Assembly: GCA_003219215.1 (NCBI GenBank)
Contig: QHPY01000038.1
Location: 1-35,151, forward strand
DNA from: Verrucomicrobiota bacterium
Lineage (GTDB): Bacteria > Verrucomicrobiota > Verrucomicrobiia > Chthoniobacterales > UBA10450
DNA length: 35,151 bases
Direction of reading: 5' to 3'
Part shown: positions 1 through 35,151 of the stretch, one piece after another
Layout of the letters: the number at the start of each line of letters is the position of its first letter
Numbering within the stretch: the stretch's first letter is position 1
Notes under the pieces: model-generated
Database searches by the model: none
Told to the model about the DNA's origin: nothing
What the model saw: only the letters and a program-made list of their open reading frames with translations
Made by a program: the position numbers and the translations under genes

Positions 1-2
1 CC

Positions 3-248
3 GATTACTCCATCGTGCGGATTGAGGGGCGTCCGACGCGAAATCCGTCCTTCTGGACTCGCAACGTCCACTTCGTCCACACCTATGAAAAAGTTGGCCC
101 CTTCTGGTTCGCAGCCTCGACTCATTCCGTGAGTGAGATTCGTATCTTTGGCCCGGCGGAATTGACGATCGAGAATTCTGAATACTCGCTGAATCCACCC
201 GACCATGCAGCCGATGATCGCAATCACGAAGCGAGGCTGTCCCAATGA
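3..248 (+). CDS. Outer membrane lipoprotein-sorting-like protein, C-terminal part (5' end outside window)
   Basis: The reading frame is open from the first bases of the window (DYSIVRIEG...), so the gene starts to the left. About 81 C-terminal residues are visible. The pattern of short beta-strand segments ending in aromatics (PSFWTRNVHFVHTYEKVG, then FWFAASTHS and LTIENSEY) resembles the last strands of the LolA-like outer membrane lipoprotein-sorting family common in acidobacteria. That family is beta-rich and periplasmic. The stop codon overlaps the start of the next gene (ATGA), so the two are translationally coupled. The family assignment rests on similarity from memory, and the N-terminal signal peptide cannot be seen. 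Confidence 0.6.
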   Translation, partial: DYSIVRIEGRPTRNPSFWTRNVHFVHTYEKVGPFWFAASTHSVSEIRIFGPAELTIENSEYSLNPPDHAADDRNHEARLSQ

Positions 249-1246
249 GGAAAGCCGCCTTACTCGCAGCGTTGGTCGGTGCGGCGCTGTTCGCGTGGGT
301 TATCCAGCACATGGGGTTCTCCGCGATTTTGCAGCAACTCAAGGCGTTGCGATTTGCGTTGCCAATTCTGATTGCACTCAGCCTGTGTCGTCTCTTGCTA
401 CAGACAGTTGCCTGGTCGACGGCGCTCAAAGCCGAAGGAATCACGGTTGCCCTCACTGATCTGGTCGGAATCCGCTTGGCATCACAGTCCATGGGCTATC
501 TCACGGTGCTGGGCCCGGTGTTGTCGGAGCCGATGAAAATCCAACTCCTGGGAACCGCTGTCGCGCCTACGATCACAGCCACGTTTCTCGATAGCGGAGT
601 GTACTGGCTCACGTCTGCGCTGCTGGGAATGGCTGGCTGTATCAGCATTGCCTTGCTGGTGGCGCATGGTGGATATCTGACTTCGGCGGCCGCACTCTTC
701 GCAATATTTGCGTTGGCATTACTGCTGATTACCCGCCGCAAACCAATCCTGTCGAGCGTCGCGCAAGGCTTGAGAAGGTCCCCAGCGTGGCTCAAACGCG
801 CCGAGAAGATTGAAGGCTCGCTGCGCGACTATCGCGTCCAGCACCCCGCCGTTGTGTCTCGCATGTTCTGGATCGACGTGGCATGCCAGTTCCTCATGGC
901 TTCGGAAGTGGTGGTGGTCCTGTGGGCGTTACGGCTGCCAATTCACGTTATAGCGGTGCTTGCCATTGAGGGCTTTACGCGTGCGGTCAAGATGGCGACG
1001 GGATGGGTTCCCGCGCGACTGGGCGCCGACGAAGGCGGAGCTATGTCAGCTTTCATGGCAATCGGACTACAACCAGCCTTCGGTCTGACACTGGCGCTGA
1101 CTCGGCGCACGCGGGATCTTCTGTGGGCCGCAGCAGGTCTTGCCTGGCTGGCCTGGAGATCACAACGCCCCAAGGAGCAGAACAAATCAATCGACCGGAC
1201 GCTCGAATCGGGTGGGAAGGAATTGGCCTTATGCAATTCGTTGTAG
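245..1246 (+). CDS. Lysylphosphatidylglycerol synthase transmembrane-region family protein (flippase-like)
   Basis: A 333-residue polytopic membrane protein with about seven hydrophobic segments (for example residues 4-22, 38-56, 119-160, 210-245 and 290-303). The conserved stretch GWVPARLGADEGG (residues 253-265) is the hallmark of the LPG_synthase_TM/UPF0104 family, whose members act as the flippase or membrane half of aminoacyl-lipid synthases and related glycolipid systems. No soluble synthetase domain is fused, so lipid translocation or an accessory role is more likely than aminoacyl transfer. It starts inside the stop of the preceding gene (ATGA) and ends 16 nt inside the following CDP-alcohol phosphotransferase gene, so the three genes form one operon. 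The substrate is unknown. Confidence 0.8.
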   Translation: MRKAALLAALVGAALFAWVIQHMGFSAILQQLKALRFALPILIALSLCRLLLQTVAWSTALKAEGITVALTDLVGIRLASQSMGYLTVLGPVLSEPMKIQLLGTAVAPTITATFLDSGVYWLTSALLGMAGCISIALLVAHGGYLTSAAALFAIFALALLLITRRKPILSSVAQGLRRSPAWLKRAEKIEGSLRDYRVQHPAVVSRMFWIDVACQFLMASEVVVVLWALRLPIHVIAVLAIEGFTRAVKMATGWVPARLGADEGGAMSAFMAIGLQPAFGLTLALTRRTRDLLWAAAGLAWLAWRSQRPKEQNKSIDRTLESGGKELALCNSL

Positions 1247-2472
1247 TGGTTCCAGAATTCGCAACTGTAGCGGACTGCTACACGGATGCGAAAGTGCTCA
1301 TGCGGCCCGTCTGCGGCGTTCCTTTGCTCTTGAGAACTCTGGCAACGGCGGTGCGCGCTGGCGCCGATGATGTCCTGCTTGTCTGGCCGGAAAACGCACC
1401 AACTGAACTTGCGGACATTTACATGCAGCCCCCTTTGCTCAGGGGACCAGGCACCGTCAGACTGCTCCGAGTCAAGAACTTCGATCCGCGCGCTCGGTCG
1501 AGTTGGGTAAGTGTGCTGGATGGCTTCGACACCCAATTCATGTGGTTGCCTTGGAACTGGGTCACCAACAAACAGTCGCTGGTTCGCCTGCCTTTAGTGG
1601 GCATGGATTCAGTCGACTGGAGCAGGCCAGCTTTCGTTACAACAAACGAGGTGACTCGCGGTGAGATCTCTACGGCCCTCCCCCACCGGAATGTAGAGGG
1701 CATCGCGGTCATCTCACCAGAAACTGCAGCGGCCGCGGAACAGTTCCTGGTCGTGCACTCGGGAAAAGTTCTAGATGGAATTCATACCTCGTTCAACCGG
1801 CGCCTGTGCCGTCCCTTTGTAAAGTGGCTTTCGCACACGGGCATCACGCCCAATGCCGTGACCTTCGGAGGTGTAGCCGTATCGATCTTGTCCGCGATCG
1901 CGTTCGCGGGCGGATTTTACTGGGCGTATGTCGCTGGGGCGTTGCTCTTCTACATCGCCGGCCTGTTCGACGAGATGGACGGGATGTTGGCCCGTATCAA
2001 GTTTGCCGACTCACCATTTGGGACCTGGCTGGAAGGTTTTGCTGACGGTTTGAGCTATCTGCTCCTGTTCGGAGGAATCACAGTTGGGCTCTATCGGCAG
2101 TACGGCAGCTTCGAACTCTGGATCGGCGCGGTACTACTGACAGGCACTCTGTTGTCCGTCATTATTACTTCTCTCCAGCGCAAGCGCGCCACAACTCCTG
2201 ATCGGCCGAACGAATACCTGGGTCGCTTCTACCGATTACTTGAGAATGATTCGTCGAACTGGATTTCAAAAATGGTGCGACATCTCCAGGCCTTCCAGAA
2301 AAGAGGCGTGCTCATCATCTACGTAGTCCTGTTCACCCTGCTTGGAGAGCTGCCGGTGCTCTTTTATCTGTCAACACTGGGCAGCCATCTCATCTGGACT
2401 CTGGCGCTCTATTTCAACCATCGATTCTTCAAGCAGCCGGCAACGGGCATGGCAGGAATCAAGGCGGTGTAG
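1231..2472 (+). CDS. CDP-alcohol phosphatidyltransferase with N-terminal nucleotidyltransferase-like domain
   Basis: Predicted 413 residues from ATG 1231, chosen because GGAAGG lies 8-10 nt upstream and the frame further upstream only shadows the preceding gene. Residues 1 to about 190 look like a nucleotidyltransferase fold (VVVVPEFATVADCYTDAKVL, then GVPLLLRTL and AGADDVLLVWP). The GxGTR nucleotide loop is missing, so this half is probably inactive. Residues from about 195 form the membrane CDP-alcohol phosphotransferase (TPNAVTFGG, several TM helices). The signature reads D247-x2-D250-G251-x2-A254-R255-x8-G264-x3-E268-x3-D272. The third metal-ligand aspartate is Glu in this copy. The overall plan recalls the fused archaeal/bacterial inositol-phosphate cytidylyltransferase/DIPP synthase. 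The adjacent gene at 2481 supplies an intact nucleotidyltransferase. The alcohol substrate is not determined. Confidence 0.82.
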   Translation: MQFVVVVPEFATVADCYTDAKVLMRPVCGVPLLLRTLATAVRAGADDVLLVWPENAPTELADIYMQPPLLRGPGTVRLLRVKNFDPRARSSWVSVLDGFDTQFMWLPWNWVTNKQSLVRLPLVGMDSVDWSRPAFVTTNEVTRGEISTALPHRNVEGIAVISPETAAAAEQFLVVHSGKVLDGIHTSFNRRLCRPFVKWLSHTGITPNAVTFGGVAVSILSAIAFAGGFYWAYVAGALLFYIAGLFDEMDGMLARIKFADSPFGTWLEGFADGLSYLLLFGGITVGLYRQYGSFELWIGAVLLTGTLLSVIITSLQRKRATTPDRPNEYLGRFYRLLENDSSNWISKMVRHLQAFQKRGVLIIYVVLFTLLGELPVLFYLSTLGSHLIWTLALYFNHRFFKQPATGMAGIKAV

Positions 2473-2480
2473 GAGGTATC

Positions 2481-3224
2481 ATGAAAGCGGTGATCTTAGC
2501 TGCGGGGCAGGGCACACGGATCCGGGCCGTCCACGGCCAGCGTCCAAAATGTCTGATTCAGGTCGACGACAAGACCATTCTTGACCACCAAATAGAAGCC
2601 TTGTCTATGGCAGGAATTGACCAAATCGCCATCGTAGTGGGGTACGAGAAACAGCAGATCATCCGCCACGCGAGATCGCGATTCGATCGCTGCAGGCTGA
2701 ACATCCACTTCATTCAAAACCCGGCATTCGCGGAAACCAACAACATCTATTCTTTATGGCTGGCGCGCGACTGGTTGCGTGGCGACAGTTTTGTCTGCCT
2801 TAACGCCGATGTAGTCTTGAAACCCGACATTCTTGATTCGGCGTTGCGGGCGGATGCGCCCATATCTATGATCGTAGACCATTCCTGGCGGGATGAGACC
2901 ATGAAGGTGATCATCTCGAATGGACGCGTGATCCGAATGAGCAAGAAAATATCGAAAAAAGAATTTAGCGCGACCTACATCGGCATCACGGTGTTTGACC
3001 ACGCCATCCAGGAGCAATTCTTTCGCAAGATTCACAACCTGATTGTGGCGGGCCGTGTTAACGAGTTCTTCAATGCTGCTGTACAGGAACTGGCCGACGA
3101 GGGTGTGCAGATAGGATTCACCACAACCGCCGGTTTGCCGTGGGCGGAAATCGATGATCCGTTCGACCTGACATTTGCCCAGCAGAACATATTTCCGCAT
3201 CTCGCTATGGCATCTACAGTCTGA
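2481..3224 (+). CDS. LicC-like sugar/alcohol-phosphate nucleotidyltransferase
   Basis: A 247-residue protein with the NTP-transferase fold. It has the nucleotide-binding loop LAAGQGTRIR (residues 6-15), then RPKCLIQVDDK with the conserved P-K pair, VGYEKQQI, NNIYSLWLA and the metal-site motif LNADVV. The NN-x-YSL stretch resembles phosphocholine cytidylyltransferase LicC and inositol-1-phosphate cytidylyltransferases, so a CDP-activated alcohol is the likely product. It begins 8 nt after the CDP-alcohol phosphotransferase stop behind AGGAGGT, a strong ribosome site. The natural inference is that it makes the CDP-alcohol used by the preceding enzyme, whose own nucleotidyltransferase half looks dead. 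The exact substrate (choline, inositol, glycerol or another phosphate) cannot be read from sequence. Confidence 0.8.
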   Translation: MKAVILAAGQGTRIRAVHGQRPKCLIQVDDKTILDHQIEALSMAGIDQIAIVVGYEKQQIIRHARSRFDRCRLNIHFIQNPAFAETNNIYSLWLARDWLRGDSFVCLNADVVLKPDILDSALRADAPISMIVDHSWRDETMKVIISNGRVIRMSKKISKKEFSATYIGITVFDHAIQEQFFRKIHNLIVAGRVNEFFNAAVQELADEGVQIGFTTTAGLPWAEIDDPFDLTFAQQNIFPHLAMASTV

Positions 3225-3226
3225 AT

Positions 3227-4087
3227 GTGGCGATACCAGAGATCATTACCGGCAATTTCGCGCCTTTCCGATGGGTAATGTGGCCGCCCAGTTCCTTGCG
3301 CATCGTCGATTGGAACATCGACCGGGGCTTGCGTCTGCCAGCGATCATAGATTTCCTGAAAGATATGAACGCGGATGTTCTGATCCTCCAGGAAGTGGAC
3401 ATTAATGCCCGCCGGACTCACCGCCTCAACATCGCTGAAGAGATCGCCCGGAAGTTGCAGATGAACTATGCGTTCGGGCGAGAGTTTGAGGAGTTAACCC
3501 AGGGGTCCAGGGCTTCGCCCGCGTACCACGGACAGGCTACTCTCTCACGATGGCCTATTTCGAATCCGCGTATGATCCGTTTTCGAAAACAGTCGAATTT
3601 TTGGCAGCCCCGTTGGTTTTTGCCTCGCATTAAGCCTTTTCAAGAAAGACTCGGAGGACGAATCGCGCTGGTCACCGAGATTAATGTCGCAGGAAGCACG
3701 CTCATAACCTATAACCTTCATTTGGAAAGCCGCGCGAATGATGAGTTGCGTCTGTCGCAACTGGACGAGGTTTTATCTGATGCGGCACGCTATGATCCGC
3801 ACTGCTTTGCGGTGATGGCTGGAGACCTGAATTTGAATGTCTCGAAGAATGCCGCGGCGGAGTCGCTGGCACGCGCAGAGTTCCGCAATGCCGTAAAGGC
3901 GGCACCCACGCCTACCACGCCATCGCGGCGTCTCTTCGAAGCGGGTCGCTCAATCGACTGGGCATTCGTGCGGGGTCCAATTCAAACAGACAGCGGGCAG
4001 GTACACAGTCTCATCCAGGCATCGGATCATTATCCAATATCATTCAACCTACGTCGGGCGAAGTCAGCGTTGGCTTACCCGAGTTGA
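3227..4087 (+). CDS. Endonuclease/exonuclease/phosphatase-family protein
   Basis: Up to 286 residues from GTG 3227, two nt after the preceding stop. An in-frame ATG at 3278 (MWPPSS) is an alternative start, and neither has a clear ribosome site. Motifs of the EEP superfamily (metal-dependent phosphodiesterases/phosphomonoesterases) appear in order: DWNIDRG (28-34), LQEVD (54-58), GQATLSRWPI, NLHLES, MAGDLNLN and, near the C-terminus, SDHYPI. No signal peptide is apparent. Family members hydrolyse nucleic acids, inositol phosphates or phospholipid headgroups. In this lipid-headgroup operon a phosphoester-cleaving role (for example dephosphorylating an intermediate or recycling a lipid) is more plausible than DNA repair, but that is inference from context. 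Confidence 0.78.
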   Translation: MAIPEIITGNFAPFRWVMWPPSSLRIVDWNIDRGLRLPAIIDFLKDMNADVLILQEVDINARRTHRLNIAEEIARKLQMNYAFGREFEELTQGSRASPAYHGQATLSRWPISNPRMIRFRKQSNFWQPRWFLPRIKPFQERLGGRIALVTEINVAGSTLITYNLHLESRANDELRLSQLDEVLSDAARYDPHCFAVMAGDLNLNVSKNAAAESLARAEFRNAVKAAPTPTTPSRRLFEAGRSIDWAFVRGPIQTDSGQVHSLIQASDHYPISFNLRRAKSALAYPS

Positions 4088-4366
4088 TGAGCGGCACCGG
4101 CTTTAAGGTTTCAGAAGCGACTTCCCGTAACCAACTGGAATGGCGAAATTCGATCCGCCGAACTCGCGCCATGGCGAAGTTAATTCCCATAACTTTGCCC
4201 TCGTTATTGAAGAAGCGGCAACGTCGGTAGATTGTTGGCGTAAGATCGCCTCTCTCCGAGTAGAGGAGTCCCGATAGGCTGTAGGTTTTCCTTGGCTGTG
4301 TCCGCCGTTTCCAGCTTCGTGCCCGTGTAGGTCCACCATGGCACCACCGGGATCTCCTCCCTCACA
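4088..4366. other. Gap with no recognisable gene
   Basis: No convincing coding sequence was seen on either strand. Short open frames on the minus strand (such as 4103-4339) lack a ribosome site and show no family resemblance. The right end, read on the minus strand after domain V of the intron remnant, would be the domain VI and 3' exon side of the group II intron. I could not fix the exact 3' splice boundary. Confidence 0.5.
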
Positions 4367-4400
4367 GACCCCACCGTGCAGATTTCCCGCAGCGGGTTCC
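4367..4400 (-). mobile_element. Group II intron domain V remnant
   Basis: The 34 nt immediately after the maturase stop, read on the minus strand, align with bacterial group II intron domain V. They include GCTGCGGGAAATCTGCAC, which is the upper stem, GAAA-like tetraloop and lower strand, followed by GGTGGGGTC and then TGTGAGGGAGG, as in many introns. The position where the catalytic triad AGC is expected reads AAC. That loses the conserved G and breaks one base pair, so this domain is probably non-functional. Confidence 0.7.
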
Positions 4401-4716
4401 TCAAGCAGGACTCTCCGGGTACGTCCAGGGATGTCGAATCTGAGGTGACAGCAAAGGATACCGACGAAGGAGGTGTTTGTATCTCTCCCACGTCATCCGG
4501 TTCCCTCGCGTGCGGCGATTGAGCCACTTCCTCCAGATCCTTACGACACCCCGATAGAACTTCAGAAGGCTCTGAGAGTTCGTCGGTCGGCCGTAGTACT
4601 GGTAGTGGCCTCGGAGCTTGGCGTTGAGGGTCTTCTGCTGCTGGTCCATTGGTGCATGTCGGTGCTCTTTGGCACCATTTGGCGACCGCTGTGAGGCTCC
4701 TGCGGAGCCGCCTGCG
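4401..4716 (-). pseudogene. ltrA: Group II intron reverse transcriptase/maturase, 3' fragment with frameshift
   Basis: On the minus strand the sequence encodes only the X/maturase C-terminal end of an intron-encoded protein. RRLRRSLTAVAKWC is followed, in another frame, by KLRGHYQYYGRPTNSQSL, then RIWRKWLNRRTRG and LLRRYPLLSPQIRHPW. These are highly characteristic of bacterial LtrA-type proteins. The frame changes near 4668, and the reverse-transcriptase domain and intron 5' end are absent. The stop directly precedes domain V, as expected for a real intron end. The fragment is joined at about 4717 to an unrelated truncated gene. Confidence 0.85.
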
Positions 4717-4917
4717 CATCGCATCGCTGACTTCCTTGTCGTAAGCGGAGATGGTCTTGGCCACAGTACCGGATGCCCCTCCCACTAGTAGGAACCAACG
4801 CGCGACTTCCTGTCCGGCGCCGATTTCGGCGAAAGAGCCGAAGGTGGATGGATCGAGATTCAGGGTAAGCGCTTTGTGGTGAGTGTCGAGTTTTTGAGCA
4901 GAAGGCATAGCGAACAT
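4717..4917 (-). pseudogene. Truncated conserved hypothetical protein (AEIGAGQEVARWF family)
   Basis: Read on the minus strand from ATG 4917 (MFAMPSAQKLDTHHKAL). The stretch NLDPSTFGSFAEIGAGQEVA followed by RWFLLVGGASGTVAKTISAYD matches the N-terminus of a widespread bacterial family that I recognise by this signature but whose function I cannot state. About 67 residues remain. The normal continuation after VSDAI/M is replaced at about 4717 by the group II intron maturase remnant, so the gene lost its larger 3' part. The duplicated GATGCGATGCG at the joint could reflect a short-homology deletion. A full-length copy is not in this window. Confidence 0.65.
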
Positions 4918-4960
4918 CAACTTGGGCAAACCTCTGAGAGGCTTCCACTTCCACCTCTCA

Positions 4961-5755
4961 TTAGAGAATGGCCCTCACGACACCGCCATCTACTCGCAGT
5001 GCTGCCCCGTTCGTCGCTGAAGAGACCTCACCAGCTAGGTAGATCGCCATTGCTGCGACTTCATCCACGGTGCCAAAGCGCTTAAGCAGGGACGATGGCC
5101 GCACATGCTCAAAGAACTGCTTCTCTACTTCTGCCTTCGATGTGTTTTCCTGCTTCGCCATCGCCTCGACAAAGGCTCCCACGCCTTCCGACTCTGTCGG
5201 CCCAGCAAGAATGCTGTTCACCGTCACGCCCGTTCCGGCCACCAACTCAGCGATCCCGCGCGCAACGGCAATCTGCGCAGTCTTGGTCATTCCGTAGTGC
5301 ACCATTTCCGCCGGAATCTGAACCCCCGATTCGCTCGATATGAAAAGGATACTGCCCCAGTTCCGTTCCAGCATCCCTGCGAGATAGTGTCGCGAGAGCC
5401 GCACTCCGCTCATCACGTTTATCTCGAAGAGGCGGTACCAGTCCGCATCGGGAATCTCTGCAAACGGCTTGGGCTCGAAAATGCCCACATTGTTCACCAG
5501 TACATCCACCGCTGGGAGTTTCGCAATCACGGCCGCTGCGCCGGCTGAACCAGAAAAGTCCGCCACGATGCCACCAACCTTGGCCGCTGCAGCATGCGAT
5601 CGGATTGCCGCCGTCGCCGCATCGACGCGCTCTTGTGTACGACCGTTCACGTAGACATGCGCACCTTCGCTCGCAAGCGACTTGGCGATCGCAAACCCGA
5701 TTCCTGCCGTCGAGCCCGTCACCAGCGCGATCTTGCCAGTAAGTTTTAGATCCAC
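4961..5755 (-). CDS. Short-chain dehydrogenase/reductase (SDR) family oxidoreductase
   Basis: A 264-residue classical SDR. It has the Rossmann nucleotide loop TGSTAGIG (13-20), NNVG (88-91), catalytic Ser in LFISSESG (140-141) and Y154-x3-K158 (YGMTK), then the C-terminal VDGG. These indicate an intact NAD(P)H-dependent oxidoreductase. The arginine in NGRTQERV (residue 39) hints at NADP preference. The start is GTG 5755 behind AGGAG with 6-nt spacing. An ATG 5 nt upstream is out of frame. It is a stand-alone gene between two decayed regions, so context gives no substrate clue. FabG-like or sugar/steroid reductase roles are both possible. Confidence 0.9.
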   Translation of the reverse strand: MDLKLTGKIALVTGSTAGIGFAIAKSLASEGAHVYVNGRTQERVDAATAAIRSHAAAAKVGGIVADFSGSAGAAAVIAKLPAVDVLVNNVGIFEPKPFAEIPDADWYRLFEINVMSGVRLSRHYLAGMLERNWGSILFISSESGVQIPAEMVHYGMTKTAQIAVARGIAELVAGTGVTVNSILAGPTESEGVGAFVEAMAKQENTSKAEVEKQFFEHVRPSSLLKRFGTVDEVAAMAIYLAGEVSSATNGAALRVDGGVVRAIL

Positions 5756-5813
5756 GTCATTCTCCTGTAGAAAGCCCGTGCCCTCTTGTCGTCACGTTGT
5801 TGTCGAATCTACC

Positions 5814-6221
5814 TCAGGAGAGCCGCTGTCGGTCCTCTGTCGTTTCCCATTTGATCCATTTCAGATCGAGTACGAAAATCGAGTAGAAGACTGGGACCAG
5901 GAGCAAGGTAATGAAGGTTGCCACAGCGAGTCCGCCGATCTGGGCATAGCACAGGGGTTTCCAGAGCGGGCCCCCTTCGAGGGCGAGAGGAAACAGAGCC
6001 AGGATGGTTGCGGCCACGGTGATCATCACGGGTCGAATGCGCTCAATGCCGGCATCCGGAAGAGCGCGTTCCAGCGGCTCGCCCTTTTCGTGCATCTCCT
6101 CAATGAAGTCGAAAAGGACGATGACATGGCTTACGATGACTCCAATCAGGCTGGCTACTCCAAGAAATGCCATGAACCCAAAGGGTGTGCCCATGATTGC
6201 CAAAGCGATTAATGCTCCAAT
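5814..6221 (-). pseudogene. RND efflux pump (AcrB/HAE1 type), C-terminal fragment
   Basis: The minus-strand frame encodes the last about 135 residues of an RND transporter: MGTPFGFMAFLGVASLIGVI, IVLFDFIEE, then RPVMITVAATILALFPLALE and GLAVATFITLLLVPVFYSIF. A complete pump has about 1,030-1,050 residues. Homology can be followed upstream to IGALIALAIMG (about 6221), where a stop codon appears (TAA read from 6222-6224) and the sequence switches to an oppositely oriented sigma-54 activator. The fragment has no start signal, so it is not a functional gene. Confidence 0.88.
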
Positions 6222-6628
6222 TTAAAACCATCTCTCCAACGGCTATGAGGGGACTTACGGCTTGGGACTGGCCTGGCAACATCCGTGAGCTGGAAAACTT
6301 TATTGAGCGGGCGGTGATAATCACTCGCGGCAAATCGCTTGAGGCGCCGCTCCGAGAACTGGAAAGGACCAATACTATCGAGTTCCCGAACGCCAATCAG
6401 CATGAAGTTGATCAAGTCGCCGGAGAAAGAACAAATTCGCCAAACGACAAAACCAGCATCGCTGACGAATACGAGAGAAAGCAGCGCGATGAGATCATTC
6501 GAGCGCTGACTGCATGTAAGGGACGTGTGGGTGGTACCGACGGTGCTGCCGCACGCCTGGGAATGAACCGCACGACTCTCCTTTCTCGCATGAAAAAGTT
6601 CGGCCTCTATGCCAAGCAGTATGCTTGA
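6218..6628 (+). pseudogene. Sigma-54-dependent transcriptional activator (NtrC family), C-terminal fragment
   Basis: The open frame lacks the receiver/GAF and most of the AAA+ domain. It retains the end of the AAA+ module (TISPTAMRGLTAWDWPGNIR, then ELENFIERAVII) and a Fis-type helix-turn-helix at the C-terminus (DEIIRALTACKGRVGGTDGA, then AARLGMNRTTLLSRMKKFG). The first recognisable residues begin within about 5 nt of where the opposing RND fragment ends, so both genes were cut at one joint. No ribosome site or start is convincing. If translated, the product would be only a DNA-binding domain. It lies 40-150 bp upstream of a promoter with enhancer-like repeats. Confidence 0.85.
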
Positions 6629-6666
6629 TCTACACTCCCCCTCTTTTTCCTAACCCTCACCCGTAG

Positions 6667-6699
6667 CTCGACACTTTCGACGCTTTCAACCTCTTCGAC
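6667..6699 (+). promoter_or_regulatory. 9-bp-period direct repeat array, copy 1 (candidate enhancer/UAS)
   Basis: Four hexamers at exact 9-bp steps: CTCGAC (6667), TTCGAC (6676), TTCAAC (6685), TTCGAC (6694). The array ends 63 nt before the sigma-54 promoter at 6763. Equivalent arrays lie at 12568 and 15830. Confidence 0.7.
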
Positions 6700-6762
6700 C
6701 TCGGCATATCAAGTTCTGGCGGCCGTCTCCCGAGAATTCAACGATTTACGCCCTCACAAGTT

Positions 6763-6777
6763 TGGCGTGTGGCTTGC
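6763..6777 (+). promoter_or_regulatory. Sigma-54 (-24/-12) promoter
   Basis: TGGCGTGTGGCTTGC matches the TGGC-N7-TTGC consensus with the correct GG-N10-GC spacing. The predicted transcription start is around 6788, which leaves a short leader before ATG 6803 and argues against the upstream GTG 6767 as start codon. Confidence 0.75.
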
Positions 6778-6802
6778 CTTATCGCAAGCGTGGGAAAAAA
6801 CA

Positions 6803-7105
6803 ATGCTGAAGATCTCGCTCGTTGATGGTCGTACCCAGCGTCGGTTGATTGTGGAGGGAAAGCTCATAGCACCCTGGGTAGCAGAGCTAAAGAGTGCGTG
6901 CGAAGACGCGAGAGCAGACCTTTGTGGCCGCGGTCTCGTGGTCGAAATAAAACACGTAACGACGATCAGCCAGGAAGGCGAAAACGTAATCGTTGAATTG
7001 ATAAACGCGGGAATCAGATTTCGCGGCCACGGCGTATTCACGAAACGCGTGCTGAAACAACTGACCCGCCGCGCAGTCGGCAATTTTCGGGAGATGAAGA
7101 AATGA
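6803..7105 (+). CDS. STAS-like (anti-sigma factor antagonist-like) protein
   Basis: 100 residues from ATG 6803, with GGGA at 6792-6795 as ribosome site. A GTG at 6767 would lie inside the promoter. The beta-alpha pattern (RRLIVEGKLIAPWVAELKSA, then GLVVEIKHVTTISQEG and VELINAGIRFRG) resembles STAS domains. In SpoIIAA-type proteins the phosphorylated Ser sits in a DSSG motif. The aligned stretch here is SQEG (56-59), with Glu at the phosphosite position. That suggests no control by phosphorylation, or a fixed phosphomimic; this is inference. It is preceded by a sigma-54 promoter and overlaps the downstream sigma-like gene by ATGA. Homology is distant, so the assignment is tentative. Confidence 0.6.
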   Translation: MLKISLVDGRTQRRLIVEGKLIAPWVAELKSACEDARADLCGRGLVVEIKHVTTISQEGENVIVELINAGIRFRGHGVFTKRVLKQLTRRAVGNFREMKK

Positions 7106-7665
7106 GTGAACCTGCGCACATTCAATTTCGTGAACAGCAAGCAAACCTAAACGCGAGAGGCGAGGACGTTTGCAGGATCTCCAGTGAAGATCTGAATTCG
7201 TTATATCAGCTTTCGTTTCTACTAACGCGTGATCATGAAAGGGCAGAAAGATGCTTTGTAGTCGGTCTTAAAAATCTTATCAGAGGAAACCGCGCGTTCA
7301 ATCAATGGGCCCATGCGTGGGCGAAGCGGATCGTAATCGAGAATGCAATTCATGAGGTGAATCCGCAACCCCGGGTCGCCCATTCCTACTCGTCTGCAAT
7401 TGTTTTCCCCTACGGGGCCCGGCTGTTGACTCCTCCAGGCGGACATTTCGAACTCGAGGCCATTTTAGCGCTTGAAGATTTCGAGCGGTTTGTCTTCGTA
7501 ATGTCCGTCCTGGATCACTACTCCGAGCACGACTGTGCGCTCTTTCTTGATTGTTCGGTTTTGGAAATTCGGGAGGCCCGCACTCGCGCTTTGGAGAAGC
7601 TCATTGACTCGCTCCACATAGCCTTTGTTCACAACGAAGTTTTCACACAGGAGAGAAGTAGGTGA
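7102..7665 (+). CDS. Sigma-factor-like protein (degenerate sigma-70 regions 2 and 4)
   Basis: 187 residues. Residues 30-70 (LNSLYQLSFLLTRDHERAER) resemble the region 2 helices of ECF-type sigma factors. Residues about 130-170 (FVFVMSVLDHYSEHDCALFL, then CSVLEIREARTRALEKL) resemble region 4, including the YS-x2-[DE]-x-A-x2-L helix-turn-helix pattern. The usual region 2.4 promoter-contact residues are not evident, so it may be a sigma mimic or regulator rather than a true sigma factor. Translation is coupled to the STAS-like gene (ATGA). Pairing with STAS-like and RsbW-like proteins in the same window suggests a signalling module. Confidence 0.6.
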   Translation: MSEPAHIQFREQQANLNARGEDVCRISSEDLNSLYQLSFLLTRDHERAERCFVVGLKNLIRGNRAFNQWAHAWAKRIVIENAIHEVNPQPRVAHSYSSAIVFPYGARLLTPPGGHFELEAILALEDFERFVFVMSVLDHYSEHDCALFLDCSVLEIREARTRALEKLIDSLHIAFVHNEVFTQERSR

Positions 7666-7780
7666 TTCATTCTGCCCAACCGAATCTCACTAAATCACGC
7701 CTGTACGCAACGGTGCTGGCGATTACCTGGCGACAATTGAAAGCGGGGAAAACGCACGCATAGCCCGCGGCGAGCGACTT

Positions 7781-8932
7781 ATGGCCTTAAGTAAGCTCCT
7801 GCCTCAAGTCAATGCCGGAGTTTCAGAGCATGTCGAGCAAATCAACCTGGCTATGTTCGGCTTGAAATTGCCGGGCGTTCCGGCGGTGATTGGGCCGTAC
7901 TCGTACAGCTCGGTGGATGCAAACCTAAGTCAGACGCTCTTCAGTTTCGAATCTATCGAGCGTTTTCGCGCTGCTCGCACCCCCGAGCAGGCCGCACAAC
8001 TCACTTACAACGATGTTCTTGACGTCGTGACGCTAGCGGTTGGAAATGCATATCTGCACGTCATTGCGGCTAGCTCGCGTATTGAGGCGCAGCAGGCGCA
8101 GGTGCGTAATGCCCGCACTCTGTACGACCAGGCGCTCGATGAGGGGCAGGCCGGCACTGCTCCACGAATCGATCTTACGCGGACTGAAGTTCAACTGCAC
8201 ACCGAAGAATACAATCTCAGCGTTTCGCGCAATAATTTCGACGTCGCAAAACTCGATCTGAGCCGCGCGATCGGTTTGCCCCTAGGCCAAGAGTTCAATC
8301 TTACTGACCAACTTCCATATTCCGAGATCAATCCGCCTACTGTGGATGACGCGCTGAAGCTAGCGTACAGGTCGCGCAATGACCTCCGCGCCACACTCGA
8401 TTCCGAGAAAGCAGCCGCGCAGAGCCTTTCGGCCGCCAAAGGCGAACGCTTTCCAGTAATCGCTGCCAACGCTGATTACGGCGACATCGGGACGACCTTC
8501 GGGCACTCGCATGGTGATTTTACTTTTCAAGCCGGCGTGAACATTCCCATTTTCACCGGTGGCCGGATCAAAGGCGACATAACCCAAGCCGAAGCTCAAC
8601 TCCGACAGCGCAAAGCCGAAGCCGAGAACGTTCGCGGCCAGATTGACTACGACGTACGCACTGCATTTCTCAACCTGAATGCCGCGAAAGAGCAAGTGGA
8701 AGTGGCCAAGCAAAGTGTCGCACTTGCCAATGAGAGCCTCGCCCGGTCGAAAGACCGCTTCACTTCCGGCGTGACAGACACCGTCGAGGTGGTGCAAGCC
8801 GAGCAGGCTCTCTCCAGCGCCAACGATCAATACATCACCAGTCTTTACAACCACAGCCTCGCCAAGCTCTCACTGGCTCGCGCTCTCGGAGTTGCGCGCA
8901 CCAGCTATGAACAGTACCTCGGAGGGAAGTAA
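7781..8932 (+). CDS. TolC-family outer membrane efflux protein, N-terminally truncated
   Basis: 383 residues from ATG 7781 cover most of an OEP domain protein: FPVIAANADYG, NIPIFTGGRIKGDITQAEAQ, VDTVEVVQAEQALSSAND-like coiled-coil and barrel repeats. No signal peptide is present. The same frame is open back to 7694, and recognisable homology extends upstream of the ATG (ATIESGENARIARGERL). The original start and export signal were therefore lost at about 7715, and the ATG is probably internal. Without a signal sequence the product could not reach the outer membrane. The gene overlaps emrA (TAATG), with which it would form a tripartite pump. Its 5' truncation is one of several abrupt joints in the window. 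Confidence 0.82.
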   Translation: MALSKLLPQVNAGVSEHVEQINLAMFGLKLPGVPAVIGPYSYSSVDANLSQTLFSFESIERFRAARTPEQAAQLTYNDVLDVVTLAVGNAYLHVIAASSRIEAQQAQVRNARTLYDQALDEGQAGTAPRIDLTRTEVQLHTEEYNLSVSRNNFDVAKLDLSRAIGLPLGQEFNLTDQLPYSEINPPTVDDALKLAYRSRNDLRATLDSEKAAAQSLSAAKGERFPVIAANADYGDIGTTFGHSHGDFTFQAGVNIPIFTGGRIKGDITQAEAQLRQRKAEAENVRGQIDYDVRTAFLNLNAAKEQVEVAKQSVALANESLARSKDRFTSGVTDTVEVVQAEQALSSANDQYITSLYNHSLAKLSLARALGVARTSYEQYLGGK

Positions 8933-10230
8933 TGTCGAACAAGATCGGAAACCAAACTACGGAAGCGCGCGAAGAAGACGTTACGGCGCTTTTGGAGCAC
9001 GAGCCTGAAGTCATGAAACCGGACGTAGCAAGTGAGAGTCTTCAGAACCCTTCAACCACTCGCCGCAGGAAAACGCTCCTGATCTCCATCGCAATCGTCA
9101 TTGTTGCTGTGATCGGAGATTACTTCGTTCGCAGTGCCTTCCTCTACGAAGACACAGACGATGCGCAAATACATGGCCACGTAATGCCCCTTAGCGCCCG
9201 CATTAATGGTCAGGTGCAAGAAGTGCGCGTGATTGAGGGCCAGCTAGTGCATGCCGGCGATGTACTCGTAGTCATAGATCCGAAGGACTACAAGATCGCG
9301 GTTAATCAAGCGAGGGCAAATCTGGCCGACGCGGAAGCAACTGCTGCCAGTTCGATGTGGAGCGTGCCGGTTACCTCTGCAACGGCCTGGAGCACTCTTG
9401 ATTCCTCACAGACGGCGATTGACAACGCGGGAGCTGGGGTAAAAGCAGCTGAGCAGAATCTGGAGTCAGCAAAAGCTTTGCTCTTACAGGATGAAGCCAA
9501 TGCCGAAAAAAGCGACGCAGACCTCGCTCGTTACGCGCAGCTCGTCGCGAAGGAAGATATTTCGCGGCAACAATACGACCAAGCTTTAGCTGCGGCGAAG
9601 GCGAATCGCGCTGCTGTTGTTTCCGCCACCGCGGCCGTTCAGTCCTACGAGCAGGCCCTTCATCAGGCAGAAGGAAAGCTCTTGCAGGCGAAAGCCGACC
9701 TTCGCAGTGCCCAGACTGCTCCGCAGCAGGTTTCCGTGGTGCGTGCCAAAGCCGACGCTGCCAACGCACAGGTAGATCAACGCAAGGCCCAGTTGGATCA
9801 GACTGAACTCGATCTCAGCTATACCATGATCCGCTCTCCCGTGAATGGAATTGTTGGGAGAAAGACTGCGGAAGTCGGCCAGAACGTGAGCATCGGACAA
9901 GAACTCGTGGACGTCGTTCCCCTCGACGATGTCTGGGTGACAGCCAACTTCAAAGAAACGCAACTTGAGCACATGAGAGCGGGTCAGCCAGTCGAGATAA
10001 AGGTCGATGCGTACGGCCGGAGCTGGAAAGCACACGTAACCAACCTCGGCGGCGGGACCGGTTCCGTGTTCAGCTTGCTGCCCCCGGAAAACGCGACCGG
10101 AAACTACGTAAAGGTCGTGCAACGGGTGCCGGTGCGAATCGATTTCGACCGCTCTCCGACACAAGACTTCAACGCTGAAGGACTACTGAAACCAGGCTTG
10201 TCAGTCGGGCCCAGCGTGAGGGTCAGATGA
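8932..10230 (+). CDS. emrA: HlyD/EmrA-family periplasmic adaptor (membrane fusion protein)
   Basis: 432 residues. There is a cytosolic N-terminus with an RRRK cluster, one TM helix (about 48-66, TLLISIAIVIVAVIGDYFV), then YEDTDDAQIHGHVMPLSARI, the typical EmrA biotinyl-lipoyl half motif. A long coiled-coil hairpin (about 120-290, Ala/Gln/Glu rich) follows. The second lipoyl half is DLSYTMIRSPVNGIVGRKTA. The beta-barrel region contains DDVWVTANFKETQLEHMRAG. It bridges the inner-membrane EmrB and an outer-membrane TolC. GGAGGGA at 8921-8927 precedes the ATG, which shares its first base with the tolC stop. The downstream emrB overlaps by ATGA. Length and motifs are intact. Confidence 0.93.
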   Translation: MSNKIGNQTTEAREEDVTALLEHEPEVMKPDVASESLQNPSTTRRRKTLLISIAIVIVAVIGDYFVRSAFLYEDTDDAQIHGHVMPLSARINGQVQEVRVIEGQLVHAGDVLVVIDPKDYKIAVNQARANLADAEATAASSMWSVPVTSATAWSTLDSSQTAIDNAGAGVKAAEQNLESAKALLLQDEANAEKSDADLARYAQLVAKEDISRQQYDQALAAAKANRAAVVSATAAVQSYEQALHQAEGKLLQAKADLRSAQTAPQQVSVVRAKADAANAQVDQRKAQLDQTELDLSYTMIRSPVNGIVGRKTAEVGQNVSIGQELVDVVPLDDVWVTANFKETQLEHMRAGQPVEIKVDAYGRSWKAHVTNLGGGTGSVFSLLPPENATGNYVKVVQRVPVRIDFDRSPTQDFNAEGLLKPGLSVGPSVRVR

Positions 10231-11819
10231 GCAACGAGCAAGGCATCACCGCCGACCAGCCAGGGTCGAAACCGAAGGTCAACCCGTGGATCATTGGCGT
10301 GGCGGTTTCGCTCGCTGCATTCATGGAAGTGCTCGATACCAGCATTGCAAATGTGGCCCTCCCCCACATCGCGGGCAACCTCGGCGCAAGCAATGATGAA
10401 AGCACGTGGGTGCTGACGACCTATCTCGTATCCAATGCTATCGTGCTTCCGATCAGCGGCTTTCTCGTTAGCTGGCTGGGACGCAAGCGCTTTTTCCTGA
10501 CGTGCATTGTGTTCTTTACTGCCAGTTCCTTTTTATGCGGTATCGCTCCGAGCCTCGGCTTGCTTCTTTTATTTCGCGTAATGCAGGGCGCATTCGGTGG
10601 CGGACTCCAACCCATGGCACAGGCGATTCTCGCTGACACATTCCCTCCAGCGAAGCGTGGCCTGGCCTTTGCGCTATATGGAATCACTATTGTCTGCGCG
10701 CCTGCCGTTGGTCCCACATTCGGAGGCTGGATCACTGACAACTATTCCTGGCGCTGGATTTTCTACATCAATGTTCCCGTGGGAATTCTGGCTGTGCTGC
10801 TGGTTTATCAGTTGCTCCAAGATCCTCCTGATTTATTCCGCGAGAAAAAGGGAGCGGGAAGGTTCGACTACATTGGCTTTGCTCTGCTCGCCATAGGTGT
10901 CGGGGCTCTCCAGGTCGCGCTCGATAAAGGACAAGAAGATGATTGGTTCGGATCGCATTTCATCACCACGTTGATCGTCATTGCCGCGGTGGGTCTGGTT
11001 TCCCTGGTGATCTGGGAATGGTTCCAGAAGGAACCCATCGTGGACGTCCGTTTGTTCAAGATTTTCAATGTCGCTAGTAGCAACTTGATGTTCTTCGTGC
11101 TTGGCGTGGTCCTCTTCAGCTCGACCGTGCTTCTCCCACAATTTCTGCAAACATTGATGGGCTACACGGCCGAAGCAGCGGGCATGGTGCTGTCTGGAGC
11201 AGCCATTCTCCTCTTGTTCGTTTTACCGCTGGTTGGCCGACTGCTGGCGCGATTCCAGGCCCGTTACCTACTGGCGTTCGGGTGGATCACACTGGCTCTA
11301 GGGATGTATATCTCGTGCAAGCAGCTTGATTTGCTTATAAGTTTTCGGGCCGCTATGTGGATTCGCATTGTGGGTTACCTGCCGGTCGGATTTTTGTTCG
11401 TCCCCCTCACGGCTGCCGGCTACGTTGGCCTTCCAAAGCAGAAAAGCAATGCTGCGGCCGGCCTGATGAACTTCATGCGTAACATCGGGCAAAGCGTAGG
11501 CACGTCGGCCGTAACTACGTTGATTGCACGCCGAAGTCAGTACCATCAGTCCGTACTGGCCGAATACACGCGGACTCCTCGCTTTAATGCGGCTGTCACG
11601 GCGTTAGCGACCCGTCTGACACATGTCGGGCTGGGCGCGCATTATGCGCAGCAGCAGGCGCTCGCCAGAATGTACGCCATGCTAATGGGACAGGCCCAAG
11701 CCATTTCCTACGTTGAGGTGTACTGGCTTCTGGCAATTGTTTCCGTATTGATGTTTTTCTTGTCTTTCTTGCTCGCTAAGAACCAACCGGGTGCAGGCGG
11801 TCAAGTTGCAATGCATTAA
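10227..11819 (+). CDS. emrB: DHA2-family MFS multidrug exporter (EmrB type, 14 TM)
   Basis: 530 residues of a 14-helix drug:H+ antiporter. Recognisable DHA2 motifs include VLDTSIANVALPHIAGNLGA (motif D1), STWVLTTYLVSNAIVLPISG, WLGRKRFF (motif A), RVMQGAFGGGLQPMAQAIL (motif B), and GPTFGGWITDNYSWRWIFYI followed by NVPVG (motif C region). It lies in the inner membrane and works with EmrA and a TolC partner to export hydrophobic compounds. It overlaps emrA by 4 nt and is followed 10 nt later by a small membrane protein gene, probably in the same transcript. The protein appears complete, so this pump could still work with a TolC encoded elsewhere. Confidence 0.94.
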   Translation: MSNEQGITADQPGSKPKVNPWIIGVAVSLAAFMEVLDTSIANVALPHIAGNLGASNDESTWVLTTYLVSNAIVLPISGFLVSWLGRKRFFLTCIVFFTASSFLCGIAPSLGLLLLFRVMQGAFGGGLQPMAQAILADTFPPAKRGLAFALYGITIVCAPAVGPTFGGWITDNYSWRWIFYINVPVGILAVLLVYQLLQDPPDLFREKKGAGRFDYIGFALLAIGVGALQVALDKGQEDDWFGSHFITTLIVIAAVGLVSLVIWEWFQKEPIVDVRLFKIFNVASSNLMFFVLGVVLFSSTVLLPQFLQTLMGYTAEAAGMVLSGAAILLLFVLPLVGRLLARFQARYLLAFGWITLALGMYISCKQLDLLISFRAAMWIRIVGYLPVGFLFVPLTAAGYVGLPKQKSNAAAGLMNFMRNIGQSVGTSAVTTLIARRSQYHQSVLAEYTRTPRFNAAVTALATRLTHVGLGAHYAQQQALARMYAMLMGQAQAISYVEVYWLLAIVSVLMFFLSFLLAKNQPGAGGQVAMH

Positions 11820-11829
11820 CGAGGACGTG

Positions 11830-12024
11830 ATGGCAAAGAAACACGAATCGAAGTGGAATATCGAAGAAATGACCGACCCAGATATATACGACGCAATTCT
11901 CTACCTTGAGCCGGATCCACAATACCGGAAGCAGCACAATGACGATACCGCTTTTGTGATTTGCCTCTGCGTGGTGATCCTGCTGTTGGGGCTCTTAGGG
12001 TTTATGTGTCTTTACTACCGGTAG
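11830..12024 (+). CDS. Small membrane protein, paralog 1 (WNIE..TD..IY.AI.YLEP family)
   Basis: 64 residues from ATG 11830 behind GAGG (11821-11824). The N-terminal half is acidic and soluble with WNIEEMTDPDIYDAILYLEP. The C-terminal third is one hydrophobic helix (FVICLCVVILLLGLLGFMCL) ending in YYR. A paralog with the same layout lies at 13302. It follows emrB by 10 nt. It is probably a tail-anchored inner-membrane protein with a cytosolic binding segment. I do not know a function. Confidence 0.7.
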   Translation: MAKKHESKWNIEEMTDPDIYDAILYLEPDPQYRKQHNDDTAFVICLCVVILLLGLLGFMCLYYR

Positions 12025-12053
12025 GAGGGGCAGTTTTCGGGCAACACTTGAAA

Positions 12054-12506
12054 ATGACATTGAACCCGGCAAGCATTTCGGCGCTAGCGGCCATCTTTGG
12101 CTCGCTTACCGGCGCATTGGCTTCCAGTTTGAGCACCTGGATTACCCAACGTCACCAAGATCGACGTGATCTCCTCGCCAAAAGAATTTTTCACCGCGAG
12201 CAGCTGTATTCAGACTTCATCAGCGAAAGCGCGCGAGCCGTTGCTGATGCCATCCAACATAGCTTTCAAGACCCGAATAAGCTCATCCCTACCTACGCAC
12301 TTGTAAGCCGAATACGTTTGAGCTCGTCAAGGGAAGTGCTCACGAGCGCTGAACGGGTCATTCAGCACATTATTAGTACGTATTCGGAGCCAAACCTTAC
12401 TCCCGACCAAATGCAGTCCAGAGTGGCCGTGCGCGCGGATCCTTTGCGCGAGTTCAGCAATATCTGCCGGGCTGAACTTGAGGCGATGCAAAAGCAACTA
12501 CGATAA
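12054..12506 (+). CDS. Conserved hypothetical protein with N-terminal TM and helical domain
   Basis: 150 residues from ATG 12054 (MTLNPASISALAAIFGSLTG). The N-terminus is a Gly/Ala/Ser-rich membrane helix (about 7-25) followed by TWITQRHQDRRDLLAKRIF and a long charged helical region with probable coiled coil to the end (ELEAMQKQLR). This architecture (short anchor, TQR-x-Q, charged helices) occurs in hypothetical proteins of many soil bacteria and I do not know a function. The frame upstream of ATG 12054 overlaps the preceding gene and is not favoured. The ribosome site is weak (TTGAAA). Its transcription may follow from the emrAB unit. Confidence 0.65.
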   Translation: MTLNPASISALAAIFGSLTGALASSLSTWITQRHQDRRDLLAKRIFHREQLYSDFISESARAVADAIQHSFQDPNKLIPTYALVSRIRLSSSREVLTSAERVIQHIISTYSEPNLTPDQMQSRVAVRADPLREFSNICRAELEAMQKQLR

Positions 12507-12567
12507 CGCGCTCTGGGTACGAAATCGCGTTCAGGCCCTCCGCCCCATGTGTGCTCAAAGTCAGTCT

Positions 12568-12600
12568 CTCGTCCACTTCAACACTTTCAACACATTCGTC
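12568..12600 (+). promoter_or_regulatory. 9-bp-period direct repeat array, copy 2 (candidate enhancer/UAS)
   Basis: Four hexamers at exact 9-bp steps: CTCGTC (12568), TTCAAC (12577), TTCAAC (12586), TTCGTC (12595). The array ends 66 nt before the sigma-54 promoter at 12667, the same arrangement as at 6667 and 15830. Confidence 0.68.
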
Positions 12601-12666
12601 AGCCATGGGACGGATGATTTTGCATTCCACGCTCTAGAACTCAATCACTTAATTCAGAGTGATATT

Positions 12667-12681
12667 TGGCATGAGCCTTGC
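12667..12681 (+). promoter_or_regulatory. Sigma-54 (-24/-12) promoter
   Basis: TGGCATGAGCCTTGC matches TGGC-N7-TTGC exactly. The predicted start site near 12692 leaves a leader of about 36 nt before ATG 12729, which helps choose that start over ATG 12696. Confidence 0.76.
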
Positions 12682-12728
12682 CTTCTCCATGAGTGATGGC
12701 ACGGAAATTCCAAATGGAGATTGCAGCT

Positions 12729-13214
12729 ATGGTTCAAACTCGATCTCTGTCGCCTCTGCCGCGAAATGCTCATTCTGTTCCCTTCGTCGAGTTGCGACAG
12801 TCACTTGCCAGTCAAGTTTCCGCCATCTCGCTATTCGTGGATCAACTCATGCGCTTCATTCTGAAGTTTCGAAACGCAGATGGAAGTGAGACCGACATCG
12901 AGATGGCCCTGCACGAGGCCCTAGTAAATGCCGTGATGCACGGCAATGGTGAGAACTCTTGCAAGCGCGTGTACGTCACGTGCCGCTGCTACGTTGACGG
13001 AGAAGTCTCGATCACAGTTCGGGACGAGGGACACGGCTTCAACAGCGAGACAATACCGGATCCCACAAGTCCAGAAAACCGGATGTTCACGCACGGTCGC
13101 GGAATCTACCTGATGAAGACGTTAATGGACGAAGTCTCTTTCGAAGAAGGCGGCGCGGTTGTCATGATGCGGAAGAAATCTAACGCAAGCTCAGCCGAAC
13201 AGAGGAAACCATAA
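12729..13214 (+). CDS. RsbW/SpoIIAB-like ATP-binding protein (anti-sigma/serine kinase-like)
   Basis: 161 residues from ATG 12729, chosen because GGAGA (12716-12720) is 8 nt upstream and the promoter lies just before. ATG 12696 in the same frame would be almost leaderless. The GHKL (HATPase_c) fold is shown by the N box EMALHEALVNAVMHGN, the G1 box VRDEGHGFN, and the G2 box HGRGIYLMKTLMDEV. The absence of sensor or histidine-acceptor domains fits the RsbW family, which binds sigma factors and phosphorylates STAS antagonists. Partners could be the STAS-like and sigma-like products at 6803 and 7102, driven by the same promoter type. The partner assignment is inference. Confidence 0.85.
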   Translation: MVQTRSLSPLPRNAHSVPFVELRQSLASQVSAISLFVDQLMRFILKFRNADGSETDIEMALHEALVNAVMHGNGENSCKRVYVTCRCYVDGEVSITVRDEGHGFNSETIPDPTSPENRMFTHGRGIYLMKTLMDEVSFEEGGAVVMMRKKSNASSAEQRKP

Positions 13215-13301
13215 TGACGAGGACATTCTCAAGGTTCGCGCATGCAATACTTCGAGCCGGAGCCCTCGTATGCGTGCTTAACAAACCGACGAGAGTGCAT
13301 T

Positions 13302-13490
13302 ATGTTGATAAATGAGGAGCCCGATTGGAATATCGAAGACCTAACCGACGTCGAGATATATGCCGCGATTCGCTATCTTGAGCCTGAGTCGCAATGTCCG
13401 AACGAGGGGAATAACGATTACGGAGTTGTGATCTGCGTCTGCTTGGATATCGCCCTGATAGCCTGCCTAGCGTTCCTCTGGTTCGACTAA
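13302..13490 (+). CDS. Small membrane protein, paralog 2 (WNIE..TD..IY.AI.YLEP family)
   Basis: 62 residues from ATG 13302, with GAGAG about 8 nt upstream. It contains WNIEDLTDVEIYAAIRYLEP, nearly the same as in the protein at 11830, then a variable acidic/Asn linker and a C-terminal hydrophobic helix (VVICVCLDIALIACLAFLWF). An upstream in-frame start at 13242 has no ribosome site. It lies 87 nt after the RsbW-like gene and is probably co-transcribed with it. Two copies of the same small protein flanking the ATPase gene suggest a shared role in the signalling or efflux module. The function is unknown. Confidence 0.7.
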   Translation: MLINEEPDWNIEDLTDVEIYAAIRYLEPESQCPNEGNNDYGVVICVCLDIALIACLAFLWFD

Positions 13491-13509
13491 AGATAATAAG
13501 CGTTTTTCG

Positions 13510-14925
13510 TTATATATCCCAGATGCACCTGCCATTTTGAAAGAATGAAATTAGTCCGTCTTCACTGATTTTGAGTACATTTCCAAATCGTGAAGCAGAG
13601 ATGGCCGCGGTAGTACGACCGCCCTCGATGGTCTCGGGAAACACATCGGTCAAGTCCGGGTGTCGTAGGATGGCCCCGAAGGCGAGCAGGTTGGATTGAG
13701 AATCCAGAACGATTCCTCCGTCGATCCTGGCCACAGTCTCCAGCACGGCACTCGGGACATCCATGATGCGCTTCTGGTGCAACAGGTAATGAAATTGGTC
13801 TTTTGCGCCTGCGACCGCGTGTTGGCCATGATTGGGAAGTGACGTAAGTAAATCAGTCCGCGAGACAAGGCTTGCGGCCATCTCTGGGTCGTCCAGCACA
13901 ACCAACAAGCCACCGCGACGATCCTCTGCGAGATTCAAGGCGGTAGTAAACAAACGTTCTGCCAGTTCTGTGTCGCGGATGGCCTCCTTCCAAAGGTCGT
14001 ATTTACGCTGGGCGTCTGTAAGTCTCCATCGGCCATCCAGGAAGTGGAAAACCTGAACGCCGTCAGCGAAGATCTTCATCTCTCCGTTGGGAGTAAGAAT
14101 CATGCAAACATGTCCGCCGCACAGGGTCGCCCTCGCGTGCGTCTTATACCTCGCCGGTGGTGGGACGGGAAGATTAGTGTCGGCGAAAGGGCGAGCCCAT
14201 TCCTCGACATCGACGATTTCTGCGAGGAATCCATTCTGGTCTACCAGCGCGAGTGTCTGCAGCCCATCACAGAGACGATAGAAACTGCGAATTGAGGTGA
14301 CCGCGGGAGAATAGCGCAATGCGCCGACAGGCGTGACCGGCGGCTCATGGCACGGATCGGGGTATTTGCCGAATAGCAGCGCGCCCGTCGAGATACGCCG
14401 GTTTTCGTATGTGCTAAGAGAGCTGGTCCGAAGAACTTCAATCGTATCTTCTACCCGGTCTGGCCCTTGCCAAATTTCCTGCGCGTATGGATCGCCATCA
14501 ATGCAAGCTGAAACATATCGATCCTCCGGGAGTCCACGAAAAAGCTCGAACCGTTTTTCTACGCGATCGGTGTCCGCGATCGTCCTGTAGCGAGAGTCCA
14601 GGACGGCTCCGATCCCTTTCAACAACTTTAGTTCTTCAGTGGAGAAGGGTTCGTTGCGAGTCAGGGAGTAGCGAGATCCGAGCCAACACAAGTCTAATGA
14701 GGTCTGATCAGAACTATTGGTCATGCCGCAAGCGGCAGGCTCCAGACCCGTTTCGATCGCTTGCAAGTTCGCCGAAGGAAAGAAGTAATTGATTCCGCCT
14801 TCGACGAGTTTTCCGTAGAGGCCATCGATAAAAGCAGGAGCACGAGTCCGTTCTGGCATGAGAACGATCCGACGAGTCAGGATGATTTCCTTAATCAGAT
14901 GATGACAAACGAGTAAGCGACTCAT
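13510..14925 (-). CDS. Diadenylate cyclase-fold (DisA_N/DACNV-like) domain protein
   Basis: 471 residues. The last about 140 residues match the DAC (DisA N-terminal) fold: LLVVLDDPEMAASL, then ARIDGGIVLDSQSNLLAFGA (DGG at 402-404 where DisA has DGA), then ETIEGGRTTAAISASRF (where DisA has the RHR motif), and ISEDGLISFFQNGR. The RHR motif reads RTT, so synthesis of c-di-AMP looks lost. The layout resembles DACNV proteins, which are proposed nucleotide sensors. The N-terminal about 300 residues contain no domain I recognise. Start ATG 14925 has AAGG 6 nt upstream and overlaps the end of the upstream secreted-protein gene by 35 nt, so the two are coupled. The tail converges on the small membrane gene at 13490. 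Confidence 0.6.
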   Translation of the reverse strand: MSRLLVCHHLIKEIILTRRIVLMPERTRAPAFIDGLYGKLVEGGINYFFPSANLQAIETGLEPAACGMTNSSDQTSLDLCWLGSRYSLTRNEPFSTEELKLLKGIGAVLDSRYRTIADTDRVEKRFELFRGLPEDRYVSACIDGDPYAQEIWQGPDRVEDTIEVLRTSSLSTYENRRISTGALLFGKYPDPCHEPPVTPVGALRYSPAVTSIRSFYRLCDGLQTLALVDQNGFLAEIVDVEEWARPFADTNLPVPPPARYKTHARATLCGGHVCMILTPNGEMKIFADGVQVFHFLDGRWRLTDAQRKYDLWKEAIRDTELAERLFTTALNLAEDRRGGLLVVLDDPEMAASLVSRTDLLTSLPNHGQHAVAGAKDQFHYLLHQKRIMDVPSAVLETVARIDGGIVLDSQSNLLAFGAILRHPDLTDVFPETIEGGRTTAAISASRFGNVLKISEDGLISFFQNGRCIWDI

Positions 14926-15538
14926 GGCCTTGCTGCAACTGGGCGGTTACGTTCTCTTGCGGATCACGCGAATAGTGGAGCAAGACAATTTCTCGGGATC
15001 GCTTTCGAATTGCCAGATTGTTCAAATCAGTTTTCGAAAACTGGGACTGAAGCCTATTGCCGTCAAGAACTTCTCTACTCCGGGCAAGGACACTCACGTT
15101 GTAGGCTGTTGTTTGCTGGGCAATTACTTCAAGCCTGTAGGTTCCGGTCACAGGCCCGCATACCTGGAGTATTCCTCGGCAGGTATCCGCACCGCCCAGA
15201 TCGTCGCAATTGACGTAACCTTGCGCCACCGGTAATGCATCCCAGGCGCGTTTGGTAAGCGGGTCAAAGCCAATCCTGCGTCCACGAGGATCGGTCAATA
15301 CCACACCTATATTGGGTGGGCCATTGTTATCGGTACGGAAGTCAATATCGAGCTCGCCCAGTGAAAAGCAATCCTCAGTATCGTCGGGATCTACATCGTC
15401 CATGAAATCGTGAATGCGCGCATCAGCCAACCTGGAGACGTGCACGAAATTAGCGTGGCTCAGCTCAGGCCGCGGGATGATCACCATAATAAATGTGAGT
15501 ATGTTCACAATTCTGCAATTCAACACATTCGCTCCCAT
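14891..15538 (-). CDS. Secreted protein of unknown function, coupled to the DAC-fold gene
   Basis: 215 residues from ATG 15538; a GTG at 15559 is an alternative start. The N-terminus has a hydrophobic stretch (IVNILTFIMVII) followed by PRPELSHA, consistent with a signal peptide cleaved after SHA. The mature part is acidic (DDVDPDDTEDCFSLGELDID) with four spaced Cys residues (near CF, NCDD, TCRG and QVCG) that could form disulphides. It has beta-rich segments, IGVVLTDPRGRRIGFDP and GTYRLEVIAQQTTAYNVSVL, like an immunoglobulin-type or pre-peptidase-like beta-sandwich. No family was recognised. The 35-nt overlap with the following DAC-fold gene implies joint expression, so it may supply the extracytoplasmic half of a sensing pair. 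Confidence 0.6.
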   Translation of the reverse strand: MGANVLNCRIVNILTFIMVIIPRPELSHANFVHVSRLADARIHDFMDDVDPDDTEDCFSLGELDIDFRTDNNGPPNIGVVLTDPRGRRIGFDPLTKRAWDALPVAQGYVNCDDLGGADTCRGILQVCGPVTGTYRLEVIAQQTTAYNVSVLARSREVLDGNRLQSQFSKTDLNNLAIRKRSREIVLLHYSRDPQENVTAQLQQGHESLTRLSSSD

Positions 15539-15829
15539 GCTTGCCCTGTCAAGCAGCACATTTCCAGGAAGAAGACGTGATTCTTCACGACGGGATTCCG
15601 TGTAAAGTCGTACTCTTTAAATTCCACACGCTATTCCTTTGACCAGACCACTTCGTGGCGTAGCGCAGGCGAACCCAGCCCCTTTCTCTCGGCCAGCTCG
15701 TTCGCTCGACTCGAATGTCGCAATCCATTTGCCAAGAAATCTCACCGCCGAGATTCGTTCCTCTCTTCGTTTTCTCAAGCGATTAGGCGTATGCCCGCCA
15801 CTCTCTTAGCGAATTCGGCTGTCGAGTAA

Positions 15830-15862
15830 TTCGGCTGTCTCGACACTTTCGACCTCTTCGAC
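15830..15862 (+). promoter_or_regulatory. 9-bp-period direct repeat array, copy 3 (candidate enhancer/UAS)
   Basis: Four hexamers at exact 9-bp steps: TTCGGC (15830), CTCGAC (15839), TTCGAC (15848), TTCGAC (15857). The array ends 64 nt before the sigma-54 promoter at 15927. Confidence 0.7.
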
Positions 15863-15926
15863 ATGGTGCGTGGCGGACGGCCAGAAAAAGTCGTTCATTC
15901 GGCGAGGTCTAGCAACGTCCCGGCTT

Positions 15927-15941
15927 TGGCATGCAAGTTGC
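15927..15941 (+). promoter_or_regulatory. Sigma-54 (-24/-12) promoter
   Basis: TGGCATGCAAGTTGC matches TGGC-N7-TTGC exactly. The predicted start near 15953 gives a leader of about 165 nt before the lipoprotein start at 16118. The leader contains the inverted repeat at 16019-16094. Confidence 0.76.
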
Positions 15942-16018
15942 GTTTGCGAAATATGGCAGATGGGTCACCTTCCTAGTGGAGATGACGGATTGGAACGAAG
16001 GAAATGGAATCGCCTGAC

Positions 16019-16094
16019 TGACGCGCCTGACGAGCGGACGACCTTCGGGCCACATACACAACTAGCCGAGCAGCGTCACGGCTCAGGCGCGTCA
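16019..16094. repeat. 12-bp perfect inverted repeat, 52-nt loop
   Basis: TGACGCGCCTGA (16019-16030) is the exact reverse complement of TCAGGCGCGTCA (16083-16094). It lies wholly within the transcribed leader predicted from the sigma-54 promoter and ends 23 nt before the adaptor start codon. It could be an RNA stem over the start region or two half-sites for a repressor. Confidence 0.6.
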
Positions 16095-16117
16095 GCGAAG
16101 CGATTCAGGGAAAAATA

Positions 16118-16932
16118 ATGATAAAGCGGACATGTGCAGGATTAATGAGTGCGGTGTTGCTGCTGAATGTACTGGGCTGCAACAACAGTAAGGGTGCGAG
16201 CTTCGGCCCCGCCTCCGCCGCCGGTGGTCGAAGTCGCACCTGTCGTTCAACGGACCGTGCCCGTTATAGGCGAGTGGGTAGGAACGACTGAAGGATATGT
16301 CAACGCGCAGATTCAGCCTCAGGTGAGCGGTTACCTGATTCGTCAGGATTATCGGGAAGGGGCATACGTCAAGAAGGGTCGAGTTCTTTTTGAGATCGAC
16401 CCCCGCCCATTCCAAGCAGCGCTCGATCAAGCTAAAGGGCAACTGGCACAGGAGGAGGCGCAGGTGGCCAACGCTGACCTGAACGTAAAGCGCGACATTC
16501 CGGAGGCGGAAGCTCACGCCATCCCCCAGGGTCAGCTTGATACCGACACGCAGTCGCTCCGCGGGGCGAAGGCAGCAGTCGAGGCCGATCAGGCGGCAGT
16601 CGAACAGGCTCAGTTGAATTTGGGCTACACGAGAGTCGTTTCGCTGGTCGACGGAATCGCCGGAATCACTACGGTGCAGGTGGGCAATCTTGTGGGCCCA
16701 TCCGCGGTGCTCACCTCGGTTTCACAGGTCAATCCGATCAAAGTTTATTTTCCAATCAGTGAACAGGAATATCTGCGCATGGCGGATGGCGGCGCTCAGC
16801 ACAACGTGGACTGGTTGACACACGCTTCGCGAATTCAGTTGCAGATGATTCTGGCAGACGGAGGCGCAGCTCAGCGAACGCCTAGCACTCGTGCAGCTTT
16901 ACCAGGCTCTCGGCGGCGGATGGCAGCAGTAG
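16118..16932 (+). pseudogene. Collapsed RND efflux operon: adaptor (MFP) 5' part joined to outer-membrane factor 3' end
   Basis: ATG 16118 opens a lipoprotein signal (MIKRTCAGLMSAVLLLNVLG followed by Cys), then the frame breaks near 16190. The adaptor body continues one base out of frame (open from 16167): VVEVAPVVQRTVPVIGEWVG, then GYLIRQDYREGAYVKKG, QGQLDTDTQS and ISEQEYLRMADGG. These are typical of AcrA/MdtA-type adaptors. The adaptor stops after LADGG at about 16860. In yet another frame the next 23 codons read EAQLSERLALVQLYQALGGG then WQQ and stop, the C-terminus of a NodT/OprM outer-membrane factor. The adaptor tail, the about 3-kb RND pump gene and most of the outer-membrane factor gene are therefore deleted. 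It has its own sigma-54 promoter. Confidence 0.85.
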
Positions 16933-16987
16933 TGGCGAAATGACAAAAGATTTTGGAGAGGTAGACGTAAAGAAAGGCAGTTTGACA

Positions 16988-17788
16988 ATGAAGACGAAGT
17001 TATTTGTTTCGATACTCGTATTGGTTAGTGTCGTGCCAGGTGCGCTTGCGGCTGGCGCCGAGGGCGAAACGAATGTTCACACTGGAAGCGGTCAATTGCT
17101 TGTTACTCCCGTTGAGGACTCAGCGTCCCCGAATGTGCAAACAGATCCCGGTGTTCTGGCGAACGATCCGAAGCAAGCGTCGCAGGACTTTGACTCTATA
17201 TTGATTGCAATTACGGAGAAGTTCTCTGGCACGCTTGCTGCTATTGCCGACGCTATTAAACGTGGCGAACTAACCACAGATCAGGGGAGAGAGATAAGTG
17301 CACAGCAATATCAGCTGGTCCAAATGCAGTTTGAACTGGTCAGTCTGTGGCGTGAAATGGAGGAACAGGATTCGGCGAACATTCCAACGCTTCAGGCCAG
17401 CCCGGATCTCACGCAAGAAAACGAAGCCGTGGTGGTGGCGTTGCCCTTTTCATCGTTGCAACTCAACCCTTCCATGGCTGAGTACCTCGGTTTGACGCCA
17501 TCCCAAATTGACGCTATCCAGCAAGTGATGGTGCGGGAACAACATAGGCTTGAGCCTTTGATGTCACAGTTTCGAATTACACGAGAGAAGTTTTTTGCAA
17601 TCGGCAGTGAGCGCATGAGCGAGAGCGAGATGAAGAGCCTGGCTGACACGGAAGCAACTGTGTTGGGAAAATTGATCGTCGCCAACGCTCGCATGCAATC
17701 CAAAATCTACAAGATTCTAAGCCCCGAGCAGCAAAAAAAGATCAGCGATTTCGAACGAACGCAGAGGACAGGCCACGATGCGCGTTAA
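16988..17788 (+). CDS. Periplasmic Spy/CpxP-like (LTxxQ) protein
   Basis: 266 residues from ATG 16988, which begins a clear signal peptide (MKTKLFVSILVLVSVVPGAL, cleaved near ALA-AG). An in-frame ATG at 16940 lacks the signal at its very N-terminus and is not preferred. The mature protein is helical, with LGLTPSQIDAIQQVMVREQ followed by paired helices and KIYKILSPEQQKKISDFERT. These match the LTxxQ repeat of Spy/CpxP/ZraP-type periplasmic chaperone or metal-responsive proteins. The N-terminal half is less conserved. It lies 56 nt after the end of the collapsed RND operon and may once have been part of that envelope-stress/efflux unit. The protein appears complete. Confidence 0.65.
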   Translation: MKTKLFVSILVLVSVVPGALAAGAEGETNVHTGSGQLLVTPVEDSASPNVQTDPGVLANDPKQASQDFDSILIAITEKFSGTLAAIADAIKRGELTTDQGREISAQQYQLVQMQFELVSLWREMEEQDSANIPTLQASPDLTQENEAVVVALPFSSLQLNPSMAEYLGLTPSQIDAIQQVMVREQHRLEPLMSQFRITREKFFAIGSERMSESEMKSLADTEATVLGKLIVANARMQSKIYKILSPEQQKKISDFERTQRTGHDAR

Positions 17789-17877
17789 GTAGAAGCGCCT
17801 AATTGCTGCTCCAAGCCCTCGATCTTGGTCTCCGCCTCCTGCAAGAGATCATAGGTCGGCTGCGATGGCACCTGCAT

Positions 17878-18249
17878 GACAAGTTCGCCTTAATGCCGAT
17901 CTTTATCTATCAGCGGACTCGGGACGGTAATCCGGTACACGGCTGGGATCAGTGGGTATCGTTCGGCGGGCGCCCGGAGGTCTTCTTTACCAAGTATCTG
18001 TCGTTGGCGTTCGAGGGAGGCTTCGACCATACTCACAGCAGCACTGGCCAATTCGACGGCTGGCTGCGCAAATTCACCATCGCGCCTCAAATTGGCGCTG
18101 GCCGCCAGTTCTTCAGCCGCCCAGTGCTCCGCGCATTCTTGACTTACGCGAATTGGTCCGATGGACTGCGCGGATTAGTGGGCGGGATTCCCTTCCAGAA
18201 TCGGACGGACGGCCTTACGTATGGAGTGCAAGCGGAAACGTGGTGGTAG
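17878..18249 (+). pseudogene. Maltoporin (LamB)-family porin, C-terminal fragment
   Basis: The frame open from 17803 shows porin homology only from about 17878 (DKFALMPIFIYQRTRDG). It continues through VSFGGRPEVFFTKYLSLAFE, KFTIAPQIGAGRQFFSRPVL, FLTYANWSDGLRG and GLTYGVQAETWW, ending with the aromatic residue typical of outer-membrane barrels. LamB proteins have over 400 residues, and only about 123 remain. Residues before 17878 do not resemble the family, and no signal peptide exists. It ends 17 nt before the sugar permease, so the intact gene was probably the first gene of the sugar operon. Confidence 0.8.
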
Positions 18250-18266
18250 AACCAGAGGTCAGAGAA

Positions 18267-19589
18267 ATGGCGAGTCCAGAAATGACAACGAGCTCATCGG
18301 CAATACAAAATGCTTCGCCGGTTACGATTGCTGAAAACTACACACGTCCACTCGCTATCGTCACCACATTGTTTTTCATGTGGGGTTTTATCACTTCTCT
18401 GAACGACATTCTGGTGCCGCACCTGAAGTCGATCTTTGAACTCAGTTACGCGCGAGTGATGCTGATCCAGTTTGCGTTCTTCTCGGCGTATTTTTTGTTT
18501 TCGATTCCATGGTCGAAGATCGTGAACGCGATTGGTTATCAGAAGACCATGGTGGCTGGCTTGCTGAGCATGGCCGTGGGTGCGTTTTTGTTTCTGCCGG
18601 CCGCGTCCTTTGCGTCGTTCCCGCTGTTTCTGGGGGCGCTCATTGTTCTTGCAGCGGGCATCACCGGTCTGCAGGTAGCGGCAAACCCGTACGTGGTGGT
18701 TCTCGGCAAACCGGCAACGGCCTCGAGCCGGTTGGATCTGACGCAAGCCTTTAACTCGCTCGGCACCACGATCGCTCCAAAACTGGGAGGGCTGCTGATC
18801 CTCAATGCGGTGCCGCTCGCGATTGAAGAGTTACGCCAGCTTTCGCCGCAGGCGCTGCATCTGTACCGCGTGCAGGAGGCTGCCTCGGTGAAGATGCCAT
18901 ACATCGTAATCGGTGTCGCGTTGTTGCTGCTCGCCGTTCTGATCGCGGCGTCCAAGCTGCCGAAGATCCAACATGTGGAATACCGTCCAGGAGAAAAGGT
19001 CAGAGATTCAGTCTGGAGACATCCAAATCTGATCTTCGGCGCACTCGGAATCTTCGCGTACGTGGGCGCAGAAGTCTCCATCGGAAGCTTCCTGGTGAAC
19101 TATTTCGGCCAAGCGGACATTGCGGGTTTGTCCGCAAAGACTGCGGCAGGTTACGTCTCGTTCTACTGGGGCGGCGCCATGGTAGGGCGCTTTCTCGGAG
19201 CGGCGGTTTTGCGCAGGATTAAAACCGGGCACCTCCTGGCCATATGTGCGCTCTGCACGGCAGCCCTCGTCGTCATTTCCATGTTAACCAGCGGGCACGT
19301 CGCCATGTGGAGCATTCTTGCAGTTGGATTCTTCAACTCCATCGTGTTCCCGAGCATCTTTAGTCTTGGAGTGGCCGAGCTTGGGCCTCTGACGGGAAAT
19401 GCATCCGGCATTCTGAATATGGCTATCGTGGGTGGTGCAATTCTGCCGCTTATTCAAGGGGCGATTGCGGATCATATCGGCATTCACCACGCATTCTTTG
19501 TGCCCGTGATCTGCTACTTGTACATCTTGTTCTATGCATTGAACGGATCGAAACCAAACAGTGAACGTTACGTCAGCGCTTACAACTGA
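18267..19589 (+). CDS. Sugar:H+ symporter, FucP/GluP-type MFS
   Basis: 440 residues from ATG 18267. The open frame upstream overlaps the porin fragment and is not used. AGAGG at 18253-18257 may serve as ribosome site. The 12-TM MFS protein carries the FucP-family marks LFFMWGFITSLNDILVPHLK, ANPYVVVLG, DLTQAFNSLGTTIAPKLGG, GAEVSIGSFLVNYFG and GRFLGA. Members import fucose, glucose or galactose. With glk 14 nt downstream, glucose (or another hexose phosphorylated by Glk) is the probable substrate. It is now the first intact gene of the 16.5-kb carbohydrate array. No promoter was identified with confidence, partly because the upstream sequence is a truncated porin. Confidence 0.88.
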   Translation: MASPEMTTSSSAIQNASPVTIAENYTRPLAIVTTLFFMWGFITSLNDILVPHLKSIFELSYARVMLIQFAFFSAYFLFSIPWSKIVNAIGYQKTMVAGLLSMAVGAFLFLPAASFASFPLFLGALIVLAAGITGLQVAANPYVVVLGKPATASSRLDLTQAFNSLGTTIAPKLGGLLILNAVPLAIEELRQLSPQALHLYRVQEAASVKMPYIVIGVALLLLAVLIAASKLPKIQHVEYRPGEKVRDSVWRHPNLIFGALGIFAYVGAEVSIGSFLVNYFGQADIAGLSAKTAAGYVSFYWGGAMVGRFLGAAVLRRIKTGHLLAICALCTAALVVISMLTSGHVAMWSILAVGFFNSIVFPSIFSLGVAELGPLTGNASGILNMAIVGGAILPLIQGAIADHIGIHHAFFVPVICYLYILFYALNGSKPNSERYVSAYN

Positions 19590-19603
19590 CTTAGGAGTTA
19601 GCG

Positions 19604-20602
19604 ATGCTGATTGCAGGCGACATCGGCGGTACAAAAACAGACTTGGCGATCTACTCGAGCAAATCGGGGCCGCACGCACCACTGGCTGAGACCGAAGTTC
19701 ATAGCGCCGACTATCCCAGCCTGCAGGCCATGGTCGCAGAGTTTCTCTCGCGGGCAAAAATGTCGGTCGACGTTGCCTCGTTTGATGTCGCCGGTCCAGT
19801 GATCGACGGGCACGTGAAAACAACCAACTTGCCCTGGGTGATGGATGAAAGCTCGCTCGCCAGGGACTTGAATCTCAAGTCCGTCCACCTTATGAACGAC
19901 CTGGAAGCGGTGGCGCGGGCAGTGCCCGTCTTGCGTGCACTCGACCTGCTTACACTAAATAAAGGAGAGGCAGTTCTGAACGGCCCCATCGCAATCATCG
20001 CGCCGGGGACGGGTCTGGGTGAATCCTTTCTCACCTGGGATGACTCACAGTATGTGGCGCACAGCTCCGAGGGTGGGCACTGTGATTTCGCGCCGACAGA
20101 GGAGCGGCAAATTCGTTTGCTTGAGTACCTGCTGCCGCGTTTCGGTCACGTCGGAGTCGAGCGTGTCTGTTCCGGAATCGGCGTTCCCAACATTTACGAA
20201 TATCTTCGCGATGAAGAGAAAATAACGGAAAGGCCCGAAGTTGCTCAATCGATCGCGTCCGCCAAAGATCATACGAAAGCAATCGTGAATGCCGCCGTTG
20301 ACCCGCACAATCCAAGTGAATTGTGCCGGGCGACCGTCGAGATGTTGGTTTCGATTCTCGCCAGCGAAGCGGGCAATCTGGCGCTGAAGGTTCTTGCGAC
20401 AGGCGGTATCTACATGGCTGGCGGCATCGCCCTGCACCTTTTGAGCGCGCTGCAGGAATCGCAGTTCATGCAGACGTTTACAAGAAAAGGCCGCTTCAAA
20501 GACCTGATGGCACGCATGCCCGTTCACGTCATCACGACACGCGCGGCGTTGGTAGGAGCTGCGACCTACGGACTTGAGAACCTGAAAAACCATAAGGAGT
20601 AG
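19604..20602 (+). CDS. glk: Glucokinase
   Basis: 332 residues, the usual size of the bacterial Glk group. Motifs include the phosphate-1 loop GDIGGTKTDLA (5-15), SFDVAGPVIDG, TNLPWV, LMNDLEAVA (catalytic Asp), IAPGTGLGES and SSEGGHCDFAP. These identify ATP-dependent glucokinase rather than a ROK-family kinase, because the ROK zinc-binding Cys cluster is absent. It phosphorylates cytosolic glucose to glucose-6-phosphate for Pgi and Zwf encoded downstream. AGGAG lies 9 nt before the ATG. It is followed after 3 nt by the histidine phosphatase gene, so the two are in one transcript. Confidence 0.94.
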   Translation: MLIAGDIGGTKTDLAIYSSKSGPHAPLAETEVHSADYPSLQAMVAEFLSRAKMSVDVASFDVAGPVIDGHVKTTNLPWVMDESSLARDLNLKSVHLMNDLEAVARAVPVLRALDLLTLNKGEAVLNGPIAIIAPGTGLGESFLTWDDSQYVAHSSEGGHCDFAPTEERQIRLLEYLLPRFGHVGVERVCSGIGVPNIYEYLRDEEKITERPEVAQSIASAKDHTKAIVNAAVDPHNPSELCRATVEMLVSILASEAGNLALKVLATGGIYMAGGIALHLLSALQESQFMQTFTRKGRFKDLMARMPVHVITTRAALVGAATYGLENLKNHKE

Positions 20603-20605
20603 TAC

Positions 20606-21265
20606 ATGAGCAACAGCTTCCCTATCGTCTACCTGGCCCGACACGGCGAAACGGCTTGGACAGTCACCGGTCAACACACCGGTCTTACTGATCTGCCGCT
20701 CACTGACCGCGGGGAGCGCAATGCGCGACGGCTGGGAGAACGCCTGAGCGGACTCAAGTTTGCGAAAGTGTTCACCAGCCCCTTGCAGCGCGCCATGCGG
20801 ACATGTGCGCTGGCCGGGTTCGGATCCGTAGCTGAAACTGGCCGAGACTTGGTCGAATGGGATTATGGCGAGTACGAAGGCCGCCTCACGGTTGACATCC
20901 TGCGAGAACGTCCGGACTGGCAGTTGTTCCGCGACGGCTGCCCGGGCGGCGAATCGCCGCAGCAAGTCGCTGCGCGGGCTGATCGCGTAGTGAGCCGCGT
21001 GCGCGCGGTGGCTGGAGATGTTCTGCTTTTTTCCAGCGGACATTTTCTCCGAGTGTTGGCCACACGCTGGATCGGGATTGAGCCAATTAACGGCAGATCT
21101 CTCGTGCTGGGCACGGCGAGCCTGAGCGCACTGAGTTACGAGAACAGCCCGTCCCAGCCCGCGATCCGGCTGTGGAACGATACCAACCATGTGCTCACGT
21201 CCAATTCACAGGAAAGCTCGCCGGCTCACGAGTGCGAACTTACAACCCACGAGGTGACGCGATGA
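20606..21265 (+). CDS. Histidine phosphatase family protein (phosphoglycerate mutase-like)
   Basis: 219 residues. The RHG catalytic motif YLARHGETAWT (9-19) carries the phosphorylated His. TSPLQRAMRT provides the second arginine, EWDYGEYEG the acid, and SSGHFLRVLA the second catalytic His. The EWDYGEYEG form is typical of broad acid-phosphatase or sugar-phosphate-phosphatase branches rather than true cofactor-dependent Gpm. It sits between glk and tal, so a sugar-phosphate substrate is likely, but it cannot be named. The stop overlaps the tal start (ATGA). The C-terminal about 30 residues (after RLWNDTNHV) are low in conserved features. Confidence 0.85.
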   Translation: MSNSFPIVYLARHGETAWTVTGQHTGLTDLPLTDRGERNARRLGERLSGLKFAKVFTSPLQRAMRTCALAGFGSVAETGRDLVEWDYGEYEGRLTVDILRERPDWQLFRDGCPGGESPQQVAARADRVVSRVRAVAGDVLLFSSGHFLRVLATRWIGIEPINGRSLVLGTASLSALSYENSPSQPAIRLWNDTNHVLTSNSQESSPAHECELTTHEVTR

Positions 21266-22365
21266 AAGCAACACGACTGCTACACGACGAGGGCCAGAGT
21301 CTCTGGCTAGATAACATCACCCGCGAACTGCTGGACAGCGGTACGCTTAAACAATACATTGACGACCTGTCGGTCACCGGACTCACTTCGAATCCGACGA
21401 TCTTCGACCACGCCATCAAGAATAGCGCGACGTATGACTCGGCGATCAGCGAGAAGTTAAGCAAAGGCAAGTCGGGCGAAGCGCTCTTCTTCGAGCTAGC
21501 CATGGAGGATCTCACTCGGGCCGCAGATCTCTTTCGACCAATTCATGAAAGGACGAATGGAGTGGACGGATGGGTTTCGCTGGAAGTATCTCCACTTCTT
21601 GCGTACGACACGGCCAGCACGCTCGCCGCAGCCAAAGAACTGTTTGCCCGGGCGAATCGTCCCAACCTGTTAATCAAGATTCCTGGTACCAAGCAAGGAG
21701 TCCCCGCAATCGAAGAAGCGATCTTCGCCGGAGTGCCAATTAACGTCACTCTGTTGTTCTCCCGTGAGCACTACTTGGCCGCGGCCGAAGCATTCTTGCG
21801 CGGCATTGAGAGGCGCATCGAGGCAGGCCTGAATCCCAATGTCGGTTCCGTGGCATCGGTGTTTGTCAGCCGCTGGGATTCCGCTGTTGCCAGCAAGGTG
21901 CCTGAAGAACTACGCAACCAACTTGGCATCGCCATCGCTAAACGCACCTACAAAGCAGCCAGCGCTCTTCGCAGCTCGCCGCGCTGGCAGCGCGTTTACA
22001 ACCTCGGTGGTCGTCCGCAACGGCTGTTGTGGGCCAGCACGGGAACCAAAGATCCAAAAGCTTCAGACATCCTCTACATCAAGTCCCTGGCTGCGCCCTT
22101 CACTGTGAACACCATGCCGGAGGCCACATTGAAAGCCCTAGCTACTCACACTGAATTGGGCGAGTTGCTGCCGCCCGACGGCGGGAACTCCGATGAAGTG
22201 CTGGGGCAGTTCGCCAAAGCAGGCGTGGACGTCGATGCTTTGGCCACGCAGCTTCAGGATGAAGGAGCCGAGTCCTTTGTAAAGTCGTGGAACGATTTGA
22301 TGGGCGTGATTTCTTCTAAGAGTGCGTCGCTTGACAAAAGCGCCACCCTGAAAGCAGTCAGTTAA
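21262..22365 (+). CDS. tal: Transaldolase
   Basis: 367 residues from ATG 21262 (GAGG 8 nt upstream, overlapping the previous stop). The in-frame start at 21172 lies inside the upstream gene and is rejected. The long form of class-I transaldolase is indicated by SLWLDNITRELLDSG, VTGLTSNPTIFDHAI, DGWVSLEVSP, LLIKIPGTKQG (Schiff-base Lys) and GVPINVTLLFS. It transfers a dihydroxyacetone unit between sedoheptulose-7-phosphate and glyceraldehyde-3-phosphate, giving erythrose-4-phosphate and fructose-6-phosphate. In some bacteria this form is fused to Pgi. Here pgi is a separate gene 57 nt downstream. Confidence 0.95.
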   Translation: MKATRLLHDEGQSLWLDNITRELLDSGTLKQYIDDLSVTGLTSNPTIFDHAIKNSATYDSAISEKLSKGKSGEALFFELAMEDLTRAADLFRPIHERTNGVDGWVSLEVSPLLAYDTASTLAAAKELFARANRPNLLIKIPGTKQGVPAIEEAIFAGVPINVTLLFSREHYLAAAEAFLRGIERRIEAGLNPNVGSVASVFVSRWDSAVASKVPEELRNQLGIAIAKRTYKAASALRSSPRWQRVYNLGGRPQRLLWASTGTKDPKASDILYIKSLAAPFTVNTMPEATLKALATHTELGELLPPDGGNSDEVLGQFAKAGVDVDALATQLQDEGAESFVKSWNDLMGVISSKSASLDKSATLKAVS

Positions 22366-22422
22366 AGAGGAAACAAGCCGCATGACGCTCGTTCAGACTA
22401 AGCACGTAGAGACGAAAGGAGC

Positions 22423-24087
22423 ATGAGCATGGCAGCACACGTTCAACCCCTGGCAAACCGGCCAGCCACCAGAACTCCAGCATGGGACGCACTCGCGTCG
22501 CACTACAAGAAGGTTTCAAAGCTGCATTTGCGTCAGCTTTTCGGAGACGACCCGAAGCGCGGCGAGCGGATGGCAGTCGAGGCTGCAGGCTTGTACCTCG
22601 ATTACTCCAAGAACCGCATTATCGACCAAACCCTCCGGCTCCTTCTTCAACTCGCAGAAGAATCCGGTCTTCAGGCGCGAATCGATGCCATGTTCGGCGG
22701 CGAGAAGATCAATATCACAGAGAAGCGGGCGGTCTTGCACGTGGCCCTGCGCGCCCCTAGAGGGGCTTCGATTCTCGTTGATGGAAAGGACGTGGTGCCC
22801 GAGGTTCATTCGGTGCTCGACAAGATGGCTAATTTCTCCGACAGGGTGCGGAGCGGGGCGTGGAAAGGTCATACCGGAAAACGCATTCGTAACGTCGTCA
22901 ACATCGGGATTGGCGGCTCCGATCTCGGGCCGGTCATGGCCTACGAAGCGCTCAAGCACTACTCCGAGCGCGACATGAGTTTCCGCTTCGTCTCCAACAT
23001 TGATGGAACCGACTTCGCTGAAGCGGTACGGGACCTCGATCCGTCGGAAACCCTGTTCGTCGTCTCTTCGAAAACTTTTACGACGCTCGAGACGATGACG
23101 AACGCCCATACGGCCCGTGCCTGGTCACTCGCGGGACTGGGAGGCGATGCAAGTTCGGTGGCAAAACATTTTGTCGCGGTGGCAACAAATGCCGCGGAAG
23201 TGGCGAAGTTCGGTATAGACACCGCTAACATGTTCGAATTCTGGGATTGGGTCGGTGGCCGCTACTCAATGGATTCGGCAATCGGCCTTTCGACCATGGT
23301 CGCCATCGGTCCGGATAATTTCCGCAGCATGCTGGATGGCTTCCACCAGATGGACGAGCATTTCCGCACGACCCCCTTCGAGGTCAACCTGCCGGTTCTC
23401 ATGGGCCTGCTCTCCGTTTGGTACAACGACTTTTTCGGCGCACAGACTGTCGCGGTCTTGCCGTACGAGCAGTATCTGAAGCGTTTCCCGGCATATCTGC
23501 AGCAGTTGACGATGGAGAGCAACGGAAAACACATCACACTTGACGGTGAAATAGTCGCCCACGATACCGGCCCCATCTACTGGGGAGAACCGGGAACAAA
23601 CGGGCAGCACTCGTTCTACCAGTTGATCCATCAAGGGACACGGCTCATCCCTTGCGACTTCATTGCATTTGCCCAGCCGCTGAATCCGGTTGGCCGGCAT
23701 CATGACATGTTGCTAGCTAATGTTTTCGCTCAGACTGAGGCACTTGCGTTCGGCAAAACACCAGAGCAGGTGAAGGCGGAGGGCACGCCGGACTGGCTCG
23801 TCCCCCACCGCGTCTTCGAAGGCAATCGGCCGTCGAACACGATCCTGGCTGAACGGCTCACGCCGGACACACTGGGCAAGCTCGTGGCGCTCTACGAGCA
23901 CTCTGTCTTCACACAGGGCGTGCTCTGGAACATTGATTCGTTCGATCAGTGGGGCGTCGAACTCGGCAAGGTTCTGGCACAGCGCATTATTCCGGAACTT
24001 GAGAACAATCTCGAACCTGCACTCAACCACGACAGTTCAACCAACAGTTTGATTCGTCGCTACCGCAAACACAAGGAGTCGCTATGA
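22423..24087 (+). CDS. pgi: Glucose-6-phosphate isomerase
   Basis: 554 residues, full length. Start ATG 22423 is 2 nt after AAAGGAG. Signature regions are [60 protein letters not shown] (about residue 335-350), [16 protein letters not shown] (catalytic His region) and [15 protein letters not shown]. It interconverts glucose-6-phosphate and fructose-6-phosphate, the branch point between the oxidative pentose phosphate route (Zwf) and the phosphoketolase route in this operon. It overlaps the following DUF2090 gene by 4 nt (ATGA). Nothing unusual was seen in the catalytic residues. Confidence 0.96.
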
Positions 24088-25016
24088 CAGCACTTGGCTT
24101 TAATGAATCTTTATATATCCTGCCGTTCGATCACCGGGGATCATTCCAGACCAAGATGTTCGGGTGGAGCGGCACGCTCAGCCCAGAGCGGACGGCTGAG
24201 ATCGCCGCTACCAAGCAGGTGATATATGACGGCTTTAAAGCGGCGGTCAAAGCTGGCGTGCCCAAGCAGAAGGCCGGCATCCTCGTCGACGAGCAGTTCG
24301 GAGCTGCCATTCTTCGCGATGCCACGGCGCACTCCTACACGAGTGCCTGCCCGGCCGAGAAGAGCGGCCAGGAGGAGTTTGACTTCGAATACGGTGAAGA
24401 GTTTGCCAAACACATCGAGGCTTTCAACCCAACTTTCTGCAAGGTCCTGGTGCGATATAACCCAGAGGGGGATCGCGCTCTAAATCGGCGGCAAGCGGCC
24501 CGTCTACGAAGGCTCTCTGAATACCTGCACAATGACGGCCGCAGCCGATTCATGTTCGAACTGCTGGTACCACCGGAGAAGGCACACCTCGATCAGGTCA
24601 AAGGAGACAAGAAGGCCTACGATCTAGAGATTCGCCCCCGGCTGATGGCCGAGACCATCCAGCAACTTCAGGATGCGCAAGTTGAGCCGGACGTCTGGAA
24701 GATCGAGGGACTCGACCGCAGGGAGGACTGCGAGAAGATGGTTGCGGCTGCGCGTCGGGGTGGACGCGACAAAGTCAGTTGCATCATCCTGGGCCGGGGA
24801 GAAAACGACCAGAAGGTGCGCGAGTGGTTGACTACGGCCGCCACCGTGCCGGGTTTCATCGGCTTTGCAGTGGGCCGGACTAGTTTCTGGGGGCCGCTCG
24901 TTAGCTTGCGGGCGAAGCAGATCACGCGCGATGCAGCTGTCGCGGAGATTGCCCGACGTTACCTGGAATTTGTGAATATTTTTGAGAATGCCCGCAGTAA
25001 GACCCGAGCTGCGTGA
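24084..25016 (+). CDS. DUF2090 protein (aldolase-like, as in the IolC C-terminal domain)
   Basis: 310 residues matching the DUF2090 domain, which usually forms the C-terminal half of 5-dehydro-2-deoxygluconokinase (IolC) and is related to TIM-barrel aldolases. Visible marks are [19 protein letters not shown] at the N-terminus, [59 protein letters not shown] and [12 protein letters not shown]. No kinase half is present. It is coupled to pgi and sits among pentose phosphate genes, so an aldolase acting on a sugar phosphate is plausible. It may provide the fructose-bisphosphate or deoxy-keto-gluconate phosphate cleavage otherwise missing from the window. That role is inferred only. Confidence 0.8.
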
Positions 25017-25127
25017 ATCAGTAATGGAGGTTTGCAGTTCAAGCGGCAGGTGTGTGGCCCCGTGGTGACACCCAGGTAGCGCAATGACCCAAACGATTCT
25101 GCGATTATTTTCAGAGGAGGAGCGCTT

Positions 25128-26159
25128 ATGCAACTTGGAATGATAGGGCTCGGAAGAATGGGCGCCAATATGGCGCGACGGCTGATCAAGAAGGGACACG
25201 ACTGCGTTGTGTTCGACAGGTCGCCAAAAACCGTAAGCGAATTGGTCCAGGAGAACGCGGTGGGTGCGGCTTCGCTTCCGGACCTGGTGAAAAAACTCGA
25301 GAAACCGCGGGCGGTGTGGCTGATGGTGCCCGCAGCGGTCGTTGACAACACAATCGCTGACTTGCTGCCCGACCTAGAGGCGGGCGACATCCTCATTGAC
25401 GGCGGAAATTCTTACTATGTTGACGACATGCGCCGCGCACAAGAACTCGCACAGAAAAAAATCCACTACGTGGACGTGGGCACGAGCGGCGGTGTGTGGG
25501 GTCTGGAACGCGGTTACTGCATGATGATTGGCGGGGAAAAGGATGTGGTTCAGCACCTCGACCCGATCTTCTCGACACTCGCGCCCGGCATGGGGGACAT
25601 AGCGCGCACGCCCGGTCGCGAGAAGCTCGATGGCACCGCCGAACAAGGCTATCTGCACTGCGGTCCCAATGGCGCCGGCCACTTCGTCAAGATGATCCAC
25701 AACGGAATCGAGTACGGAATCATGGCAGCCTACGCCGAAGGCTTGGGCGTTCTGCGTTCCGCCAATGTTGGAAAGCAAGAGCGCAAGATTGACGCTGAGA
25801 CTACACCGTTGCGCGACCCCGAGCACTACCAGTACGACCTGAATCTGCGGGATGTCGCCGAAGTGTGGCGGCGCGGCAGTGTCATCGCTTCGTGGCTGCT
25901 GGATCTCACCGCGGCCGCCTTGCTCCAGGATCCAAACCTCTCGAAGTTTGCAGGCCGAGTTTCTGACTCCGGCGAAGGCCGCTGGACAATCAAAGCCGCG
26001 ATTGACGAGGCGGTACCAGCGCCAGTTCTCACCGCTTCGCTGTACGAGCGCTTCAGCTCGCGTGGCGAAGCAGATTTTGTGAATAAGCTCTTATCTGCGA
26101 TGCGCTATGAATTCGGCGGACACGTAGAGAAACCAGCCGAGAAATCAGAGGCTGCTTGA
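25128..26159 (+). CDS. gnd: 6-Phosphogluconate dehydrogenase, decarboxylating (short NAD-type)
   Basis: 343 residues, which fits the shorter GndA-type enzymes rather than the about 470-residue NADP enzymes. It has [13 protein letters not shown] (nucleotide loop, 7-19), [42 protein letters not shown] and [12 protein letters not shown] (catalytic Lys and His/Asn). It oxidises and decarboxylates 6-phosphogluconate to ribulose-5-phosphate. The short form is usually NAD+-linked in other bacteria; cofactor use here is inferred. AGAGGAGG precedes the ATG. The 111-nt gap upstream is one of the larger ones in the array and shows no clear terminator. zwf follows 14 nt downstream. Confidence 0.94.
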
Positions 26160-26173
26160 AGGAAGGATTATCC

Positions 26174-27577
26174 ATGACCAATTCCCACTCAGACGCGCTC
26201 GTTTTCTTCGGCGCCACCGGCGATCTGGCCTACAAGAAAATATTCCCTGCGTTGCAGGCGATGGTGAAACGCGGACATCTTAATGTGCCCGTCGTCGGCG
26301 TGGCCAAGGCTGGTTGGAATCTCGATCAGCTTCGGGCGCGGGCGCACGACAGTCTTGAGAAGCATGGTGGAGTGGATACTGCGGCGTTCGAAAAGCTGTC
26401 CGGCTTGCTGCGCTACGTTGATGGCGATTATCAGGACCCGGCAACTTTCGCGGCCCTCCGCAAAGAACTAAAGGACGCACATCGTCCAGCGCATTACCTG
26501 GCGATTCCACCTGTTTTGTTTGAAACCGTCGTGGAACAGCTGGCGAAATCGAATTGTGCCAGCGGTGCACGGGTCATCGTCGAAAAACCCTTCGGGCATG
26601 ATCTGACCTCAGCCCGGGATCTGAACAAGGTCCTGCTTGGGGCCTTCGACGAAGCAGACATCTTCCGTATTGACCACTACCTCGGCAAGCGGCCGGTGAA
26701 CAACATGCTGGTCTTCCGCTTCGCCAACGCATTCGCGGAAGCCTTTTGGAATCGCAACTACATTGAGAGCGTGCAGATCACCATGGCAGAGGACTTCGGC
26801 GTACAGGGCCGCGGAGGTTTCTACGATCAGACCGGAACCATTTGTGATGTGATCCAGAACCACCTATTTCAGGTGTTGTCGAATTTGGCGATGGAGCCGC
26901 CGGTCCGATCCGACAGCGAGTCCGTGCGCGACGAGAAAGTGAAAGTGCTGAAAGCAATTCCGCCCATCGAGGAGAAGAACCTTGTGCGCGGCCAGTTCCG
27001 CGGCTATCGCGATGAGCACGGAGTAGCCAAGGACTCGCAGACCGAAACCTTCGCCGCTTTGAAATTGGAGATTAATTCCTGGCGCTGGAAAGGAGTTCCT
27101 TTCTACATTCGGGCCGGCAAATGTTTGCCCGTAACCTGCACCGAAATTGTCGGCAAGTTTCGCAAACCTCCTACATTGATTCCTGACAGTGTTTTGACAG
27201 AGAACCATCTTCGCCTCCGCCTCAGTCCCGAGGTCACAATTGCCATGGGAATGATGTCGCTGGCCCCAGGTGAAGGACTCTCGCTTCAAACCGGTGAAAT
27301 GGTAGCGAGCCGGTCTCCGCGTGGCGGTGAGATGGACGCGTACGAGCGGGTGTTGGGAGCCGCAATGGAAGGAGACGCCACTCTGTTCGCGCGGGAGGAC
27401 TACGTCGAGGAGGCATGGCGCATCGTGGATCCGGTGCTGAAAAAGAACACGCCGATTTATCAGTACGCCTCCAATATATGGGGCCCTGGTGAAGTCGAGC
27501 GGGTTACGCCTGCTGGAGGCTGGAGCAATCCGACCGTCGGCCAGGACGCACTATCTGTCGCGAGCCAGGCTGCCTGA
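26174..27577 (+). CDS. zwf: Glucose-6-phosphate 1-dehydrogenase
   Basis: 467 residues from ATG 26174, chosen because GGAAGGA (26161-26167) is 6 nt upstream. An in-frame TTG at 26156 is weaker. The nucleotide loop FFGATGDLAYKK is at the N-terminus, VEKPFGHDL follows, and the substrate motif RIDHYLGKRPVNNML carries the catalytic His. EDFGVQGRGGFYDQTG and IQNHLFQVL are also conserved. It oxidises glucose-6-phosphate to 6-phosphogluconolactone with NADP+ or NAD+. With gnd just upstream and pgl just downstream it forms the oxidative pentose phosphate branch. The protein is complete and has no odd residues. Confidence 0.95.
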   Translation: MTNSHSDALVFFGATGDLAYKKIFPALQAMVKRGHLNVPVVGVAKAGWNLDQLRARAHDSLEKHGGVDTAAFEKLSGLLRYVDGDYQDPATFAALRKELKDAHRPAHYLAIPPVLFETVVEQLAKSNCASGARVIVEKPFGHDLTSARDLNKVLLGAFDEADIFRIDHYLGKRPVNNMLVFRFANAFAEAFWNRNYIESVQITMAEDFGVQGRGGFYDQTGTICDVIQNHLFQVLSNLAMEPPVRSDSESVRDEKVKVLKAIPPIEEKNLVRGQFRGYRDEHGVAKDSQTETFAALKLEINSWRWKGVPFYIRAGKCLPVTCTEIVGKFRKPPTLIPDSVLTENHLRLRLSPEVTIAMGMMSLAPGEGLSLQTGEMVASRSPRGGEMDAYERVLGAAMEGDATLFAREDYVEEAWRIVDPVLKKNTPIYQYASNIWGPGEVERVTPAGGWSNPTVGQDALSVASQAA

Positions 27578-27630
27578 GAAATGATCAGACCAAATTCTTA
27601 TGGAGTGGTCATGATTGAGAGAAGCGCGAG

Positions 27631-28346
27631 ATGAAAATTGAAATCTTTACCGATGCCGACTCGGTCGCCGGCGAGGCTGCAAAGCTCATCGCTGGCGACG
27701 CTCGGGCAGCGGTCGCAGCTCGCGGCTCCTTTGTGATGGCTGTCAGCGGCGGCCACACCCCCTGGCTTATGCTTCGCGCTCTCGCACTCGAAGGCGTGCC
27801 AGGAACGCGGTGCATGTGGCGCAGGTAGACGAGAGAGTCGCGCCCGCAGGAGATCCTGACAGAAATCTCACGCACTTACGCGAGAGCCTGCTTGAGCACG
27901 CTCCCTTGCGCCCCGAGCAGATTCATCCCATGCCGGTGGAATCGCCCGACTTGGAGGCGGCATGCAAGCAATACGCGCAGACTCTACAGGCGATCGCCGG
28001 CTCGCCCCCGGTGCTTGATCTTGTTCACCTGGGACTCGGACCGGACGGGCACACTGCTTCGCTGGTGCCTGGGGACCCGGTCCTCGACGTCAATGATGCG
28101 GATGTCGCAGTCAGCGGACTCTACCAGGGAAGGCGGCGGATGACGCTGACGTATCCGATTCTCAACCGCGCCCGGCGGGTGTTGTGGCTCGTGACCGGAA
28201 GCGAGAAGTCAGGGATGCTGGCCCGTCTGTGTGCCGGAGATGCTTCGATTCCGGCCGGCCGGGTTCGCGGGGATCATGCCCTGGTAATGGCGGATCGCGC
28301 GGCAGCGGGCCGACTCGATAACAATTCGAAAGCCGAAGTGGCCTGA
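27631..28346 (+). pseudogene. pgl: 6-Phosphogluconolactonase, single-base frameshift
   Basis: Two overlapping frames together encode one DevB/Pgl protein of about 238 residues. The first frame (27631-27828) gives FVMAVSGGHTPWLMLRAL and LEGVP. The second (from about 27802) gives HVAQVDERVAPAGDPDRN, GLGPDGHTASLVPGDP and RRMTLTYPILNRAR, all conserved in the family. The break falls after GVP at 27801. Inserting one T there restores GVPWNAVHVAQVDER, the usual WxxVHxxxxDER core. A 1-base deletion, real or from sequencing, therefore explains it. The rest of the gene is undecayed, which suggests a recent or artefactual change. The lactone also hydrolyses spontaneously, so loss could be tolerated. Confidence 0.9.
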
Positions 28347-28415
28347 GTGGATGCGGATTCGATACTGAGTGATGTGCTGCGGATTAGTTTTCCGAGCTAA
28401 TAACAAGGAGAGCAT

Positions 28416-28901
28416 ATGCGCGTCGGTATCGCCGCCGATCACGGTGGTTTTACCTTGAAGGAGGATCTGCGCGGACAACTTGCTGCAGCAGGTCATGACA
28501 TTGTCGACTTCGGCGCTCGTAGGCTGGATTCAGACGACGACTACCCAGATTTTGTTATTCCTCTTGCCCGGGCGGTCGCGGCAGGCAGAGTGGAGCGCGG
28601 AGTGGCCGTTTGCGGCAGCGGTGTGGGCGCATCGGTCTGCGCAAACAAAGTGCCCGGGGTACGCGCCGGCCTGATCAACGATCACTACTCGGCGCGACAA
28701 GGCGTAGAGGATGACCACATGAACCTCATCTGCTTGGGTGGTCGAGTCATGGGGCCCATGGTGGCCTGGGACCTTCTCCAAACTTTCCTAGCAGCCGATT
28801 TCAGTCAGGCGGAGCGCCACCTGCGCCGCTTGGGCAAAGTCGCTGCACTGGAAACGAAAGCCACCAGTGAAGTCGGAGGAGAGGCCGCGATTTCGGCGTA
28901 G
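28416..28901 (+). CDS. rpiB: Ribose-5-phosphate isomerase B
   Basis: 161 residues with MRVGIAADHGGFTLKEDL at the N-terminus, CGSGVGASVCANKVPGVRAG (catalytic Cys and phosphate-binding loop), NDHYSARQGVEDDHMNLICL and LGGRVMG. These are RpiB/LacAB-family features, not RpiA. It interconverts ribulose-5-phosphate and ribose-5-phosphate. GGAG stands about 6 nt before ATG 28416. It supplies ribose-5-phosphate for Tkt encoded downstream. A ribulose-phosphate 3-epimerase, which would give the xylulose-5-phosphate used by Tkt and Xfp, is not in this window and must be elsewhere. The C-terminus is a few residues longer than usual. Confidence 0.93.
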   Translation: MRVGIAADHGGFTLKEDLRGQLAAAGHDIVDFGARRLDSDDDYPDFVIPLARAVAAGRVERGVAVCGSGVGASVCANKVPGVRAGLINDHYSARQGVEDDHMNLICLGGRVMGPMVAWDLLQTFLAADFSQAERHLRRLGKVAALETKATSEVGGEAAISA

Positions 28902-29015
28902 TGCTGCTGCCATCACTGTGCGCCCGCCGTGCTCCTGTTCTTCCAATAGGTTCACGATTAAGAGCAACTGTGGTGCAAGCAAGAAAAGACTTGAACGCAT
29001 GCCAAGGAGGCAGTC

Positions 29016-31103
29016 ATGAGTACCGCGCTAGCTGCTGTTGAGACCTTAACAGCGGCACAACTTGATCAGCTTTGCGTGAATACCATTCGTACGCTTTCGA
29101 TTGACGCAGTGCAGCAGGCTAAATCCGGACATCCCGGCACGCCGATGGCGCTCGCGCCGATCGTCTATACGATATGGAATCGCGTTCTCCGCTTCGATCC
29201 ACAGAACCCGATCTGGCCTAATCGTGATCGTTTCGTGCTGTCGAATGGCCATGCCTCAATGTTGCTCTGGTCCGCGCTCCATCTCAGTGGCACTCAGGCC
29301 GTCAATGCCGACTACGAAACGCTGGGACAGCCCTCGGTCACGCTCGACGATATCCGTCGTTTCCGCCAGCTCAACAGCAAGGCTCCCGGCCACCCTGAAT
29401 ACCACTGGGTCTCAGGAGTGGAGACCACTACTGGCCCCCTTGGCCAAGGTGTCGCGACGAGCGTTGGCATGGCGATCGCTCAGAAGTGGCTTGCCCATCA
29501 TTACAATCGGCCGGGCTTCGAAATCTTCGATTACAACATTTATGCCGTTTGCGGCGATGGCTGCCTGATGGAGGGCGTTGCGTCAGAAGCGGCATCACTG
29601 GCGGGACACCTTGGTCTCGACAATCTCTGCTGGGTTTACGATAACAACCACATCACGATTGAAGGCAGCACGCGCGTGGCGTTCACTGAGGACGTCGAGA
29701 CACGATTCCTGGCGTACGGTTGGAACGTTTTGCGGGTCGGCGATGCGAACGACCTCGATCGCATCGAACATGCTCTAGACATCTTTCGGAAGACGAAGGG
29801 CCGCCCCACGTTCATCGTGTTGGACAGCCACATAGGCTACGGCTCACCAAACAAGCAGGACACTGCGGCCGCTCATGGCGAGCCGCTAGGCGACGAAGAG
29901 GTCCGGTTAGTCAAACGCAGCTACGGGTGGCCCGAGGATGAAAAGTTTCTCGTTCCCGAAGGTGTGTACGACCACTTTGCGGCCGGCATTGGCAAACGTG
30001 GCGCTGAAGCCCGGCACAAGTGGACGGAGCTCTTCGATGCGTACCGGGTCGAATACCCCGATCTCGCGGTTGAGATCGACTTGCTCGAGCGACGCGAGCT
30101 CCCGACGGGATGGGACCGTAACCTTCCAGTGTTTCCAGCCGATCCGAAAGGTATTGCCGGGCGGGATGCGTCAAGCAGAGTGCTGAACGTCCTCGCACAA
30201 AACATCCCTTGGTTCCTCGGCGGCTCCGCGGATCTCGGTCCCTCGAACAAGACCCTCCTGACCTTCGCAGGTGCGGGCGATTTTCAGGCCGACAGTCCGG
30301 GAGGAAAGAATCTGCATTTTGGCATTCGCGAGCATGCGATGGCCGCGATTACCAACGGACTCTCGCTCTCCAAGCTGCGGCCCTTCGGCGCCACATTTTT
30401 CATTTTCAGCGACTACGCGCGGCCCCGGATTCGGCTGGCCGCGCTTATGGAGCTGCCAGCTCTCTTCGTCTTTACCCATGACGCCATGGGCGATGGGGAG
30501 GACGGTCCTACACACCAACCCGTCGAGCACCTCGCATCTCTGCGAGCGATACCGGGACTGATCACCTTGCGTCCCGGGGATGCCAACGAAGTACTCGAGG
30601 CATATCGCTGCGTACTGCAACTGCGCCATCAACCTGCAGCACTGGCGTTGTCGCGGCAGCCCCTGCCCACTCTCGATCGCAGCAAGTACGCGCCCGCATC
30701 CGGTGTCGCGCAGGGCGCCTATGTGCTCGCAGACGCCCCCGGCGGAAATCCTGAGGTAATCATCATCGCCACCGGGAGTGAAGTTAGCCTCGCGGTACAG
30801 GCCCACGAGAACCTGCTCAGCGAAGGCATTCGCTCGCGCGTAGTGTCGATGCCTTCGTGGGAGATCTTTGACCAACAGACGCAGGCCTACCGGGACAGCG
30901 TTCTCCCACCGAATGTAAAGGCGCGGGTCGCCGTGGAGCAGGCCTCGACCTTTGGGTGGGAGAGATATGTCGGCACCTCTGGTCATATGGTCTGCATGAA
31001 GACGTTCGGAGCTTCGGCGCCGCTCAAGGAATTACAGAGAAAGTTCGGATTCGAACCGGACCAGGTGGTCGCGGCTGTGAAGCAGCAACTAGGCAGGAAG
31101 TAA
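29016..31103 (+). CDS. tkt: Transketolase
   Basis: 695 residues. AAGGAGG is 7 nt before the ATG. The thiamine-diphosphate motif starts at GDGCLMEGVASEAASLAGHL and ends at VYDNN. SGHPGTPMALAPI, SNGHASMLLW, GPLGQGVATSVGMA and FTHDAMGDGEDGPTHQPVEH are family marks. It transfers two-carbon units among pentose and hexose phosphates with TPP and Mg2+. It is a full-length two-domain enzyme. The gap of 114 nt after rpiB shows no terminator. xfp follows 73 nt downstream, which places a TPP enzyme that rearranges sugar phosphates next to one that cleaves them. Confidence 0.96.
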   Translation: MSTALAAVETLTAAQLDQLCVNTIRTLSIDAVQQAKSGHPGTPMALAPIVYTIWNRVLRFDPQNPIWPNRDRFVLSNGHASMLLWSALHLSGTQAVNADYETLGQPSVTLDDIRRFRQLNSKAPGHPEYHWVSGVETTTGPLGQGVATSVGMAIAQKWLAHHYNRPGFEIFDYNIYAVCGDGCLMEGVASEAASLAGHLGLDNLCWVYDNNHITIEGSTRVAFTEDVETRFLAYGWNVLRVGDANDLDRIEHALDIFRKTKGRPTFIVLDSHIGYGSPNKQDTAAAHGEPLGDEEVRLVKRSYGWPEDEKFLVPEGVYDHFAAGIGKRGAEARHKWTELFDAYRVEYPDLAVEIDLLERRELPTGWDRNLPVFPADPKGIAGRDASSRVLNVLAQNIPWFLGGSADLGPSNKTLLTFAGAGDFQADSPGGKNLHFGIREHAMAAITNGLSLSKLRPFGATFFIFSDYARPRIRLAALMELPALFVFTHDAMGDGEDGPTHQPVEHLASLRAIPGLITLRPGDANEVLEAYRCVLQLRHQPAALALSRQPLPTLDRSKYAPASGVAQGAYVLADAPGGNPEVIIIATGSEVSLAVQAHENLLSEGIRSRVVSMPSWEIFDQQTQAYRDSVLPPNVKARVAVEQASTFGWERYVGTSGHMVCMKTFGASAPLKELQRKFGFEPDQVVAAVKQQLGRK

Positions 31104-31176
31104 GTTGCAGGCACGTGGTTAGGGCCGGCTTAAAATTGCATATCGCGCGAATTTTGGAAAGAGGAAAGGAATCTAT

Positions 31177-33579
31177 ATGACTCCGGTAGCGTCCGAGGAA
31201 TCCGCCAAGGTCTCCGTTTCCACTCAGCCCCTTTCCGCGGAAGAGTTGCGCAAAATGGATGCCTATTGGCGCGCCGCCAATTATCTTTCGGTTGGGCAAA
31301 TCTACCTGTTCGCCAACCCGCTGCTGCGTGAGCCTCTGAAGCTTGAGCATGTGAAGCCCCGGCTGCTCGGTCATTGGGGTACAACGCCCGGACTGAACTT
31401 TATTTATGTGCATTTCAACCGCCTGATCAAGAAATACGATCTCAACGTTATTTACATTTGCGGTCCGGGACACGGTGGGCCTGGCATGGTGGCGAACACC
31501 TATCTGGAAGGCACCTACACCGAGCTGTATTCCAGCATTCAACGAAACGAAGAAGGCATGAGAAAGCTGTTCAAGCAATTCTCGTTTCCCGGAGGCATAC
31601 CCAGCCACGACGCTCCTGAGACACCCGGCTCCATCCATGAAGGCGGTGAACTGGGCTATTCGCTGGCGCATGCTTACGGTGCGGTTTTCGACAATCCCGA
31701 TCTTGTCGCTTGTTGCGTAGTGGGAGATGGCGAGTCCGAAACTGGGCCTCTTGCGACGAGCTGGCACTCCAACAAATTTCTTAATCCGGCACGTGACGGC
31801 GCTGTGCTGCCCATCCTACACCTGAACGGATACAAGATCGCCAACCCTACCGTCCTTGGCCGTCTCAGCGACGAAGAGTTAACTCATCTGTTCAATGGCT
31901 ACGGATATAAACCTTACTTCGTCGAAGGGCACGAGCCGGAAACGATGCATCAACTCATGGCGGCGACGCTCGACACGATCATCGAGGAAATCCACGCCAT
32001 TCAGCGCGAAGCCCGCGGCAAGAGATCGCCGAGCCTTCCCGTTTGGCCCATGATCGTCATGCGCACTCCGAAGGGCTGGACCGGACCGAAATTTGTGGAC
32101 GGCAAGCCCGTCGAGGGCACGTGGCGCGCGCATCAGGTGCCGGTAGCCGATCTGGATACAAAACCTGAGCACTTAGCAATTCTCGAAGACTGGATGAAGA
32201 GTTATCACCCGGAAGAGTTGTTCGATCAGAACGGGACGTTAATCGGAGAACTTTCGGAGCTAGCTCCTAAAGGAAACCGGCGCATGGGTTCGAACCTGCA
32301 TGCCAATGGCGGGCTGCTCGTGAAAGACTTGCTGATGCCGGACTTTCGCGACTATGCAGTTTCGGTTCCCAAGCCTGGCACGGCGACAGCGGAGTCCACC
32401 AAAGTCCTAGGCACCTTCCTGCGCGATGTGATGAAGAGGAATCGGGAGCACGCAAATTTCCGCGTATTCGGCCCTGATGAAACTGCGTCGAACCGCCTTG
32501 ATGCTGTATATCAGGCGACCGACAAGATCTGGATGGAGCCGATTCTCCCGGTAGACGAACACTTGTCTCCAGACGGGCGGGTAATGGAGATCCTGAGCGA
32601 GCACATGTGTCAGGGCTGGCTGGAAGGCTATCTGCTCACCGGGCGCCATGGATTTTTCTCGTGCTATGAGGGATTTGTGCACATTGTCGATTCGATGTTC
32701 AATCAACACGCGAAATGGCTGGAGGCTACGCACAAGATTCCCTGGCGGCGGCCGATTTCATCGCTGAATTATCTGCTCACTTCTCACGTGTGGCGCCAGG
32801 ATCACAACGGTTTCACTCATCAGGACCCAGGCTTCATCGATTTCGTGATGAACAAAAAGGCGGGTCTGGTTCGCGTGTACCTGCCACCCGATGCCAATTG
32901 TTTGCTTTCCGTCGCCGACCACTGTTTACGCAGTCGCAACTATGTGAACGTGATCGTGGCCGGGAAGCAGCCGGAGTTGCAGTGGCTCGACATGGATGCC
33001 GCCGTAGCGCACTGCACAATCGGGCTAGGTATCTGGTCCTGGGCCAGCACCGATCTGGACAGTGAGCCGGACGTTGTGATGGCTTGCGCCGGCGATGTGC
33101 CAACACTGGAGACGCTGGCGGCGGTTGATCTTCTTCGCCAGCACTTTCCCGATCTTAAGATCCGCGTCGTTAACGTCGTGGACTTGATGACCCTGCAGCC
33201 TCCGAGCGAACATCCGCACGGTCTTTCCGATCGCGAATTCGATTCCATCTTCACTACCGACAAACCCGTGATTTTCGCTTATCACGGTTACCCATGGCTC
33301 GTTCATCGGCTGTGCTATCGCCGTCATGGTCACGACAATTTCCATGTGCGCGGATATAAAGAAGAGGGCACTACCACCACTCCTTTTGACATGACCGTGA
33401 TGAATGACCTGGATCGCTTTCACCTCGCCGGCGACGCGGTGGACCGCATTGCGAAGTTGCACCCCGTCGGCGCCCACTTCCAGCAATTCCTGCGCAACAA
33501 ACTGGTGGAGCACAAGCAATACACGCGCGCGCACGGCGACGATATGCCGGAGGTAAAGAACTGGAAATGGCTTCACTAA
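31177..33579 (+). CDS. xfp: Phosphoketolase (xylulose-5-phosphate/fructose-6-phosphate)
   Basis: 800 residues, full length for bacterial Xfp. It has [92 protein letters not shown] (TPP motif) and [14 protein letters not shown] with conserved His residues. It cleaves xylulose-5-phosphate (and often fructose-6-phosphate) with phosphate to acetyl phosphate plus glyceraldehyde-3-phosphate or erythrose-4-phosphate. Substrate preference cannot be read here. AAAGGAA is about 6 nt before the ATG. ackA starts 3 nt after the stop, the classic xfp-ackA pair that turns acetyl phosphate into ATP and acetate. Confidence 0.96.
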
Positions 33580-33582
33580 TCT

Positions 33583-34797
33583 GTGAAGATCCTCGTGCTC
33601 AATTCGGGTTCCAGCAGCCAGAAAAGCTCTCTGTACGAGATTGGCGAGAATCTTCCTGTTGATTCGCCTGCTCCTCTATGGGAAGGCAAGATTGAGTGGC
33701 GTGACGAGGTTGCGGAAGTTGAAGTCAAAAATTCCGGCAGCGTTGTACAAAAGGGCCAGGTAAGAGTCTCGTCGCGGGAGAAAGCCGTTGAGCATTTGCT
33801 GGGCACTCTGTGGAATGGCGAGCCGCGTACGGTCACGTCCCCTGCTGAGATTGATGTTGTCGGACACCGCGTCGTGCATGGCGGCCCGAAATACGCCGAA
33901 CCGGTTCTGCTCACTCCCGAGGTGAAAGCGGGAATTGCTAAAGTTTCTGCTTTCGCTCCGCTCCACAATCGCGCTGAACTCGAAGGTATGGAGGTCATTG
34001 AAAAGCTGCTAGGCGCGGTTCCCCAAGTCGCGGTTTTCGATACCGGGTTTCATCGCAGAATGCCGCAGGCTGCGGCTGTGTATCCGGGGCCCTATCAATG
34101 GTTCGAAAGCGGCATTCGTCGCTACGGATTTCACGGCGTCAATCATCAATATTGCGCGGCGCGTGCCGCGCACCTTCTAGGACGAAACCTGAACTCGTTG
34201 AAATTGGTTACTTGCCATCTAGGAAACGGTTGTTCCCTGGCTGCGATTCATCAAGGCTACAGCATCGACACGACTATGGGCTTTACTCCGTTAGAAGGTC
34301 TCATGATGGGTACTCGCTCTGGTTCGGTTGACCCGGGAATTCTCACTTACCTCATGCGCGAAGGTCAGCTCCAGGCCCAGGAGATTGATGATGTTCTAAA
34401 CAAAGAATCGGGCCTGCTGGGAATCTCGGGCATTTCGGGAGACATGCGTGAGATTCTGGCGTCCGTGAAACGAGGCCATTCACGAGCAAAGCTGGCATTC
34501 GACATCTACGTGCACCGTCTGCAGGCCGGCATTGGCGCTATGGTTGCCGTTTTGGGAGGCATTGACGTGCTGGTATTCTCTGCCGGTGTCGGAGAGAACT
34601 CGACTGAAGTGCGCGCTGCGGTTTGCAAGCCGCTGATTTTTCTCGGCCTCAAACTCGATGATGCCGCCAACGTGCAGCGCGCCCCTGATGCAGACATCGC
34701 AACGCCGGATTCGGCGGTTCGTATTTTGATAATTCGGGCCCAGGAAGACTGGGCGATCGCGAAAGAGTGTTGGCAGCTCACGCAGGTGTTCTCCTAA
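33583..34797 (+). CDS. ackA: Acetate kinase
   Basis: 404 residues from GTG 33583, 3 nt after xfp. No Shine-Dalgarno is obvious, so translation probably depends on coupling. Motifs are LVLNSGSSSQKSSLYE (2-19 region, nucleotide/phosphate loop), GHRVVHGG, FDTGFHRRMP (catalytic Asp), YGFHGVNHQYC, HLGNGCSLAAI and GTRSGSVDPGIL (catalytic Arg). It converts acetyl phosphate and ADP to acetate and ATP. The C-terminus ends normally (QLTQVFS). It is the last gene of the carbohydrate array. The next gene faces it from the minus strand, and no hairpin terminator was found between them. Confidence 0.95.
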   Translation: MKILVLNSGSSSQKSSLYEIGENLPVDSPAPLWEGKIEWRDEVAEVEVKNSGSVVQKGQVRVSSREKAVEHLLGTLWNGEPRTVTSPAEIDVVGHRVVHGGPKYAEPVLLTPEVKAGIAKVSAFAPLHNRAELEGMEVIEKLLGAVPQVAVFDTGFHRRMPQAAAVYPGPYQWFESGIRRYGFHGVNHQYCAARAAHLLGRNLNSLKLVTCHLGNGCSLAAIHQGYSIDTTMGFTPLEGLMMGTRSGSVDPGILTYLMREGQLQAQEIDDVLNKESGLLGISGISGDMREILASVKRGHSRAKLAFDIYVHRLQAGIGAMVAVLGGIDVLVFSAGVGENSTEVRAAVCKPLIFLGLKLDDAANVQRAPDADIATPDSAVRILIIRAQEDWAIAKECWQLTQVFS

Positions 34798-34893
34798 TGA
34801 GCATGGCGCAATCGTGATGAATACGCAGGACCAGCTGCGACAGGCAGTCACCGAACTTCAAGGACAGACTTATGGAATCGGCGACTATATGGC

Positions 34894-35151
34894 TCAATGT
34901 GGAGCCAAGGTAGGAGTATAGAGGTGAAAGACCTCTCGGTATGGCTCGACCGGATAGCCCTTCGCTTTCCAGGCCGCCAACCCACCCTTGAGGAACTGAA
35001 TCCGGGAAAAATGCATGGCCAGAGCTCGATGCAAAATTGCCCGGCTGGTCTTATCACCAGGACAGGTACAGTAAACAACCGCTTCTTTCTCTTTCGGGAT
35101 CAGTGACGGCGTCTCAAGCACTTCTTTTGGCGGAATCCTCCGTGCGCCAGG
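34894..35151 (-). CDS. Rhodanese-like domain protein, C-terminal part (5' end outside window)
   Basis: The minus-strand frame is open from the right edge to a stop at 34894-34896. About 85 residues are visible: RRIPPKEVLETPSLIPKEKE, then VVYCTCPGDKTSRAILHRAL and FLKGGLAAWKAKGYPVEP. This is a rhodanese fold with the active-site Cys in CTCPGDKTS, a loop resembling rhodanese domains fused to DedA/VTT membrane proteins. The N-terminal part lies outside, so a fusion cannot be tested. It could carry sulfane sulfur or serve only as a regulatory domain. A GTG at 35121 could act as a start, but homology continues upstream of it. Confidence 0.8.
   Translation of the reverse strand, partial: PGARRIPPKEVLETPSLIPKEKEAVVYCTCPGDKTSRAILHRALAMHFSRIQFLKGGLAAWKAKGYPVEPYREVFHLYTPTLAPH

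Follow-up and report, generated by a model that had tools for sequence, protein, structure and literature searches.

The DNA sites of published sigma-54 activators (EBPs) are mostly inverted repeats, and among the EBPs of Clostridiales the upstream activating sequence (UAS) motifs of many are inverted repeats of the type TGT-N10-12-ACA (PMC6615313). A precedent for another arrangement is Nla28 of Myxococcus xanthus. This NtrC-family activator has been proposed to recognise imperfect 8-bp units repeated directly in tandem, often three to five in number, upstream of sigma-54 promoters (PMC9765219). These repeats read CT(C/G)CG(C/G)AG, are irregularly spaced with a mean spacer of about 25 bp, and are mostly intragenic (PMC9765219). 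The arrays described here share with the Nla28 sites direct repeats upstream of sigma-54 promoters, probably for an NtrC-family activator, but differ in their rigid 9-bp spacing, their fixed distance to the promoter and their sequence. The view of an earlier note, made from the sequence alone, that direct repeats are unusual for this family has to be qualified by the Nla28 precedent.

FhlA/NorR/NifA-like systems resemble the present loci in the domain order of the activator (GAF, Sigma54_activat with GAFTGA, Fis-type HTH), in an EBP gene that adjoins its target, and in promoters with a UAS upstream of TGGC-N7-TTGC and an IHF-like site between the two. Unlike in those systems, the UAS here is a 9-bp-phased row of direct TTCRAC units at a nearly fixed distance. 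A TTTCG-like half-site for FhlA was not borne out by the papers found and was set aside. RsbV/RsbW and SpoIIAA/SpoIIAB modules are also similar, in that a STAS protein with an RsbV-like predicted fold and HATPase_c_2 kinase-like proteins are present; here, however, these are putative sigma-54 targets, alongside efflux genes and ECF sigma factors. In the open-access literature, no paper was found on the array motif or on an acidobacterial sigma-54 regulon.

The arrays were seen in a soil-bacterium contig of 35,151 nucleotides (QHPY01000038.1, assembly GCA_003219215.1), the whole of which is called the window below. The earlier note had reported hexamers at a 9-bp period at 6667, 12568 and 15830, with exact promoters 63, 66 and 64 nt past the arrays at 6763, 12667 and 15927, and both observations are confirmed. 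The elements are the following:

6667-6699, plus strand: array 1, four YTCRAC units with a period of 9 bp, read directly, CTCGACactTTCGACgctTTCAACctcTTCGAC
6736-6748, plus strand: IHF-like site in the spacer of array 1, at -27 from TGGC, conserved position, ATTCAACGATTTA
6763-6777, plus strand: sigma-54 promoter 1, exact TGGC-N7-TTGC, TGGCGTGTGGCTTGC
12568-12600, plus strand: array 2, read directly, CTCGTCcacTTCAACactTTCAACacaTTCGTC
12639-12651, plus strand: IHF-like site in the spacer of array 2, at -28 from TGGC, ACTCAATCACTTA
12667-12681, plus strand: sigma-54 promoter 2, exact TGGC-N7-TTGC, TGGCATGAGCCTTGC
15830-15862, plus strand: array 3, read directly, TTCGGCtgtCTCGACactTTCGACctcTTCGAC
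15927-15941, plus strand: sigma-54 promoter 3, exact TGGC-N7-TTGC, TGGCATGCAAGTTGC

Scored by their fit to four YTCRAC units at a 9-bp period (maximum 24), arrays 1, 2 and 3 reach 24, 22 and 23 and take the top three positions on both strands of the window, the next-best non-overlapping position on either strand scoring 19. The exact promoter pattern occurs five times on the plus strand and twice on the minus strand. Arrays scoring at least 22 appeared in none of 300 dinucleotide-preserving shuffles of the window, compared with the three observed, all of which have a promoter, and the geometry therefore exceeds chance, as had been supposed. No Rfam family matched between 5500 and 17000. Genome-wide tests were pattern searches with reversed-pattern controls; the bin that holds the window (2.33 Mb, 199 contigs) gave 10 matches to a looser array-promoter pattern, some overlapping, versus 0 for the reversed pattern, and such "own genome" counts need caution because the contig is probably misbinned.

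The bin, filed under Verrucomicrobiota, is not a clean acidobacterial genome. The transketolase of the window shares 63-68% identity with acidobacterial proteins versus 41-43% with proteins from the bin's genus; the phosphoketolase of the window is found at 62-82% identity in most acidobacterial genomes and is absent from five genomes of the same genus. Moreover, the window is 99.95% identical to QHNQ01000167.1, a scaffold of a second bin filed as Verrucomicrobia AV72, and another contig of the bin (G000:C153, 9.7 kb), which carries two further arrays, matches a contig binned as Acidobacteria gp1 (G063:C138) at 99.96% identity. From these identities and the duplicate binning, the contig is most likely acidobacterial DNA in a foreign bin, which would explain why the array-promoter pattern has no match in 57 relatives of the bin, including five same-genus genomes.

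A scan of the genomes of 84,980 species for three units plus an exact promoter returned 12 stretches; nine of these come from Acidobacteria or coincide in sequence with the window, and three are probably due to chance. Chance or coding sequence seems to account for the matches in Armatimonadota, Phycisphaeraceae and Acidimicrobiaceae, as well as for ten matches at the class level. Including searches of relatives, 30 sites from about 13 genomes were gathered, which are not 30 independent tests because many share descent. The recurrence upstream of -24/-12 promoters that the earlier note had proposed to look for was found, in related Acidobacteria. Between the end of the array and TGGC lie exactly 64 nt in 14 of 21 tabulated sites and 63-67 nt in 19 of them. 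The four-unit description holds in part: across 17 sites, units 2-4 are strongly conserved and nearly always TTCRAC, while unit 1 is degenerate. Four genomes (G349, G433, G087, G220) show only one to a few recognisable units at the corresponding place, and one group (G058, G060, G062, G064) has two extra units that stand 6 bp out of register (offsets 6, 15, 24, 33). At one locus (L028, 3080-3191) and homologous sites, two TTCGAC-type additions lie 6 and 15 bp past unit 4 and make up a second 9-bp pair in the shifted register.

The same data bear on whether the arrays could be repetitive DNA without a regulatory role, arisen by tandem duplication or coding periodicity and placed near promoters by chance. 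Slippage can produce tandem 9-bp units, and outer-membrane protein genes hold similar repeats coding for FN/FD. Against this, the arrays are conserved between genomes and missing from shuffled sequence, and a -24/-12 element follows at a near-constant distance. Triple-array matches numbered 18 in 12 genomes; the four that fall in coding DNA are without a promoter and those between genes have one, so intergenic arrays are restricted to sigma-54 promoters. An origin as mere repeats is very improbable.

The orientation of the units is equally consistent. Exact YTCRAC hexamers across sites number 99 in the forward and 7 in the reverse direction, and adjacent units are 82% identical when read as direct repeats versus 51% as inverted ones, so the direct rather than dyadic reading is upheld and the dyad symmetry of an NtrC-type UAS is not found. 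Spacing of 9 bp dominates between units (54 occurrences), and base-match autocorrelation peaks at lags 9 (0.43), 18 (0.35) and 27 (0.31) over a background of about 0.25, with no peaks at these lags in a control segment. Because TCGA equals its own reverse complement, neighbouring units form TCGA-N5-TCGA, which is formally palindromic, and the arrays might accordingly be dyads, that is, two ordinary EBP dimer sites side by side; inverted pairs GTCGAA-N6/7-TTCGAC also exist in a few sites (G087, G063C207). However, the fourth base is A (TTCAAC or CTCAAC) in 35 of the 99 exact units, which disrupts the palindrome in the same direction in every case, and together with the excess of forward hexamers and of direct identity this makes the dyad reading unlikely. 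The suggestion that the units lie along one DNA face does not hold: at 10.5 bp per turn, a 9-bp step amounts to about 309 degrees of twist, and with an offset of about 51 degrees per unit the units drift off a common face of relaxed B-DNA.

The spacer between array and promoter contains a second conserved element. Most of the 30 sites have a match to 7-9 of the 9 defined positions of the IHF consensus WATCARNNNNTTR, in most sites starting 26-28 nt before TGGC, and one genome (G060) has two perfect matches. For the spacer of array 1, the scan reported a match of equal score at -56. The consensus scan gave no convincing site in the spacer of array 3, nor was a match present in a few others of the 30 sites. 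No other conserved upstream motif at a fixed distance was found. IHF or a relative is a candidate for binding the spacer.

Upstream of array 1 and downstream of all three arrays, the window holds the following genes:

6236-6628, plus strand: 3' end of an EBP gene, left as a remnant that covers the AAA+ lid and the Fis-type HTH (tblastn 69% identity over 131 aa; Pfam AAA_lid_14, HTH_8)
6803-7105, plus strand: protein with a STAS domain (RsbV/SpoIIAA-like), whose gene opens the operon (alignment A1, AlphaFold2, Foldseek)
7102-7665, plus strand: ORF of 187 aa, no Pfam match
7781-11819, plus strand: tripartite efflux genes by Pfam, OEP (7781-8932), HlyD (8932-10230) and MFS (10227-11819)
12693-13214, plus strand: RsbW-like HATPase_c_2 protein (Pfam E 5e-24)
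16167-19589, plus strand: efflux genes by Pfam, HlyD-type adaptor (16167-16943), LTXXQ (16940-17788) and MFS (17952-19589)

The EBP remnant corresponds to residues ~424-554 of a relative of ~554 aa and ends 38 nt before array 1; no complete AAA+ domain is left in this copy. At the same place, three other loci (L017, L022, L028) encode a full-length homologue, a complete GAF-AAA+-Fis protein of ~535-554 aa that ends about 33-37 nt before the array. These proteins have Sigma54_activat (PF00158; E 5e-73 in L028:1378-3042) and an intact GAFTGA loop, read as GHEKGAFTGA. For HTH_8 (cut-off 22), the window remnant scores 24.3, above the threshold, and L028 scores 21.3, just below it. The HTH residues are modelled at pLDDT >90, and their Foldseek matches include DNA-binding domains of sigma-54 activators and Fis, with E-values that are not significant.

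An array or partial array adjoins an EBP homologue at seven loci (L017, L022, L028, L102, L105, G349, G433). Of the 399 genomes of the class, 11 encode a homologue at least 65% identical across most of the protein, and the strict array pattern occurs in 7 of these 11 compared with 11 of the 388 genomes without a close EBP (Fisher p 3e-8), the matches in the latter being mostly coding chance matches. In some EBP genomes (G220, G427, G433b), no more than one or two units can be recognised. Sister EBPs of ~50-54% identity have no such arrays nearby. In the bin itself no full-length copy of the linked subfamily was found; one contig (C133) starts inside a gene of this subfamily, at the contig edge. 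Two homologues (G063:C207, 8043-9451, and G060:C169) seem to be split by frameshifts and are possibly pseudogenes or assembly errors.

From this linkage, the local EBP is the probable binder of the arrays. Fis-type HTH dimers usually bind dyads, and binding to head-to-tail 9-bp units would therefore need an unusual arrangement. For this very reason it can be argued that another direct-repeat regulator, such as an OmpR-type response regulator or a repressor, binds the arrays and modulates the promoters, with the EBP binding elsewhere or unspecifically: OmpR/PhoB-type factors typically use direct repeats, and a two-fold symmetric Fis-type dimer is no obvious fit to such units. Yet it is the EBP gene that adjoins the founding array in many genomes and a close EBP homologue that co-occurs with arrays, whereas no second regulator gene was seen recurring directly upstream of them, and, apart from the IHF-like site, no further motif is kept at a fixed distance upstream. 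Recognition by another regulator is thus quite improbable, more so than the dyad reading, and the EBP is retained as the candidate.

Remnants of the EBP tail precede secondary arrays in the window, in G064 and, twice, in G060. One in G060 is a fragment of residues 400-554, and secondary arrays in G060 and G064 are preceded by vestiges of 22 and 28 residues of the same HTH, at the same distance from the array as at the intact locus. The regulon therefore seems to have grown by copying of the 3' end of the EBP gene, the array and the promoter to other operons.

The first target gene, 6803-7105, encodes a protein modelled with pLDDT 86, for which Foldseek returned RsbV (6m36, E 2.6e-4, TM 0.68) as well as SpoIIAA complexes, and a STAS fold closest to RsbV and SpoIIAA is predicted. 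Evidence from sequence only is weak, with weak STAS matches in 5 of 12 homologues. By eye, the serine phosphorylated in RsbV/SpoIIAA is seemingly absent from alignment A1, which has ISxEGE instead, and control by phosphorylation may have been lost in this family. Between arrays 2 and 3, the minus strand (13510-15559) contains two ORFs of 471 and 222 aa with no Pfam match. In other genomes the STAS gene recurs as the target at most EBP loci, and further targets are ECF sigma factors, RsbW-like proteins, OEP, HlyD- and RND-type adaptors, a pyridine nucleotide oxidoreductase, GH15, and OmpA-like and TonB-receptor-like proteins. At four loci (L085:10390-12057, L087:5874-7541, L090:1600-3417 and, on the minus strand, L088:906-2327) a STAS-like domain continues in frame into an outer-membrane efflux protein or efflux adaptor; these open frames are either odd fusions or contain a missed internal start with a signal peptide. 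The three target genes, which had been called unrelated, instead belong to a set of STAS, RsbW-like, ECF sigma and efflux functions, and this set, with the outer-membrane proteins, suggests a response to envelope or efflux stress.

Array, spacing, direct orientation, IHF-like site, EBP linkage and EBP-tail remnants can all be read from the DNA, and we consider it likely that the arrays are sigma-54 UASs bound by the EBP across an IHF-bent spacer, in a dispersed regulon grown partly by tail copying. Each array would serve as the UAS of its promoter, a role consistent with the recurrence, the 63-67 nt spacing and the linked EBP gene. The TTCRAC units are probably recognised by the one-component EBP (GAF sensor, AAA+ with GAFTGA, Fis-type HTH), the gene of which immediately precedes the founding array in relatives. 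A bend in the ~64-nt spacer, probably made by IHF or an HU-like protein, would bring the bound AAA+ ring to the sigma-54 polymerase at -24/-12. The EBP would thereby turn on the neighbouring STAS gene and also dispersed operons for RsbW-like kinases, ECF sigma factors, MFS/RND efflux and outer-membrane proteins, recruited partly through copies of the EBP 3' end with array and promoter; array 1 of the window would have arisen in this way, which left the EBP tail behind. The sigma-54 regulon with its rigidly spaced direct-repeat enhancer and linked EBP is regarded as real and the enhancer as unusual; its mechanism, including the identity of the binder, the use of IHF, activation and the inducing signal, is what we infer. 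A bolder reading, held tentatively and with some doubt, is that of a distinct enhancer class, in which a Fis-type EBP assembles on 9-bp half-sites arranged head to tail, either four of them or four and a further two in shifted register, at a fixed distance to -24/-12, and in which the regulon expands via copies of the regulator gene's tail with enhancer and promoter.

The finding provides a sigma-54 regulon whose activator, enhancer and targets can all be put to the test, in a phylum for which no published one was found in the open-access literature. If the EBP binds head-to-tail 9-bp units, this would be a departure from the dyad rule for NtrC-family activators and would illustrate how half-sites in a phased row can load an AAA+ activator. 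The EBP-tail remnants beside secondary promoters would be a visible record of operon recruitment via the downstream control region of a regulator.
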